Of a stretch of DNA of 64,000 nt, positions 1 through 64,000 are shown piece after piece. The position numbers were made by a program, and so were the translations under genes. The notes under the pieces were generated by a model. That model was not told the DNA's origin, ran no database searches, and worked only from the letters and a program-made list of their open reading frames with translations. Source of the stretch: Isosphaeraceae bacterium EP7 (lineage in GTDB: Bacteria; Planctomycetota; Planctomycetia; Isosphaerales; Isosphaeraceae); contig CP151667.1 of the NCBI GenBank assembly GCA_038400315.1, forward strand, positions 5,405,174 to 5,469,173. Reading direction: 5' to 3'. Positions within the stretch are counted from its first letter, which is position 1, and each line of letters opens with the position of its first letter.

Positions 1-1
1 A

Positions 2-526
2 CGGAGCCGCGAGCAGGCGTTTCGAGGCGTCGTGAATCGAGACGGAATTCGCGCCGTGGTCGAGGCGGTGAAGTCGATGCCCATCATCGGCAACGGCGAC
101 GTGCGGACGATTGCCGACGCCGATCGGATGTTCCGCGAGACCGGGTGCGCCGCAGTATCCATCGGCCGAGGGTCGCTGGGCAATCCGTTCATCTTCCGCC
201 AGCTCGCCCACTGGACCGAGCACGGCGAGCCGGGCCCGAGCCCCTCCTTCGAAGAGCGTCTTGACGTCATGCACGGCCACTTTCACGGGCTGCGACACTA
301 CCGGGGCGAGCGCCTGGCGTGCCTCCAGTTCCGCAAGGTGTTGAAGTGGTACAGCCATTTCATCAAGCCGCCGAAGGAGTTGTATCACCGCCTGATCAAT
401 CTCCCGAGCGCCGCCCGCTTCGACGAAGTCGTCGCGGCCATTCGCCTGGCCGGCCCATCGGCCCCCCTGCCCGGCCACTTCGACCCCAAGATTCCCGTCC
501 CCACCGGGCCGATCGAGCATTGGTGA
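2..526 (+). CDS. dus: tRNA-dihydrouridine synthase, C-terminal part (cut by window edge)
   Basis: This is the 3' end of a flavin-dependent tRNA-dihydrouridine synthase, which reduces uridines in the D-loop of tRNA. The frame is open from base 2, so the start lies outside the window. The visible part has the end of the TIM barrel with the phosphate/FMN-binding segments PIIGNGDVRT and SIGRGSLGNPFIF, both characteristic of DusB-like proteins, followed by the helical tRNA-binding domain (FRKVLKWYSHFIK). About 174 residues are visible out of a usual 330-380. It ends at a TGA 12 bases before the stop of the convergent beta-helix gene. The Dus family is secure; the DusA/B/C subgroup is not decided by this fragment. 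Confidence 0.9.
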   Translation, partial: RSREQAFRGVVNRDGIRAVVEAVKSMPIIGNGDVRTIADADRMFRETGCAAVSIGRGSLGNPFIFRQLAHWTEHGEPGPSPSFEERLDVMHGHFHGLRHYRGERLACLQFRKVLKWYSHFIKPPKELYHRLINLPSAARFDEVVAAIRLAGPSAPLPGHFDPKIPVPTGPIEHW

Positions 527-538
527 GGAACCATTCGG

Positions 539-1864
539 CTAGCCCTGGGCCATGATCGGTTGGCCCACGTTGCCGCTCTCGATGATCTCGGCCTCGGGGC
601 TGGGGCGGACGACGACCTTGGGCTCGGGACCGGGGCCGAAGACGTTGCCGGTGATGGCGCACTGACGGACGAACGGGCCAATCTCGACGCCGATCCGCAT
701 ATTCGGCTCGCGGGCGCGGGCGAACTGACAGCCGACGATGCTCGCCCGATGAACCCAGTTCGGCCCGCCGCCAAATCGGATGTAGGGGACCGGCTTATTG
801 CCCACGCCGCCCAGTTCGCAGGCCGAGATGATGATGCCCTCGGCCTCGTCGCAGTGAATCGCGGGCGCCGAGTTACTCTGCATCCGCGCCCCGATCAGCC
901 GCAAGCTGCTGGACCGGCCCCGCACGAGGATCCCCTCGTGCTCATTGAGGAAGTCACCGCCAAGCACGTTCAGCCGGGTGTCTCCGGTGATCTGCCAGCC
1001 CCGGACACAATTGTCGGTGGCGCAGTCGACATACGTTCCATACGTCCCCTTGCCGTGGCGGGGCGAGTCGCCGAACGCGAAGCCCAGCGTGCATCCATAC
1101 GTAAAGAGCCTCTGTCCGTGCACCTCGTCGTTGTAGCCGAAACGGAAGCCCGCGCCCCGGCTGGGGCCCAGGTTGCACCAGACCTCGATGTTGCGCAACG
1201 TCGCCAGGTCGGCCGTGTTGGTGATCGTCAGGCCGTCACGGCCGGGCGAGATGACGAAGACGTTCTCGATATTCGTCCGGCCGTTGGACGTGGCGTCGTC
1301 CATCACGATGCCGTCATAGGGCAGCATGATCTTGACGTTGGTGATCGTCGCCTGCCCCTGAACCAAGATGGCCGGCGGCCTGGGCGTGAACCGCCTCTCC
1401 GCGTCCTGGACCAGCCCTCCCCGCGCATCGTGGCTGACGCAATCCTGGATGGCGATCCCATGCACCGTCGCGCCATGGCCGACGGAGATCGCGGGCCCTT
1501 CGGTGTGCATCACGACCAGCGTGGGCAGGACCATCTCGTCGGGATTCCAGCCGCCGGCAACGTGGCCGATGAGGTGCTGACGGGCGAGATCCAGGGGCCG
1601 TCGAAGGATGTAGGTGCCCATCGGCACACGAACGACGGCCCCGTTGATCCGCGAGGCCTTCAGGGCGGCCAGGAACGCCTCGGTATCTCGATCCGCGCTC
1701 TCGGGCCGTCCGTCCCCGATCGCGCCGAAGTCGCGGACGTTGAAGACCAGGGGCTCCGACTCGCCCACCGGCCCTGGGGCCGCCAGGGCCTCGCGGGGCA
1801 AGGCTCCAAGCCCGAGGGCCGTCGCCGAGCTCGCCAACCAACGCCTGCGCGGGAATGTGGACAC
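539..1864 (-). CDS. Tat-exported right-handed beta-helix (pectate lyase superfamily) protein
   Basis: A 441-residue protein with a twin-arginine type leader (PRRRWLASSATALGLGAL, then an Ala-rich cleavage region), so it probably leaves the cytoplasm folded. After the leader comes NVRDFGAIGDGRPESADRDT, the signature start of the Pectate_lyase_3 beta-helix superfamily; the rest alternates short beta segments and turns (for example FGYNDEVHGQRLFTYGC) as expected for parallel beta-helix coils. Such proteins bind or cleave polysaccharides, but I see no residue set that fixes a substrate. The start is GTG at 1864, with GGAG seven bases upstream. It converges on the dus gene and is divergent from the aldehyde dehydrogenase. 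Confidence 0.8.
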   Translation of the reverse strand: MSTFPRRRWLASSATALGLGALPREALAAPGPVGESEPLVFNVRDFGAIGDGRPESADRDTEAFLAALKASRINGAVVRVPMGTYILRRPLDLARQHLIGHVAGGWNPDEMVLPTLVVMHTEGPAISVGHGATVHGIAIQDCVSHDARGGLVQDAERRFTPRPPAILVQGQATITNVKIMLPYDGIVMDDATSNGRTNIENVFVISPGRDGLTITNTADLATLRNIEVWCNLGPSRGAGFRFGYNDEVHGQRLFTYGCTLGFAFGDSPRHGKGTYGTYVDCATDNCVRGWQITGDTRLNVLGGDFLNEHEGILVRGRSSSLRLIGARMQSNSAPAIHCDEAEGIIISACELGGVGNKPVPYIRFGGGPNWVHRASIVGCQFARAREPNMRIGVEIGPFVRQCAITGNVFGPGPEPKVVVRPSPEAEIIESGNVGQPIMAQG

Positions 1865-2151
1865 GAAACGACTCCGGGGGCGGAAGGCTCGGTGTCGAGG
1901 GCTAACGACGCGTCCATCCGGCCGAGGCCCGCCAGGGAGATGATAGCGTCACGGACGTCGGAGATGCCATGCGAGGAGAGTGATCAATGGCCGCCTCTCT
2001 GCCCCTGACGGCTTGAGCGGCCGGCGACACTTCGTAAGATGGGAGGTGGTGCGTGGCGGCGGGTTTGCGAGCCCCGACGCCTTAACGCAGCGTCCGCAAC
2101 GGACACGCGGCCCGTTCGGCCGACCCTCACTCAAGACCGGGAGAGCGAACC

Positions 2152-3630
2152 ATGGCCACGGCCACCGAGCCCAGGCGATCCCCGACACTCCGATCGTTCC
2201 AGACCAAGCTGCTCATCGACGGGCAATGGCGCGACAGCGTCAGCGGCAAGACATTCCAGACGTTCAATCCCGCCACCGAGCAAGTCATCGCCGAAGTCGC
2301 CGAGGGCGGCGCCGCCGATATCGATCTGGCCGTCAAGGCCGCGCGCAAGGCCTTCGAATCAAAAGCCTGGCGCACGATGGACGCCCGCGATCGCGGACGT
2401 CTGATGTACAAGCTGGCCGACCTCATCGAGGCCGAGATCGACGAGCTGGCCGAGTTGGAGACCCTCGACAACGGCAAGCCCATCTCCGAGAGCCGGAATG
2501 CCGACCTGCCGCTCGTCATCGACTGCTTTCGCTACTACGCCGGCTGGGCCGACAAGATCGCCGGCCAGACCCTCCCCGTTCGCGGCAATTTCTTCACCTA
2601 CACCAAGCGCGAGCCGCTGGGGGTGGCCGGCCAGATCATCCCCTGGAACTTCCCGCTCCTGATGGTCGCCTGGAAGTGGTCGCCCGCGCTGGCCGCCGGC
2701 TGCACGATCGTGCTGAAGCCCGCCGAGCAGACCCCGCTAAGCGCCCTGCGACTGGGCGAGCTGGCCCTCGAGGCCGGATTCCCCGCCGGCGTCATCAACA
2801 TCGTCAACGGCTTCGGCGAGACTGCCGGCGATGCCCTGGTGAAGCACAAGGGGTGCGACAAGATCGCCTTCACCGGCGAGGGTCGCACCGCCGAGATCAT
2901 CATGAAGAACGCCGCCGACAGCCTGAAGCGGATCACCTTCGAGCTCGGTGGCAAGAGCCCCAACATCGTCTTTGACGACGCCGACCTCGACGCCGCAGTC
3001 GACGGCTCGATCGTGGGGATGTTCCTGAATCAGGGCCAGTGCTGCTGCGCCGGTACCCGCCTGTTCGTCCAGGAAGGGGTCTACGACGCCTTCGTTGAGA
3101 AGCTCGCGGACAAGGTCAAGACCCGCCGCGTTGGCGACCCGTTCGACCCCCAGACCGAGATGGGCCCGCAGGTCGACCAGGCCCAATTCGACAAGATCTT
3201 GAAGTACATCGGCCACGGCCAGGACCAGGGCGCCCGGTGCGTGACCGGCGGCAAGCGTCACGGTGACACCGGCTTCTTCGTCCAGCCAACCGTTTTCGCC
3301 GACGTCCGCGACGACATGGCAATCGCCACCGACGAGATCTTCGGGCCCGTCCTGTCGGTCCTGAAGTTCAAGACCCTCGACGAGGTCGTTGACCGGGCCA
3401 ACGCGACCGAATACGGGCTCGCCGCGGCGGTCTGGACCCGCGACATTGGCAAGGCCCACTCCATCGCCAACCGCGTCCGCGCCGGCACCGTCTGGGTGAA
3501 TTGCTACGACGTCTTCGACGCCGCGGCCCCCTTCGGCGGCTTCAAGCGGAGCGGGATCGGCCGCGAGCTGGGCGAGAAGGCGCTCGACAACTACACCGAG
3601 CTGAAGACGGTCACCGTCAAGCTCGACTGA
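2152..3630 (+). CDS. NAD(P)-dependent aldehyde dehydrogenase
   Basis: A 492-residue aldehyde dehydrogenase, the normal family length, oxidising an aldehyde to the acid in the cytoplasm. The class 1/2 signature is complete: [10 protein letters not shown] near residue 160, the glutamate motif FELGGKSPN with general base E264, and NQGQCCCAG with catalytic cysteine C298. The C-terminal [28 protein letters not shown] is typical of the betaine/retinal dehydrogenase group (shown here only as its short words PFGGFKRSG and YTELKTV). The ATG at 2152 follows GGGAG. One oddity is [13 protein letters not shown] where most relatives have FTGSTxVG in the cofactor-binding loop. The substrate cannot be inferred from context; the gene stands alone and ends at a strong hairpin. 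Confidence 0.93.
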
Positions 3631-3655
3631 TCGGATCATCCCGATCTGACTCAAC

Positions 3656-3698
3656 GAGAAGGGGGGGGCGGGACACTTGGTCCCGCCCCCCCCTTCTC
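3656..3698. terminator. Perfect 19-bp GC hairpin between convergent genes
   Basis: A perfect inverted repeat of 19 bp (3656-3674 and 3680-3698) with a 5-base loop. Each arm holds a run of eight G or eight C. It lies between the stop of the aldehyde dehydrogenase and the stop of serA, so it can end transcription from both sides. There is no long T tract on either side. Confidence 0.75.
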
Positions 3699-3723
3699 AT
3701 TTCAAGATCTCAGCCAGAGTCAT

Positions 3724-5352
3724 TCAGAACGACAACCAGGGGGGATTCTCGTCCGCCCCTGGCAGGCTGATCAGGCTGACGCTGAGGATGTCGGGGTGGG
3801 CCTTCACCTCTTCGATGGCGGCCTCCGACGGCATCACATCCAGATTGACCACGCCAATCGCGTCGCCGCCCGGACGTTCGCGGCCGACGTTCATCTGCGC
3901 GATGTTCACGCCATGCCGGCCGAACGTCGTGCCGATGAAGCCGATCAGGCCCGGCACGTCGCGGTGCGTGAAGACGAACAGGGTACCGTCCAGGTGGGCG
4001 TCCAGCCGATACGGGCCGAGCTTCACCAGGCGGACAAACTGCTTGCCGAAGAGGGTGCCGGCAGCGATGTAGCTCTTGCGCTCTGTCTCGACCTCTGCCT
4101 GGATCATCGTGCCAAAGTCGCCCGGGTCGGTCGACTTCTCCTCGATGATCGTGATGCCGCGCTCCTTGGCCAGCATCTCGGCGTTGATAAGGTTGACCTG
4201 CCCTTCCAGGGCCGTCTCCATCCAGCCTGCGGCGAAGCTCGCGGTGATGAGCCGCGTGTTCTTGCTCGCCACCTCGCCTCGATAGCGAAGCGTGGCCGAC
4301 TTGACCGCGCCACGGTCCATCTGGGCGTGCAGCATGCCCAGGCGACGGGCCAGGTCGAGATAGAGCCGCAGGTCTTCCAGCTCGGCGCGATCGAGGGTCG
4401 GCACGTTCACCGAGAACTTGATCTTGCCGCCGCGGAAAAAGTCGCCCAGGAGCTGCGCGGCCTCGACGGCCACGGAGATCTGCGCCTCCTCGGTGGAGGC
4501 GGCCAGGTGGGGGGTCACCAGCACGAGCGGGTGCTTGATGAGCGGCAGGTCGGCGGGCGGGGGCTCGGGGTCGAAGACGTCGACGGCGGCGCCGGCGATC
4601 TTGCCCGAGTCGAGCGCCGCGATGAGCGCCGCTTCATCGATCAGCCCGCCGCGGGCGCAATTGATGATGCGGGCGCCGGTCTTCATCAAGGCCAGCTCAC
4701 GCTCGCCCACGATGTTTCGGGTCTCGGCCGAAAGCGGGGTGTGCAAGGTCAGGTAGTCGCAGCGGCCCCACAGATCGTCCAGGGAGGCGACCGCCTCAAT
4801 GCCGTATTCGGCCGCGCGGTCGGCCGACAGGAAGGGGTCGAAGCCGACCACCTGCATGTCGAACCCCTGGGCCCGCTTGGCCACCGCAAGGCCTACACGG
4901 CCCAGGCCGACGATGCCCAGCGTCTTGCCGCCGAGTTGGGTGCCGGTGAACTTGTTGCGCTCCCACTTTCCGGCCTTCAGGCTGTCATTGGCCCGGGCCA
5001 CATTGCGCGACAGGGCGAGCATGAGGGCCATGGTGTGCTCGGCGGTCGACACCGTGTTGCCGCCGGGGGTGTTCATCACCACGATCCCCTGGCGCGTGGC
5101 CGTGGGGACGTCGATGTTGTCCACGCCGACGCCAGCCCGGACGATCGCCTTGAGCCTGGGCTGATCGCGCAGGGCCTCGGCGGTCAGCTGGGTGCCGGAA
5201 CGGATCACGATCCCGTCGGCCTGGGCCAGCTCGGCCCTCAAGGTCGCCAGGTCAAGCTTGGTCTTGACCACGACCTCCAGCCCGGGCTCGGCGCGGAGCA
5301 GGGCAAGTCCTTCTTCAGCAAGTGTATCGGTCACCAGAACGCGATGCGGCAC
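3724..5352 (-). CDS. serA: D-3-phosphoglycerate dehydrogenase
   Basis: A long-form phosphoglycerate dehydrogenase of 542 residues, catalysing the first step of serine synthesis, 3-phosphoglycerate to 3-phosphohydroxypyruvate with NAD. It has the N-terminal substrate-binding part (VRAGVGVDNIDVPTAT), the Rossmann segment GIVGLGRVG, the catalytic RGGLIDEAAL and PHLAAST segments, an intervening allosteric-type domain, and a C-terminal ACT domain (RDVPGLIGFIGTTFGRHGVN). The start is the GTG at 5352, preceded by a GAGGAG-like site; an upstream in-frame extension to 5472 has no family similarity. It follows the aminotransferase gene on the same strand by 142 bases, suggesting a serine-synthesis unit. 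The ACT domain suggests feedback control by serine. Confidence 0.95.
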   Translation of the reverse strand: MPHRVLVTDTLAEEGLALLRAEPGLEVVVKTKLDLATLRAELAQADGIVIRSGTQLTAEALRDQPRLKAIVRAGVGVDNIDVPTATRQGIVVMNTPGGNTVSTAEHTMALMLALSRNVARANDSLKAGKWERNKFTGTQLGGKTLGIVGLGRVGLAVAKRAQGFDMQVVGFDPFLSADRAAEYGIEAVASLDDLWGRCDYLTLHTPLSAETRNIVGERELALMKTGARIINCARGGLIDEAALIAALDSGKIAGAAVDVFDPEPPPADLPLIKHPLVLVTPHLAASTEEAQISVAVEAAQLLGDFFRGGKIKFSVNVPTLDRAELEDLRLYLDLARRLGMLHAQMDRGAVKSATLRYRGEVASKNTRLITASFAAGWMETALEGQVNLINAEMLAKERGITIIEEKSTDPGDFGTMIQAEVETERKSYIAAGTLFGKQFVRLVKLGPYRLDAHLDGTLFVFTHRDVPGLIGFIGTTFGRHGVNIAQMNVGRERPGGDAIGVVNLDVMPSEAAIEEVKAHPDILSVSLISLPGADENPPWLSF

Positions 5353-5494
5353 GGTCTCCGTCTCCTCTCGGGCGAACCCCTTCGTCCACAGGCCCGACGC
5401 GGCGTCTTCGACGCCCCGCCTGCCCATCCGTCGCCGCCGGTTCGCCCCGGCCGGCCACGGTCCTCGATCCATTTCACGATTGAATAACTCTGGC

Positions 5495-6649
5495 TCAAAC
5501 GGTCGCGACCCGCTTCTGCCCCAGCAACACGCGCTGGGCGGCGGTCACGGCGCGGCCGGGCTCGACCTCATATCCGAGCTCATCGAGAACCATCTCCAGG
5601 GCCGCGAGCCCCGAGATCACGTCGAGCTCGTCCATATAGCCCATGTGGCCGACCCGGATGATCTTCCCCTTGAGCTTGTCCTGGCCGCCGATCGTCGTGA
5701 TGCCGAACCGATCGGAGAGCCCGCCCCGGATCGCCGAATCGGTCAGTCCTTCCGGGATCACGAATGCGGTCAGTCCCTCGGCAGGACTCGCGCTGAAGAG
5801 TTCCAGGCCGATCGCGGCAAGACCGGCGCGGCAGGCTTCGCTCATCAGCCGGTGCCGTCGCCAGACCTCCTCGATCCCTTCCGCGCGGATTTGCTGCAAG
5901 GCCTTGCGCAGGCCCAGGAAGTAGACGTGATTCGGGGTGAAAGGCGTGTCGGAATCGTCCAGCTTCTTCCTGGCCAGTTTCAGGCTGAGGTAATAGCAGG
6001 GGGCCTCGAAGGCGTCGATTCTGGCCCAGGCCTTCGGGCTCACGGCGACGAAGGCCAGGCCGGGAGGCAGCATCAGGGCCTTCTGCGAGCCGACGCAGAG
6101 CACGTCGATGTTCCAGGCATCGGTGCGACACTTCATCGCGCCGACGCCGCTGATCCCGTCGACGACAAACAACGCATCAGTCCGCGCGACCACCCGGCCG
6201 ATCGCCTCGACGGGGTGGCCGGTGGCCGTCGACGTCTCGCTGAGGGTGCCGAAGACGCAGGCCACGTCGGGGTGTTGGGCCAGGGCATTCGCCACCGTCT
6301 CGGGGTCAACCGCCTGGCCCCACTCGGTCGTCAGGACGATCGGCTCGATGCCATAGGCCCTGCAAATCGTCGCCCAGCGCTCGGAGAACCAGCCGGCGGC
6401 CAGCACCAGGGCCTTACCGCCGCGAGGCACCGTGTTGACCACCGCCGCGTCCATCGAGCCGGTGCCCGAGGCGGTCAGCAGGATGACGTCGTTGACCGTC
6501 TGGAAGACGTACTTCAGGCCCTCGGTCACCTCGGCGACCACGGCTTTCGCCTCGGCCGAACGGTGATGGATGACCGGCCTGGCGAGTTCGAGCAAGACAT
6601 CGGCGGGGACCGGTGCCGGCCCTGGAGTCATCAGTCGCGGCTTACGCAT
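5495..6649 (-). CDS. Class V PLP-dependent aminotransferase (alanine/serine-glyoxylate type)
   Basis: A 384-residue fold-type I, class V aminotransferase. The N-terminal TPGPAPVP, the phosphate-binding ASGTGSMDAA, the VVDGISGVGAM motif containing the PLP-ring aspartate, and VGSQKALMLPPG with the Schiff-base lysine K190 all match the alanine-glyoxylate/serine-glyoxylate/ureidoglycine-glyoxylate group. The start is the ATG at 6649; a TTG lies directly in front, and GGGGG sits just upstream. Its place immediately upstream of serA on the same strand suggests that it may act as the phosphoserine (or serine-pyruvate) aminotransferase of this organism, since no serC-like gene is in view. That role is inference; the fold and cofactor are secure. 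Confidence 0.9.
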   Translation of the reverse strand: MRKPRLMTPGPAPVPADVLLELARPVIHHRSAEAKAVVAEVTEGLKYVFQTVNDVILLTASGTGSMDAAVVNTVPRGGKALVLAAGWFSERWATICRAYGIEPIVLTTEWGQAVDPETVANALAQHPDVACVFGTLSETSTATGHPVEAIGRVVARTDALFVVDGISGVGAMKCRTDAWNIDVLCVGSQKALMLPPGLAFVAVSPKAWARIDAFEAPCYYLSLKLARKKLDDSDTPFTPNHVYFLGLRKALQQIRAEGIEEVWRRHRLMSEACRAGLAAIGLELFSASPAEGLTAFVIPEGLTDSAIRGGLSDRFGITTIGGQDKLKGKIIRVGHMGYMDELDVISGLAALEMVLDELGYEVEPGRAVTAAQRVLLGQKRVATV

Positions 6650-6872
6650 CAACCCCCGCCCTTCCAGGCTCGGAGCCCTGCCCCGAAGTCGGGTCGGCCC
6701 GGATCAATCCAAGCAGTGTACGCCCCGACGCCGCCTCGTAGGAAGACGGTTCGGCGGCCCGTCGCCTCGCCCTGCGTCACGCGGGACAGTCGAAAGCTTT
6801 TGGACGGTCGCGAGGAAATTCCGATCAATCGACATAAACCAAAATAAATTACCGACTTACAACCGCCCATCT

Positions 6873-7286
6873 TCAGACGGTCGGCTTGCCGTAAGCAAGC
6901 TCTGGGCTGAAGACAGGAGCTTCGGTCACGCGAAGGTCTCCCTCGCCATCCACCTCGCGGAAGAAGCACGACCGATAACCTTCGTGGCAGGCGCCCCCCA
7001 CCTGACGGGCCCGGATGAGCAGGACATCGCCATCGCAGTCGACACGGATCGAGTGGACATGCTGGACATGCCCCGACGTCCCACCCTTGTGCCAGGCGGA
7101 CTTGCGCGAGCGCGAGTAGAAGTGCGTCTGGCCGGTGGCCAAGGTCTGTCGGACGGCGTCGGCGTCCATCCAGGCCATCATCAGGACGTCGCCATTCTCG
7201 GAGTCCTGCACGATAGCCGCCACGAGGCCGTCGGCGGTCCATTTCAGATTGGCCAGGAACGTGGGGTCGGTCGGGGCTTCGGTCAC
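6873..7286 (-). CDS. hisI: Phosphoribosyl-AMP cyclohydrolase
   Basis: A 137-residue HisI, the stand-alone enzyme opening the purine ring of phosphoribosyl-AMP in the third step of histidine synthesis. The motifs are clear: VLMMAWMDADAV, THFYSRSRKSAWHKGGTSGH, and the metal-binding DCDGD plus GGACHEGYRSCFFR with its cysteines and histidine. There is no HisE (pyrophosphohydrolase) fusion. The start is a GTG at 7286 that overlaps the stop of the upstream TPR gene (GTGA), pointing to translational coupling. Why a histidine gene is tied to two TPR/SEC-C proteins is not obvious. Confidence 0.95.
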   Translation of the reverse strand: MTEAPTDPTFLANLKWTADGLVAAIVQDSENGDVLMMAWMDADAVRQTLATGQTHFYSRSRKSAWHKGGTSGHVQHVHSIRVDCDGDVLLIRARQVGGACHEGYRSCFFREVDGEGDLRVTEAPVFSPELAYGKPTV

Positions 7287-9082
7287 GTCGGGCTCGCGTC
7301 GAGGAGTTCTAGCAGGCGTTGGGCACGCTGGCCTAGTTCGGGCTGGCCGGACTTTGTGGCCCGGAGGATGGCGATGTCGAGCAAGGTGCGAGCCGCCTCC
7401 TCCTCGTCGTTATCGATCAGGGTCTCGGCGCCGTCGACGGCCGTGGCCACGTCGTTGGGATCGGCCTCGAGCACCTCGCTGTAGACACGCGAGGCGGCCT
7501 CGGGTTCGCCCGACCGGGCATAGACCTCGGCCTTCCAGATCGTCAGCACCTTGAACATCCGGCCCCCCTGCTCGGCCGCATCGACGGCGATGGCGCGGTC
7601 GATCTGGTCGAGGGCGAGATCAGGGTCGTCGGCCGCAAGCGCGAGCCGGACCAGCGTGGCGGCCGCGGCCTGCAAGCTCGCCCCAGCTGCGATCGAGGCA
7701 GGCCGCAGCAAGACTTCGTCGGCAAAGCGGGCCGAACGAATGTCATCCCTGAGTGCCTCGGCCGAGGCGAAGGCGTCGGCGAGCCGGGCGACTTCGAGGG
7801 TCGCAGGGTCGAGGGCGTCAAGCTCCTCGGGCCCGAGGCAAGACTCGTCGGCCCCTTCCACAGCGGTGGGGTCGCGGAGCGGGACCGAGAGACGGCGCCG
7901 AAGCCGATCGAACGGGTACCCTTGATAGAGCGCCGCCGTCCTGGGACGGTCTCCAAGCTGCTCGCGCATCAGGATCACACCCGCGAGTTTTGCCCGCAGA
8001 GTCGCATCACCGCCGACGGCACGTCGAGAAGCCTCGAGTGGTGTCAGGCCGTCGAGCCCATGCCGGGCGCGTCGGATCCAGATCGACTCATAATAATGCT
8101 CGACCTCGGCCCGGTAGAGCGGTCCGCGGTGCTCGGCCTCCAGCCCTTCGGGCAGCCGGAACGACCAGACGGCGGCATCGAGCAGGGTGAGCTGGAGCGG
8201 CGTGGCCGAGCGCTCAACGTCGCAGCCGGCGAACATTCCGACCTCATCCAGCGCCTCGATGGCCTCATCTAGGCCGAGCGGCTCGGGGCTGGAGAATCGC
8301 AAGGATCCGGATGACGCGACGCCCATCGCGAGCAGACGGGGAATGTCTTCGACGCCGGTCGCCGCGTGAAGATCCTCACCAAACGGCCGGTCGAGCCACT
8401 CGAACACACGGGTCTCGCCGGTGCCAGCAACCCCGATCTCGGCGGCCCCTGGAGTGCGAACCAGCCGCGCGGCGCCATGTTCGGCGGCGAACTCGAGGAC
8501 CTCGTCGGAATCGATCGGGCCGACCACCTGGACCGCGTAATTCAGATCATCTGCCACGTCCTCGGCGCCAGCCCCTTGCCTGAGCAGGTCGGAGAGCGCC
8601 CAGGCGTGGGTGGCGAAGGCGAAGTCGGCGTCGGCAAGAAGCTGAACGACGACGTCGAGTGCGTCGATGGCATCGAGGTTCCGGCCCAGCCAGGCGAAGC
8701 AAAGGGCCTGGTTATAGGCCGCCTGGGCATCTCGGCCGCCGGCAAGCTCGCCAAAAGCCGCGGCGGCGACCTCTAGGTCGGAGACGTCGCGACCTCGGAG
8801 AGCTTTGTCCCAGCGGGATCGTCGGGCGGGATCGCGCGGGTTCTGGAATGCCAGGGCGCTCCTGGCCAGTGCGGGAAGGTCGGGGGCCGTCGACAGGCGA
8901 TCGAGGGCTTCGGTCGCCGCGACATTCTCCGGGTTGAGCCTGAGGGCCCGCTGCCAGCAGGCCCAGGCGGCCAGCGGTCGCTGGAGGCGCAAGTGGTCCC
9001 AGCCCCGATGGACCAGGTTCAACAGATCGTCATCCGCTTCGATCGGGGCCGGAGCCACTTCGGTTCGCCTCGTTATGCCCAC
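7283..9082 (-). CDS. TPR-repeat protein of unknown function
   Basis: A 599-residue cytoplasmic-looking protein without signal peptide or membrane segments. TPR-like helices are visible near the N-terminus (AAWACWQRALRLNPENVAA) and again at the C-terminus (YARSGEPEAASRVYSEVLEA, DPNDVATAVDGAETLI). The middle has a stretch with W, GLTPLEASR and LRAKLAG followed by FDRLRRRLSV that resembles a segment of the neighbouring SEC-C protein. The GTG start at 9082 is three bases after the stop of that upstream gene, and its stop overlaps hisI by four bases, so the three genes look like one operon. No specific function can be given; the two TPR proteins probably work as a pair (inference). Confidence 0.75.
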   Translation of the reverse strand: MGITRRTEVAPAPIEADDDLLNLVHRGWDHLRLQRPLAAWACWQRALRLNPENVAATEALDRLSTAPDLPALARSALAFQNPRDPARRSRWDKALRGRDVSDLEVAAAAFGELAGGRDAQAAYNQALCFAWLGRNLDAIDALDVVVQLLADADFAFATHAWALSDLLRQGAGAEDVADDLNYAVQVVGPIDSDEVLEFAAEHGAARLVRTPGAAEIGVAGTGETRVFEWLDRPFGEDLHAATGVEDIPRLLAMGVASSGSLRFSSPEPLGLDEAIEALDEVGMFAGCDVERSATPLQLTLLDAAVWSFRLPEGLEAEHRGPLYRAEVEHYYESIWIRRARHGLDGLTPLEASRRAVGGDATLRAKLAGVILMREQLGDRPRTAALYQGYPFDRLRRRLSVPLRDPTAVEGADESCLGPEELDALDPATLEVARLADAFASAEALRDDIRSARFADEVLLRPASIAAGASLQAAAATLVRLALAADDPDLALDQIDRAIAVDAAEQGGRMFKVLTIWKAEVYARSGEPEAASRVYSEVLEADPNDVATAVDGAETLIDNDEEEAARTLLDIAILRATKSGQPELGQRAQRLLELLDASPT

Positions 9083-9085
9083 AGC

Positions 9086-11317
9086 TCAGCGGCCGGGGAT
9101 GATCAGCTTGGGTTTCTCGCCGCCGGCCGCCGGGCTGCCCGAGCCTGGTGTCCAGAGGCCACCGCCGCCGCCCTGGTTGGAACCGGGCGTCCAGATTTCC
9201 TGCTTGGTCGCCGAGACGCCGAGCTGGCCCGACGCCGTGGTGACCTTGGGGCCGAAGCGTTGGAGCAGCATCTGAAGGCCGCGGGGGTCGACCATGTACC
9301 CCTGCGCCGGATCTTCGCTGGGCAGCATCCGGACGATGCCCATCTCGATCAGGTTGAGCAGGATGACCTGATTGGCCTCGGGGCTCTGCTGATAGCGTTC
9401 CAGCACGATCGCCAGGTCGGGCACCCAGGTTTCGGGAGTCTCGGACCGGGCTCGGAGCCGGACCTCCAGCATGTCCCAGACGGGTGCATTGCGGGACTTG
9501 GTCGCCTGCGGCTCCAGGCCACGCCCCTTCTTGATCCATTCCAGGGCGGTCGCCAAATCGCCCTTCTCGGCGGCCATCGAGGCCAGGTCGCCATACAGCG
9601 AGGTGGCGGCCAGCTTGCCGGACTGGACCACGGCCGGGCGGCTGACGAGCGCCTGGGCCGCGTTGTGCATCGCAACGGTCAGGGCCAGGCGCCTCGACTT
9701 GCGATAGAAGTCGACCAGCGTCGTGTCGTCGAACCTGGACGGATCGACCCGATGATAGCGGCCGTAATTGAGCCGGCTCAGGTCGAGCCCATCGGCGGAG
9801 ATTTCGGGCTCGGCCTTCAGGCCAAGCTTCTGCCGCAGTGGTGTAAGGTCGATCGAGTCGGGGCCATCCTCGAACAGGCAGAGGGCGGCCCGGAGCGCGA
9901 CGACCGAATCACCGGCGGAAGCGGCCTTCAGCGGCGAACGCCCCTTGAAGGCGGGATTCGGCACCTCGGGCCAGACGTCGTTGATCGTCGTACGCCGCCG
10001 CTCGTCGGTCAGGCGGGCGAGCGTCGGTCGGTCGATCCCCTCGGGCGGCAGCCATTCCCAGGTCAGGGTCAGCACGGCTCGTTCGAGCTTGGCGACGACC
10101 TTCGTCTTGGGGTGCGAAGGGGGGACGGCCGTCCCGGCGACCGCCGTGAAGCGGCCGGTCAGGTTGTCCAGCTCGCCGTCGTCGTTCGCTTCGAGAATCG
10201 CCTGGGTGGGTCCGACCAGGATCCGTCCGACGATCTGCGGGATGTCGGTGGCCTTGAGCGTTGCATAGTCCACCGTCCCCAGCGCGGGGCGGTCGAGGAG
10301 GGCGAAGGCCTGGACCTCGGGCGAGTCTTCCTCGGCGGGGTCCAGCTGCGTCGTCCCCTCTTCGAGGACGTCGCCGATGGCCCTCAAGTTGGACAGCAGG
10401 CGTTCGCGGTCACGCAGGGGCCAGGTGAGCTGGACCCGCTCGACGAGATCGGCCGAGCTGGGGGGGGCAACCTGCTGGCAGAGCGCCTCGAGGTCGACGG
10501 CCTCGTCGGTCTCTCCCGCGGTGGCGATCCAGCGGCGCAAGGCCAGAACGGCGCCAGCGTCGTCGGCGATCCAAAGGCGGCAGAGCCCCGCGTTACGATC
10601 GCTCTCGGGGCCGCCGGTGCCGGCCGCGGACAGCGACTCGAAGAGTGCCGCGGCAGTCGACCAGAGTCCCTGCTCGGCCCAGTTGAGGGCTTCCTGGAAC
10701 CGGCCACGGGCCGAGGAAGCGACGGCCGGGCCGGGCTCCGACAGCTCGTAGGGGTTCTTCAGCCAGGGGGAAACCGACGGGTTGCTCTCCAGGTTCAGCA
10801 GGGCCGATTCGATCGCCTGGTCGACCTCTCCGCCCAGCGCCGCGGCCAGCTCCAGGTGCTTGCGAGCCGCCTGGTACTGGTGCAGGTCGCCAAGCATCAG
10901 GCCGGCGACCCGGAACAGCAGTCCGAGTGCGCCTCGACGCTCGGCCGGGCAGGCCGCCAGGGCGAGCTGGAGCTGTGCGGCGCCTTCGACGGGCCCTTCG
11001 GTCTCCAGCACGGCCCGGGTCAGCAAGAGCTGCGCGCCGAGGTGTCCGGGATTGGTCGACAACACCTCGCGAAGTGTGGCCTTGCAGGCGTCAGGCTGAT
11101 CGGACCTGAGCTGGATAAGGGCCTTGCGGGTCAGAAGCCAGGGGTTGGCCGGCTCCTTCTTCAGGCCGTCATCGAGCGCGCCGATCGCGGCCTCAACCTG
11201 GCCGTTTTCGAACAGCTTCTGGGCCCGGTCGGCATAGGCCTCGACCTTATGGCAGCACCACTTGAACTTCTGCCCGCTCCCGCAGGGGCAGGGAGCGTAG
11301 GGGTCGAGCGCAGCCAT
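9086..11317 (-). CDS. SEC-C zinc-motif and TPR protein
   Basis: A 743-residue protein that opens with a SEC-C type zinc motif, YAPCPCGSGQKFKWCCH, at residues 6-22 (the metal-binding cluster also found at the C-terminus of SecA). TPR-type helices follow (AQKLFENGQVEAAIGALDDG, EPANPWLLTRKALIQL). A later region contains VPNPAFKGRSPLKA, a short motif recalling the WxxxPNPALxGxTPxEA segment of SEC-C and DUF2384-type proteins. The C-terminus is rich in Gly and Pro. The ATG at 11317 is chosen because it sits directly before the zinc motif and has AGGAA upstream; an in-frame extension to 11395 is not supported. It heads the operon with the second TPR protein and hisI. Partner and function are unknown. 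Confidence 0.78.
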   Translation of the reverse strand: MAALDPYAPCPCGSGQKFKWCCHKVEAYADRAQKLFENGQVEAAIGALDDGLKKEPANPWLLTRKALIQLRSDQPDACKATLREVLSTNPGHLGAQLLLTRAVLETEGPVEGAAQLQLALAACPAERRGALGLLFRVAGLMLGDLHQYQAARKHLELAAALGGEVDQAIESALLNLESNPSVSPWLKNPYELSEPGPAVASSARGRFQEALNWAEQGLWSTAAALFESLSAAGTGGPESDRNAGLCRLWIADDAGAVLALRRWIATAGETDEAVDLEALCQQVAPPSSADLVERVQLTWPLRDRERLLSNLRAIGDVLEEGTTQLDPAEEDSPEVQAFALLDRPALGTVDYATLKATDIPQIVGRILVGPTQAILEANDDGELDNLTGRFTAVAGTAVPPSHPKTKVVAKLERAVLTLTWEWLPPEGIDRPTLARLTDERRRTTINDVWPEVPNPAFKGRSPLKAASAGDSVVALRAALCLFEDGPDSIDLTPLRQKLGLKAEPEISADGLDLSRLNYGRYHRVDPSRFDDTTLVDFYRKSRRLALTVAMHNAAQALVSRPAVVQSGKLAATSLYGDLASMAAEKGDLATALEWIKKGRGLEPQATKSRNAPVWDMLEVRLRARSETPETWVPDLAIVLERYQQSPEANQVILLNLIEMGIVRMLPSEDPAQGYMVDPRGLQMLLQRFGPKVTTASGQLGVSATKQEIWTPGSNQGGGGGLWTPGSGSPAAGGEKPKLIIPGR

Positions 11318-11554
11318 CGGGCGGGTTCCTGAAAGTCGGGGGTGCCACCATGGGCAGAGCGAATCAGGGTAGCAGGTTGCGGCCCGTCGCGCCAACGGCG
11401 GACGACCCGCGAAGGCGTGGGTCGGCCCCCGGAAGAGGCCTCGTCGCGCCGCCCGTCGACGATGCCCTTGTGGCCGAGATCCGTCGAGACCAAAGTATTA
11501 GGGCGAGTCGCGGCTTCCCGACGCGGCACGGGCCCAGACGACGAGGAACCGACG

Positions 11555-12430
11555 ATGACCGCCTCCCGCAATGCGCCCCGCACCCTGATTCTCCTCTGCC
11601 TGGCCGTCTCGATGTTGGCAAGCTCGGCGACCGAGGCCGTCGCCTGGGGGCCGGTCGGTCATCGTGCGAGCGCCATGATCGCCGAGTTCCGGCTTTCGAA
11701 AGAAGCGAGGGCGGCCATCCGCGACCTGCTCGAGCCCGGCGAATCGTTGGCCGACGCCTCGACCTGGGCCGACGAGATCCGCGGCGAGCGCCGCGAGACC
11801 GGCAGCTGGCACTACGTGAATGTTCCCATCACCGACAAGGCCTACTCCCCCCGCCACTGCTCGCGCGGGGCGTGCGTTGTCTCCAAGATCGAGCATTACC
11901 GCGATGTGCTGGGGAACAAGTCGGCCACGAAGCTCCAGCGCCGCGAAGCCCTTCGCTTCCTCGTCCATTTCATCCAGGACATCCACCAGCCCCTGCACGT
12001 CGGCGACCGCCACGACAAGGGGGGCAATGACTTGCAGCTCGATTACAACCGCCGCCAGGCCAACATGCACCAGATCTGGGATTCGGGCCTCATCCGCGGT
12101 GTGGACGAGGTGACCCTCGCGCGCGCGCTGGTCGGCAAGCTCAACCCCGAGGACACCGAGAAGTGGGCCGCCGAGGAATCGGTCGAAGTCTGGGCGAATG
12201 AAAGCCTGGAGGCCGCCCGTGACGCCTACATCAATCCCGAGAACGGTGCCCCGCTCCGCGAAGGCGATAGGCTCGGCCCGGCTTACACCGAACGGCAGCG
12301 TCCGATGGCCCATCGGCGAATCAGCCAGGCCGGGGTCCGCACCGCCGCGGTCCTCAATGAGATCTTCGGCGGCGAGGCCCCCCAGATCGCGCCGGCCCGC
12401 GAGGCGGGCGCGGCGGCGACCGCACGCTAG
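11555..12430 (+). CDS. Secreted S1/P1-family nuclease
   Basis: A 291-residue zinc-dependent nuclease of the S1/P1 (phospholipase C-like) fold, which cleaves single-stranded nucleic acid and releases 5'-nucleotides outside the cytoplasm. A signal peptide (LILLCLAVSMLASSATEAVA) is followed directly by WGPVGHR, so cleavage would expose the N-terminal tryptophan that binds zinc in this family. Further zinc ligands are in the WADEIR and WHYVNVP segments, HFIQDIHQPLHVGD and MHQIWDSGLI. All expected ligands appear present, so it should be active. The ATG at 11555 follows GAGGAA; an upstream in-frame extension would put the signal peptide inside the protein. It converges on the DUF1080 gene with three bases between the stops. 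Confidence 0.92.
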   Translation: MTASRNAPRTLILLCLAVSMLASSATEAVAWGPVGHRASAMIAEFRLSKEARAAIRDLLEPGESLADASTWADEIRGERRETGSWHYVNVPITDKAYSPRHCSRGACVVSKIEHYRDVLGNKSATKLQRREALRFLVHFIQDIHQPLHVGDRHDKGGNDLQLDYNRRQANMHQIWDSGLIRGVDEVTLARALVGKLNPEDTEKWAAEESVEVWANESLEAARDAYINPENGAPLREGDRLGPAYTERQRPMAHRRISQAGVRTAAVLNEIFGGEAPQIAPAREAGAAATAR

Positions 12431-12433
12431 GCC

Positions 12434-13090
12434 TCAGTCAAGTTCCTTGATCTTCACATTCTTGTACCAGCAGTCCGAGCCGTGGTCCTGGAATCCGAGA
12501 TAGCCCTTGCGGGGGAGGTCCTTCACGACGACCTTCGAGAACTTGTGCTTCGAGCCGTCGGGGCGTTCCCCGGCGGCCGTCCACTTGTCCAGGTCGATCG
12601 TCGTGACCACGTCCTCATTCAGCTCGACGTCGATGCGCGGCCCCTTGGCCGAGATCGACATGTGGTTCCACTGGCCCACCGGCTTCTGGGCATTGATCCT
12701 CGGCGGGACCAGGTCATAGAAGGCCCCGGTGTCGTGCACGCCGGTGCCCTTGGTGTCGTCGATCGCCACCTCGATGCCGGTGTTGACCGGGTCCTTCAGG
12801 TCGCCGACGCGGAGGAAGACGCCCGAGTTGCAGCCGGGGGTTAGCTTGTAGTCGAAGCTGAGCACGAAGTCTCCGTGCGGCTTCTCATGGACGGTGATGT
12901 AGCCGCCCGACTTGTGCGGGTTCAGCCCGTCCTGCTGGACATTAGCGGAGGGGAGCGGCTTCCCCTCGGCGACGATCCAGCCCGACGGTGACTTACCGTC
13001 GAAGATCGTCGTGAACGCGTCGTCGGCGGCGACCCCCGCCGCCAGGGCGACGAGGGCGAGGGCACCACGCTTGAAGGTCATCAGTCGCAT
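12434..13090 (-). CDS. Secreted DUF1080 / 3-keto-disaccharide hydrolase family protein
   Basis: A 218-residue exported protein of the DUF1080 family (concanavalin-like jelly roll, named 3-keto-disaccharide hydrolase), which is greatly expanded in planctomycetes. It has a signal peptide (RGALALVALAAGVAA), then FTTIFDGKSPSGW, the usual opening, followed by FVLSFDYKLTPGCNSGVFLR and the C-terminal GYLGFQDHG, WYKNVKIKEL signature. It probably binds or cleaves sugars in the periplasm; the substrate is unknown. It is 46 bases downstream of the pyrophosphatase gene on the same strand, so they may be co-transcribed, although a functional link is not evident. Confidence 0.88.
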   Translation of the reverse strand: MRLMTFKRGALALVALAAGVAADDAFTTIFDGKSPSGWIVAEGKPLPSANVQQDGLNPHKSGGYITVHEKPHGDFVLSFDYKLTPGCNSGVFLRVGDLKDPVNTGIEVAIDDTKGTGVHDTGAFYDLVPPRINAQKPVGQWNHMSISAKGPRIDVELNEDVVTTIDLDKWTAAGERPDGSKHKFSKVVVKDLPRKGYLGFQDHGSDCWYKNVKIKELD

Positions 13091-13136
13091 CAGATCTTCC
13101 TCTTGGATTCGATCGATCTCGTCCGCGGATCGGTGA

Positions 13137-15812
13137 TCAGTGTGCGGTCGTCTGCAACTTCGTTTCCTCGGCGGAGGCGGCGAGTTCGAGCTCCATCTCG
13201 CGGAATTCCTTGCTCTCGGTCTTCGACCGCCAGACGGCCCAGATGATCGCCGCGACCCCGATCAGCCCGAACACCTGAAGCATCCAGGCTGAGGGCCCGC
13301 CCGACAGCGCGAGGATGGGCCCGATGGCCAGCAGGGCCACCATGTTCATCACTTTGATGAGCGGGTTCAGCGCCGGGCCGGCGGTGTCTTTCAGAGGGTC
13401 GCCCACCGTGTCGCCGGTGATGCTGGCCTTGTGGGCTTCCGAGCCCTTGCCTCCGTAAAGGCCGTCCTCGATCGTCTTCTTGGCGTTGTCCCAGGCCCCG
13501 CCAGCATTGGCCATGAACACCGCGAGGAGCTGGCCGACCACGATCATCCCGGCCAGAAATCCGCCCAACGCATAGGGCCCGAGGTAGATGCCCACCAGGA
13601 TTGGGGCGAAAATCGCCATCAATCCGGGGCCGATCAATTCGCCCTGCGCGGCCTGGGTGCAGATGTTGACCACCCGGCCGTAGTCGGGCGTCTTCGTCCC
13701 CGCCCAGATCTCGGGGTCGCGGAACTGGGCGCGGCATTCCTTGACGATCAGGAACGCCGCGCGGCCCACGGCGCGGATCAGCATGGAGCTGAACAGAAAC
13801 GGCACGGCGCCCCCGAGCAGCATGCCGACGAAGACCGTCGGGTCGGCCACCGACAGCCGGCCGGCCTCCGCGGCATATTGCGCCGCGGTCATCAGGCCGA
13901 TTTTCGACTCGCTCCCCACGGCGATCACCGCGATGAAGCTGGCGAACAAGCTCACCGCCGCGATCACGGCACTGCCGATGGCGATCCCTTTCGTCTCGGC
14001 CTTGGTCGTGTTGCCCACCGCGTCCAGGTCGGCCAGGATCTGCCTGGCCCGCTTGTAGTTCTCCTCGCCCATCTCCTCGCGGTCGTAGCCCATCTCGCCG
14101 ATCCCGTTGCTGTTGTCGGCCACCGGCCCGAAGACGTCCATGCTGATCGTGTTGCCCGAGAGCGTCAGCATGCCGATCCCGCACATCGCCACACCGTAAG
14201 CCACGAAGATCGGGCCCGATCCCGCGTAGATCAGGACCGACATCATCAGGGCCGACGCGATGATCAGGACGGCCACCACGGTCGACTCGTACCCGAGGGC
14301 GAACCCCTGGATGATGTTGGTCGCGTGCCCCGTCTGGCAGGCCTTCGCAAGCCCCTTCACGGGCTCGTGGCTCGTGTGGGTGTAGTAGCTCGTCCCCTTG
14401 TTCAGGGCCACCGCCAGGATGATGCCCACCAGGCACGTCAATGCCGGCCTCATGTCCAGCGTGGACACGCCGAAGCTAGCCCAGGACGGCAGGCGTCGAT
14501 CGGCCAGGATCTGCTCGTGGTAGTCCTTCACGAACGTGCGGAAGGCGAGGGCCGTCGCCTCGGCGTTCTCAGGGGTGATGGGATGCGCCGCGTCGAAGGC
14601 CTTGCGTGCCGCCTGGAACTCGGCGGTCGTCGCGTAGCCTTCGAGCATCTGCGGGTGCTCACGCACCGCGTCATCGTCGAAGTGGAGGTAGCTCAGCCCC
14701 AGCAGGAAGAATCCCGCGACGCTGATGTAGGAGCCGAGCAGGAATCCCTTGTGGACCGCCCCCAGAGCCTCGTCACTTGAACTATCCGGCCCGGCCTTCA
14801 CGCTGTAGGTGCTGATGATCGAGCCGATCACGCCGATGGCCCGCACCAAAAGGGGGAAGATGACCCCTTTGTGGCCGAAGCTGGCGTAGCCCAGGATCAT
14901 CGCGGCGACGATGGTCACCTCGTAGCTCTCGAAGATGTCGGCCGCCATGCCGGCGCAATCGCCCACGTTGTCGCCCACATTGTCGGCGATCGTCGCGGCG
15001 TTTCGCGGGTCGTCCTCGGGGATGTTGGCCTCGATCTTGCCGACGAGGTCGGCCCCCACGTCGGCCGCCTTCGTGTAGATCCCGCCGCCGACTCGCATGA
15101 ACAGGGCGAGCAGGGTGCCGCCGAAGCCGAAGCCGAGCAGCACCTCATAGGCGTGTTCCCCGTAGATCATGAAGATCAAGGTGCCTCCGAGCAGCCCCAG
15201 GCCGTCGGTGAGCATCCCGGTCACGGTACCCGTGCGATACCCGAGTCGGAGGGCCCCGCCGTAGCTGGTGCGGGCGGCCGCCGCCACGCGGAGATTCCCC
15301 CGCACGGCCAGGCTCATCCCCACATAGCCGACGGTCCACGAGAAGGCAGCACCGGCGAAGAAGGCGACGGACCTGCCGATGGCGATCGAGGCGGCGCTCT
15401 CCCCGCCGGCGGTCAGGAAGTAGAGGAGGGCAGAGATCAGGAGGACCAGGGTGATGATCGCCTTGAACTGCCGGCCGAGGTAGGCGTTGGCCCCCTTGCG
15501 GATCGCGTCGGCTACCTCGCGCATTTTCGGAGTGCCCTGGTCGGCGCCCAGGACCTCGCCGACGAGAAGGCCAGCATAGGCCAGGCCCAAGACGGCGATG
15601 CCCAAGACCGTCCAGAGGGCGGCGCGCTCGAACGAGTCGTACCGGGGGTCGTGCATGAACCCGAACGGTTCGAAGGAGACCTCATTGGCGGGTGCGACGG
15701 CGGCAGGCGCCGGACCCCCTTGTTTCATCACGGCGGCGTCCAGGCGGGCGGCGGAGGCCGCGGCCAGGCCGATCAGGGCGATCAGGGCGGGGATGACCAA
15801 TCGACGTCGCAT
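13137..15812 (-). CDS. hppA: Membrane-bound proton-pumping pyrophosphatase, K+-independent type
   Basis: An 891-residue membrane pyrophosphatase that couples PPi hydrolysis to ion pumping. The catalytic loops are intact: DVGADLVGKIE, IPEDDPRNAATIADNVGDN and GDCAGMAADIF in the middle, and KASITGDTVGDPLKDTAGPA near the end. The subtype determinant reads GNTTKAETKG with K604 and T607; Lys and Thr at these places mark K+-independent H+ pumps, while K+-dependent enzymes have Ala at the first place. It is about 150-200 residues longer than typical enzymes: there is an N-terminal extension with a signal-like segment (LVIPALIALIGLAAASAA) and an extra charged loop around residues 370-455. The ATG at 15812 is preceded by GGAGG; upstream in-frame starts lack one. 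Confidence 0.93.
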   Translation of the reverse strand: MRRRLVIPALIALIGLAAASAARLDAAVMKQGGPAPAAVAPANEVSFEPFGFMHDPRYDSFERAALWTVLGIAVLGLAYAGLLVGEVLGADQGTPKMREVADAIRKGANAYLGRQFKAIITLVLLISALLYFLTAGGESAASIAIGRSVAFFAGAAFSWTVGYVGMSLAVRGNLRVAAAARTSYGGALRLGYRTGTVTGMLTDGLGLLGGTLIFMIYGEHAYEVLLGFGFGGTLLALFMRVGGGIYTKAADVGADLVGKIEANIPEDDPRNAATIADNVGDNVGDCAGMAADIFESYEVTIVAAMILGYASFGHKGVIFPLLVRAIGVIGSIISTYSVKAGPDSSSDEALGAVHKGFLLGSYISVAGFFLLGLSYLHFDDDAVREHPQMLEGYATTAEFQAARKAFDAAHPITPENAEATALAFRTFVKDYHEQILADRRLPSWASFGVSTLDMRPALTCLVGIILAVALNKGTSYYTHTSHEPVKGLAKACQTGHATNIIQGFALGYESTVVAVLIIASALMMSVLIYAGSGPIFVAYGVAMCGIGMLTLSGNTISMDVFGPVADNSNGIGEMGYDREEMGEENYKRARQILADLDAVGNTTKAETKGIAIGSAVIAAVSLFASFIAVIAVGSESKIGLMTAAQYAAEAGRLSVADPTVFVGMLLGGAVPFLFSSMLIRAVGRAAFLIVKECRAQFRDPEIWAGTKTPDYGRVVNICTQAAQGELIGPGLMAIFAPILVGIYLGPYALGGFLAGMIVVGQLLAVFMANAGGAWDNAKKTIEDGLYGGKGSEAHKASITGDTVGDPLKDTAGPALNPLIKVMNMVALLAIGPILALSGGPSAWMLQVFGLIGVAAIIWAVWRSKTESKEFREMELELAASAEETKLQTTAH

Positions 15813-16047
15813 CGGGGGGAGCCTCCGCATCGAGAGGTGACTCGGGCGTCGGGACGCCGCGGCCGGACGTCGGGCCCGGCGGCTTGAAGCCATCCGGCCA
15901 CGCCTCTTGAGGGCCTGCCGCATTCATCCCGGGTACGCGTCTGAGGGTCGGCAACCCGGATTAAACACCACCCGTCGCGCCCCCGGAAGGGGGACGAGCC
16001 GCGGACTCCCCCGAAGGGCCCCGTCTCTGGCGTAGAGAGCCCGGCCG

Positions 16048-17016
16048 TCAGCGAGTCGGACGCGGGAATTTGCGGACGTCGACGTAGCGGTAGACGCCCC
16101 CGGTCGACTTCGCCAGGTCCTGCAACGGCCCCTGATGCCGCAGGTCCTCGCCCAGTCCGAACTCCACGGCCTGGATCCTGATCTTGCCCGCCTCGGCCCG
16201 CAGCTCGGCCGCGTCGCGGGTGGTCATCAGGTCGCCGTCGCTCAAAAAAAAGATCACCTCGGGCCTCAGGTCGAACCCCGTGCGCAGGGCCAGCATGTGG
16301 TCGGTGCCGCCGTCGGGCGAGACGCTGGAAAGCAGGGAACGCACCCGCTCCTTGTTCGCCGCCGTCGCCGTCATCAATGAGGCGCGGCCCTGGGAGTCGG
16401 TGAAGACCGTGGCCCTCAGGTTATAGAAGACCACGCCGAACCGCGCGTCCGGCGGCAATTGAGACAGGCTGGCCATCAGCTCGCGCTTGGCGAGGTCCAG
16501 GGCGCCGCGAGATTGCATGCTGCCCGAACAATCGATGACATAAGCGAACGAGCCGGCGCGTTCCGCGACGTTGAAGAACGTCGTCCCCGGCCCAGTCCCC
16601 CGGCCGATCCCCCCACCCGATCCTCCGCCGCTCCCCCCTCCGCCCCCGGTCCCGGGGCCCGGAAGTGTCCCCAGCCCGCTCGTCGCCGGGCCGGGCAAGG
16701 CCCTCGGCGAGGGGGCAGACGCGGTCATCGGCGCGGGCATCGCCTCGGCAAGCAAGGCATCGGCGGGGTCGACGGAATCTCCCCCTTCGGGCACCACCGC
16801 CACGGTCTCCTCGATCCCGAGGGCCCCGAGCTCGCCGGGATTGCCGCCGCCCAGGGACCCACCGGCCCGGTTGTCCACCGGGCCGAGCTCTCCCTGAATC
16901 TCGGGGGCAGGCTGTTCCTGGCCCGGGCGGATCACCTGGAAGGCCGCCCACGAGGCCAGGAGCATGAGCAGCGAGTGCACGACGAACGAACTCGACAGCG
17001 ACCGAAGGTCGGTCAT
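16048..17016 (-). CDS. Membrane-anchored von Willebrand factor A domain protein
   Basis: A 322-residue protein with one N-terminal membrane segment (FVVHSLLMLLASWAAFQVI), a Pro/Gly-rich linker including a nearly pure Gly/Ser tract (GTGGGGGSGGGSGGGIG), and a C-terminal VWA domain. The metal-ion adhesion site motif is DCSGSMQS (DxSxS), with later GGTDHM and FFLSDGDL contributing the other ligands. Such proteins usually mediate metal-dependent protein contacts at the outer face of the membrane. The start could be ATG 17016 (chosen, with GGGTGAG upstream, placing the membrane segment near the N-terminus) or ATG 17052. Its partner is unknown; the upstream gene is an export lipoprotein but a hairpin separates them. 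Confidence 0.82.
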   Translation of the reverse strand: MTDLRSLSSSFVVHSLLMLLASWAAFQVIRPGQEQPAPEIQGELGPVDNRAGGSLGGGNPGELGALGIEETVAVVPEGGDSVDPADALLAEAMPAPMTASAPSPRALPGPATSGLGTLPGPGTGGGGGSGGGSGGGIGRGTGPGTTFFNVAERAGSFAYVIDCSGSMQSRGALDLAKRELMASLSQLPPDARFGVVFYNLRATVFTDSQGRASLMTATAANKERVRSLLSSVSPDGGTDHMLALRTGFDLRPEVIFFLSDGDLMTTRDAAELRAEAGKIRIQAVEFGLGEDLRHQGPLQDLAKSTGGVYRYVDVRKFPRPTR

Positions 17017-17161
17017 CGGTGACTCACCCAGCTTCAAGCGTTGCGCCGGCATGGGACATGACCTCGGCTCGGGACCTGGCTCCTTGAGGGCGTGCCCCAC
17101 AATTCTAGGGGAGAAGTGTCCGCCCGGCGAGCCCGCCCGCGTGAGGCGGCGCCCCACGCGA

Positions 17162-17204
17162 GACGGCCCGGCCCTCCGCGTCGTCGCGGGAGGGCCGGGC
17201 CGTC
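17162..17204 (-). terminator. GC-rich hairpin after the SLBB lipoprotein gene
   Basis: Arms 17162-17177 and 17189-17204 form a perfect 16-bp stem around an 11-base loop that can itself pair. It begins 36 bases past the stop of the leftward SLBB gene. There is no T tract on the leftward side, so termination is probable but not certain. Confidence 0.55.
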
Positions 17205-17240
17205 AGCAAATTTTCAAGTCGAGGTGGGAGGCTCGACGGA

Positions 17241-18146
17241 TCAGCGGGCCCCGGGGGTCACCGTCGGAAGCGTCGGCGTCGTCGCCGCACCCGTGCTGAC
17301 CGGGGCACTGAGGGCCTGGACTCCTCGGGCCGCGAACGAGTAGGTGAAGATGTTGTTGATGACCGTCGAGAATGGTGCCGCGAGGCGGTCGAGGAAGATC
17401 GTGCCGCGGACGATCGGGTCGCGATAGACCACGACGCGGTCGCCGGGCATGAGCTGATAGTTCGTCGTCGAGTCGCCCGTGCTGGTGATCGCGTGCAGGT
17501 TCACCGGCAGGACCTGCTCGCAGCAGGCACCGGGCGGGGCCGGCCGAACCAGGCGGATGTTCCGCGGGGCGGCCGTCGGGATCAGGCCACCGGCGAAGAC
17601 GATGGCGTCGAGGACCGTCTCGTTGCCGGTGATCGGCAGGCGACCGGGCGTGCCGACGTCCCCCTGCACATAGTAGAATTTGCTGTTATACGCCGAGACG
17701 TCCACGATGACGGTGTCCGAGTCGGCCGGGTCGATTTCCTTCGGCTCGCCGGTCTCCTCATCCTCCTGCACCAGGCCCAGGTACTCGTCGCTGAGGTACT
17801 TGCGCAGGTGGAGGACGATCTTCTCCTTGGCCTCACGCAGCGTCAGGCCGGCCACGTACACCGTGCCGTAATAGCCGAGCGAGACCTTGCCGTCGGGCCG
17901 GACCAGGGTCTCCCCGGTGATCGGCCTGCCCTGCAACGCCTGCAAGACCTCGATGACGAGGAGGTCGGGCGGCTCGATGACGTAGTCCGGCATCGAGACC
18001 TTCTGGAATTCCCGAGGCAGATTCGTCTTGGCGATCTGCTGCTCCGGCGTCTTGACCGTCTGGCAGCCCGTCGCGGTCGTCGAAACGACGGCGGCCAGGG
18101 CCAGGAACCAGCCGATCCGTCGGTGTGTCACCTTCAAGCCTTCCAT
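17241..18146 (-). CDS. Polysaccharide export lipoprotein with SLBB domain (Wza-like)
   Basis: A 301-residue outer-membrane export protein of the Wza/BexD family. The N-terminus has a hydrophobic leader (FLALAAVVSTTATGC) ending at a probable lipobox cysteine. Then comes the Poly_export domain (DYVIEPPDLLVIEVLQALQ, VRPDGKVSLGYYGTVYVAGL) and an SLBB-type domain (FYYVQGDVGTPGRLPITGNE, VLDAIVFAGGL), ending with MPGDRVVVYRD. It would form the outer-membrane pore or periplasmic ring for exopolysaccharide. The ATG at 18146 has AGGAG eight bases upstream. No polymerase, flippase or kinase gene is nearby, so it is an isolated member, as is common in planctomycetes. Confidence 0.88.
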   Translation of the reverse strand: MEGLKVTHRRIGWFLALAAVVSTTATGCQTVKTPEQQIAKTNLPREFQKVSMPDYVIEPPDLLVIEVLQALQGRPITGETLVRPDGKVSLGYYGTVYVAGLTLREAKEKIVLHLRKYLSDEYLGLVQEDEETGEPKEIDPADSDTVIVDVSAYNSKFYYVQGDVGTPGRLPITGNETVLDAIVFAGGLIPTAAPRNIRLVRPAPPGACCEQVLPVNLHAITSTGDSTTNYQLMPGDRVVVYRDPIVRGTIFLDRLAAPFSTVINNIFTYSFAARGVQALSAPVSTGAATTPTLPTVTPGAR

Positions 18147-18380
18147 GCCACACTCCTGCCCGTCGATCCGGGTACGGCTGAGGTCCGCCGGCATCGCGCC
18201 GGCCGTTCGGCCCCGACTCTTGGCCCTTCGATCCGCAGCGGCCAGGGTCGAGAGACCCCCGTCATCCGCACCGCATCGGCCCGCCCGCCTGTCCGGGGCG
18301 GGCCATCGACCATCATCATCGACACTGATCCCATCGGCATGTCGGGCCTCGCCGCTGGAATGCTTTTCCAGGCCCAACCG

Positions 18381-18965
18381 TCAATACCCGTAATTTTGGA
18401 AGAACCCGCCCTTGCGAGTGAACTGGCTATGCGTCTGGTCGGTCTGACGGATCCCGCGCTGGAAATAGCGCGAGGCGCCGGCTCCGGCCACCTTGCCGGT
18501 CGCCACGACCGACGGCGGCCTCGCCCCGACCACCGAACGGCCCTGCCGGGCCGCCTTGGACATCTTCCCGCCGCCGAACGTCCGACTCAGACCGGTCGGA
18601 ACCCCGCGATCGGGAAGCTCGTCGCCCCCGCGATCGGCCAGGCCCGTGACGCCCCGATTGGCGTCCGCGGCCCCCGCATTGCGACTGGGCCTCACACCGC
18701 TGAGCTGGCCCGAGCCGAGCCCGCCGTTGGCCTGCTGCATCTGGAACGCGTAATAGCCGACGGCCGTTTTGTCCATCGATGCATTGGCCGAGAACGGGTT
18801 GAACAGCGGGTTCATGTACGGATTGGCATACGGAGACTGCACATAGCCCCCGGGCGAGGCCGCCGCCGGCACGTTCGCCTGAGGGTTCACCTGGGCCCCG
18901 ACTTCCGAGGAGGCCCACGCCAGAGTCAGCAATCCAAGGCCCAACGTGCGAATCTTGCCAACCAT
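18381..18965 (-). CDS. Small secreted protein with NPY-type motifs, unknown function
   Basis: A 194-residue protein with a signal peptide (TLGLGLLTLAWASSEVGAQ). The mature N-terminal part is rich in Asn, Pro and Tyr (SPYANPYMNPLFNPF), followed by a conserved-looking YYAFQMQQANGGLGSGQLSG segment and a basic Gly/Arg-rich tail. I know similar NPY-rich secreted proteins only from planctomycetes (recollection, not a search). The ATG at 18965 follows a G-rich stretch; a GTG two codons upstream is possible. It lies 234 bases upstream of the SLBB lipoprotein gene on the same strand. Function unknown; an envelope role is a guess. Confidence 0.65.
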   Translation of the reverse strand: MVGKIRTLGLGLLTLAWASSEVGAQVNPQANVPAAASPGGYVQSPYANPYMNPLFNPFSANASMDKTAVGYYAFQMQQANGGLGSGQLSGVRPSRNAGAADANRGVTGLADRGGDELPDRGVPTGLSRTFGGGKMSKAARQGRSVVGARPPSVVATGKVAGAGASRYFQRGIRQTDQTHSQFTRKGGFFQNYGY

Positions 18966-19142
18966 GGCCACCCCCGCGGCATCTCGTCCCTGGACGCCCC
19001 CCGTGTCGCAACCGGCACGGGGCCGATCCGCGAGGAGTTCCGTCCTGCCTCTTCTCGGATCGACACGCCCGGGGCCGGACCATCAACGCTTCTGCCGAAA
19101 CCGGTCGAGCCCGGGAGCCGACCCGGCCATTGCTCCGGTGCA

Positions 19143-19170
19143 TTGTCGAGAATCGCTAGAACCCTATAAT
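19143..19170 (+). promoter_or_regulatory. Sigma70-like promoter for the 19314 gene
   Basis: TTGTCG at 19143-19148 and a perfect TATAAT at 19165-19170, separated by 16 bases, in the 348-base divergent gap 18966-19313. It points at the secreted protein starting at 19314, giving a leader of about 140 bases. A perfect -10 box is rare in DNA of this composition. Confidence 0.5.
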
Positions 19171-19313
19171 CCCGATCTTTCCCACCTTGCCTAGATTATT
19201 GAGTTCTAACCGCTCCGATTGCCGATGGGATGGCGAGGACGGTGCCTGAGGCGTGGCGGCGCGGAGTGGTTCTGCGGCGGCCCCGAATCAACCGCAACCG
19301 GTGAGGCAATAGG

Positions 19314-20177
19314 ATGCGAGCGATGACACGGAGGCGCGACCGGCTGTCGGCAACCCTGGTGCTGACGGTGCTGGGGATCTTGGGGATGGAGGACCTGGCC
19401 CAGGCCCAGCAGGGCGGGCTGTTCCCCCTCGCGGGCACCCATCGTCGGCGAGATGAGCAGCCCTGCGACCAGGAACCGGCCATCTACAAGATGTACCGGC
19501 AGGAATATTTCGGCTATCACCCGACCTGCTGGCGTCAGTTCCCGGGCGGCTGGGGCTGCCCGAGCCCGTACGCGGCGAACAAGGCCGAGGAATACCGCAA
19601 GCTCCCGCTGACCAAGCCGAAGCCCCTCGACGCCGACAACGACGACGCGCCGCCCGATGCCTCGGCGCCGCTGCCCCCGGGCGACGAGGCCATGCCCGGG
19701 AATATCCCCGATCTTCCCGACGCTTCGACCCCCTCGCCGTTCAACCTGGACAATGCCCCCAAGCCTGGCGCCGCGTTGCCGCCCGCCGACCTTCCTCGTC
19801 GCGATTCCGCCCAGCCGCCGGCCGCGGCCGAGCCCAGCGACCTCGCCCCGCCGGCGAACGCCCCGTCGCCCTTCGATGTCGGCCTGCCCCCGGCCGCGAC
19901 CGCGACTCCCCCGCAGGCCTCACGGCCCAGGCTCCTCCCCGGCCGCACCGTCTCGCTGGCCAATACCACCAGAGAGATGCCCGTCATCGCGATGCCCGAA
20001 GCCCCCGAGACCGGCATGCCGGCGGCGTCAAGCCTCACCCTGACCCCGCCCCCGGGGACCGTCATCGAGGGGCTCCCCGTCGTCACCGAGCCCGAGGCGC
20101 TCGCCCCGGTTCAGGCCCCCCAGCGACGCGGGATCCTCACCGGCCTGTTCGATCGCGCCAACAAGCGGCGTCGTTGA
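19314..20177 (+). CDS. Secreted Pro/Ala-rich protein with CWRxFPxGWGCPSP motif
   Basis: A 287-residue exported protein of unknown function. A basic start (MTRRRDRL) and hydrophobic stretch (LVLTVLGILGMEDLAQAQ) form a signal peptide. Residues of about 45-85 hold the only well-structured-looking part, EYFGYHPTCWRQFPGGWGCP, with paired cysteines and many aromatic residues; planctomycete proteins with related YFGYxPTCW words exist as far as I recall. The remainder is a low-complexity Pro/Ala/Asp-rich tail ending in basic residues. ATG 19314 is used; a second ATG three codons on is equally possible. A promoter lies upstream and a long hairpin downstream, so it is probably transcribed alone. Confidence 0.65.
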   Translation: MRAMTRRRDRLSATLVLTVLGILGMEDLAQAQQGGLFPLAGTHRRRDEQPCDQEPAIYKMYRQEYFGYHPTCWRQFPGGWGCPSPYAANKAEEYRKLPLTKPKPLDADNDDAPPDASAPLPPGDEAMPGNIPDLPDASTPSPFNLDNAPKPGAALPPADLPRRDSAQPPAAAEPSDLAPPANAPSPFDVGLPPAATATPPQASRPRLLPGRTVSLANTTREMPVIAMPEAPETGMPAASSLTLTPPPGTVIEGLPVVTEPEALAPVQAPQRRGILTGLFDRANKRRR

Positions 20178-20201
20178 GCCGTCCGAGAGAAAAATCCTGA
20201 C

Positions 20202-20255
20202 GCGAAGGGCGGGATGCCCGAGGCCCAACCGGCCCGGGTCTCCCGCCCGTTTCGC
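20202..20255 (+). terminator. Long three-segment hairpin after the 19314 gene
   Basis: Arms 20202-20214 and 20241-20255 pair over 13 bp with a two-base bulge, and the inside continues as CCCG/CGGG and GGCC/GGCC stems around a CAACC loop. It starts 24 bases after the stop at 20177. No T tract follows. Confidence 0.5.
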
Positions 20256-20405
20256 ATGCCACCAACGGACTCCGCCCGAGGCACGCGACTCGCTGCCCGA
20301 TGAAAACTTCCGCGTCCCCTGGCACAATGGCCGGGGCCGCCCCGCGAATGACCTGGCGGCGGACACGTCCAGACTCAGACTCGCGCGTGCACGAGACCAT
20401 CGCCA

Positions 20406-21944
20406 ATGCGATCGCAACCCTTCAGGCTCGCCTTGGCCCTGATGACCCTGGCCTTCCTCTCGGCCACCTGGCTCGTCGTGTCGCTCATCGACATGCACGA
20501 CCGCCTGGCCCGGTTCAGCGCCCCGGTCGCCGTCGGCTTCGTCGTCTTCGCGACGATGATCTTCGCCGTCTCGAGCCTGGCCGCCGCGAGGTTGCTCTGG
20601 AGGTTAGGCCGCTCGCCCGACCGCGATGCAGACGCCGTCGCGCCCGCTGACGTGATCCGCGCCGCCGAGATCCAGGCGGAGAAAGCCGAAGGGGTCATCA
20701 CCCAGGTTGGCGACGAGGCCGCACGAGCCCGGTTGTCGACTGAACTGGCCGAGATTCGCTCGGACCACCGACGTAAGACCTTCCACGTCGTCGTCTTCGG
20801 CACGGGCTCCGCGGGCAAGACGTCGCTGATCAACGCCATTGTGGGCCGGGACGTGGGACTCACCGAGGCGACGATCGGCACGACCCGGTCGGCCCATCAG
20901 CAGACCTACGTGCTGGACGGCGTCGACGAGCAGCTCATCCTGACCGACACGCCGGGTCTCTCCGAGATCGGCGTGGGCGGTTCCGCCCGCGAGGCCGAGG
21001 CCCGCGATCTCGCCGCCAGGGCCGACCTCCTCCTGTTCGTCCTGGAACACGACCTGATCCGCTCCGAGTACGAGCCTCTCGCGGCGCTCGCCCGGCAGGG
21101 GAAGCGGTCGATCGTCGTGCTCAACAAGGTCGACCGCCTGAGCGATGCCGATCGCGAGACCATCCTGGCGAAGCTCCGCGAGCGGCTCGATCGCCTGATC
21201 CCGGCCGCCGACATCGTCCCCGTCGCCGCCTCGCCTCGGCCGACGGCCGTCCGGGTCGTCGATCCCGACGGCTCGAGCCACGTCATCATGGAGGTCGAGC
21301 AGCCCGACCTCAGCAAGCTCCGCGAACGGATCGCGGCGGTCCTCGACGCCGAGGGGGGCGAACTGCGAGCCGGCAACCTGCTGCTGCGTGCCCACCTTCT
21401 GAGCCGTGCGGCGCAGGATCAACTCTCGGCCGAGCGCGATCGCAAGGCGAAGGCGATCATCGACCGGTTCCAGTGGCTCACCGCCGCGACCGTCTTCACC
21501 AACCCCATCCCGGCGCTCGACCTGATGGCCACCGGGGCGGTCCAGTTCCAGATGATCAGCGAGATCGCCGGAGCCTACGGCGTGCCGCTGACCCCCTCGC
21601 ACGCCAAGACGATCGGCGGGCAGATGGTGCAGCTCCTGCTGAAGCTTGGGATGATCGAGGCCGCCAGCTCGCTAATCGCCGGCCTCTTCAAGTCGTCGAT
21701 CGTCGGCTATGCCGCCGGTGGCGCCGTGCAGGGGGTGACGATGGCCTACCTCACGCACATCTCGGGACTGACGTTCACCGAGTATTTCCGCAAGGGCCAG
21801 AACTGGGGCGACGGCGGCATGCAGGCGGCCCTCGCCCGGCAATTCGACCTCCACTCTCGGGGCGAGTTCCTCCAGGAGTTCGGCCGCCAGGCCCTGGAGC
21901 GGGTCAAGTCTTATTATGCACGCCAGCCCGCCGAGGCCCGCTGA
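20406..21944 (+). CDS. Membrane-associated Era-like GTPase with DUF697 domain
   Basis: A 512-residue protein. Two membrane segments at the N-terminus (LALALMTLAFLSATWLVVSL; VGFVVFATMIFAVSSLAAA) precede a TrmE-Era-type GTPase domain: G1 GTGSAGKTS, a Thr in the switch (GTTRS), G3 DTPGL, G4 NKVD and a likely G5 at VPVAASP. The C-terminal half is the DUF697 region with hydrophobic helices (TVFTNPIPALDLMATGAVQF, YGVPLT). Such proteins occur in cyanobacteria and planctomycetes and are thought to act at membranes, but the process is not established. ATG 20406 is used; no strong ribosome binding site is seen. It is the first gene of a rightward group ahead of gpsA. Confidence 0.85.
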   Translation: MRSQPFRLALALMTLAFLSATWLVVSLIDMHDRLARFSAPVAVGFVVFATMIFAVSSLAAARLLWRLGRSPDRDADAVAPADVIRAAEIQAEKAEGVITQVGDEAARARLSTELAEIRSDHRRKTFHVVVFGTGSAGKTSLINAIVGRDVGLTEATIGTTRSAHQQTYVLDGVDEQLILTDTPGLSEIGVGGSAREAEARDLAARADLLLFVLEHDLIRSEYEPLAALARQGKRSIVVLNKVDRLSDADRETILAKLRERLDRLIPAADIVPVAASPRPTAVRVVDPDGSSHVIMEVEQPDLSKLRERIAAVLDAEGGELRAGNLLLRAHLLSRAAQDQLSAERDRKAKAIIDRFQWLTAATVFTNPIPALDLMATGAVQFQMISEIAGAYGVPLTPSHAKTIGGQMVQLLLKLGMIEAASSLIAGLFKSSIVGYAAGGAVQGVTMAYLTHISGLTFTEYFRKGQNWGDGGMQAALARQFDLHSRGEFLQEFGRQALERVKSYYARQPAEAR

Positions 21945-22025
21945 CACTCGCCTTCCGCCAGGGGCCCCAGCACGGCATCATGGCGGTTTGGACGCCGCGA
22001 CTTAGGATCTCCCGAGCGACTCAAC

Positions 22026-23024
22026 ATGAAACGCATCGCGATCCTGGGGGCAGGCGGCATGGGAACCGCCCTGGCGATCCTCTTCGCCAGGAGGGCCCGA
22101 GGCGTGACCCTCTGGGTCCGAGACCCCGACCGCGCCACCGAGATGGCCGCCACCCGGACCAATGACCGCCACCTCCCGGGCGTCAGGCTGCCCGACAGCG
22201 TGATTCCCCTGGCCAATCCGTGCGACGCCACCGCGGGAGCCGACCTGATCGTCGCGGCGATTCCCTCGGCCTACCTGCGGGCCACGCTCGCCCCGATGGC
22301 CGAGCGCTTCCCGCCGGGCGTCCCGGTGCTCAGCGTGGTGAAAGGCCTTGAAAACGAGACCTTCGCGCGGCCCAGCCAGATCATCCGCGAGATCCTCGGC
22401 CCTCGCTCCGTCTCTGTGCTCAGCGGGCCCAGCCACGCCGAGGAGCTGTCGCGCGGCCTGCCCGCCTCGCTGGTCGTCGCGGGCGAAGACGACGCGCTGA
22501 ATCGGGCCGTGCGGGACGCACTGAACAGCGAGACATTCCGCGTCTACACCAACCCCGACCCCCTGGGCGTCGAGCTGGCCGGGGCCCTGAAAAACATCCT
22601 CGGCGTGGCCGCGGGCATATGCGACGGCCTGGAGTTCGGCGATAATGCCAAGGCCTCGCTGCTCACGCGCGGGCTGGTCGAGATCTCCAGATTCGCCGTC
22701 TGCCTCGGTGCCAGGCCGGACACCTTCAACGGCCTCGCCGGCATCGGCGACGTGGTGACCACCTGCTACAGCCCGTTCGGCCGCAACCGCAGGGTTGGCG
22801 CACGGATCGGACGGGGCGAGTCGCTCGACGCGATCCTCGCCGGCATGGTCGACGTCGCCGAGGGGGTCTCCTCCACCCGCAGCGTGCACGGACTGGCCCT
22901 CGCCCGCGGCATCGAGATGCCCATCACGGCCGAACTCTACCAGGTCCTCTTCCACGGCAAGGCACCCCGCGCCGCCGTCACCGACCTGATGCTCCGCCAG
23001 CCCAAGGACGAATGGCAGCCATGA
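22026..23024 (+). CDS. gpsA: Glycerol-3-phosphate dehydrogenase [NAD(P)+]
   Basis: A 332-residue GpsA, reducing dihydroxyacetone phosphate to sn-glycerol 3-phosphate for phospholipid synthesis in the cytoplasm. It starts with the Rossmann motif ILGAGGMGTALAILFA, continues with VSVLSGPSHAEE, the catalytic lysine region ELAGALKNILGVAAGICDGL, and FNGLAGIGDVVTTC plus SPFGRNRRVG, all typical. Length is normal. The last codons overlap the next gene by ATGA. It is 81 bases downstream of the GTPase gene. Confidence 0.96.
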   Translation: MKRIAILGAGGMGTALAILFARRARGVTLWVRDPDRATEMAATRTNDRHLPGVRLPDSVIPLANPCDATAGADLIVAAIPSAYLRATLAPMAERFPPGVPVLSVVKGLENETFARPSQIIREILGPRSVSVLSGPSHAEELSRGLPASLVVAGEDDALNRAVRDALNSETFRVYTNPDPLGVELAGALKNILGVAAGICDGLEFGDNAKASLLTRGLVEISRFAVCLGARPDTFNGLAGIGDVVTTCYSPFGRNRRVGARIGRGESLDAILAGMVDVAEGVSSTRSVHGLALARGIEMPITAELYQVLFHGKAPRAAVTDLMLRQPKDEWQP

Positions 23025-23602
23025 CCGGACCGGGCGACCCCTCTTCAGCAAGTGCCTGCTCCGTCGCCTTCAAGGAGTGGGCCGGCATCTGCGACGCCCT
23101 CGCCGACGGCCGACAGTCGATCCTCCTCCGCAAAGGGGGCATCGCCGAGGAGGGCGGACGATTCGTCCCCGAGCACCCCGCCTTCTGGCTCTATCCCACG
23201 CGACTCCACGAGTCCCAGCAAGGGCTCCGCGCCGAAGCTCCCAGCCAGGTCCAGTCGCCCCCCGGCACCGTCCCGCTCTACGTCCTGGCCGTCGCCGAGG
23301 TCGTCCTCCATCTCGACCGCGAAACCGACCTGGCCACGCTGGGCGACCTCCACATCTGGACCGACGAGACGATCCAGAAGCGATTCCACTACCGGACGCC
23401 CGGCATCTGGGTCCTCGGCGTCCGTGCTTATCGTCCCGAAGCCCCGATCGTCCTCGAAGTCACCCCCGAGCAGGCCGGCTGCAAGACCTGGGTCCCGCTC
23501 GATCGGCCCATCACAACCGCGGGGCTCGTCCCGGTGCTCGAAGACGCGAGCCACGCCCTCAGGATGGATCGGCTCCGGGAACTCGCGGCGGTGACACGAT
23601 GA
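23021..23602 (+). CDS. DUF1802 family protein
   Basis: A 193-residue member of the DUF1802 family, known from cyanobacteria, actinobacteria and planctomycetes but without assigned function. The signature is AFKEWAGICDALADGRQSIL followed by LRKGGIAEEGG and FVPEHPAFWLYPT, then a second half ending HYRTPGIWVLGVRAYR. The protein is soluble. The start is uncertain: ATG 23021 overlaps the gpsA stop as ATGA and is chosen, while ATG 23012 is in frame three codons earlier. Its own stop overlaps the rhomboid start by four bases, so gpsA, this gene and the rhomboid gene are translationally coupled. Confidence 0.82.
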   Translation: MTGPGDPSSASACSVAFKEWAGICDALADGRQSILLRKGGIAEEGGRFVPEHPAFWLYPTRLHESQQGLRAEAPSQVQSPPGTVPLYVLAVAEVVLHLDRETDLATLGDLHIWTDETIQKRFHYRTPGIWVLGVRAYRPEAPIVLEVTPEQAGCKTWVPLDRPITTAGLVPVLEDASHALRMDRLRELAAVTR

Positions 23603-24870
23603 CTCGCGTCGGACGCCTTGCGACCATGACCCAGGCCGGCCCGCCAGAGGACGACCGCTTCGCCCTCTGGCGCGCGTTCCCGGCCACCTCCGCGCTGGCG
23701 GCCCTCTGGGTGGCCGTCTATGCGTTAATGCTGCTGAGCCGCAACACGGCGCTTGCGCCCGGAGGCGGGCTGGTCGGCCCCGGCGGGATCGACACCGCGA
23801 CCGCATGGCGGTTCGGCGATGCCACGGCGCAGGCCGTCTGGGGAGAGGGGCAGCTCTGGCGTGCCGAGACGGCCGCCTTCATCCACTTCAGCCTGCTCCA
23901 CATCGGCATGAACCTCGTGGCCCTGGTGCAACTCGGCCGGATGGTCGAGTCGATGTACGGCCCGGGACCGACCCTCCTGATCGCTTCCCTGATCGCCTTC
24001 ATCGCCAACGTCGCCGCCTCGTACGGCCGGATCGCCTTCAACGACTCCCCCGACACCCATTTCGGCGGCGGCTCGTCGGTCATCATGGGGCTCGTCGGGC
24101 TGCTGGCCATCGTCGGCTGGCGTTCGGGCACGGCAGTCGGTCGATACATCGCCCGCCAGATGTTCGCCGCCACGGCGTTCATCGTCATCCTGGGCATCGC
24201 CCTGCCCGTGGTCGACAATTATGGCCACGCCTGCGGAGCCCTCGCCGGCGTTCTCATCGGGCTCTTCCACCGTCGGCTGCTGCGGCTTTCCGACGGCCCT
24301 CTAGGCCGACGATGCGGCGTCGTCGCCGTCGCTTCGTTCGTCCTGGCCGCCAGCCTGCAATATCGCGGCTCCTCGCAGCCGATCCCACGGCCAGTCGAGC
24401 TCGAGGCCCGGCAAGACCCGAGCCTCAATCGCCCCCGGCAGTTCAACGGCCTCCAGCTCGCCCTCGTCCTGTACTTGAACTACGCCGAACAGGCGTCCAG
24501 ACCAACCCCCGTGATCGTCCCGAATGAGGCACTTCCCCCGCTCTCGCTCCTGAAGCTCCGAAGGCCCCCTTCGCGCAAGTTCCCCAAGCGAATCCTGCGC
24601 GAAATCCTCCGCTCAACCCTCGCGGAGTGGGACGACCACCTGGGCAATCTCCGGGCCCCTCGCCCGAGGCCCGATGCCGATTACGACCTCGCGAAGCAGC
24701 TCCTGGGCCGGGCCATCAGCAAGCCCCCCACCCTCGAAGAAGCCCGAGAATTCCGCACCGCCATCGACCGCCTCGCCGCCCGCACCGGCATCATCCCGAC
24801 GCCGCCTGCCAGGCCGGTCCGCAAAGCGACAGAGCGCCCGTTGCGTCAGATTCCGAAGATCCAGGAGTAG
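23599..24870 (+). CDS. Rhomboid-family intramembrane serine protease with C-terminal cytoplasmic domain
   Basis: A 423-residue rhomboid protease. Six or so membrane segments occupy residues 27-250. The conserved HxxxN of the second helix appears as LLHIGMN (H101, N105), the catalytic serine is S160 in GGGSSVIMG, and the catalytic histidine is H210 in NYGHACGALAG, so the Ser-His dyad is present. The serine motif reads GSSVIMG rather than the usual GxSGxxxG. After the membrane part is a basic, mostly soluble tail of about 170 residues of unknown role. The ATG overlaps the preceding stop (ATGA). The last 25 bases overlap the convergent zinc-ribbon gene. Confidence 0.87.
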   Translation: MTRVGRLATMTQAGPPEDDRFALWRAFPATSALAALWVAVYALMLLSRNTALAPGGGLVGPGGIDTATAWRFGDATAQAVWGEGQLWRAETAAFIHFSLLHIGMNLVALVQLGRMVESMYGPGPTLLIASLIAFIANVAASYGRIAFNDSPDTHFGGGSSVIMGLVGLLAIVGWRSGTAVGRYIARQMFAATAFIVILGIALPVVDNYGHACGALAGVLIGLFHRRLLRLSDGPLGRRCGVVAVASFVLAASLQYRGSSQPIPRPVELEARQDPSLNRPRQFNGLQLALVLYLNYAEQASRPTPVIVPNEALPPLSLLKLRRPPSRKFPKRILREILRSTLAEWDDHLGNLRAPRPRPDADYDLAKQLLGRAISKPPTLEEAREFRTAIDRLAARTGIIPTPPARPVRKATERPLRQIPKIQE

Positions 24871-25079
24871 AAGATCGCGAAGCAGGCAATCACCCCCGCG
24901 ATGAACCACCAGGGGCGACGCGCAGGCCGGGCATCCTCGCGAGAAACCCAGGCTCCGCAATAGGGGCAGCGTTCCGCGTCTTCGTAAATCTCCTTGTGGC
25001 ATCGGGGGCAAGGGGCAGTGGCGTCCTCGTCGTCTTCATCGTCCCAGGCATCGTCGTCCAGATCGGCCAGGCGAGGCAT
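24846..25079 (-). CDS. Small zinc-ribbon membrane protein
   Basis: A 77-residue protein: an acidic start (DDDAWDDEDDEDA), a zinc ribbon with two knuckles (CPRCHKEIYEDAERCPYCGA), and one C-terminal membrane helix (WWFIAGVIACFAIFYSWIF). The cytoplasmic ribbon would thus be anchored at the membrane. It is 31 bases downstream of the PHP-domain gene on the same strand and its end overlaps the rhomboid gene on the other strand. Function unknown, but the composition and motifs make it a convincing gene. Confidence 0.82.
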   Translation of the reverse strand: MPRLADLDDDAWDDEDDEDATAPCPRCHKEIYEDAERCPYCGAWVSREDARPARRPWWFIAGVIACFAIFYSWIFGI

Positions 25080-25110
25080 GATCGAATTCCTCTCGGGACC
25101 GGGGCGGCCC

Positions 25111-25749
25111 TCAATCCAGCGGCCCGGCCGCCATCAGGTCACCGCCGGCATGCCTCGGAATCCCCTTGCCGGAGCGAACCGCGGTCACGAAGTCGGCCAT
25201 CGTCCGGATTGTCCCGGGGAACTCGGTGTGATAGCAGCCCACCACTTCGGCCTGGTGTGCATCGCTCGAGCCCGTCCGGCCCATCGGGAGCCTTGAGAGC
25301 AGCCGCTCGGCCTTCGCTCGGGTCTGCGGGGTCACGTTGTTGCTGACCATCTCGATGCCATCGAAGCTGGCGCCATTCTCCGCGACGATCGAGTCGAAAT
25401 CCTGGTCCCACCGATAGGGGTGGGCTGCCACGATGGCCGCCCCGCGCCGGCGCACCACCTTCAGCAGCTCTCGGACCCGCATCCCTGGGCGTACGTCGGT
25501 CAGGTCAGGAAGCCCATAAACAAGGAAGTGGCCCTCGAAGGCCGAGACTTCGACCCCGGAGAGGATCACGAAGTCAACCAGGCCGGCGTTGATCTCCTCA
25601 AGCTCCTCTGCGCTCCACTGGTGGTCGTGCTCGGTGATCACCAGGCCGTCGAGACCCGCAGCCCGGCCCCGCACCGCCAGGACGTTCGGATCGATGATGC
25701 TATCCGGAGAGTGGCGCGACGTATGCAGATGATGGTCGAACTTGGCCAT
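25111..25749 (-). CDS. PHP-domain metal-dependent phosphoesterase
   Basis: A 212-residue PHP-domain protein. Metal-binding motifs run in order: DHHLHTSRHSPDS (HxH), ITEHDH, SGVEVS, AAHPYRWDQD, and GSSDAHQ near the C-terminus. The length fits stand-alone PHP phosphoesterases (such as nucleoside 3',5'-bisphosphate or oligoribonucleotide phosphatases); the substrate is not fixed by the sequence. It lies between the LpxH-like gene upstream (33 bases) and the zinc-ribbon gene downstream on the same strand. Confidence 0.9.
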   Translation of the reverse strand: MAKFDHHLHTSRHSPDSIIDPNVLAVRGRAAGLDGLVITEHDHQWSAEELEEINAGLVDFVILSGVEVSAFEGHFLVYGLPDLTDVRPGMRVRELLKVVRRRGAAIVAAHPYRWDQDFDSIVAENGASFDGIEMVSNNVTPQTRAKAERLLSRLPMGRTGSSDAHQAEVVGCYHTEFPGTIRTMADFVTAVRSGKGIPRHAGGDLMAAGPLD

Positions 25750-25782
25750 GTCAGCAGGATCCTTGGAAGCGTTCCGCGGGGG

Positions 25783-26514
25783 TCAAGCCGAGTCCATCCC
25801 GGCGCCCCGTTGACCCTCATGGGACGGGATGTTCACGAGATGCGCCCCCGACCCGTTCACTCGAAGATAGTTCGTCGCCGAATGCCAGCCGCCCAGCACC
25901 ACCAGCCGGGGAGACGGGCCCGGGTCGTCCCACTGGACGTGAATGTGACCCACCACGAGCAAGTCGATCTCGCCCGCCACCGAATCCGCATACTGCCGAT
26001 AGATGACCCGATGCCGGGCGTCGGTCTTCTCCAGGAGGCGGGCGTTCGAGCGTTTGAGCTTCAACGCCAGGCGGTCGGCAACCAGGGACGGGAGCAGCCC
26101 GAATCCGTGCAAGAAGGCGCGACTCTCCATCGCCCCCTTCCAGGCAGACCTCGCCCCCAGCAAGTGGCCGTGAACCATCCGGATCCTGAGGCCGTGCGAG
26201 ACGACGTCCAGCGGCTCGTCCACGACCTCGGCGTCGAACGTCTCCCTGTAGAACGAGCCCAGCCAGGTGTCGTGGTTTCCGAGCAGCACGGTCGTCCGGC
26301 CGCCGGCATCCCGCCGCCGGATCAGGGCGAGCAGGCCCTCACATTTCGTGATGTCCCCGAGGCGCTGCCGTGCCGCGAACCAGAAGTCGCAGAGGTCGCC
26401 GACGATCGTCAGATCATCGCCGGGAGCGACGCCTTCCAGGAAGCGCGCGAGCCGCCGACCCCGCTCGGGCCGGTCGAGTCTCAAATGGACATCGCTGATG
26501 AAGAAGCTGGGCAT
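25783..26514 (-). CDS. lpxH: LpxH-like UDP-2,3-diacylglucosamine diphosphatase
   Basis: A 243-residue calcineurin-like metallophosphoesterase of the LpxH type, the lipid A pathway enzyme releasing UMP. Motifs in order: FISDVHL, VGDLCDFWF, LGNHD, MVHGHL and VVGHIHVQW, which together with DFWF distinguish LpxH-like proteins from general phosphatases. This fits the outer membrane with lipid A genes found in planctomycetes. The start is uncertain: ATG 26514 begins right at the family start and is chosen, while ATG 26577 would overlap the upstream MBL stop as ATGA and add 21 residues. The gene symbol rests on motif likeness only. Confidence 0.8.
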   Translation of the reverse strand: MPSFFISDVHLRLDRPERGRRLARFLEGVAPGDDLTIVGDLCDFWFAARQRLGDITKCEGLLALIRRRDAGGRTTVLLGNHDTWLGSFYRETFDAEVVDEPLDVVSHGLRIRMVHGHLLGARSAWKGAMESRAFLHGFGLLPSLVADRLALKLKRSNARLLEKTDARHRVIYRQYADSVAGEIDLLVVGHIHVQWDDPGPSPRLVVLGGWHSATNYLRVNGSGAHLVNIPSHEGQRGAGMDSA

Positions 26515-26573
26515 AAGCTCGGTCGGGCAGGTTGTGAGTGCGGAAGCGGGGAGTCTCAGGTGGGCCAGTTCCG

Positions 26574-27476
26574 TCATCGCCAGTCGGCAAACCAGGCGGG
26601 CATATCGCTCGCCGGCCTCGCCACCGAGGCCCTCGGCGTCGGCCTCGCCGGCTTCACCTCGATCCGATCCGAGGCTGTCCACTGAGCCGCCGCGTACAAG
26701 TTCACCCTGCGCCCGGAGGCCCTGGCTGCTTTGCGTGCGGCGCGAAGCGCCAGGGCGGGCTCGTTGCACTGCTCGCTCAGGTGCAGCAAAACCACGTCTC
26801 GAACCGAGGCCCGGCCCGATCGCCCTAGCACCGAGGCGAGCAAGGCCGCCCCCTGTTCGTTCGACAGGTGCCCGTGCTCGCCCAGCACCCGCGCGATCAG
26901 CGAGGGCGATCGCCCCGAGGTGCGCTGGAGCTTGACGTCGTGGTTGAACTCCAGAGCCAGCAGGTCGACGTCCGCCATCGCGTCGGCCATCGGGTCCGAC
27001 CAGCTCCCGGTGTCGCTCAGGAACCCGATCGCCGCCGGCCGCCCTCGCCGCCCGCCGTGCACTTCGACCCGGAAGCCATAGGTCGGCCCCGCGTCATGTC
27101 GCAGTGTGACAGGGTCGACCCTTGCGCCTGAGGGGACCAGGAACGGCTCATCGCCATACCATCGCACCTTTTCGGCCGCCAGAAGTGCCTTGAACCCGCT
27201 CGACCAGGCCAGTTGCGGCCCGTGCCCCTCGTGCACGTAGAGGCAGATGCCCAGCCGGGCCATCCACCGCAGGGTCGCGTTATTGACGTGGTCGCCGTGC
27301 GTGTGCGTCAGCACGACCGCCGCCACCGATCCCCAGGCCGCGCCGACGCTGGCCATCCGCGCGGCCAGCGCCCGAGGCCCCAGGCCGACGTCGATCAGGA
27401 GCCCCGCGCCATCCGTCCGGATGAGCGACGAGTTGCCCCGAGATCCACTGCCCAGGACGCAAAATTCGACGGGCAT
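26574..27476 (-). CDS. MBL-fold metallohydrolase (YycJ/WalJ-like)
   Basis: A 300-residue metallo-beta-lactamase-fold hydrolase. It starts FCVLGSGSRGNSSLI and has ILxDVG-like LLIDVGLGPR, the metal motif LTHTHGDHVNN, FLSDTGSW, and LALEFNHDVKL, which closely follows YycJ/WalJ proteins. Those are believed to be nucleases or phosphodiesterases acting in DNA or cell-wall control, but the activity is not settled. The C-terminal 60 residues are basic and Pro-rich. ATG 27476 is chosen because it begins the family similarity; upstream in-frame sequence is not conserved. It is the first gene of the leftward group ending with the zinc-ribbon gene. Confidence 0.86.
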   Translation of the reverse strand: MPVEFCVLGSGSRGNSSLIRTDGAGLLIDVGLGPRALAARMASVGAAWGSVAAVVLTHTHGDHVNNATLRWMARLGICLYVHEGHGPQLAWSSGFKALLAAEKVRWYGDEPFLVPSGARVDPVTLRHDAGPTYGFRVEVHGGRRGRPAAIGFLSDTGSWSDPMADAMADVDLLALEFNHDVKLQRTSGRSPSLIARVLGEHGHLSNEQGAALLASVLGRSGRASVRDVVLLHLSEQCNEPALALRAARKAARASGRRVNLYAAAQWTASDRIEVKPARPTPRASVARPASDMPAWFADWR

Positions 27477-28164
27477 CGTCGGGCCATCACCCCCGGACAA
27501 GGCCGAGGCCGGGACGTTCCTCCCCCGGCCAGGCCCCGTCACTGTAAGCGAATCCACCCGCACAGGCAAGCCGGTCAGCCCCTCCCGGGCCGCACAGGAG
27601 ACCATCCCTCGATCGGGGACACTCGGGCGATCCGCGGGATTGGCCCGGGCCCGGCCAACGTTCCTTCATCGAATACACATCAATCGCATATCAAATGAAA
27701 CCGATTGCACGAACGTGCCCCCGACCGGATTCGATGGAATCGTCGCGGCCGGAGAGACCTTCCTCTGGAGGTCGCCCCCCGGGGAGAGGGCCTGGTCCCC
27801 TCACGCCGCCGCGGAGCAAGTCCTGCGATCGCGCCAACCAAGCGTCAACGGGTCCCAACCTCGAGGTTTCGACCGTCGCCTGCCAGTGGATGGCTGAATC
27901 CTTGAAGCCACAGCCGACCCCCATCTTTGAGTTCGACGGTCGTTCGTCTTGCCAGCGAGGCAGAGGACTGGCCCCGGACCTTCGTCTGGCTGAAGGAGCC
28001 CTCGTCAGCCGTTGACAATAAAATTTGCGAAATCGAAAGATCGTAGGGAGAGACCGGCTTAAAAATCGGACTATCTTAAGGTGGCGTCTTGTCACTGCCC
28101 ATCGTCCGCAACGCCCAGCAGTGAACACGGATCGACCTCGAGGGGCGACCAATAATCACAGATC
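27477..28164. other. Gene-poor stretch upstream of the IS element
   Basis: No convincing gene in 688 bases. Open frames here lack family features and ribosome binding sites. G+C drops around 28010-28080, where TTGACA at 28012-28017 is followed 18 bases later by the weak AAAGAT; it could be a promoter for the transposase but is not strong. The MBL gene promoter should also be in the left part. Confidence 0.5.
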
Positions 28165-28187
28165 CTAAGTGGTTCATCCGGCAGGTG
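28165..28187 (+). repeat. IS630 left inverted repeat
   Basis: Left terminal repeat of the insertion sequence, containing AGTGGTTCATCCGGCAGGTG. It matches the right end in reverse complement at 20 of 23 positions. Confidence 0.8.
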
Positions 28188-29388
28188 ATTTGCAGGTGGA
28201 TGGAGGTATCTCCCAGGAGACCTCGCCATGGCCGCCCGCGTCCTTCTCCGCCCGATGACGTCCGAGGAGCAGCAGGCCATCGCCGAGTTGCTCCACTCGC
28301 GCACCGCCCCGGTCCGCCTGGTCGAGCGAGCCCGCATCGTCCAGGAGGCCGCCTACGGCCGATCGGCCCCCACCATCGCTGCGGCCCTCGGCTGCTCGCG
28401 GCCGACCGTCTATGCTTGGATCCGTCGCTTCAGCGAGCTGGGCATGGCCGGCCTCCAGGAGCGGCCCCGCGCCGGCCGACCGCCGACCTATACCGTCGAC
28501 CAGCGGGCCGAGGTCCTGGCCGTCGCGCTGACCGCCCCCCAGGACCTGGGCCTGCCCTTCGGCTGCTGGACGCTCGACCGCCTGGAGGCCTACCTCAACG
28601 AGCAGAAGGACATCGCCATCAAGCGGAGTCGGATCGACGAGATCCTCGCGGAGGAGGGCCTCCGCTGGCGCAAGCAGGAGACGTGGTTCGGCGAGCGGGT
28701 GGACCCCGAATTCGCCGAAAAAAGGGGGCCATCGAGCGACTCTACCGCGAGCCTCCGGCGGATTCGGCGGTCGTCTGCCTCGACGAAATGGGGCCGGAGA
28801 GCGCCAAAAGCTTCCCGGGACAGAACCCCCTGCGAACCAAGCCCGAGACGACGGCCGAGGGCAGCCGCCAGCCCGCCGGCCGCGCTCGGCAGGAGGCCGA
28901 CTACGGCCGCCGCGGCAAGGGTTACGTCTTCGGCGCCTTCCGACCCGCCACTGGCGAAGCCTTCACCCGCCCCTACGACAGCCGCTCGACCCGCAACTGG
29001 GTCGAGTTCCTCGGCCAGGTCGAGGCGTGGGTCCCGGCGGACGCCGAACGGGTCTACGCCATCCTCGACAACCTGAGCGCCCACCGCGCCACCGACGTGC
29101 TGCTGTTCAGCCTGGCCCATCCCCGCTGGGAGTTCGTCTTCCAGCCAGTCTCCGCGGCGTACCTGAACCTGATCGAGCCGTGGTGGAAGGTGCTGAGAAG
29201 CCTGGCGTTGAAGGGCCGCCGGTTCGAGACTTGGGAGGAGATCTGCCAGGCGGTCGAACGAGCGACAGCGTACTGGAACGCGCATCGTCACCCCTTCGTC
29301 TGGGGCCGTCGTCGTCGCCATCAACCACGCCGAACGCCGGGAATCGCCGCCGTACCGGGTGTCAGGACACTTGCCGGATGAGCCACTA
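28166..29388 (+). mobile_element. IS630-family insertion sequence
   Basis: A complete-looking insertion sequence of about 1.22 kb. Imperfect terminal inverted repeats lie at 28165-28187 and 29368-29390, matching at 20 of 23 positions; their shared core is TCATCCGGCA. Both ends are bounded by TA (28166-28167 and 29387-29388), the usual IS630/Tc1 target duplication, and the surrounding bases read CTAAG on both sides. A single transposase occupies the inside, in two frames. Confidence 0.85.
28228..29381 (+). CDS. IS630-family transposase split by a -1 frame change
   Basis: The transposase is encoded in two overlapping frames. The first (from ATG 28228, AGGAG upstream) holds the helix-turn-helix part: IAAALGCSRPTVYAWIRRF, GRPPTY, and the linker ILAEEGLRWRKQETWF. 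Similarity then moves to the -1 frame at the A6G5 tract 28718-28728, continuing KKGAIERLYREPPADS. The DDE catalytic triad is intact in the second frame: D in VCLDEMG (28782), D in ILDNLSAHR (29067) and E in LNLIEPWW (29175). The change could be programmed slippage, as known in other insertion sequences, or an inactivating indel; the phase A_AAA_AGG is not the standard A_AAA_AAG. Without the shift, neither frame alone makes a functional enzyme. Confidence 0.85.
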
Positions 29389-29390
29389 AG
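29368..29390 (-). repeat. IS630 right inverted repeat
   Basis: Right terminal repeat, reading CACTTGCCGGATGAGCCAC on the + strand. It starts inside the last codons of the second transposase frame. Confidence 0.8.
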
Positions 29391-29485
29391 TCCTTTACGA
29401 CAAGAGACTTGACTCCTTCGAATGAGGCCAAGCCGTGCCAATTCAAGAGACCTGGTCCGCGTTCGGCGGCCGGTGAATTCACGAA

Positions 29486-29624
29486 GACGAAACGAACCCG
29501 AGCGTTTATTTAAATCAACATCTGGATCGCAGTCCCGAGAAAACCAAACGAACCCGAGCGTTGATTTCAATCAACACAGCCAACATCGTGGTCCAGCGCC
29601 GAGATGACGAAACGAACCCGAGCC
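29486..29624 (+). repeat. Three spaced copies of AAACGAACCCGAGC
   Basis: The word AAACGAACCCGAGC occurs at 29490, 29546 and 29610, spaced 56 and 64 bases apart. The first two copies continue into near-identical AT-rich tails (GTTTATTTAAATCAACA and GTTGATTTCAATCAACA), giving about 31 shared bases. They lie in the 353-base gene-free gap between the insertion sequence and the next gene (29391-29743); nothing else is seen there. Purpose unknown. Confidence 0.75.
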
Positions 29625-29743
29625 TGGCATCCGGCCCGACCTCGGTGACCACCCGCCTCAACCCAGGCGCCTTGCGACCCGGCACTCGCCCGTGAACAAT
29701 CTAAGATCCGTCCTCGCCCGCTAAATCTGCCGAGGCCTCACCG

Positions 29744-31279
29744 ATGACCCGAACGCCCCGGAAATCCCTGGTCCTCATTGTGGTCGCCCTGCTCGCGGCC
29801 TGTGAGGCCAGGTCCTCCTGCGCTCTTGCCCAGGTGCCCGACCTGGGAGGCGAGATGTCGGACGATTCCGGCATGCCGGCCAAGCGAGGAGGTGCCCGCA
29901 AGAAGGGACGGGTGAGGAGGGTGCCGCTCAAGGCCGGGGCCGAACCTAAGGCCCAGCCCAAAGAAGTCGAAAAGGAGATGGAGAAGGCCGCCGAGCCGGC
30001 TGAGACCAAGGCCGAGGCCGCTCCCGCCGATGCGGCCCTCGTCTTCTCGCGTGACATCGCGCCCGTGCTGGTCGCCAATTGCGCCCGCTGCCACAACGAC
30101 AAGCAGAAGCGCGGTGGGTTCGACCAGACGTCGTTCGCGGGCCTGATGAAGGGGGGCAAGACCGGCCCCGCCATCGTTGCAGGCAAGCCCGAGGAGAGTC
30201 GGCTGTTGCAGATGATCTCCGGAGAGGAGACCCCCAAGATGCCGCCGGGCCAGACGAACCTGGCGCCCGAGACCATCGAGCGGATCGCCAAATGGGTGAA
30301 GGCCGGGGCGATCCTCGACGCCGGCAAGAACCCGACCGCCCCGCTGGCCTCCTACGCCGCCAAGCCCGAGGACATCCGCAAGTCGCAGCTCTCCAAGCTC
30401 AGTCCCTCGGAGCGTGACACAAGGCTCGCCGAGCTGGCCAACGAGCGCTGGAAGAAGGCGAGCCCGTCGGGCCCCAAGCCCGAGATGGTGTCGGTCGACC
30501 GCCTCCACTTCCTCCTCTTCGGCGAGGTCCCCAAGGATCGCGCCATCGCGTCGCTCAAGGTTATCGAAGGGCAATACATCAAGCTCCGGAACCTCCTCTC
30601 GACCCGCGGCAAGCCCACGCCAAACTTCGACGAGAAGGTCAGTATCTACGCCTTCAAAGACCGGGCCACCTATGTCGAGTTCGTCCGCAGCGTCGAGAAC
30701 CGCGAGGTCGAGCAGGGAACTCAGGCCCACGCCAAGCTCGCCGTAGACGGCCCCTATATCGCCTGCATCGCCCCCCAGGCGGGCGGGGCCGAGGCCCCGG
30801 CGACGCAGGCCAAGAAGCCCGGCCGGTCCAGGCGCGACGAGGGGGGCGGAGCCGAACGGACCCTCAATGGGCTGGTAGCTGAAGAGCTTGCCATCGCCGC
30901 GATCAACCAGGCCGGCAAGCCACCCCGCTGGGTGAGCCTCGGCCTGGCCGCCCAGCTCGCCTCGCAGCTCGAGCCCCGCGCCACCTATTACAGGGCGATC
31001 CGCGGGGTCGCCTTCGAACAGGTCCGGCTCGGCTGGATCGCCAAGTCCACCGAGGCCCTGGGTGACGACGCCGACTCCGACAAGGCTCGCGCCGTCGGCT
31101 TCGCCATCTTCGAGTTCCTGGGCAACAACTTCAGCCAGGCTTACCCCGCGTTCATCCTGGGGATGCTCGAAGGGGGGAACAAGTTCGACGAAGTCGTCGC
31201 CGCCTGCCTCGACGCCAATCGTCAGCAGTTCCTCACGACCGCCGGCGAATGGGTTGGCCAGGCCTATGCCCAAAACTGA
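29744..31279 (+). CDS. Planctomycete-type cytochrome c protein with degenerate gluzincin-like C-terminal domain
   Basis: A 511-residue exported protein. A signal peptide (SLVLIVVALLAACEARSS) is followed by a charged Lys/Glu/Ala linker, then a PSCyt1-type cytochrome c domain: FSRDIAPVLVANCARCHND with haem motif C113-x-x-C116-H117, and ETPKMPPG supplying the methionine ligand region. The C-terminal half (VSIYAFKDRATYVEFVRSV, then LVAEELAIAAIN and PPRWVSLGLAAQLAS) has the layout of peptidase-MA/DUF1570 gluzincins, where HExxH and PxWLxEGLAE would be expected; here the zinc histidines are missing, so it is probably not a protease. That reading of the C-terminus is inference. The cupin gene follows after 12 bases. 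Confidence 0.8.
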   Translation: MTRTPRKSLVLIVVALLAACEARSSCALAQVPDLGGEMSDDSGMPAKRGGARKKGRVRRVPLKAGAEPKAQPKEVEKEMEKAAEPAETKAEAAPADAALVFSRDIAPVLVANCARCHNDKQKRGGFDQTSFAGLMKGGKTGPAIVAGKPEESRLLQMISGEETPKMPPGQTNLAPETIERIAKWVKAGAILDAGKNPTAPLASYAAKPEDIRKSQLSKLSPSERDTRLAELANERWKKASPSGPKPEMVSVDRLHFLLFGEVPKDRAIASLKVIEGQYIKLRNLLSTRGKPTPNFDEKVSIYAFKDRATYVEFVRSVENREVEQGTQAHAKLAVDGPYIACIAPQAGGAEAPATQAKKPGRSRRDEGGGAERTLNGLVAEELAIAAINQAGKPPRWVSLGLAAQLASQLEPRATYYRAIRGVAFEQVRLGWIAKSTEALGDDADSDKARAVGFAIFEFLGNNFSQAYPAFILGMLEGGNKFDEVVAACLDANRQQFLTTAGEWVGQAYAQN

Positions 31280-31291
31280 ACGGACCCATTC

Positions 31292-31627
31292 ATGAGCGAC
31301 GAAAACTACTTCATCGAGCGGGGAAGCGGATCACGCCACCCCCTCTTCCCCGGCGTGGTGGCCCTCACCACGACGGGCCAGGGGATGACCCTCTCGGTCG
31401 TCAATTTCGAGGCCGGCTCCGTCGTCCCCGAGCACGCCCACCCGCACGAGCAGATGGGCGTCATGTTGAGCGGGAGCCTGACCTTCCACGTCGGCGGCAA
31501 GACCAGGGTCCTCGGCCCCGGGGACCAGTGGCGGATCCCCGGCGGAGTCGCCCACCGGGTCGAGGCCACCCACGGCCCGGCCGTCGCCCTCGACGCCTTT
31601 CACCCCGTCCGCGACGACTATCGCTGA
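31292..31627 (+). CDS. Small cupin-domain protein
   Basis: A 111-residue single-domain cupin. The two metal-binding motifs are present: GSVVPEHAHPHEQMGVMLSG (two His, a Glu-like position and GxxxG) and PGDQWRIPGGVAHRVEA. Such proteins bind a metal and act as isomerases, dioxygenases or ligand sensors; the substrate is not inferable. It is 12 bases downstream of the cytochrome c protein gene, so probably co-transcribed, and its stop is eight bases from the convergent ggt stop. Confidence 0.88.
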   Translation: MSDENYFIERGSGSRHPLFPGVVALTTTGQGMTLSVVNFEAGSVVPEHAHPHEQMGVMLSGSLTFHVGGKTRVLGPGDQWRIPGGVAHRVEATHGPAVALDAFHPVRDDYR

Positions 31628-31635
31628 CGCCCCGG

Positions 31636-33384
<1,749 letters not shown>

Positions 33385-33504
33385 TCGTGGGGACCTCCGT
33401 CGTATCTCGTGTCTCGCCCGCCTCGACCTAACCCGTCGATGTTATCGCATATGACGGCCGAATTCCCGCGGTGCCGGGAGAAATCGCCGCATCTCCCTTT
33501 GATG

Positions 33505-33533
33505 TTGACCGAATCCGGGTCAATCTCTAAAGT
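33505..33533 (+). promoter_or_regulatory. Sigma70-like promoter for the isomerase gene
   Basis: TTGACC at 33505-33510 and TAAAGT at 33528-33533 with exactly 17 bases between, in the divergent gap between ggt and the isomerase gene. Predicted leader to the ATG at 33609 is about 70 bases. Confidence 0.5.
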
Positions 33534-33608
33534 CCCGCCCATTCCATCCCGGAACTTGAATCGATTTCGGGATTCGTGGGGACCACGCCCGGCAGGAGGC
33601 TCAGCGTG

Positions 33609-34892
33609 ATGTTCGCGACGGCGCAAACTCGACATTTCCGGCGGATGGCCGCCCTCTCCCTGGCCCTGACCTCTGCGGTCGGCACCAGCCATGGCCAGGT
33701 CGCGCCCAAGGCGCAAGCCCAGGCCCAGGCCGATGCCTCCAAGGTAAGGGTCGGCGTCAAGGCGATCCCGGTCAACCCGGGCGACGCCATCGCCACGATC
33801 AACGGTGAGCCGATCACCCGCCAGCAGCTCGCCGACGAGGCCGTCGCCCGCAAGGGTACCGAGATCCTCGAGACGATGATCGCCCGCAAGCTCATCGACC
33901 AGGCGATCAAGGCCCACAAGCTCGACGTCACCGCCGACGAGATCAACCAGGAGATCGAGAACACCGCCCAGCGCATGGCCGGCGTCACTCGCGAAGCCTG
34001 GCTCAGGTCGCTTGAGAAAGAACGCGGCATCAGCCCGGTGATGTACGCCCGCGACGTCATCTACCCGGCCCTGGCCCTGCGCAAGCTGGCCACGCCGCGC
34101 GTGCAGGTCACCGAGAAGGAAATCGACTCCGCCTTCGACGCCTCCTACGGCGCCAAGGTCCGGTGCCGGATCATCATGGTGACCAAGCTGCGTGAGGCCC
34201 AGGAGATCTGGGAGCAGCTCAAGAAGAACCCGGCCGGCTTCGAGAAGATCGCGCAGGAGAGGTCGACCGACTCGGCCACCCGCTCGCTGGGCGGACTGCT
34301 CGCCGAGCCGATCTCGCGCCACGCCTATCCCCTGGGCGTCTCGACGGCCGTCTACCGTCAGCTCTACGACGGCGACCCCGAGGACAAGGACCCGGCCCAC
34401 AAGCCGAAGGACGGCGACTTCACCGGCCCGGTGCAGGTCGAGGAAAGCTCCTGGGTCATCCTCCAGCGCGTCAGCGTCATCGACGCCCAGCCGCAGGTCA
34501 GGACCAACCCGGCCATCCGCGCCCAGCTCAAAGACGTCGTCTTCGAGGCGAAGCTCAAGGACGCCATGTCCAACGTCTTCATGGAGGTGATGGACGCCGC
34601 CGCCATCGAGAACCAGCTCACCGGCTCGACCAAGCTCGCCCACGAAGGCAAGCACGCCGAGTCGCGAGTCGACGGCGACGTCAAGCTGATGTCCAACCCC
34701 CCAGCGGCGGCCAACTCCGCCCCCAAGGGGACCGCACCGGGCACCCCCGGTCGTGCCACCGGCAAGATGGCCTCGCCCGTCGGCCTCTCGGAAGCGGACC
34801 AGAAGCGGTTCGCCGTCCCGAACAAGCCCAAGGCCACCGGCACCATCCCGGTTCCCGTCCCGGCCGCAGCTTCGGCCCCGGCCAAGCCCTGA
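33609..34892 (+). CDS. Exported SurA/PpiC-like peptidyl-prolyl isomerase
   Basis: A 427-residue periplasmic chaperone/isomerase. A signal peptide (RMAALSLALTSAVGTSHGQ) is followed by a SurA-type N-terminal helical part (IATINGEPITRQQLADEAV, LIDQAIKAHKLDVTADEINQ) and a parvulin-like domain (VRCRIIMVTKLREAQEIWEQ, then KIAQERSTDSATRSLGG and GDFTGPVQVEESSWVILQR). The C-terminal 100 residues are Pro/Ala-rich and look disordered. It probably helps fold outer-membrane or secreted proteins. ATG 33609 has AGGAGG nine bases upstream; an in-frame ATG at 33576 has no such site. Confidence 0.85.
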   Translation: MFATAQTRHFRRMAALSLALTSAVGTSHGQVAPKAQAQAQADASKVRVGVKAIPVNPGDAIATINGEPITRQQLADEAVARKGTEILETMIARKLIDQAIKAHKLDVTADEINQEIENTAQRMAGVTREAWLRSLEKERGISPVMYARDVIYPALALRKLATPRVQVTEKEIDSAFDASYGAKVRCRIIMVTKLREAQEIWEQLKKNPAGFEKIAQERSTDSATRSLGGLLAEPISRHAYPLGVSTAVYRQLYDGDPEDKDPAHKPKDGDFTGPVQVEESSWVILQRVSVIDAQPQVRTNPAIRAQLKDVVFEAKLKDAMSNVFMEVMDAAAIENQLTGSTKLAHEGKHAESRVDGDVKLMSNPPAAANSAPKGTAPGTPGRATGKMASPVGLSEADQKRFAVPNKPKATGTIPVPVPAAASAPAKP

Positions 34893-34926
34893 TCCGAGTC
34901 TGGGACAAGCCAACCATCCAACGGCA

Positions 34927-34961
34927 AGAGGCCGGCCGGGGTCACACCCCGGCCGGCCTCT
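34927..34961 (+). terminator. Rho-independent-like terminator of the isomerase gene
   Basis: Perfect 16-bp stem (34927-34942 and 34946-34961) with a three-base loop CAC, followed by GTTATATT. It lies 35 bases after the stop. Confidence 0.75.
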
Positions 34962-35173
34962 GTTATATTGAAAGACGAGCGACGAAGTCCGGTTGGGTTG
35001 CGACGAAATGGTGAAAGCTTGGCTCGGCGACGTGCTGTCTCTTGGTACCCACTGAATCGGAAGACCGCCTGTCCTGCCATGAACCTTTCCGCGGACGCTC
35101 CCCACTGATTCCAAGGCCAGACCCGCGACGGCAGACCGCCCCAGAACGACGCGACGCACAGGACGACTCGACG

Positions 35174-36406
35174 ATGCTCGACCATACGACCCATCCCGAC
35201 CACGTGCCCGACTATGACATCGACGTGGCGCCCAGGGTCCGGGCCCTGCCCCCCTACCTGTTCGGCAAGATCAACGAGCTCAAATCGAGCAAGCGGCGAG
35301 CCGGTGTCGACGTCATCGACCTGGGCATGGGCAACCCGACCGACCCGCCCGAGTCGTGGGTCATCGACAAGCTCTGCGAGGCCGCCAGGGACACCCGCAA
35401 CCACCGCTACAGCGTGGCCTCAGGCGTGTTGAACCTCCGCCGCGAGGTGGCCGCCCGCTACGACCGCCGCTTCGGAGTCTCGATCGACCCCGACCAGGAG
35501 GTCGTGACCACGATCGGCTCGAAGGAAGGCTTCAGCCACATGTGCCTGGCCCTGCTGGGGCCGGGAGACACCGCGCTGGTGCCCGCGCCCAGCTTCCCGG
35601 TGCACGTCCATGCCATTGCCCTGGCCTCGGCCAACGCCATCGCGCTGGACGCCCGAGACCCGGCCGCCTTCCTTTCTAGCGTCGACAAGGTCTGCGAGAG
35701 CCTGTCACCCAAGCCCAAGATCGTCGTCATCAACTACCCCCACAACCCGACCGGGGCCGTCGTCGAGACCGACTTCTTCAAGGACCTGGTGGCGCTCGCC
35801 CGCAAGCATCGGTTCCACGTCATCAGCGACTTCGCCTATGGCGACATCGGCTTCGACGGCTACCAGCCCCCCAGCTTCCTCTCGGTCCCCGGGGCCAAGG
35901 AAGTTGGCTGCGAGTTCACGACGATGTCCAAGGGCTACAACATGGCCGGCTGGCGCGTCGGCTTCGCCGTGGGCAACCCGGCCATGCTCCGGGCCCTGAA
36001 GGCGATCAAGGGCTACTACGACTACGGGCTGTTCCAGGCCGTGCAGATCGCCGCGATCGTGGCGCTGCGGCATGGCGAGGAAGCCAGGCTCGCCCAGGTG
36101 GCCGAGTACCAGATGCGCCGCGATGTGCTGGTCGACGGCGTCCGGCGAATGGGCTGGGAGGTCGAGACGCCTCGCGCCGGCATGTTCGCCTGGGCGAAGA
36201 TTCCCGAGCCCTGGGCCCAGATGGGCTCGATCGACTTCGCCATGAAGCTTCTGGACGAGGCCGAGGTCGCCGTCAGCCCCGGCCGTGGCTTCGGCGAAGT
36301 GGGCGAAGGCTACCTTCGGCTCGCCCTGGTCGAGAACGAGCAGCGACTCAGGCAGGCCGTCCGCCAGATAAGCCGCTGCCTGAAGGGCGACCGCACGCCC
36401 GTCTGA
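35174..36406 (+). CDS. alaC: AlaC-like alanine aminotransferase
   Basis: A 410-residue class I PLP aminotransferase. It follows E. coli AlaC along its length ([64 protein letters not shown]), with the PLP lysine K253 in [14 protein letters not shown]. AlaC makes alanine from pyruvate and glutamate; related proteins include LL-diaminopimelate aminotransferase, so the substrate is not certain. ATG 35174 fits the family start; the in-frame extension upstream is not similar to the family. It ends nine bases from the convergent YacL-like gene. Confidence 0.88.
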
Positions 36407-36415
36407 CCAAGGGTC

Positions 36416-37531
36416 TCAGGCCGGGGTCGGCCGACGCGGGCCTTCCCCGGTCTCGGTCACTTCGCGGGCGGTCGTCGCGTCATTCTGGACGGCGTGATTG
36501 CCCGACCCGCGAGGTCCGGGGCCTTCCACTCGGCCGAAGATCATCCGGCCGGCGCTGGTCTGGAGCACGCTCGTCACCGTCAGGCGGACCATCTCGCCCA
36601 GGTGATTGATCCCCTGCTCGGTGACGACCATCGTGCCGTCGTCCAGATAGCCGACCCCCTGCCCCGGCTCCTCGCCGCGTTTGATCAGCTTGACGGTGAG
36701 GTATTCGCCCGGCAGCACGATCGGCTTCATCGCGTTGGCCAGGTCATTCAGGTTGATGACCTCGACGCCTTGCAGCCGCGCGATCTTGTTCAGGTTGTAG
36801 TCGTTGGTGACAACCTTGCCATTGAGGTGCTTGGCCAGCACGACGAGCCGCTGGTCGACTTCGCGGATGCCGGCAAGCTCGGGGATCTCGGCGTCGTGGA
36901 TCTTCACCTCGATGCCGGGCATCTTCTGGAGCCGGTTGAGGATATCCAGGCCCCGCCTCCCTCGGTTTCGCCGGAGCTTGTCGGAGCTGTCGGCGATCCC
37001 CTGAAGCTCCTGGAGCACGAACCTGGGGACGAGCATCGGCTGGTCGATGATCTTGGCCTCGGCGACGTCGGCGATCCGGCCGTCGATGACCACGGACGTG
37101 TCGAGGATCAACGGGCGCGAGCCCTTGACCTCCTTGGAGAACTCCATGTACGGGATGATGAACCGGAAGTCGTCCTTGGTCTGGAGGATCGTGCTGACGC
37201 AGAGGTAGCAGATCACGATGGCCAGCAGCCCGCCGATGACCTTGCGGACCTCTTCGCCGTGGAAAAAGAGGTTGAGCGTCGGCTCCAGGGCGCTCGCGGT
37301 CAGGTCGCTGAGGATCAGGCCGACGATCAGGCCGAAGTAGACCGCGGAGATGGTCTGGATCTTCTTGCGCGGGGTGAGGATGTCGACCACGATCAGGGCG
37401 ACGGCACCGAGCAGCAACGAGAAGAAGACCGTCAGGCTGGAGACGCTGAGGCCGGTCGGGAAGCCGGCCAGTCGGGTTGCGAGCCCCGCGACGACCAGCA
37501 CGAACGAGGCCCGGACGATATTAATAAGCAT
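36416..37531 (-). CDS. PIN/TRAM-domain membrane protein (YacL-like)
   Basis: A 371-residue protein of the YacL type. Four membrane helices fill the first 120 residues (for example VSSLTVFFSLLLGAVALIVV and VIGGLLAIVICYLCVSTIL), then a PIN nuclease domain starts LILDTSVVIDGRIADV and has KVVTNDYNLNKIARLQGV, and a TRAM RNA-binding domain follows (PGEYLTVKLIKRGEEPGQG, VGYLDDGTMVVTEQG). The acidic PIN residues appear present, so RNase activity is likely but unproven for this family. The tail after the TRAM domain is basic and Pro/Gly-rich. It is widely conserved in Gram-positives and planctomycetes. Confidence 0.9.
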   Translation of the reverse strand: MLINIVRASFVLVVAGLATRLAGFPTGLSVSSLTVFFSLLLGAVALIVVDILTPRKKIQTISAVYFGLIVGLILSDLTASALEPTLNLFFHGEEVRKVIGGLLAIVICYLCVSTILQTKDDFRFIIPYMEFSKEVKGSRPLILDTSVVIDGRIADVAEAKIIDQPMLVPRFVLQELQGIADSSDKLRRNRGRRGLDILNRLQKMPGIEVKIHDAEIPELAGIREVDQRLVVLAKHLNGKVVTNDYNLNKIARLQGVEVINLNDLANAMKPIVLPGEYLTVKLIKRGEEPGQGVGYLDDGTMVVTEQGINHLGEMVRLTVTSVLQTSAGRMIFGRVEGPGPRGSGNHAVQNDATTAREVTETGEGPRRPTPA

Positions 37532-37621
37532 GTCGTTATACCTGACAGGCGGCAGAAGTCCGCGTCGTCGGAAAGGTTCGAGTGGGGGCCGCGGTGCGGG
37601 CCGTTGAACTCTCGGCCCGCG

Positions 37622-38113
37622 TCACAGCTCGCCCGCGAGGCGGTCGTAGAACTCGTGAAGACTCTCGATCAAGACCTTGGTCTCGCCCAGCACCGGCATG
37701 AAGTTCGTGTCGCCATCCCAGCGAGGGACGAGATGCCAGTGCATATGACCCGGAAGCCCCGCGCCGGCGGCGCTGCCGAGGTTCAGGCCGACATTGTAAC
37801 CTTGAGGTCGGAGCATCACGTCTAAAATTGTGATCAATCGGCTGATCGTCGACAGGGGTCCGTTCAGCTCCTCCCCCTCGAAATCCTGGAGATTCGCCCG
37901 GTGCTTCAAGGGGACCACCAGCAGGTGGCCATTGTTGTACGGGTAGCGATTCAGGAAGACGGCCGAGTGGGGGAACCGCCAGACGAGGAGGTTATCGCGA
38001 TCGTGATCCCCGGCCAGGGCCTCGCAGATGAAGCAAGACACTCCACCGGCCGCGACAGGCGGGCTAGCCTTTTGAACATACCCCGCGCGCCAGGGTGCCC
38101 AGAGTCGTTCCAT
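37622..38113 (-). CDS. HIT-family nucleotide hydrolase/transferase
   Basis: A 163-residue histidine-triad protein. It starts MERLWAPWRAGYV and has CFICEA, NNGHLLVVPLKHRA and the triad GHMHWHLVPRWDGD. The opening and ending are those of Ap4A-phosphorylase-like HIT proteins (AP4A hydrolase/adenylylsulfate group) found in many bacteria. The ATG at 38113 begins the family similarity; a longer in-frame extension runs over non-homologous sequence. It is on the same strand as the signal-peptidase-like gene upstream. Confidence 0.92.
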   Translation of the reverse strand: MERLWAPWRAGYVQKASPPVAAGGVSCFICEALAGDHDRDNLLVWRFPHSAVFLNRYPYNNGHLLVVPLKHRANLQDFEGEELNGPLSTISRLITILDVMLRPQGYNVGLNLGSAAGAGLPGHMHWHLVPRWDGDTNFMPVLGETKVLIESLHEFYDRLAGEL

Positions 38114-38250
38114 GGAATCATCCGACCTCGTACGAGTCCCAGTCGGACCTTGCGACGCGGTCGCACCCACGCCCATTGGTCTCGATCTTATCACGCAACC
38201 GACGGAAAGTCGCTGTCCCTCGGGCCGAAGTCGCCGCCGAAACCCACCCC

Positions 38251-38979
38251 TCATCGAAGGAGTCGCATCTCGCCGAGCGGGTACGACTGGGCCCATGCCT
38301 TCCCGATGACCATATCCGATTCGATCAGGATCGAGTCGCCAAACCTCTTCCCCGGGTGAGAGAATTCGAAGCAGATCAGCAAGAGGTTTTCGGGAACCCG
38401 AAAACGCCCCCTGCCCGAGAGCCTCGCCGAGGTCGGCCCCGGAAGACCATCGACCGCAAACCGCCCCGGGGACCATGCCACTTCCTGCCCCTTGCCGGCG
38501 ATGACTCTGGCCATATTAAAGCGTTGGGGCGATTTCGACTCAATCCAGACGACCTCCCCCGCCTCGGGCGAACGACCGAGGTAGGCCCGACGATTCACCA
38601 GAAAGATGGCCGACCGGTCCCCCTGTTCGAGGGCCGGCCAGGCCAGGGTGGCGCCCGCCAGCAAGACCGGCCCGTAGATCATCGCGATCACGAAGCTCGC
38701 CAGCGAGAATCGGAGCCAACGCGAGTTGAACCCGAGGAACGGGCGACGGGAGATCGCGGCGACCGCCAACCTGACGTGGGCCGCGAATGCGTAGACGATC
38801 GAGATCCAGGCGAGGTAGCGACCCCAGCTCATCAGCGCAATGCAGACGGCAACGGCCGCCGAAGCCCCGAGAAGCAACGATCGAGCCCGATCAACCTCGG
38901 GCATGGCGTGCGGCCCCGGGGGTTTGGGCCCGGGGATCTTGCACGAGGAGGGCGCACCGGACGAGACGGCACGCATCAT
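38251..38979 (-). CDS. Signal-peptidase-like (S26-type) membrane protein lacking the catalytic dyad
   Basis: A 242-residue protein with three N-terminal membrane helices (SLLLGASAAVAVCIALMSWG; AWISIVYAFAAHVRLAVAAI; LASFVIAMIYGPVLLAGATL) followed by a LepB-like domain: GDRSAIFLVNRRAY, PEAGEVVWIESK, FNMARVIAGKGQEVAW, FAVDG and FRVPENLLLICFE. In active enzymes a serine (SMxPT before GD) and a lysine (KRVxGxPGD) are required; here those places read LAWPALEQGD and MARVIAGKG, so neither residue is there. Likely a non-catalytic relative. ATG 38979 has GGAG eight bases upstream. RraA-like gene precedes it on the same strand by 54 bases. Confidence 0.68.
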   Translation of the reverse strand: MMRAVSSGAPSSCKIPGPKPPGPHAMPEVDRARSLLLGASAAVAVCIALMSWGRYLAWISIVYAFAAHVRLAVAAISRRPFLGFNSRWLRFSLASFVIAMIYGPVLLAGATLAWPALEQGDRSAIFLVNRRAYLGRSPEAGEVVWIESKSPQRFNMARVIAGKGQEVAWSPGRFAVDGLPGPTSARLSGRGRFRVPENLLLICFEFSHPGKRFGDSILIESDMVIGKAWAQSYPLGEMRLLR

Positions 38980-39033
38980 GGCTGAAACTCCCGAGTCGGC
39001 CTGGTTCCACGAGGTCTGGATGCCGTTTACGCG

Positions 39034-39705
39034 TCACAGAATCCCGTGTTCTTTGAAGACGTCGGCCAGGCTCCGCCCCTCGGCGAGTTCCCGTCGCGTT
39101 GTGTCCTCGCCGTCGACCTTCGACCAAGCCCATCCGAGGATCTCACGCTCGCGGGCGCGAGGCACCACGACAACCCCGTCTCCGTCTCCCACGATCAGGT
39201 CGCCGGGCGCGATCGCGACGCCGTCGATCTTGATCGGGACGTCGGCGTCGACCACGATGCCCCGGCCTCGGGAATCCAGGGGCCGACGACCGGTGCAATA
39301 GACCGGAAGCTTCATTTCCTTGATCCGCGAGGCGTCCCGGATCAGGCCGTCGAGGACCACGCCTCGACCACCGCGGGCGACGGTCGCCGTCGACAGAAGC
39401 TCTCCCCAGGGAACGATTTCCGTCGACCGACCGGCCGCCATCACCAGCACCTCGCCGGTCTTCAACGAGTCGAGCGCCGCGATCTCGCGGTCATACGGCC
39501 GTTCCGGGATGTGGAACATCGGGGCCCAGACGACCGTCTTGGCGCGCCCGACCAGGACGAGCGACTCGTCCAGCGGCCGGATGTCCGGCAATAACGACTG
39601 AAACCTCAGGCCGGCCGCGTCGCAGGCGTCGCTCACGACCGCGGTGTAAAGGTGGGCGGCGATCCAGTTGAACATCGCCGTCTCGTCGGCGAACTCGGGC
39701 AACAC
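39034..39705 (-). CDS. RraA-like family protein
   Basis: A 223-residue member of the RraA/HMG-CHA aldolase fold. Conserved words are VVSDACDAAGLRFQ near the start, GRAKTVVWAP, GEVLVMAAG, RGVVLDGLIRDASRIKEM (the GxxxDGxxRD signature binding the ligand or metal) and GDLIVGDGDGVVVVP. Family members are 4-hydroxy-4-methyl-2-oxoglutarate aldolases or, rarely, RNase E inhibitors; which applies cannot be told here, and many with this architecture are aldolases of aromatic degradation. The start is GTG at 39705, weakly supported. Confidence 0.86.
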   Translation of the reverse strand: MLPEFADETAMFNWIAAHLYTAVVSDACDAAGLRFQSLLPDIRPLDESLVLVGRAKTVVWAPMFHIPERPYDREIAALDSLKTGEVLVMAAGRSTEIVPWGELLSTATVARGGRGVVLDGLIRDASRIKEMKLPVYCTGRRPLDSRGRGIVVDADVPIKIDGVAIAPGDLIVGDGDGVVVVPRAREREILGWAWSKVDGEDTTRRELAEGRSLADVFKEHGIL

Positions 39706-39922
39706 GTTTTCGATCGGACACCCCCTGCCACCAGGGCTCGTACTCAGTCGCTCGCGCGACCAGGAGTCGCCCCGGGACGACGACCTTGACCTGTGTGAGA
39801 ACTAGGCGCTAATCCGCCCATGGTTGTGCCCATGGCCGAGAAAATTCTACTCCAGCCCCGTTCCGGTGGCAGGAAAATCAGGGATGAGTGCGCCGAATGA
39901 CGTCCGGTCAAACCGTTCGTCA

Positions 39923-39950
39923 TTGACGAAAATCTTGCAGGCGATAGGAT
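39923..39950 (+). promoter_or_regulatory. Sigma70-like promoter upstream of fusA
   Basis: TTGACG at 39923-39928 and TAGGAT at 39945-39950, 16 bases apart, in the 471-base gap 39706-40176 that otherwise holds no gene. The leader to the fusA ATG would be about 220 bases; no recognisable riboswitch was seen in it. Confidence 0.45.
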
Positions 39951-40176
39951 ATTTACCACGACCGATGAAGTTCCACGGGCCGGCCGCGCGCCGCGCCTCC
40001 CCGCCCGCCCGCCGCGAGGCCCTGGTCGAGTTCTCGCGGCGCGACCCGCGTTCGATCGCTTTTCACCCGTCTGTCCCGCCCGTCGTATCGGACGGGACAT
40101 CTCCAGCCCCATGCCCGAGCGCGTGTTAGACCCCGGGACGAGGGCACTCGCCCCTATCGAGAAATTCCCATCGCTC

Positions 40177-42261
40177 ATGGAAAATCTGCGAAACGTTCGG
40201 AACATCGGGATCTCAGCGCACATCGACTCGGGCAAGACCACGCTGACCGAGCGCGTCCTGTACTACACGGGGCGCATCCACGTCATCAATGAGGTCAAGG
40301 GCAAGGGCGACGGCGCCGTCATGGACCACATGGAGCTGGAGAAAGAGCGCGGCATCACGATCACGTCGGCCGCGACGACCGTCCAGTGGGATGACAAGAA
40401 GATCAACATCATCGACACACCCGGCCACGTCGACTTCACCGTCGAGGTCGAGCGGTCGCTCCGCGTCCTCGACGGGGCCGTCCTCGTCCTCTGCGCCGTG
40501 GCCGGCGTGCAGTCGCAGTCGATCACCGTCGACCGCCAGATGAAACGGTACCGCATCCCCCGGCTCGCGTTCATCAACAAGATGGACCGCACCGGCGCGA
40601 ACCCGGCGAAGGTCATCGAGCAGCTCGAGAGCAAGCTCGGCCTCACCGCCGTGCCCATCCAGCTCCCCATCGGCGGCGAGATCAACTTCCAAGGCTGCAT
40701 CGACCTGATCACCCGCCAGGCCGTCTACTTCGACGGCGAGAAGGGCGACGACGTCCGCCACGAGCCGATCCCGGCCGAGCTGGTCGACGAGGCCGAACGC
40801 GCCCGCCAGGGTATGCTCGAGGCCCTCTCGCTCGTCTCCGACGAGATCATGGGCCTGCTGCTCGACGAGAAGGACGTCCCCCTCGACCTCATCCACTCGA
40901 CCATCCGCGAGGCGACCGTCGCCCAGACCATCTGCCCGGTCCTGGTCGGCTCGGCCTACAAGAACAAGGGCGTCCAGCTCCTCTTGAACGCCGTCAACGC
41001 CTACCTGCCCAGCCCCCTCGACCGCGAGATCCACGCCAAGGATATCGACGACGGGATGGCCGAGATCGGGCTGAGCCCCGACGAGAGCAAGCCGCTCGTC
41101 GCCATGGCGTTCAAGCTCGTCGAGGAGCAGTTCGGCCAGATCACCTACGTCCGGGTCTACCAGGGGACGCTCAACAAGGGCCAGTTCTACTTCAACAGCC
41201 GCCAGCGCAAGAAGCAGCGGATCAGCCGCATCCTTCGCGTCCATTCCAACAAGATGGAAGACATCGACGCCGCCTCCGCCGGCGACATCGTCGCCGTCAT
41301 GGGCATCGAGTGCGCCACCGGCGACACGTATTGCGAGGAGGGGACGAACATCTCCCTGGAGAGCATCTTCGCCGCCGAGCCGGTCATCGACCTCTCGATC
41401 GTCGCCGCCAAGAAGGGGGACAGCGACAAGCTGTCCAAGGCCCTCAACCGCTTCATGCGCGAGGACCCGACCTTCCGCGTGCACAACGACCCGGAGACCT
41501 CCGAGACCATCATCTCGGGCATGGGCGAGCTGCACCTGGAGATCTACGTCGAGCGCATCCGCCGCGAGTACAAGGTCGACTGCGTCGTCGGCATGCCCAA
41601 GGTCAGCTACCGCGAGGCGCCGACCAAGGAAGTCTCGTTCGACTACAAGCACCGCAAGCAGACCGGCGGCTCGGGCCAGTACGCCCACATCAAGGGCGTG
41701 CTGACCCCGCTCGAAGCCGGCTCCCCCGAAGTCTTCATCTTCGAGAACGATGTCTCCGGCGGACGCATCCCGACCGAGTACATCCCCTCGGTCGAAAAGG
41801 GCTTCCGCCAGTCCCTGGTCAAGGGCCCCGTCGCCGGCTACGAGGTCATCGGCACCAAGATGGTGCTCCAGGACGGCTCGTACCACGACGTTGACTCGTC
41901 CACCATGGCCTTCGAGATCTGCGCCCGCGACTGCTTCCGCGAGACCTTCCGCAAGTCGGAGCCGGTCCTCCTCGAGCCGATCATGAAGGTCGAGGTCGAG
42001 TGCCCCACCGAGTTCCAGGGGCCCGTCACCGGCCAGGTCTCTTCCAAGCGTGGCGTGATCCTCGGCACCGAGAATCGCGGCAGCTTCGTGGTCATCGAAG
42101 GCGAAGTGCCCCTCTCCGAGATGTTCGGCTACTCCAACGACCTCCGCAGCATGACCCAGGGCAAGGGGGGCTTTACCATGGAGTTCCTCAAGTACCAGAA
42201 GATGCCCGCCCGCCTGCAGGAAGACGTCGTCAAGAAGTCCCTGGCCGAGGTCAAGTCCTGA
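40177..42261 (+). CDS. fusA: Elongation factor G, spdEFG1/mitochondrial EFG1 type
   Basis: A 694-residue translational GTPase. The G1 motif is AHIDSGKTTLTERVL, G3 DTPGHVDF and G4 NKMD. It differs from ordinary bacterial EF-G (HIDAGKTT, and no EVKGKGDGAVMDHME) and follows mitochondrial EFG1 and the spdEFG1 group of spirochaetes, planctomycetes and delta-proteobacteria: YYTGRIHVINEVKGKGDGAV, RQRKKQRISRILRVHSNKME, KQTGGSGQYAHIKGV. In that group one paralogue acts in translocation and a second, spdEFG2, in ribosome recycling (established knowledge). ATG 40177 begins the family similarity; the upstream in-frame ATG 40111 does not. No strong Shine-Dalgarno is visible. Confidence 0.95.
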   Translation: MENLRNVRNIGISAHIDSGKTTLTERVLYYTGRIHVINEVKGKGDGAVMDHMELEKERGITITSAATTVQWDDKKINIIDTPGHVDFTVEVERSLRVLDGAVLVLCAVAGVQSQSITVDRQMKRYRIPRLAFINKMDRTGANPAKVIEQLESKLGLTAVPIQLPIGGEINFQGCIDLITRQAVYFDGEKGDDVRHEPIPAELVDEAERARQGMLEALSLVSDEIMGLLLDEKDVPLDLIHSTIREATVAQTICPVLVGSAYKNKGVQLLLNAVNAYLPSPLDREIHAKDIDDGMAEIGLSPDESKPLVAMAFKLVEEQFGQITYVRVYQGTLNKGQFYFNSRQRKKQRISRILRVHSNKMEDIDAASAGDIVAVMGIECATGDTYCEEGTNISLESIFAAEPVIDLSIVAAKKGDSDKLSKALNRFMREDPTFRVHNDPETSETIISGMGELHLEIYVERIRREYKVDCVVGMPKVSYREAPTKEVSFDYKHRKQTGGSGQYAHIKGVLTPLEAGSPEVFIFENDVSGGRIPTEYIPSVEKGFRQSLVKGPVAGYEVIGTKMVLQDGSYHDVDSSTMAFEICARDCFRETFRKSEPVLLEPIMKVEVECPTEFQGPVTGQVSSKRGVILGTENRGSFVVIEGEVPLSEMFGYSNDLRSMTQGKGGFTMEFLKYQKMPARLQEDVVKKSLAEVKS

Positions 42262-42295
42262 CCCACGCCCGCCTCTCTCTCCTGAACTGATCCAC

Positions 42296-42333
42296 AACGG
42301 CCCGGCCCCATCCAACGATGGGGCCGGGCCGTT
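42296..42333 (+). terminator. Terminator hairpin of fusA
   Basis: Perfect 16-bp stem (42296-42311 and 42318-42333) with a six-base loop, 35 bases after the stop and followed by only a short T run. Confidence 0.7.
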
Positions 42334-42344
42334 TCCAATCCGTC

Positions 42345-42614
42345 GTCCCCAGCAGGAAGAAACACCCCTCCTCCTGGCTCGCCGGACTCGAAGCCCAGTT
42401 CGAGGAACACATCCGGGGCCTCGACCTCGAGACCGGCCGAATTTGGGGCGAATTGACGGCCCGAGCCCAGAAGAAGGGCGTCGTCATCCCCGCCGCCGAT
42501 GGGCTGCTCGCCGCGACCGCACTCCGCCACGGCCTGCACGTCATGACCCGCAACGCGATGCACTTCGAGGCGAGCGGGGCCCTCATCCTGGATCCTCGGC
42601 AGGGTCACGATTAG
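42345..42614 (+). pseudogene. Truncated PIN-domain (VapC/FitB-like) toxin remnant
   Basis: An 89-residue in-frame stretch matches only the C-terminal half of VapC/FitB-type PIN toxins: WLAGLEAQFEEHIRGLD, RIWGELTARAQKKGVVIPAA, DGLLAATALRHGLHVMTRN and FEASGALILDP. The two C-terminal acidic positions are present, but the N-terminal part with the LLDTNVxxE motif is absent, and the upstream sequence is the fusA terminator. No start or ribosome binding site fits. This is a broken gene. No antitoxin for it is upstream; the antitoxin at 42792 is of another type. Confidence 0.75.
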
Positions 42615-42750
42615 CCCCAGATCAAGGGAATGATTCGACAGGACTCGAGATTGCGTGGGCGCATGATATGGATGGCGTGATGTCCTGTCATCGGACCGAG
42701 GGGAGGGGGTTCTTCACGAACCGGCTGGGCTTAGGGCCGGAGCCGTGCTA

Positions 42751-42777
42751 GCATCAAATTAAGTGCAAATTCGATGC
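42751..42777 (+). promoter_or_regulatory. Candidate operator dyad of the toxin-antitoxin gene pair
   Basis: GCATCAAATT (42751-42760) and AATTCGATGC (42768-42777) are inverted copies matching at nine of ten places around a seven-base spacer. The dyad overlaps the possible -10 TAGCAT with an extended TG, and ends right at the AAGGAG ribosome binding site of the antitoxin. Autoregulation by binding such a dyad is usual for Phd/YefM-type antitoxins. Confidence 0.5.
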
Positions 42778-42791
42778 AAGGAGTCAGGCCC

Positions 42792-43088
42792 GTGCTCGAC
42801 CTTACCAACGACATCGATTCCCTCTCGCAGTTCAAGCGACACACGCCCGAGTTTATCAAGCGGCTCAAGGCCGAGGGACGCCCGGTCGTGCTCACCGTTA
42901 ACGGCAAGGCCGAGGTCGTCGTGCAGGACGCCGCCTCCTACCAGAAGCTCGTCGAAACCGCCGAACGGGTCGAGCGGATGGATGCCCTGAAGGCTTCGTT
43001 CGAAGACATGAAGGCGGGCCGCGTCTCTCCGGCCGAGGAGATGCTCGCCGAGATGCGTCAGATCCTCGAAACGAAGAAGCCACGATGA
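42792..43088 (+). CDS. Phd/YefM-type antitoxin
   Basis: A 98-residue antitoxin. The N-terminal DNA-binding part reads LSQFKRHTPEFIKRLKAEGR, followed by PVVLTVNGKAEVVVQDAASY, the Phd/YefM signature, and a helical acidic C-terminus (EERM-like stretch with AEEMLAEMRQIL) that would wrap the toxin. The start is taken as the GTG at 42792 because AAGGAG lies eight bases before it; an ATG at 42774 sits inside the operator dyad. The stop overlaps the toxin start as ATGA, the normal arrangement. It looks intact even though the toxin next to it is broken. Confidence 0.85.
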   Translation: MLDLTNDIDSLSQFKRHTPEFIKRLKAEGRPVVLTVNGKAEVVVQDAASYQKLVETAERVERMDALKASFEDMKAGRVSPAEEMLAEMRQILETKKPR

Positions 43089-43396
43089 CTTATCGGGTCG
43101 TCGTCACGGCACGGGCAAGAGCGGATGCCCTGGAGGCGTTCGGCTGACTCGCCGAGCGGTCCCCCGATGCGGCCGAACGCTGGTATCTCGCCTTGCAAGA
43201 AGCCATCGCCGAGCTGGCGACCATGCCCGAGCGGCATCCGGTGGCCGAAGAGGAATCGGAGTGGCTCAGCCTCACGCTCAGGCAGATGCTCTATGGAAAA
43301 CGTCGAGGAGTCTACTGCCTCCGTTTCTCCGTACAGGACGACGTCGTCACACTTCATTATGTCCATCACGCTTCACGGGGGCCCATTGAACGATGA
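43085..43396 (+). pseudogene. RelE/ParE-family toxin interrupted by an in-frame TGA
   Basis: Reading from ATG 43085 gives 20 codons (TYRVVVTARARADALEAFG), then TGA at 43145-43147, then continues in the same frame with LAERSPDAAERWYLALQEAI, VAEEESEWLSLTLRQMLYG, and VYCLRFSVQDDVVTLHYVHH to the stop at 43394. Both parts fit a RelE/ParE/YoeB-like toxin, about 103 codons. In relatives the interrupted place is usually Trp, and TGG to TGA is one base away. An internal ATG at 43193 could start a fragment but would lack the N-terminal strand and helix. Presumably an inactive toxin kept beside its antitoxin. Confidence 0.85.
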
Positions 43397-43484
43397 GTAT
43401 CAGCACCAAGACGCGTCGTTAGCCTTAGATAAAGGGAATTATCTCCGGTAAAGAATTTGATTTCACGGTTTAGAGGAGGAAGGT

Positions 43485-45131
43485 ATGGCCCCATATCAGG
43501 AGTGCCCGGAGGGTGATACAACGGCTGTCATGAAGCACGCTTATCTCCAGAACTCTTTCTCCAAGGTCGAAACCACCGTGAAACGAATTGCCGTGTCAGT
43601 GCTGGCTGTCGGGACCTTGCTCGGCACGCTGACGGGCCCAGGCCGACTCGCCCTTGCACAGGACGGGACCAGCTCGCGGGCCACGCCCGGCTTCAACACC
43701 GAGATTCCCGGGCAAATCCTCACGCCAGATACGTTGGAGACCCGCATCGGAACGCTGAAGTTCTTCGATGGGCTTCCGACGAAAGAGACCGTCCAGAAAG
43801 TCTACGACAACCTCGATTTCATGCGTGGAGTCGATGTGTTCCTGAACTTTATCCCGGCCACGTCGATGGAAGCGATTCGTCGCGGCCTGGCGGATGTCGG
43901 CGTCGCCAGGGCGAACCAGGCCATCCTTTTCGACGGGTTGATGGACTCGAATTCGCTCTTCCTCACGGGCAATACAGACACCGTCTACTGCTTCGCATTC
44001 ACCGACCTGGAGAAGGATGGCCCGACGGTCGTCGAGATTCCGCCGGGGTGCGGGCCGGGCACGGTGAACGATGCCTTCTTTCGCTTCGTGACCGACATGG
44101 GCATTCCCGGCCCCGACCGTGGCAAGGGCGGCAAGTACCTGCTGGTCCCCGAGTCCTACAAAGGTGTGGTGCCCGAGGGATACATCGTGGCGAAAACATC
44201 CACTCACGTGAATGCGGTCATCCTTCGCGGCTTTCTCGTGGACGGAAAGACCGACGCGGCCAGCAAGATGTTCAAGGATGGTCTGAAGATTTATCCACTC
44301 TCCAAGGCCGGAAACCCACCGCCTATGGACTTCGTCAGCGGTTCGCACAAGGCCTTCAACACCGTCGACGCCAACACTTTCGCGTTCTACGAGGAGTTGA
44401 ACGCAGTCATTCAGAAGGAACCGATTGATTTCCTCGACCCGGAACTGCGTGGCCAGGCGGCGAGCATAGGCATCATCAAGGGCAAGCCGTTCGCCCCGGA
44501 CGAGCGGATGAAGAAGCTCCTGACCGAGTCCGTCGCCGTCGGCAACGCGACCGCCCGTGCCATCGGCTTCCGCAATCGCGACCCCCGCGTGTTGCTCTAC
44601 GATAACAGCCAATGGAAGACGGGGTTCATCGGCGGAGATTACCGCTGGCTCGACGGCGACGGCGTTGCCGGCCGAGACCTCGACGCCCGGACGTACTTCT
44701 TCTACCTCGCGACTGTGAACACGCCCGCGATGGCCGCCAAGATGGTCGGGCGGGGTGCCCAGTACGCCTTCATCAACACCGACAAGGACGCAAGCTACCT
44801 TGACGGCGGGAAGGACTACCGGCTGCACATGCCCGCCAAAGTCCCGGCTAAGGACTTCTGGTCGGTTGTTGTCTATGACCCGCAGACCCGCTCGGAACTC
44901 CAGACCGGCCAGCCGTTCCCGAGCAAAAACAACAAGCGGGACGAACTCCTGGTCAACGCGGATGGCTCAGTGGACCTCTACTTCGGTCCGAAGGCACCAC
45001 AAGGCAAAGAAAAGAACTGGACGCAAACCGTTGCCGGCAAGGGCTGGTTCGCGTTGCTGCGTCTCTATGGCCCGCTGGAGCCGTGGTTCGACAAGACGTG
45101 GCGGCCCGGAGATATCGAGTTGGTGAAGTGA
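43485..45131 (+). CDS. Exported DUF1254/DUF1214 protein
   Basis: A 548-residue protein of the DUF1254-DUF1214 family, common in proteobacteria, actinobacteria and planctomycetes. A hydrophobic segment (RIAVSVLAVGTLLGTLTG) after a basic N-terminus suggests export. DUF1254 covers about residues 90-220 (VDVFLNFIPATSMEAIRRGL, GNTDTVYCFAFTDL, EIPPGCGPGTVNDAFFR) and DUF1214 the end (YRLHMPAKVPAKDFWSVVVY, NADGSVDLYFGP, WFALLRLYGPLEPWFDKTW). Function is not known. GAGGAGGAAGG before ATG 43485 is a strong ribosome binding site. Codon use looks less GC-biased than in neighbouring housekeeping genes, in keeping with its place in an accessory patch. Confidence 0.85.
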   Translation: MAPYQECPEGDTTAVMKHAYLQNSFSKVETTVKRIAVSVLAVGTLLGTLTGPGRLALAQDGTSSRATPGFNTEIPGQILTPDTLETRIGTLKFFDGLPTKETVQKVYDNLDFMRGVDVFLNFIPATSMEAIRRGLADVGVARANQAILFDGLMDSNSLFLTGNTDTVYCFAFTDLEKDGPTVVEIPPGCGPGTVNDAFFRFVTDMGIPGPDRGKGGKYLLVPESYKGVVPEGYIVAKTSTHVNAVILRGFLVDGKTDAASKMFKDGLKIYPLSKAGNPPPMDFVSGSHKAFNTVDANTFAFYEELNAVIQKEPIDFLDPELRGQAASIGIIKGKPFAPDERMKKLLTESVAVGNATARAIGFRNRDPRVLLYDNSQWKTGFIGGDYRWLDGDGVAGRDLDARTYFFYLATVNTPAMAAKMVGRGAQYAFINTDKDASYLDGGKDYRLHMPAKVPAKDFWSVVVYDPQTRSELQTGQPFPSKNNKRDELLVNADGSVDLYFGPKAPQGKEKNWTQTVAGKGWFALLRLYGPLEPWFDKTWRPGDIELVK

Positions 45132-45640
45132 GCTAGCGAGCTAGCCTCCCTCGCCGATAGCAGCTTTCCCAGCGGTTTCCGGCGAGGGAGACATAAAGGC
45201 ATTATCGGCTGGTTGCCTTTCCAGAGGGCCGAAACCCACATCCGGCAGCGGTTATTGGCACTTTGATTCCGGAATGCGAGATGGGGAAGGCATTCGGGAC
45301 GTTTCAGGCCATGTTGCCCGGTCGAGTGGAAACATCCCGAAATCGACCGGGTCCTGTTGGCGAATTCGGCCGGGTGGTCGGTGGTCGCTGTCGTTCAAGG
45401 TCGCCTCTTTCCAAGACTCAGGCCTATGCGGCACCGTCAGAAATTCGCCGACGGAAGCGTGCAGTCACAAGTCCCGCTCCGAGAAACTTTGGGAGATTTC
45501 CAAGAAAGTAGGGAGGGCACGGCCGTTTTTTCAGATTGTTCTTGATAGGGGCCTCGATGGCGCGACGTCGCGCACGAGGAGCCAACGCCATGCCGGCGAC
45601 ATCTTGAACCGACCGACTTTGAGAGGCGCAACGACGCACC
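45132..45640. other. Gene-free gap after the DUF1254 gene
   Basis: 509 bases with no supported gene. It opens with GCTAGC-GA-GCTAGC (45132-45145) and a hairpin (45146-45190). A T-rich patch near 45530 could hold a promoter for the next gene, but no clear -35/-10 pair is visible. Confidence 0.5.
45146..45190 (+). terminator. Possible terminator of the DUF1254 gene
   Basis: CTCCCTCGCCG (45146-45156) and CGGCGAGGGAG (45180-45190) form an 11-bp stem with a 23-base loop, 15 bases after the stop. No T tract follows. Confidence 0.45.
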
Positions 45641-46792
45641 ATGGATACTCCCACAACCAGCCAGAAGCGGATTGACGCCAACCGCCGCAATGCGATGCGC
45701 AGCACCGGGCCCCGGACGGTCGAGGGGAAGGAGAAGTCTCGGCGGAATAGCCTGGTTCATGGGCTTTCGGGGGCGGGGGTCGTGCTGCCTCGGGACCAGG
45801 AGCAGGCGGCCAGGGAGCGGGCCGAGCAGTGGAATTCGTCGCTGCGGCCGATGAATGCGTTCGAGATGAGCCTGGTCGAGACGATCGGCGTCGAATCGCT
45901 GCGCATCGAGCGTTGCCGTGTTGAAGAGCGGCTCGCTCGCGACAATCGAAGCCGTCGCGCCGTCAGTTGCTGGGGCGATGAGCGGAAGGCCGAGACGGCC
46001 AGGATTGCTCGTGGTCTGGAACGCCGGCCGGCGGAGGTTGCGGCCAGGCTCAGCATCAACGCACCAGGCTGTGACTGGATGATCGACCGCTGGCGGGCTC
46101 TGGGCCATGCCCTGGATAAGAATGGGACGTGGACCGATGAACAAGTGACGCTCGCGCTGGACCTGCTCGGCATTGACCACACGCTGCGAGACCTGCACAC
46201 GCCGCTCGATCCCGCCGATGAATCCAGCATTCTCGACCATCGCCAGGAGCTGATCGACGACCAGCTTGAACGGCTGCTCGACCGCAAGGATTCGAGCCTC
46301 GATGACATCGAGGAGGACGAGCGCCAGGCGGCGATCCTGGGATTCTCGACCGGCGACGACCGCGTCCTGGTCCTGCTGCGCCGCTACGAAACCGCCAGCT
46401 TCCGGCGCATGAAGTGGGCCCTCGACCTGATGCACAAGGGGCGATCCCGGCCCAACAATCCCGTCCCCGACCCCAAGTGGGATGATGACGCTCCCGCCTC
46501 GCGGAGCCCGTACACGACCGGTGAGGAGGTCGAGCGGAACCGGCTCGCCAAAGAAAAGTTCGATGCCGAGCGAAGCCAGCCCGCCAACGCATCGGCCCAC
46601 GCCAGGCCGATCTCGACCCATCCGCGACTGGTGACCTTGTTACGGAACGAACCCAACGCGACGATCATGAAGCCAGTCCATGCCACCCCCAAATCACGCA
46701 ACGAGGCCCGCCAGATCGCCAATCACAACGCCCGTCTCCTTCGCGATCTCCCCAAAGCACGGCGCCCCACAAACACGTCCCTCGCCGCCTGA
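45641..46792 (+). CDS. RSTGPRT-motif protein of unknown function
   Basis: A 383-residue protein that opens with a strongly patterned segment, RIDANRRNAMRSTGPRTVEG then KEKSRRNSLVHGLSG. Proteins with this NRxNAxxSTGPRTxEGKxxSxxNAxxHGL start are widespread and often multicopy in planctomycetes and acidobacteria (recollection); none has an established function to my knowledge. The motif is Arg/Lys-rich and might bind nucleic acid (inference). The rest is helical and charged, without signal peptide or membrane segments, and ends basic. ATG 45641 follows GAGAGG. It sits in the accessory patch between fusA and ppdK. Confidence 0.75.
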   Translation: MDTPTTSQKRIDANRRNAMRSTGPRTVEGKEKSRRNSLVHGLSGAGVVLPRDQEQAARERAEQWNSSLRPMNAFEMSLVETIGVESLRIERCRVEERLARDNRSRRAVSCWGDERKAETARIARGLERRPAEVAARLSINAPGCDWMIDRWRALGHALDKNGTWTDEQVTLALDLLGIDHTLRDLHTPLDPADESSILDHRQELIDDQLERLLDRKDSSLDDIEEDERQAAILGFSTGDDRVLVLLRRYETASFRRMKWALDLMHKGRSRPNNPVPDPKWDDDAPASRSPYTTGEEVERNRLAKEKFDAERSQPANASAHARPISTHPRLVTLLRNEPNATIMKPVHATPKSRNEARQIANHNARLLRDLPKARRPTNTSLAA

Positions 46793-46972
46793 TCCGTGAG
46801 GTTGAATTTTGGGTGCCATGCGCTCGACGCAGCATGAGCTTGGGAACTGTTGACCCCGCGACGCGTGCTCCGGCCCTGCCGGGAGTTCGTCCTCGCTCCA
46901 TTCTCGTCGGCGCTTACCCCTTGACCGAAGTCGTTCCAGCCCCCTGCCGGGGCCCACGGCCCGCTCGCGTCC

Positions 46973-47001
46973 TTGACGGTTTAGGGGCAGATCGCTAGTC
47001 T
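46973..47001 (+). promoter_or_regulatory. Possible promoter of ppdK
   Basis: TTGACG at 46973-46978 and TAGTCT at 46996-47001 with 17 bases between, in the 305-base gap 46793-47097 that holds no gene. A GGAGGC...GCCTCC dyad follows at 47034-47050. Confidence 0.4.
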
Positions 47002-47097
47002 CGGCGGTATTCAGCGCATCCCGACGAAAGTCGAGGAGGCCCTTAGCCTCCAGGCTTGTTGGCCCCCGACGGATCTATTTTGGAGCGAGCACGACAG

Positions 47098-49773
47098 ATG
47101 GCGGACCAGCCCAAGCACGTGTATTCCTTCGGCGGCGGTAAGGCCGAAGGTAAGGCTGACATGAAGACCCTGCTCGGCGGCAAGGGGGCCAACCTCGCCG
47201 AGATGAACGTCATCGGCATCCCGGTCCCTCCCGGCTTCACCATCACCACCGAGGTCTGCGCGGCGTACTACGAGAACGGCAAGAAGCTGCCCGACTCGGC
47301 CGTCCCCCAGATCAAGGCCGCCATCGCCCACATGGAGCAGCTCTTCGGGGCCAAGCTCGGCGACCCTTCCAACCCCCTGCTCGTCAGCGTCCGCTCGGGT
47401 GCGGCCCTGTCGATGCCGGGCATGATGAATACCATCCTCAACCTCGGCCTCTCCGACGTCTCCGTCGAAGGGCTCGCCAAGAAGACGGGCAACGTCCGCT
47501 TCGCCTACGACGGCTATCGCCGCCTCATCGACATGTTCGGCTCGACCGCCATGGGCGTCGATCACGAGCACTTCGAACATGAGCTGAGCGCCCTGAAGGC
47601 CGAGAAGGGCGTCAAGCTCGACACCGACCTCTCCGGCGACGACCTCAAAGAGCTGGTCAAGCGGTACAAGGCCGTCTACAAGACGCACGTGAAGGCCGAC
47701 TTCCCGCAAGATCCCATCGAGCAGCTCATGGCGTCCATCAACGCCGTGTTCAATAGCTGGATGGGCAAGAAGGCGATCGAATATCGCCGGATCGAGCGGA
47801 TCAACGGCCTCAAAGGGACGGCCGTCAACGTCCAGGCCATGGTCTTCGGCAACATGGGCGAAGGCTCCGGCACCGGAGTCGCCTTCACCCGCGACCCGAA
47901 CACCGGCGAAGACGTTTTCTACGGCGACTACCTCATCAACGCCCAGGGCGAAGACGTGGTCGCGGGCATCCGCACCCCGGAGCCGATCTCGCGGCTCCAG
48001 GACGACATGCCCAAGGTGTATGACGAGCTGATGGCCATCCGCCAGAAGCTCGAAAAGCACTACAAGGAAATGCAGGACATCGAGTTCACGGTGCAGGACG
48101 GCACCCTGTACATGCTCCAGACCCGGACCGGCAAGCGCACCGGGTCGTCGGCCGTCCGCATCGCCGTCGAGATGGCCAAGGCCGGCCTGATCGACCAGAA
48201 GACCGCCGTCCTGCGGGTCAATCCCGACAGCCTGAACCACGTCCTGCTGCCCCAGCTCGACCCCAAGGCCAAGGTCGAGATCGTCGCCCGAGGGATCGCC
48301 GCAAGCCCTGGTGCTGCATCGGGTAAGGTCGTCCTGTCGGCCGACGATGCCGTCGCCTTCGCCGAGGCCAACCCCGGCGTGCCGATCATGCTGGTCCGCA
48401 AGGAGACCAGCCCCGAGGACGTCGCCGGCATGAATCTGGCGAAGGGCATTCTCACCGCGACCGGCGGCAAGGCGAGCCACGCCGCCGTCGTCGCCCGCGG
48501 CTGGGGCAAGCCCTGTATCGTCGGCTGCGAGGCCATCGCGATCGACGAGAAGAACGGCCAGATCACCATCGGCGACAAGGTGGTTAAGGCCGGCGACTTC
48601 CTGACCATCAACGGGACCACCGGCGACGTCATGCTCGGCAAGGTGCCGACGGTCGCCCCCGAGATGACCGGCGACTTCGCGACCATCATGGAGTGGGCCG
48701 ACCTCCACAAGACCATGAAGGTGCGGACCAACGCGGACACGCCGCAGGACGCCCTGAAGGCTCGCGAGTTCGGCGCCGAGGGCATCGGCCTCTGCCGGAC
48801 CGAGCACATGTTCTTCGAAGGCCAGCGCATCGTCGACATGCGCAAGATGATCCTGGCCGACGACGAGGCCGGCCGCAAGCTGGCCCTCGACGCCCTGGAA
48901 CCCTACCAGCGCGAGGACTTCGTCGGCATCTTCGAGGCGATGGGCGGCTACCCCGTCACCATCCGCCTGCTCGACCCGCCCCTGCACGAGTTCCTCCCCC
49001 ACGAGGAAGCCGGCCAGGCCGAAGTCGCCAAGCAGCTGAACATCCCGCTCGAGAAGGTCAAGCGGCGCGTGGAGCAGCTCCACGAGTCGAACCCGATGCT
49101 CGGCCTCCGCGGCTGCCGCCTGGCGATCAAGTTCCCCGAGATCGGCGACATGCAGATCCGGGCCATCATCGACGCGGCCATCGAGGTCAAGAAGAAGGGT
49201 ATCGACGTCCTTCCCGAGATCATGATCCCGCTGGTCGGCAGCGTCGAGGAGCTGACGTTCCTCAAGAAGCGGGCCATCGAGATCGCCGACGCCCTCATCA
49301 AGAAGTCGGGCGTGAAGGTGGAATACCTGATCGGCACGATGATCGAGGTGCCCCGCGCCGCCCTGACGGCCGACGCCATCGCCGAGGAGGCCGAGTTCTT
49401 CTCCTTCGGCACCAATGACCTCACCCAGATGACGTACGGCTTCAGCCGCGACGACATAACCTCGTTCATGTCGAACTACATCGACAACAAGATCTTGCCC
49501 ATCGACCCGTTCCAGTCGCTCGACGTCTCGGGCGTTGGCCAGCTGGTCGAGATGGGCGTGCAGAAGGGCCGGGCTTCACGTAAAGCCAAGACAGGTCAGC
49601 ACTTGAAGGTCGGTATCTGTGGCGAGCACGGGGGCGATCCCGACAGCGTCGCGTTCTGCCACAAGGTGGGCATGGATTACGTCTCCTGCTCCCCGTATCG
49701 CGTCCCCATCGCTCGGCTGGCCGCGGCCCAGGCCGCCCTGTCCGACGGCAAGACGGCCGCCCGCGACAAGTGA
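47098..49773 (+). CDS. ppdK: Pyruvate, phosphate dikinase
   Basis: An 891-residue PPDK, interconverting pyruvate, ATP and Pi with PEP, AMP and PPi. The N-terminal ATP-grasp part is GGKGANLAEMNVIGIPVPPG; the swivelling domain carries the phosphohistidine H461 in TGGKASHAAVVARGWGKPC; the C-terminal PEP/pyruvate domain has GLCRTEHMFF, the metal-binding and proton-transfer segments, and GICGEHGGDPDSVAF. Length is normal. ATG 47098 is used, with GGAG 12 bases upstream; an in-frame TTG at 47056 is less likely. Together with the membrane pyrophosphatase this suggests a PPi-linked energy economy (inference). A hairpin follows. Confidence 0.96.
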   Translation: MADQPKHVYSFGGGKAEGKADMKTLLGGKGANLAEMNVIGIPVPPGFTITTEVCAAYYENGKKLPDSAVPQIKAAIAHMEQLFGAKLGDPSNPLLVSVRSGAALSMPGMMNTILNLGLSDVSVEGLAKKTGNVRFAYDGYRRLIDMFGSTAMGVDHEHFEHELSALKAEKGVKLDTDLSGDDLKELVKRYKAVYKTHVKADFPQDPIEQLMASINAVFNSWMGKKAIEYRRIERINGLKGTAVNVQAMVFGNMGEGSGTGVAFTRDPNTGEDVFYGDYLINAQGEDVVAGIRTPEPISRLQDDMPKVYDELMAIRQKLEKHYKEMQDIEFTVQDGTLYMLQTRTGKRTGSSAVRIAVEMAKAGLIDQKTAVLRVNPDSLNHVLLPQLDPKAKVEIVARGIAASPGAASGKVVLSADDAVAFAEANPGVPIMLVRKETSPEDVAGMNLAKGILTATGGKASHAAVVARGWGKPCIVGCEAIAIDEKNGQITIGDKVVKAGDFLTINGTTGDVMLGKVPTVAPEMTGDFATIMEWADLHKTMKVRTNADTPQDALKAREFGAEGIGLCRTEHMFFEGQRIVDMRKMILADDEAGRKLALDALEPYQREDFVGIFEAMGGYPVTIRLLDPPLHEFLPHEEAGQAEVAKQLNIPLEKVKRRVEQLHESNPMLGLRGCRLAIKFPEIGDMQIRAIIDAAIEVKKKGIDVLPEIMIPLVGSVEELTFLKKRAIEIADALIKKSGVKVEYLIGTMIEVPRAALTADAIAEEAEFFSFGTNDLTQMTYGFSRDDITSFMSNYIDNKILPIDPFQSLDVSGVGQLVEMGVQKGRASRKAKTGQHLKVGICGEHGGDPDSVAFCHKVGMDYVSCSPYRVPIARLAAAQAALSDGKTAARDK

Positions 49774-49803
49774 TCGATCTCTTCTGACGACAAGCAATTC
49801 ACA

Positions 49804-49834
49804 CGAGCCGCCGATCTCAACGATCGGCGGCTCG
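49804..49834 (+). terminator. Terminator hairpin of ppdK
   Basis: Perfect 13-bp stem (49804-49816 and 49822-49834) with a five-base loop, 30 bases after the stop. Confidence 0.65.
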
Positions 49835-49928
49835 CTGTCGTTGCGAGATCTCGCCTTTGGTCGCCGTCAAGCACCTCGTAACTTCCCGACCCCGAATGGA
49901 CGGAAACCACCGTCGGGACGGGGGTTGA

Positions 49929-49957
49929 TTGCCGCCGCACTTGCCATGTGATAGCCT
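49929..49957 (+). promoter_or_regulatory. Possible promoter of the pilus/secretion locus
   Basis: TTGCCG at 49929-49934 and TAGCCT at 49952-49957, 17 bases apart, with TGA directly before the -10 (extended type). It precedes the first ATPase gene in a 394-base gap (49774-50167) that contains no other gene. Confidence 0.35.
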
Positions 49958-50167
49958 GAATGGTGGTCGCCCGACGCCGCGCCTTTCTACGGACGAAGGC
50001 CTCGCGTGACCTGCCCGACTCGTGGTCGTCTTCGCGGCCCGCAGACGCCCTCCTTCCTCGCAGATCCAGGTCCAAGTCCGGGGGAGTGCCCGCGACGGGG
50101 TTTTCCCGCCGCTCGGGTCTTCTCCGCCCGCAATCGCGGGGTCCCCCCGTTATGGAGTCAGGTCCCC

Positions 50168-51883
50168 ATGGCTAAGCAGAGCCGCGACTGGAGCGACATC
50201 CTGATGAGGCGCGGGGCCGTCGGCCCCGACCAGATCAAGGAAGCCCAGCGGATGAGCACCGTCCCCATGGAGGACGCCCTCGTCAAGCTCGGGTACGTCG
50301 AGTGGGACGACATCATGAAGGCCAAGGCCGAGCACTCCGGCTACCCCTTCGTGGACCTCCACGAGATCGAGATCCCCGCCTCCATCGTCGAACGAGTCCC
50401 CGAGTCGATCGCTCGCGAAAATTCCGTCATGCCCCTCTCCGAGGAGAATGGCACGATCCGGGTCATCATGCACGACCCGATGGACTTCGAGACCGTCGAC
50501 AAGCTCAGGTTCGTCCTGAACCGAGAGATCGAGGTCGCCCTCGCCTCCAAGGAAGCGATCGTTGAGGCGATCAACCGTTATTACGGCAAGACTTCCTCGG
50601 AGACCGAGTCGGTCGACTCCATGCTCCAGGAGTTCACCGACACGGCGATCGACTACGACGACTCCGACGCCGGGGCGACCAAGAGTTCAGCCAACCGGCT
50701 CGAGGCCAATGACGCCCCGGTCATCAAGCTCGTGCACCTGATCATTCAGGAAGCGATCGTGAGCCGGGCCTCCGATATTCACATCGAGCCGTTCTCCGAC
50801 CGCGTCCGGATCCGCTACCGCATCGACGGGGTGCTGACCGAACGTGAGTCGGCCCCCCGTCGGCTCCTGTCGTCGATGATCAGTCGCCTCAAGATCATGG
50901 GGTCGATCGACATCGCCGAACGTCGTCGACCGCAGGACGGGCGAATCAAGATCTTCGCCGGCGGCAAGGATGTCGACCTGCGTGTGAGCATCCTCCCAAC
51001 CAACCACGGCCAGTCAGTGGTCATGCGCATCCTCGACCGCGACAACATCAAGGTCGGCCTGAGAGATCTCGGGTTCGGCGAAGAGGACTGGAAGCGCTTC
51101 AGCCAGCTCATCAAGCGCCCCAACGGCATCTTGCTCGTCACCGGCCCCACCGGGTCGGGAAAGACGACGACGCTCTACGCAGCCTTGAACGAGTTGAATC
51201 GCCCCGACGTCAAGATCATCACCGCCGAAGACCCGATCGAGTATTACCTCCCTGGCGTAAACCAGTGCGAGGTGAAAGCCAAGATCGGGATGACCTTCGC
51301 CCGGATCATCCGGGCCATGCTCCGGCAAAATCCGAACATCCTGCTCGTCGGAGAAATTCGCGATGAAGAGACCGCAAACACGGCAATTCAGGCCTCACTG
51401 ACAGGACACTTGGTTTTCAGTACGCTGCACACGAACGATGCCCCGAGCGCTGTTACGAGACTGGTCGATATTGGTGTTCAACCGTTCTTGGTCGCGAGTT
51501 CGGTGATGGCGATCATGGCCCAGCGCCTCGTTCGCAAAATCTGCCCCAAATGCAAGCAGCGTTACGAGCCTTCCGCGTCGCTTCTAGAGTCGATCGGCCT
51601 CAAGCCGGAGATCGCCAAGAAGGCGAACTTCATGAAGGGCAAGGGTTGCAGCAACTGCAACAAGAGCGGGTATCGGGGCCGCATGGGTATCTACGAATTG
51701 ATGGTGATGAGCAGCCAGATTCGCGAGCTAACCTTCAAGGGAGAGTCCACCCAGGCCCTGCGTAAGGTCGCACGGAAACAGGGGATGCGCTCCCTCTTCG
51801 AGGATGGGATGGTTAAGGCCATCAAGGGTCAAACCACGATCGAAGAGATCCTGCGCATCACTCACAAAGAGAAGGTCGAATAA
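50168..51883 (+). CDS. PilB/GspE-type assembly ATPase (first copy)
   Basis: A 571-residue hexameric ATPase that drives pseudopilus or pilus assembly at the inner membrane. The N-terminal MshEN/T2SSE_N domain (residues 1-150, MRRGAVGPDQIKEAQRM, YPFVDLHEIEIPASIVERVP) is followed by the NTPase core: Walker A GPTGSGKTT near residues 326-334, Walker B ILLVGEIRDEET, the His box GHLVFSTLHTNDAPSA, and a tetracysteine zinc motif (CPKCKQRY and CSNCNKSGYRGR). ATG 50168 fits the family start. It is the first gene of the locus, followed by pilT after a 366-base gap, and has a close paralogue at 53541. Confidence 0.92.
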   Translation: MAKQSRDWSDILMRRGAVGPDQIKEAQRMSTVPMEDALVKLGYVEWDDIMKAKAEHSGYPFVDLHEIEIPASIVERVPESIARENSVMPLSEENGTIRVIMHDPMDFETVDKLRFVLNREIEVALASKEAIVEAINRYYGKTSSETESVDSMLQEFTDTAIDYDDSDAGATKSSANRLEANDAPVIKLVHLIIQEAIVSRASDIHIEPFSDRVRIRYRIDGVLTERESAPRRLLSSMISRLKIMGSIDIAERRRPQDGRIKIFAGGKDVDLRVSILPTNHGQSVVMRILDRDNIKVGLRDLGFGEEDWKRFSQLIKRPNGILLVTGPTGSGKTTTLYAALNELNRPDVKIITAEDPIEYYLPGVNQCEVKAKIGMTFARIIRAMLRQNPNILLVGEIRDEETANTAIQASLTGHLVFSTLHTNDAPSAVTRLVDIGVQPFLVASSVMAIMAQRLVRKICPKCKQRYEPSASLLESIGLKPEIAKKANFMKGKGCSNCNKSGYRGRMGIYELMVMSSQIRELTFKGESTQALRKVARKQGMRSLFEDGMVKAIKGQTTIEEILRITHKEKVE

Positions 51884-51899
51884 GGCCTTCAATCGCAGG

Positions 51900-51938
51900 C
51901 CGGGCGAGTCTTCTCTCCAGGGAGAGACGTTCGCCCGG
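51900..51938 (+). terminator. Two-stem hairpin after the first ATPase gene
   Basis: CCGGGCGA (51900-51907) pairs with TCGCCCGG (51931-51938), and CTCTCC with GGAGAG inside it. It begins 17 bases after the stop and has no T tract. Confidence 0.5.
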
Positions 51939-52051
51939 TGGTGCGGCACCGTTCTCGACCGGACGCCCTTGAATGCCGATCTTCTCGATTCCCGGCCCAG
52001 GCAAATGCATGCTCGGAACGTGTCCAAACCCGTTCTGAGTCTGTTTTTTGC

Positions 52052-52080
52052 TTGATTCGACATGCTGTCGATCGAATAAA
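52052..52080 (+). promoter_or_regulatory. Possible promoter of pilT
   Basis: TTGATT at 52052-52057 and AATAAA at 52075-52080, 17 bases apart, in an AT-rich patch of the 366-base gap 51884-52249. The gap has no gene. Confidence 0.35.
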
Positions 52081-52249
52081 TAGGTTGAACCCACCCCGCA
52101 ATCGGTCGACGCAACTCTCAACTGAGAATGATGGAAGTTGCGGACACCTGGTTTGCGGGACTGAGTCAACCCTTCCCCACCCCTACACAAACCAGCCTGC
52201 TCGCTTCGGGCGTTCGCCGCCGGAGGCTGGACGGGAGGACTGACTCGAC

Positions 52250-53377
52250 ATGGGTACGCTGCTCATCGACAAGCTGCTGCAGACCGTCTGCACCCAGAAG
52301 GCGAGTGACCTTCACCTGACCGTCGGCAGCCAACCTATGCTCAGGCTCCACGGCCACATGAGGCCGCTGGCGACGAAGGTGCTCGAGGCGGCCGATACCG
52401 TCGCCCTGATGAAGAGCATCACGCCCGAGCGGTGCCAGCAGGAATTGCAGGAAGTGGGGGGGACCGACTTCGGCTTCGCCTTCGGCGAGATGGCCAGGTT
52501 CCGCGTCGCCGTCTACAAGCAACGCGGCAACATCGGCCTGGTGTTGCGGCGGGTCCCGAACGAGTTCCTCACCTTCGAGCAGCTCGGCCTGCCGACGGTG
52601 ATGGAGCAGCTGATCCAGCGTCCTCGCGGGCTCATCCTCGTCACCGGGCCGACCGGCTCGGGCAAGACGACGAGCCTGGCGAGCATGATCAACTGGATCA
52701 ACAACAACATGGACCGCCACATCATCACGATCGAAGACCCGATCGAATACTTCCACAAGCACAACAAGTCGCTGGTCAATCAGCGCGAGATCGGCATCGA
52801 CGTCCCCGACTTCCCCGAGGCCATCCGCCGGGCCCTGCGTATGGACCCCGACATCATCCTCGTCGGCGAAATGCGCGACCTGGCGACGATCCAGGCGGCC
52901 ATCACCGCGGCCGAGACCGGCCACATCGTCTTCGGCACCCTGCACACCAACTCCGCCGAAGGCACCGTCAACCGGATCATCGACGTCTTCCCGCAGGAGC
53001 AGCAGGACCAGATCCGCACCCAGCTGTCGGTGGCCATCCTCGGCATCCTCGCCCAGGCCCTCCTGCCGCGCAAGCCCAAGGGCCTGGTCGCCGCCTACGA
53101 GATGCTCGTCATCACCCCGGCCATCTCGAACCTCATCCGCGAGAACAAGACCTACCGCATCGACAGCTCGATCCAGACCGGCAAGAAGCACGGGATGATC
53201 CTGCTGGACGACAGCCTCTTCAACCTCTGGAAGCAGGGGCTCGTCGAGGAGGAGGAAGTCCTCTACAAATCCCGCAAGGTCAACGAGCTCCGCGAGCGGA
53301 TCGAGCTGGCCAAGAAGGGGATCTTCGAGGACGAGCCCGACGAGGACGAGGAAGAAGCCCCGCAGAAGAAGAAGTGA
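52250..53377 (+). CDS. pilT: PilT-type retraction ATPase
   Basis: A 375-residue PilT. The N-terminal PAS-like part has QKASDLHLTVGSQPMLRLHG; the core has Walker A GPTGSGKTT (residues about 133-141), IEDPIEYFHKH, Walker B IILVGEMRD, and the retraction-ATPase His box GHIVFGTLHTNSA, followed by AIRNLIRE-like AISNLIRENK, the conserved C-terminal motif of PilT. It has no zinc cysteines, unlike PilB. The C-terminus is very acidic (EDEPDEDEEEA). A PilT inside a locus otherwise resembling type II secretion suggests a dynamic filament. ATG 52250 has GGGAGG upstream. Confidence 0.93.
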   Translation: MGTLLIDKLLQTVCTQKASDLHLTVGSQPMLRLHGHMRPLATKVLEAADTVALMKSITPERCQQELQEVGGTDFGFAFGEMARFRVAVYKQRGNIGLVLRRVPNEFLTFEQLGLPTVMEQLIQRPRGLILVTGPTGSGKTTSLASMINWINNNMDRHIITIEDPIEYFHKHNKSLVNQREIGIDVPDFPEAIRRALRMDPDIILVGEMRDLATIQAAITAAETGHIVFGTLHTNSAEGTVNRIIDVFPQEQQDQIRTQLSVAILGILAQALLPRKPKGLVAAYEMLVITPAISNLIRENKTYRIDSSIQTGKKHGMILLDDSLFNLWKQGLVEEEEVLYKSRKVNELRERIELAKKGIFEDEPDEDEEEAPQKKK

Positions 53378-53540
53378 TTTCATGATCCTGCGTCACGCAC
53401 GCCATCTGGCGGCGTAACATTCGGCGGACGCCGCGCGGCGACGACCCGATCGGGTCCCCGGCGGCGACGCCCACCTTTCGCCCGTCTTTCCCTTCGTCCA
53501 CCACCGTCTCGCGACCTGCCCCCGGAAGGATTGTGCTCCC

Positions 53541-55256
53541 ATGGCACGTCTCGGCATGATCCTGGTCGACCTCGGCTACCTCGACGAGGAAGCCATCTTC
53601 AAGGTCAAGGATGAGCAGGATAAGAGCCCTGCGCAAGAGCTGTTCGGCAAGGTCGCCATCCGCATGGGCCTGGTCACCGAAGAGCAGGTCCTCAAGGCGC
53701 TGGCCGAGCAGTTCGGGATGAAGATCGTCCGGCTGGCCGACATGACCATCCCGAGCGACCTCGTCGACGTGGTCAACGAGACCATGGCGACCTCATTCAA
53801 GGTCGTGCCGATCTCGCAGAACAAGAAGGACAAGTCGATCACGGTGGCGACGGCCGACCCCCAGAATCAGGCCATCGACAGCATGGGCCCGTTCCTGGGC
53901 GTGCCCGTCAAGGGGGTCCTGACCACCGAGTCGGAGATCGCCGCGGCGACGACCAGGCTCTACGCCGGCAAGCAGGAGTCGATCCAGGACGTCGTCCGCC
54001 AGATCGAGATGGACAAGGGGCTCTCCCAGTTCGCATCTCGTAATGAGAATACGATCGACCTGGAGGCCATCGAGGAGATGGCCGACGCGGCACCGGTGCG
54101 CAAGCTGCTGAACATGGTCCTGCTGATGGCCATCCGCGACAAGGCGTCGGACATTCACTTCGAGCCATTCGAAGATGAATACAAGATGCGTTATCGCGTG
54201 GACGGCATCCTCTACGAGCTGGTGCCGCCGCCCCGCCACCTCGCGCCCGCCATCTCCAGCCGCATCAAGGTCATGTCGAACCTGGACATCGCCGAGCGTC
54301 GGCTCCCCCAGGACGGCCGGATCGAGCTGGCCATCGGCGGCAACTCGGTCGACATCCGCGTGAGCACGCTGCCGACGATGTTCGGCGAGAGCGTCGTGCT
54401 GCGGATCCTCGACCGGACCGTGGTCAACCTCGACCTGGCCAAGATCGGAATGGCCGATGACCTGCTCGCCAGGTGGCGTGAGGTGATCCACAAGCCCAAC
54501 GGCATCATCCTCGTCACCGGCCCCACCTCCTCGGGCAAGACGACCACGCTGTACGCCACGCTCAATGAGCTGAACAGCGTCAAGGAGAAGATCATCACCA
54601 CCGAGGAGCCCGTCGAATACGACATCGACGGCCTCGTCCAGGTGCCGATCAACCCCGAGATCGGCGTCACCTTCGGCGCCTGCCTGCGGGCCATCCTGCG
54701 GCAGGACCCCGACAAGATCCTCGTCGGCGAGACCCGCGACCTGGAGACCGCCGAGATCTCCATCCAGGCGTCGCTGACCGGCCACATCGTCTTCACCACC
54801 CTGCACACCAACGACGCCCCGTCGGCCATCACGCGGCTCCGCGACATGGGCGTGGCCACGTTCCTCATCACCGCCACCATCGAGGCCGTGCTCGCCCAGC
54901 GGCTCGTCCGCAAGATCTGCAGCAACTGCAAGACCGAGTTCAGCCCCAGCCAGGAGGTGACCATGGAGCTGGGGATGGACGCCGAGGAGGCCGCCACCAA
55001 GAAGTTCTTCTACGGCCGCGGCTGCGAGAAGTGCAACAACACCGGCTACAAGGGCCGCATGGGCCTGTATGAGCTGCTCGTCATGAACGAGGAGCTGCGG
55101 GAGATGATCGTCCGCGAGACCTCGCTCGACGAGTTCCGCGAGTCGTGCCGCAAGTTCGGCATGCGGACCCTCCGCGAGTCGGGCCTGATCGCCATCCACG
55201 CGGGCCAGACTTCCATCGAGGAAGTCATCCGCGAGACCATGCTCGACGACATCTGA
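53541..55256 (+). CDS. PilB/GspE-type assembly ATPase (second copy)
   Basis: A 571-residue paralogue of the ATPase at 50168, same length and same domain order: MshEN/T2SSE_N domain (MILVDLGYLDEEAIFKVKDE, EQVLKALAEQFGMKIVRL), Walker A GPTSSGKTT (residues about 327-335), Walker B ILVGETRDLET, His box GHIVFTTLHTNDAPSA, and zinc motif CSNCKTEF and CEKCNNTGYKGR. The sequences clearly differ, so this is not a recent duplication. The gene is 107 bases upstream of pilC and most likely serves the pseudopilin genes that follow; the ATP-binding GPTSSGKT is a minor variant. ATG 53541 follows GGAAGG. Confidence 0.92.
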   Translation: MARLGMILVDLGYLDEEAIFKVKDEQDKSPAQELFGKVAIRMGLVTEEQVLKALAEQFGMKIVRLADMTIPSDLVDVVNETMATSFKVVPISQNKKDKSITVATADPQNQAIDSMGPFLGVPVKGVLTTESEIAAATTRLYAGKQESIQDVVRQIEMDKGLSQFASRNENTIDLEAIEEMADAAPVRKLLNMVLLMAIRDKASDIHFEPFEDEYKMRYRVDGILYELVPPPRHLAPAISSRIKVMSNLDIAERRLPQDGRIELAIGGNSVDIRVSTLPTMFGESVVLRILDRTVVNLDLAKIGMADDLLARWREVIHKPNGIILVTGPTSSGKTTTLYATLNELNSVKEKIITTEEPVEYDIDGLVQVPINPEIGVTFGACLRAILRQDPDKILVGETRDLETAEISIQASLTGHIVFTTLHTNDAPSAITRLRDMGVATFLITATIEAVLAQRLVRKICSNCKTEFSPSQEVTMELGMDAEEAATKKFFYGRGCEKCNNTGYKGRMGLYELLVMNEELREMIVRETSLDEFRESCRKFGMRTLRESGLIAIHAGQTSIEEVIRETMLDDI

Positions 55257-55362
55257 TCGCCGGCCATCGACACCCAAGGGCTGACCGGGTCGCGCACCGC
55301 CGCGGGCCCACGCCAGGACACGCTCGGGACACACATCGGACGCGACACGGGAGGCCCCGCAG

Positions 55363-56610
55363 ATGCCGACATTCCAGTATGAAGCGATGGACCGGACGGG
55401 CCGCGAGGTCAAGGACTCGATCGACGCGTCGACGCAGGAAGAGGCCCAGCAGCTCATCCGCCAGAAGGGCTTCTTCGTCACCAAGATCAGCGAGCGGGCC
55501 AAGGGTGCCAAGGCCGCCAAGAAGCCGGTGAAGAAGGGGGGCCGCAAGAAGAAGCGGTCCTTCACCATCGGCCGGATCTCGACGAAGCAGCTCTGCACAT
55601 TCACACGCCAGCTCTCCACCCTCCAAGACGCCGGCCTGCCGATCTTGCGCAGTCTGAAGATCCTCGAGGGGCAGTGCAAGCCGGGCGTGCTGAAGAACGC
55701 GCTGGGCGAGGTGGTCGAGGATATCGAGAGCGGCCAGACGCTGTCGGAAGCCTTCGCCAAGCACCCCAAGGCGTTCGACAAGCTCTACTGCAACATGATC
55801 AAGGCCGGCGAGGCGGGCGGTGCCCTGGAGGCGATCCTCCAACGCCTGGCCGACTTCAAGGAGAAGTCGCAGACGTTGAAGCGACGCATCAAGGCGGCGA
55901 TGGTCTACCCCGTCGTCGTGATCACCGTCGCCTGCGTCATCGTCGGCTTCATCCTCTACTTCATCATCCCCAAGTTCGAGTCCATCTTCAAAGACTTCGG
56001 CGTGTCGCTGCCCAAGATGACCATCTTCCTCATCTCGGCCAGCCACATCATCATCGACAAATTCTACCTCGTGATGCTCACGCCGTTCTTCATCGTGGTG
56101 GTCATCAAGCTCATCTATCGAATGCAAACCGGGGCCTATGTGCTGGACTGGATCCTGCTGAGGATCCCCGTCATGGGCTCAATCGCCGAGAAGGCCACCG
56201 TCGCACGCACGATGCGCACCCTGGGGACCCTGGTCCAGTCGGGCGTGCCGATCCTCGAGTCGCTGAACATCGTCCGAGACACCGCCGGCAATGCGGTCTT
56301 CGAACGGGCGTTCACCCGGATCTACGACTCGATCCGCGAGGGCGAGACGATCGCCCAGCCGCTCCGCGAGTCACGGATCGTCGATGACATCGTCGTGAAT
56401 ATGATCGACGTCGGCGAGGAGACCGGTGACCTCGACTCGATGCTCAACAAGATCGCCGACAACTACGATGAAGAGGTCGAGACGGCCGTCGAGAGCCTCG
56501 TCAGCCTGCTCGAGCCGATCATGATCGTCGTCCTCGGCGGCATCATCGGCTTCATCGTCATCGCCCTCTTCCTCCCCTTGATCTCGCTCATCGAGAAGCT
56601 CTCCGGCTGA
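55363..56610 (+). CDS. PilC/GspF-type inner-membrane platform protein
   Basis: A 415-residue platform protein. It starts PTFQYEAMDRTGREVKDSID, then a Lys-rich linker, and two T2SSF repeats each ending in membrane helices: LCTFTRQLSTLQDAGLPILR and VARTMRTLGTLVQSGVPILE mark the starts of the two repeats, and FILYFIIPKFESIFKDFG and LLEPIMIVVLGGIIGFIVIA are typical helix-loop signatures. It links the ATPase in the cytoplasm to the growing pseudopilus. ATG 55363 has GGGAGG nine bases upstream. The next gene, the first pseudopilin, starts 226 bases later. Confidence 0.93.
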   Translation: MPTFQYEAMDRTGREVKDSIDASTQEEAQQLIRQKGFFVTKISERAKGAKAAKKPVKKGGRKKKRSFTIGRISTKQLCTFTRQLSTLQDAGLPILRSLKILEGQCKPGVLKNALGEVVEDIESGQTLSEAFAKHPKAFDKLYCNMIKAGEAGGALEAILQRLADFKEKSQTLKRRIKAAMVYPVVVITVACVIVGFILYFIIPKFESIFKDFGVSLPKMTIFLISASHIIIDKFYLVMLTPFFIVVVIKLIYRMQTGAYVLDWILLRIPVMGSIAEKATVARTMRTLGTLVQSGVPILESLNIVRDTAGNAVFERAFTRIYDSIREGETIAQPLRESRIVDDIVVNMIDVGEETGDLDSMLNKIADNYDEEVETAVESLVSLLEPIMIVVLGGIIGFIVIALFLPLISLIEKLSG

Positions 56611-56836
56611 TCGAAGCCGCAGATCGGGGCACAGCCCGAGCCGTCAATCGTGTCCGTCTCAGCCCGGCTTGGCCGGGCTCGATGGGCCAGCCGGGGAAGC
56701 TGCCGACCCGGCCTGCCTTGCCAGCTCAGTTCCGTTCCGCTCACGTCGTTGCGACACACCGACCGAAGCCCCAAGACGAAGTGGACGAAACGTCCCGCCC
56801 GGCTCTCGCGGCGAGGATGCCCACGAGGACTCGACC

Positions 56837-57988
56837 ATGATCGCCTCATCGCCCATGGAGACCCGACCGATGCGCGTCTCTGACCCCCGCCGGCGTGCCG
56901 GCTTCACGCTCATCGAGCTCATGGTCGTCATCCTCATCCTGGGCGTCCTGATCGCCCTGCTCCTGCCGGCGATCAACGGCGCGGTGAAGACCGCCCGCGA
57001 CGCCACGGTGACCGCCGAGATCAACCAGATCGCCACCGCCCTGGCCGACTTCAAGAGCAAGTACAACAAGTATCCCCCCAGCCGCCTCATCCTCCGCGAG
57101 GACGGCATCTACGATACGTCGGTCAACACCGCCCTCTCGTCCGTGCCGGCAACAGCCTGGGTCGGGGGGGCGGAGACCTTCCCCGCGGTGGTCGGCGACC
57201 TGACCTATGGTGAGCTCGCCACGCGATCGCTCAAGTTCCTCAAATCCAACTGGCCTCGCGCGTTTTTCGTCGAGGGAACACCCTCCGCCACCGCCGCCCA
57301 GCAGCACGACTTCAACGGCAATGGCACGTATGAGCAGGGTTCGATCTACCTGGAAGGGCACGAGTGCCTGGTCTTCTTCCTGGGCGGGATCCCCATCGCC
57401 CAGACGCTCGGCGGCCCCGGGGTCTCGGGATTCGCCAATAGCCCGACCAAGCCGTTTGTCAACTCGAGCCTCGCGACGAATCGCACCGCGCCGATGATGG
57501 AGTTCCGCGTCTCCCGCCTGGTCGATAATGAAGGCGACGGCATGTATGGCTATGTCGATCCCCTGGGGACGTCGCCGGACGTCCGCTATTACGCCTACTT
57601 CTCGGGGACCGGCGGCGGATACGACCCCAATGACGTCAACTTCGTCGTGACGACCGGGGCGAACGGGATGAATGAGCTCGATGCGCTGGATACGTACGAG
57701 TCCGGCGCCAGGACCTACAAGGTCGGCTTCCGCACCGCGCTGATCTCTTCCACCGCCCCCAATCCCTACACGACGAGCCTGCCGACGGCCACGCCGACGA
57801 CCAACTACGTGAATCCGGATAGCTATCAGCTGATCTCCGCAGGCCGCGACGGGCTCTACGGGCTCGGCGGTCAGTACAGCCCCAACGAGCCCTCGACCAA
57901 GCTGCCGGGCGATGTCAACGTCAACGCCGGCCAACGCCAGGGCGAGTCCGACAACCTGACGAACTTCGCCAACGGCCACCTCGACTGA
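56837..57988 (+). CDS. Oversized GspG-like pseudopilin (1 of 5)
   Basis: A 383-residue prepilin-like protein, against about 140 for typical GspG. The class III signal is RRRAGFTLIELMVVILILGV with G/F cleavage and E at +5, followed by a GspG-like helix (NQIATALADFKSKYNKYPPS). The large C-terminal part has Gly/Asn/Asp-rich segments (NGNGTYEQGSIYLEGHECLV, DNEGDGMYGYVDPLG, YYAYFSGTGGGYDPNDVNFV) and a tail with YQLISAGRDGLYGLGGQYSP, the last resembling the conserved end of GspG. ATG 56837 has GAGGAC upstream; in-frame ATGs at 56855 and 56870 are alternatives closer to the cleavage site. Confidence 0.85.
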   Translation: MIASSPMETRPMRVSDPRRRAGFTLIELMVVILILGVLIALLLPAINGAVKTARDATVTAEINQIATALADFKSKYNKYPPSRLILREDGIYDTSVNTALSSVPATAWVGGAETFPAVVGDLTYGELATRSLKFLKSNWPRAFFVEGTPSATAAQQHDFNGNGTYEQGSIYLEGHECLVFFLGGIPIAQTLGGPGVSGFANSPTKPFVNSSLATNRTAPMMEFRVSRLVDNEGDGMYGYVDPLGTSPDVRYYAYFSGTGGGYDPNDVNFVVTTGANGMNELDALDTYESGARTYKVGFRTALISSTAPNPYTTSLPTATPTTNYVNPDSYQLISAGRDGLYGLGGQYSPNEPSTKLPGDVNVNAGQRQGESDNLTNFANGHLD

Positions 57989-58082
57989 TCGAACGCCCAG
58001 GGGGCGGGGGTGCTTTGATCCCTTCGCCCGAGATCGGCTGTCGGCATCCACGGGCCTTTATCTGACGACGGGAGAGTGAGTC

Positions 58083-59663
58083 GTGCGACGCGTCCCTCGT
58101 AACCATACCGCCGGCTTCACACTCATCGAGTTGATGGTTGTTGTCGTGATCATGGGCATCATCATCGCCTTCATCACAACCGCGGCCATGGACGGCGTCC
58201 GTCGCGCCGAGGAGCGTGCGACTCAGGCCCTGATCACCAAGCTCGAGTCGGGCGTTAGCGATCGCCTGGAAGCCCTGATCGGCAACCGCCCGCCTATCAA
58301 CGACGCACATCGGGCCCTGGCCAGCATCTATCCCACGGATCCCGCGGGCCGACTGATCGTCATTCCCGGCGAACAGCGTGCTGCCGCCATCGCCCTGGCC
58401 GACTATCTGAAGTCCGAGATGCCGGATGTTTTCTTCATCCAAAGCAATACAGACTTTCCCTTGAACTTCGCGGGAACTCCATATCCCAACCCGTTCGCGA
58501 CAGGGGCTCCAATAGCTGAATATCTCCTGCCAATGGGACATTCGCTCCCGAAATTCGTCGGTACACCTGCGAGACCAATCCCCCTGGGGGATTGGCAGCA
58601 GGACACGAATGCCGCCAATTTTGATCCGTCTGAAGGTGACCCTGTCCCTGGGGGTCTTCGTGCGGGCAGCACGGGCATCTTCGGCGCAAGCTATGCCGCG
58701 CAAGCAGGAATCAAAAAAAATCTGGGATTTACGGCCGCCGGCTACGATGGGACCGACAACGATGGAGATAAATTAGTCGATGAGTGGGATGAAGGCGTAA
58801 ACACCGCTGATGCAGCTCAAGTCAAGATAATCACGGACAGAATGAGGTTGCACACACATAAGACGGCCCGGTCGGAGATGCTGTACGCGCTGCTCGTCGA
58901 GGGCATCGGTCCGATGGGGAGCCTGTTCACCGCCGACGAGTTTCGCGACACCGAGGTGAAGGACACTGACGGCGATGGGTTGCCCGAATTCGTCGACGCG
59001 TGGGGCGAGCCGCTGCAATTCTTCCGCTGGCCCGTGATGTACTTCTCGCCGTCTTCGAGTGAGGTTCAGAAGGGTTATAACCCCTACACCCAGACCGAGA
59101 CCCGCCAGCAGAACCCCCTGGACCCGAACCAGAACCTGGTGGCGCCCGCCTGGTGGGATTCCAATTACAACGCGAACGATCCGACTGTCTTCGCTCAGAT
59201 GGCCCCGGCAAACACGAATTGGAATATGAGTCGGATGGCGGCCACCTTCCAGGCCAGTTTCTACAGTCTGATGGACCCGCGCGGCGACCTCTATCCGACG
59301 AATGTGCCGCGCGCTTTAGGGTGGGCCTGGGACCGCAACGCCAGCTCGGGACGACGGGCTTTCTACAGCAAGTTCCTCATCCTATCGGCCGGACCTGACC
59401 GCGTCCCTGGGGTCTTTCTCTACGATGAGTCGACCTTTCCGCCCAATCCGAAAATTGCGACGGCCTTGACGATCCTGGAGAACCAGGCCTCACCTTACAT
59501 CCCTGCCGATCGTGGGCCCGAGGCTTACGTTCCTAACAATCCAAACCTCGCGTCATTCTACCCCGTGATCAAGTCCATCACGGCGAGCGCAAACGTCATC
59601 GCCGGGATGGATGACGATCTCACCAACCACAACATTTCGTCCGCCGGGACGGGGGTGCGATGA
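58083..59663 (+). CDS. Oversized pseudopilin (2 of 5)
   Basis: A 526-residue prepilin-like protein starting at GTG 58083, with a G-rich ribosome binding site. The signal peptide is HTAGFTLIELMVVVVIMGII, cleaved at G/F. The extracellular part contains two Asp-rich loops that look like metal sites, GTDNDGDKLVDEWDEG (58750-58795) and DTDGDGLPEFVDAWG (58965-59009), and a tail with KFLILSAGPDRVPGVFLYDE. Over 58430-58870 the DNA is noticeably poorer in G+C than at the start of the gene. Its stop overlaps the next gene by four bases. Function in the filament unknown. Confidence 0.82.
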   Translation: MRRVPRNHTAGFTLIELMVVVVIMGIIIAFITTAAMDGVRRAEERATQALITKLESGVSDRLEALIGNRPPINDAHRALASIYPTDPAGRLIVIPGEQRAAAIALADYLKSEMPDVFFIQSNTDFPLNFAGTPYPNPFATGAPIAEYLLPMGHSLPKFVGTPARPIPLGDWQQDTNAANFDPSEGDPVPGGLRAGSTGIFGASYAAQAGIKKNLGFTAAGYDGTDNDGDKLVDEWDEGVNTADAAQVKIITDRMRLHTHKTARSEMLYALLVEGIGPMGSLFTADEFRDTEVKDTDGDGLPEFVDAWGEPLQFFRWPVMYFSPSSSEVQKGYNPYTQTETRQQNPLDPNQNLVAPAWWDSNYNANDPTVFAQMAPANTNWNMSRMAATFQASFYSLMDPRGDLYPTNVPRALGWAWDRNASSGRRAFYSKFLILSAGPDRVPGVFLYDESTFPPNPKIATALTILENQASPYIPADRGPEAYVPNNPNLASFYPVIKSITASANVIAGMDDDLTNHNISSAGTGVR

Positions 59664-61477
59664 TGGACCGATCTCGACAAATCCCCCGGGGGTTCACGCT
59701 CATCGAGCTGCTGGTGGTCATCGCGATCATCGGCCTGGTCAGCATCGCCACCCTCCCGGTGATCCTCCCGGCCTATCAGCATCGTCAGATCAGCGAGAGC
59801 GCCCGGGTGCTCCAGGCTGCCCTCGCCGGGGCCCGCGACGCGGCCCTCCGCGCCGAGTCCTCCCGCGGCATTCGCCTCCTCGCCGATCCCGTGTATCCCG
59901 GCCCCACCCCCGGCAATCCCGACGCGCCCCTGGCCTTCAACCGCTGGGTGCCGATCGAGCCGGCCAATGACCACACCGAGGGGTACATCTCCCTGGGAAC
60001 TCCGTTCAATAACGATCTCAACTTTATGAGCGGTGTGAACTATTTGGGAAATGCAGTTGAAGCTGGGTTTAACATCCCGACCGTGTCCGCGACTAATTTC
60101 TATGGCCTGCTGGATTCTGCCCAACTCGGGAAGCTCGTTTATAATTCAACCTCAGGACTGACCTACCCGAATAACTACGCCGGACATGACCCATTCCCGT
60201 TCGGTCGGATCGGCGTTCAGGAAACGAAGTTCTACGCAGTGCCAGTGCCTGGGAGTGTCCCGCCAACTGTGAACTGGCTTCCCAACCCTCCCACTTCCTG
60301 GTTTTGGAACATCCGCCAGGGCGACAAGATTCGATTCGATGATTCGGGGCGGTATTACACAATCGCCGGGCCAATGCTCCAGGGAATCTCCAATGGGGCC
60401 GGGGTGGCCGTTAATCCAGAGCGGTACATCAATTACGGCATGCCCGGTTCGACAAACACTTATCGTGAGTTTCTCTTCCTCGTCAATGGCTTAGACGATG
60501 ACGGCGATGGCTGGGTTGATGAAGGCTTCGATGGCGTTGACAACGACAACGACGGAATCACGGATCCGGGCTTCAACGGCATTGATGATGACGGAGTAAA
60601 TGGTGTTGATGATCCCGCAGAACTCTTTATCAACAACGGGGGCGAGTACGAGCCTGAGCAATTCGTCGGTAGTCAATTCGCTCCACACAGGGATAACGTC
60701 GACAATGCGGCTGATTTCGACCCCCTGATGGTTGATCAGATCGGCGGCCCTCCAGGGAATGGGCTCATCGATGAGGTCCAAGAATGGTTCTTCAACAAGA
60801 AGTACACGATCATTCGAAGGCCTGTGGTCACCGCCGGAGCCCGCGAGACCATGCTGCCGTCGGGCGTCGTCATCGATGCGACGACCTGGAATTCGGGGAC
60901 GATTAGGCAAACGCTAGGAAACCCGGTCGGGAGTCCAGGAGTAGCCGTGAGCCCTCCACCGCTGCCCGAGCGTTCTCGGCTGCCGATCGACCCATATACA
61001 CAGACCGCGGACATCATGGTCGCTCCCAATGGGCAGATCACCCCCGGTGGCGCCGGGACTGGAAGTGTGCTGCAGAACCCAACGGCTGCGGCGGTCAATG
61101 TGCCATTCTATCACTTCTGGTTGGCCGAACGAGAGGACGTCTATTCGACCATTGGCGCCCAGTTCGTTCGGCGATCCGCAAACGGGCCTGCGGTGGCGCA
61201 ACTCAGGGCTAATCCTCGTTATAACCCCGGGGGGCTTGCTGCCGACTTGGCCGCGAATCGCCCCTATCTATTGCCCATGCCCGAGGGAACGGTCGGCTAC
61301 GAAGACGCGACCCCGCTCTTGTTCCCAACGAACACGTTCCTGAAGGGTCAGCGCCGCCTGGTGACGCTTTTCACCAAAACGGGCCAGACGCTGACGACCG
61401 ACGACGTCCAGTTCATGGGCAACGACACGAACTACCCCTATTACGCCGCCCAGGCCGGGGCGAGGGAAGCACGATGA
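59660..61477 (+). CDS. Oversized GspH-like pseudopilin with calcium-loop repeats (3 of 5)
   Basis: A 605-residue prepilin-like protein, three to four times a usual GspH. The signal is PRGFTLIELLVVIAIIGLVS with G/F cleavage, followed by a long helix (ISESARVLQAALAGARDAAL) typical of GspH. Residues of about 274-325 hold three consecutive Asp-rich loops, NGLDDDGDGWVDEGFDG, VDNDNDGITDPGFNG and IDDDGVNGVDDPAE, like EF-hand or thrombospondin type 3 calcium sites. The start ATG 59660 overlaps the previous stop (ATGA), and a second ATG follows directly. The next gene overlaps by ATGA at 61474. Confidence 0.83.
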   Translation: MMDRSRQIPRGFTLIELLVVIAIIGLVSIATLPVILPAYQHRQISESARVLQAALAGARDAALRAESSRGIRLLADPVYPGPTPGNPDAPLAFNRWVPIEPANDHTEGYISLGTPFNNDLNFMSGVNYLGNAVEAGFNIPTVSATNFYGLLDSAQLGKLVYNSTSGLTYPNNYAGHDPFPFGRIGVQETKFYAVPVPGSVPPTVNWLPNPPTSWFWNIRQGDKIRFDDSGRYYTIAGPMLQGISNGAGVAVNPERYINYGMPGSTNTYREFLFLVNGLDDDGDGWVDEGFDGVDNDNDGITDPGFNGIDDDGVNGVDDPAELFINNGGEYEPEQFVGSQFAPHRDNVDNAADFDPLMVDQIGGPPGNGLIDEVQEWFFNKKYTIIRRPVVTAGARETMLPSGVVIDATTWNSGTIRQTLGNPVGSPGVAVSPPPLPERSRLPIDPYTQTADIMVAPNGQITPGGAGTGSVLQNPTAAAVNVPFYHFWLAEREDVYSTIGAQFVRRSANGPAVAQLRANPRYNPGGLAADLAANRPYLLPMPEGTVGYEDATPLLFPTNTFLKGQRRLVTLFTKTGQTLTTDDVQFMGNDTNYPYYAAQAGAREAR

Positions 61478-62901
61478 CGCACATGACGCATCACCCCCGC
61501 ATGGGCCGACGCGGGATCACCCTCATCGAGATCTTAATCTCGATCCTCATCATGGGCGTGGGCCTGGTCTCCCTGGCGACGCTCTTCCCGCTCGGCCTCC
61601 TGCGGCTGCGCGACGCCGCCCGCAACTCGCGCTCGGGCCTGCTCGCCGAGAGTGCAACCGCCGACATCAAGGGCCGGAACCTGCTCAACAAGCAGAGCTT
61701 CCTCGATGCCAGCACTTGCCCCTGGTATTACGGCTCCGCCAACACTCTCTATAATCCCGCGATTCCCATCGCTCCGTATGACCCCTGGCTGGAAGATGGT
61801 CCTGCTCCCCCCGTCGGGAACGGCATCAACCTGAGGAGCGGCGGAAACTATGGGCCCGGGTTGCCGGTCTGTTACGACCCCTTCTGGCTCGCCATCACCG
61901 GATATTACGGATCGGCCAATCCCAATAACAAACCGGCTAGGTTCGCCCAGGGAACTGATCTCCAAAGCCAGCCCGATTCAATCGGTGGAAGGACTGCCAG
62001 CGCCCACGGCCTACAACGCATCACCAACTTCTCAGTTGATTTCCCGACCGTCGCAGCCCTTGGGACGGGTGTCGCGTCCTGGCAAACACTCCAGAATATC
62101 TTCGTTTCGCCAGACGACATCGTTTTCAACAGCCTCGAAGACGCCAACAAGCCAGGTGGGGCAAGCTCAACTCTGCCTGACCTCACTCCGACCACGCCCG
62201 GCGGCCCGTTGGAGATGAAGCTCGACTATGCTTATAGTTGGTTCTTCACCGGGCATCAGTCGGACATCACCAACGATAGCTGCTTCGTCGGTGACTTAGT
62301 CGTCTGCAACAATCGCCCATTCGGCGTCGAGACCATCGGCGGGTTCGACACGGCCACGGGCGAGACGGTTGTCGAGGGTATCTTTGGCTATTCGACGCCC
62401 GTCATCGACTCTCGACATGCGGCAGCCGGAGTTTCATTCGGGTATGCCCCACGTTCCTCCCGGACCGTCCTGCTCCGCTGGCCGGCCGGCATGCCCGATC
62501 CCGAAGTTCGAGTCGGAGGCTGGATCGCGGACGTGACCTATGAGCGTTTAGCGAACAATGAGGCGGTTAAGCTCAGCGAGGCCCTCAGGATGGTTACCGC
62601 CGATATTGCCTATAACGCAGGTCTCACATTCCCCCGAAACCCGATAGCCTTGACTCCGCTCTATGGGATGCAGCGATGCCACTGGTACCGGATCGTCCGC
62701 AAGAGCGTCGTTGAGGACGAGATCCCGAACACGACTAGGCCGCCGGCCGTCGCGGGCTACCGCCGGATGACGGTGGTCGTCGGCTCTGAGCTCCAGTCCC
62801 TGACGATCATGGACGCCGCCGGCAACCCCGCCCACGTCAACGCCGCCCTGGTGATGCCGAGCGTGGTAAACGTCTTCCCGCGTTCGTTCAACACCCATTA
62901 A
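61474..62901 (+). CDS. Oversized GspI/PilV-like pseudopilin (4 of 5)
   Basis: A 475-residue prepilin-like protein. The signal is MGRRGITLIEILISILIMGV with G/I cleavage and E at +5, then GLVSLATLFPLGLLRLRDAA, close to PilV/GspI (usually about 120-170 residues). The extracellular part is Asn/Gly/Pro-rich with cysteines (VCYDPFWLAITGYYGSANP, FVGDLVVCNNRPFGVET) and ends ALVMPSVVNVFPRSFNTH. ATG 61474 overlaps the previous stop by four bases; a ribosome binding site is not needed if translation is coupled. The next gene starts 88 bases downstream. Confidence 0.82.
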   Translation: MTHMTHHPRMGRRGITLIEILISILIMGVGLVSLATLFPLGLLRLRDAARNSRSGLLAESATADIKGRNLLNKQSFLDASTCPWYYGSANTLYNPAIPIAPYDPWLEDGPAPPVGNGINLRSGGNYGPGLPVCYDPFWLAITGYYGSANPNNKPARFAQGTDLQSQPDSIGGRTASAHGLQRITNFSVDFPTVAALGTGVASWQTLQNIFVSPDDIVFNSLEDANKPGGASSTLPDLTPTTPGGPLEMKLDYAYSWFFTGHQSDITNDSCFVGDLVVCNNRPFGVETIGGFDTATGETVVEGIFGYSTPVIDSRHAAAGVSFGYAPRSSRTVLLRWPAGMPDPEVRVGGWIADVTYERLANNEAVKLSEALRMVTADIAYNAGLTFPRNPIALTPLYGMQRCHWYRIVRKSVVEDEIPNTTRPPAVAGYRRMTVVVGSELQSLTIMDAAGNPAHVNAALVMPSVVNVFPRSFNTH

Positions 62902-62988
62902 TCAACTCATTGCTCGTTCGCAATTCTTCATTCGTTTGTTCGTTCTCTCCCCCGGGCGGTGCCCGCGGCTCTAATCGAGGTCAACACG

Positions 62989-64000
62989 ATGCGTTCCCCG
63001 CTCAGTCACCTTCGATGTGGCCGACCCCGACGAGGCATGACGCTCGTCGAGATGATGGTGGTCGTCGCGCTCGTCGTGCTGATGATGTCGATCCTCGTGT
63101 CGATCTTCTCCTCGGCCACGGGCGCCATCTCGTCTTCGAGGGTCTTCGTCGAGCTCGACTCGGGCCTCCGCGGCCTAGACGCCACCATCCGCCGAGACCT
63201 CGCCGGCGTGACCGCCCGGATGACCCCGCCGCTCGACCCCAGTAAGAATCTTGGCTACTTCGAATACGCCGAGAACAGCTTCTCCGACGCCCAGGGGGAG
63301 GATGGCGACGACACACTTTCCTTCACCACCAAGGCCCCAGAAGGCCAGAAATTTACTGGTCGGTTTTACGTCAAGTACCTCATCAAACCAGGACTCATCT
63401 CGCCCACTGATGCGGGCGTTCTCTCGATCGCGACGACACAGCCGACGTTGATTAGTAGTGACTTCGCCGAAATTATCTATTTCCTCCGAAATGGCAATCT
63501 CTATCGCCGAGTTTTACTCATTGTGCCCGAGAAACAAGGTGCGGGGCTCGAGCCACCACTCGGAAGCGTATTCAATCAATTCACGTCAGGTCAGTTCAAT
63601 CTCCCCAATGGTTCGAGCTGGCAAGGCTTGAATGATGTCTCGGCACGCCCTTCGATGGTTGATGGCAGTCCAGCACCCATCCTGAATACGCTCGGAGATC
63701 TCACGAACCGCCAGAATCGATATGCCAGACCGAGATTTAGCAATGATTATGCGACATCTTTCGCAACGGCTCGTTCCATCCCGGATGGCCTTCCAGATGA
63801 TGGTAATGCCGACGGCTTGCCCGACTATTATCCGACAATGTATGCCAAAATGATGGAATCAAATCTTGCAGGCCTCCTAAATTGGACACCGCCTTCTGCC
63901 CCACAACTTTTTAACTTCAGCGCAACCCCGAATTATGAATCGATCTTCGCATTTCCCTACATCTATCCCGCCTCATACTCCAAGCCGGATCCAACGCGAG
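62989..64000 (+). CDS. Oversized GspJ/PilW-like pseudopilin, cut by window edge (5 of 5)
   Basis: An open frame of 337 codons reaching the window edge without stop. It starts ATG 62989 with GAGG eight bases upstream. The signal RRGMTLVEMMVVVALVVLMM has G/M cleavage with E at +5, followed by a helix (GAISSSRVFVELDSGLRGLD, then ATIRRDLAG) like GspJ/PilW. A further Asp-rich loop is DGLPDDGNADGLPDYY at 63786-63833. GspJ proteins are normally about 200 residues, so this one is again oversized. The first 400 bases are GC-rich, the rest clearly less so. The true C-terminus and following genes lie outside. Confidence 0.82.
   Translation, partial: MRSPLSHLRCGRPRRGMTLVEMMVVVALVVLMMSILVSIFSSATGAISSSRVFVELDSGLRGLDATIRRDLAGVTARMTPPLDPSKNLGYFEYAENSFSDAQGEDGDDTLSFTTKAPEGQKFTGRFYVKYLIKPGLISPTDAGVLSIATTQPTLISSDFAEIIYFLRNGNLYRRVLLIVPEKQGAGLEPPLGSVFNQFTSGQFNLPNGSSWQGLNDVSARPSMVDGSPAPILNTLGDLTNRQNRYARPRFSNDYATSFATARSIPDGLPDDGNADGLPDYYPTMYAKMMESNLAGLLNWTPPSAPQLFNFSATPNYESIFAFPYIYPASYSKPDPTR

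Follow-up and report, generated by a model that had tools for sequence, protein, structure and literature searches.

A conserved planctomycete protein family joining a c-type cytochrome to a predicted gluzincin-fold domain that lacks its zinc ligands

Does a single gene of Isosphaeraceae bacterium EP7 join a redox domain to a peptidase that has lost its metal site, and what might such a protein do? The gene lies in the window analysed here, a stretch of 64,000 nucleotides (contig CP151667.1, positions 5,405,174 to 5,469,173 of the forward strand) from a genome of 7.2 Mb. A first-pass annotation had read it as a planctomycete cytochrome c domain followed by a metal-less peptidase-like domain, with a cupin gene behind it. 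The features of the locus are listed in Table 1. A Lys-, Ala- and Glu-rich linker separates the putative signal peptide from the cytochrome domain.

Table 1. Features of the fusion gene and its 3' neighbour, in window coordinates
Feature	Position	Strand	Basis
Cytochrome c-pseudogluzincin fusion ORF, 511 aa, ATG start	29744..31279	+	ORF list and translation
Putative N-terminal signal peptide, residues 1 to ~30	29744..29833	+	By eye: basic residues at the start, then a hydrophobic stretch and ALAQ
PSCyt1 cytochrome c domain core, residues 113-168	30080..30247	+	PF07635, E 2.5e-13
CARCH heme-attachment motif, residues 113-117	30080..30094	+	C, C and H invariant in alignment A5 (19/19 rows, EP7 protein included)
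Met166, conserved, likely axial heme ligand	30239..30241	+	Invariant in A5 (19/19 rows, EP7 protein included)
Predicted pseudo-gluzincin (Peptidase MA-like) domain, residues 200-511	30341..31276	+	AlphaFold2 model, VIA-align, hhalign against HExxH relatives
E380-I384 in the HExxH slot (profile register), both zinc His missing	30881..30895	+	MAFFT and profile alignments
WVSLG, residues 396-400, in the WxxEG slot; L399 stands where the Glu of the third zinc ligand would be	30929..30943	+	
Cupin_2 gene, 3' neighbour of the fusion gene	31292..31627	+	Cupin_2, E 2.2e-16

The N-terminal half is indeed a planctomycete cytochrome c. With PF07635 the protein scores 50.9 bits against a curated cut-off of 22 and the CxxCH is present, which places it among the PSCyt1 proteins, with which it shares the heme domain. 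The role given to Met166 is that of the axial Met of cytochromes c in general. The whole fusion protein matches 40 places in its own genome, itself included; apart from its own locus, these are matched mostly through the cytochrome region.

The C-terminal half is less easily placed by sequence. Residues 200-511 alone match neither Pfam nor NCBIfam, and NCBIfam gave scattered weak matches only for the 44 members of alignment A2. A search of the PDB sequences with the family profile returned 12 sequences, mostly C/EBP-beta coiled coils, the best at E 0.039. Taken by themselves, these results would fit a chance resemblance to peptidases and a different fold. However, the AlphaFold2 model of the domain, for which the input alignment included 20 relatives, has a pLDDT of 86.1 and a pTM of 0.85, and in Foldseek M9 collagenases take the top four places, with M61 and M1 aminopeptidases and M30 lugdulysin coming next. 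Aligned to 8jt1_A by VIA-align 2, the model reaches a Z of 15.9 at an rmsd of 3.4 over 231 residues; for a longer model the collagenases were again the best structural matches. The best of these structures, the M9 peptidase domains 8jt1, 7wss and 4ar1 and the M30 lugdulysin 7bb8, have Z values of 14-16, although identity to the model is 8-12%. Entry 7bb8 is a zinc peptidase by its title, and the M9 collagenases are zinc peptidases as well.

Profile comparisons point the same way. In hhalign, the greater part of the family profile aligns with the profile of 18 HExxH-containing relatives, at 99.9% and with a pairwise E of 3.7e-32. For the same-family profile the value is 99.5%, for the EP7 sequence alone 97.8%, and for the single unrelated profile used as a control 0.04%. 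PF13485 (Peptidase_MA_2) matches 19/44 family members at E values up to 1, with a best value of 3.3e-8. The EP7 domain has no match and so does not reach its gathering score of 32.4 bits, one relative stays below it at 31.3 bits, and the relative with the E of 3.3e-8 may lie above it. With DUF1570 (PF07607), the EP7 protein has no match and three of the 44 members do (best E 0.044). Residues 200-511 are therefore predicted to take the gluzincin fold, and a chance resemblance is very improbable. Profile comparison and structure prediction had been proposed as checks by the first-pass annotation, and the result is the opposite of the unrelated fold that it had named as speaking against its reading.

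Next, the zinc site was compared among the relatives, the other check that the first-pass annotation had proposed. The comparison covers 87 members, namely the EP7 protein, 42 others from its own bacterial family and 44 from elsewhere in the class (hereafter the class members). None of the 87 has HExxH, while the motif is found in 18 of the 19 more distant (second-tier) relatives and in all six DUF1570 proteins of EP7's own genome. Within residues 200-511 of the EP7 protein, HExxH is absent and the only His residues are H255 and H329, neither of them in the slot. The first-pass annotation had put AEELA (379-383) in the HExxH position. The absence of the motif was correctly seen, but the register is less certain: profile-profile alignment and MAFFT both put E380-E381-L382-A383-I384 in the slot, one residue later, and a gap-free alignment by eye to one relative (L084) gives AEELA. 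A shift of one residue relative to AEELA is probable from these alignments. The choice does not affect the zinc ligands, as His occupies neither zinc-His position in any of the 87 members in the profile or the AEELA register.

The surrounding positions are altered as well. The sequence WVSLGLAAQL occupies the place of the WxxEG of HExxH proteins, just as the first-pass annotation had it: WxxEG is present in 19/19 second-tier rows, and among the EP7 genome's own DUF1570 proteins all six keep its Glu and four keep its Trp. The third-ligand Glu is found in 13/43 same-family and 9/44 class members, compared with 19/19 second-tier rows. The EP7 protein itself thus has neither the HExxH nor the WxxEG Glu (L399 in its place) looked for in an active peptidase. 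In its fold, its near full-length profile alignment and its WxxxG, the domain resembles Peptidase MA, PF13485 and the planctomycete HExxH relatives; unlike these, the fusion family lacks HExxH and a consistent third-ligand Glu and is usually attached to a heme domain. The missing ligands suggest that the C-terminal domain is a pseudopeptidase which would no longer cut peptides.

It might be argued that the domain has kept enzymatic activity through a different metal site or mechanism. One Glu of the slot is kept in 38/43 same-family members. In the profile register it stands where the first His would be, and Glu at the catalytic position occurs in one of 43 same-family and one of 44 class members; in the AEELA register the kept Glu itself occupies the catalytic-Glu position. 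If the AEELA register is the true one, one catalytic residue is left in place in those same-family members. In addition, other polar residues, E113, Y139 and R173 (domain numbering), are invariant in the same-family alignment A1. However, the same Glu is kept in only 15/44 class members, both zinc His are gone from every member whichever register is used, the third ligand is kept in a minority of both groups, and the two His of the EP7 domain lie outside the slot. Retained enzymatic activity is therefore improbable. With a gluzincin fold predicted and homologues devoid of HExxH, the reading as a redox domain plus a pseudo-protease is supported, the loss of catalysis being deduced from sequence.

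To see how far this pairing extends, residues 200-511 were searched in 198 genomes, of which 106 gave a match: 43/45 of the same family (EP7's own genome counted) and 63/153 others, which among the matches listed all belong to the same class. The closest named matches come from Isosphaeraceae and other planctomycete MAGs, and Singulisphaera and Aquisphaera are among the 20 named loci with matches to the domain. In a sample of 392 genomes from the phylum, all matches of at least 164 bits are from the same family or class, and the next one scores 95.7 bits. Neither viral contigs, searched with short peptide patterns, nor plasmids yielded any relatives. The fusion protein is not a one-off and belongs to a conserved cytochrome-pseudopeptidase family. 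The pairing proposed by the first-pass annotation is therefore right, as far as sequence and predicted structure reach, and is a property of the family.

The second-tier relatives, taken from the weaker matches, comprise 5 proteins from the class and 14, in 13 genomes, from other parts of the phylum; HExxH is present in 5/5 and 13/14, respectively. The genomes of these five class proteins also carry the fused, HExxH-less form. In a quick tree built by maximum likelihood from 112 rows, a single branch separates the HExxH-less proteins from the others, corresponding to one change; its SH-aLRT support is 94, below the tool's 95 star. The tree was rooted at its midpoint, and 13 rows were flagged for odd composition and eight end branches for their length. 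The tree suggests that the zinc ligands were lost once, before the sampled planctomycete families split. A cytochrome-free second-tier relative, L149, has REMVH in place of HExxH and keeps the second His and WxxEG. For the tree it was counted among the HExxH proteins, and it looks like a separate, partial loss.

The number of hemes differs between the two groups. One CxxCH is found in 41 of the 43 same-family rows, EP7 included, the exceptions being L038, truncated where its contig stops, and L029, which appears to have no cytochrome. Two are found in 40/44 class rows; of the other four, L073 has a single motif, L077 is likewise truncated by its contig, and neither L076 nor L078 has any. The latter two are stand-alone proteins of one other planctomycete family, without HExxH and without a cytochrome; they look secreted. 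In L123, L124, L125 and L126, the CxxCH lies 86-87 residues from the start of the model, and judging by spacing, the shared heme is the one adjoining the peptidase-like domain. A CxxCH in L144 was not accepted as a heme motif, as it sits in a Cys-rich stretch that by eye resembles a zinc finger. L029, L076 and L078 indicate that the domain can also occur with no heme attached to it. With these two stand-alone class members and the cytochrome-free same-family member, fusion and zinc-site loss are strongly, but not strictly, associated.

A gene that has lost its catalytic residues could also be a decaying pseudogene of an active peptidase. However, the domain is present in nearly all same-family genomes, and its dN/dS (Nei-Gojobori) ranges from 0.11 to 0.27 in seven same-family pairs, none of which includes EP7's own gene; for the cytochrome of the same seven pairs the values are 0.04-0.31. 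The peptidase-like domain is under purifying selection, and decay is barely worth entertaining. Mean column identity in A1 is 50%. The HExxH helix has a mean entropy of 1.86 bits versus a domain average of 1.76 and is thus not better conserved, while the WxxEG helix, with 1.28 bits, is. Since the HExxH helix is no better conserved, a preserved groove is not favoured.

The cupin gene reported by the first-pass annotation was also confirmed. It scores 59.7 bits with Cupin_2 (cut-off 27.2), which makes it a member of that family, and starts 12 bases after the stop codon of the fusion gene. A cupin relative lies directly downstream on the same strand at 33 of the 41 same-family loci with room for one, EP7 included; eight loci with room lack it, and L041 and L057, which complete the 43, have no room. 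Of 20 class loci, each offering room of about 6 kb, none was found to have a cupin directly downstream, and as far as found the link is confined to EP7's own bacterial family. An earlier clustering count (19/21 loci) included overlapping shadow frames, L103 for instance having no more than 106 bases beyond the fusion gene, and was set aside for this direct adjacency test.

The other recurrent neighbours change with the lineage. At some same-family loci the order is LamB_YcsF/CT_C_D/CT_A_B genes (presumably PxpA/B/C-like), an uncharacterised gene, the fusion gene, the cupin, PfkB and a gamma-glutamyltranspeptidase. A role in the gamma-glutamyl cycle was considered and not adopted because the class loci have different neighbours; those that recur there are, by eye from their sequences, glycine-oxidase-like, tRNA-deacylase-like and LarE-like. 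In EP7, a gamma-glutamyltranspeptidase (31639-33384, opposite strand, E 6.5e-150) follows right after the cupin, and a gene of its cluster is near the fusion gene at 4/12 other wide same-family loci. Directly upstream of the EP7 fusion gene is a transposase (28185-29381) in two overlapping frames (HTH_32 and DDE_3). The gene that takes this upstream place in several relatives is found elsewhere in the EP7 genome (L105/L186, contig C1 near 4.22 Mb), beside PxpA- and PxpC-like cluster members, and the EP7 locus therefore seems rearranged. Genes of one cluster lie directly upstream on the same strand in three class loci, L170, L171 and L174, and on the other side and strand in L164. Its member L170:4062-4922 has an HELGH motif and no Pfam match, and is possibly an active small metallopeptidase beside the dead one.

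What, then, might the domain do next to a heme? One explanation is that the pseudo-gluzincin is a pure scaffold that docks the cytochrome in a larger electron-transport assembly, its old groove binding nothing. The lack of special conservation in the HExxH helix agrees with this. No respiratory gene was identified among the neighbour clusters, which speaks weakly against it, as only a minority of the neighbour genes is annotated. A precedent exists in the M16 core proteins of the mitochondrial bc1 complex; however, M16 is a peptidase fold family different from the gluzincins, and the core proteins are separate subunits while the EP7 protein is a fusion. Within an electron-transfer assembly they are likewise inactive relatives of a peptidase, according to an excerpt of PMC12731061. 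On balance, a pure scaffold is possible, if rather unlikely.

The account that we favour, and consider reasonably probable, is that of an exported c-type cytochrome in which a gluzincin fold without zinc ligands binds a partner near the heme. As the loss of the zinc site is common to the whole family examined, the domain has probably been re-used for binding instead of cutting. The heme-attachment domain, the predicted fold, the lack of zinc ligands in the members examined and the purifying selection were computed; export, the end of peptide cutting and partner binding would be expected on general grounds. The protein would be exported, and the dead peptidase domain, no longer cleaving, would bind a peptide or protein partner through its former substrate groove or its surface. 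The partner would thereby be held near the heme, so that electrons could pass to or from it. In EP7's own family, the product of the cupin gene directly downstream would be the best candidate for a binding partner or for a neighbour in the pathway, and in the majority of the other class members a second heme would be involved. A more specific version, which we put forward tentatively and hold to be unlikely as it stands, is a class of redox-linked pseudopeptidases in which the heme would read or set a redox state, the dead groove would capture a peptide or protein and binding would be coupled to electron transfer; in EP7's own family it would act on the neighbouring cupin or together with it.

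Dead metallopeptidases are reported to serve in protein-protein interaction and scaffolding in an excerpt of PMC11266112, a text in which the word 'cytochrome' occurs 0 times. PSCyt genes are reported, in an excerpt of PMC5615132, to occur with protein-interaction and carbohydrate-binding domains and to have no known function; the partners given there are PSD domains, CBMs and interaction domains, a gluzincin-fold partner not being among these. Together with the bc1 excerpt, this context fits a partner-binding role and does not prove it. The words cytochrome, peptidase and cupin each occur 0 times in PMC5352709, and the titles and abstract openings covered by a literature search mentioned no fusion of cytochrome c with a gluzincin or with a pseudopeptidase. 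Both PSCyt1 proteins and pseudopeptidases are already known; their pairing appears to be new as far as these searches reach.

As a compact and widely conserved fusion with a definable second domain, the protein offers an accessible handle on PSCyt function. Its partner and its heme potential would show whether electrons move from PSCyt proteins to the polymers or partners that they bind, and the pseudopeptidases would gain a bacterial example fused to a heme domain.
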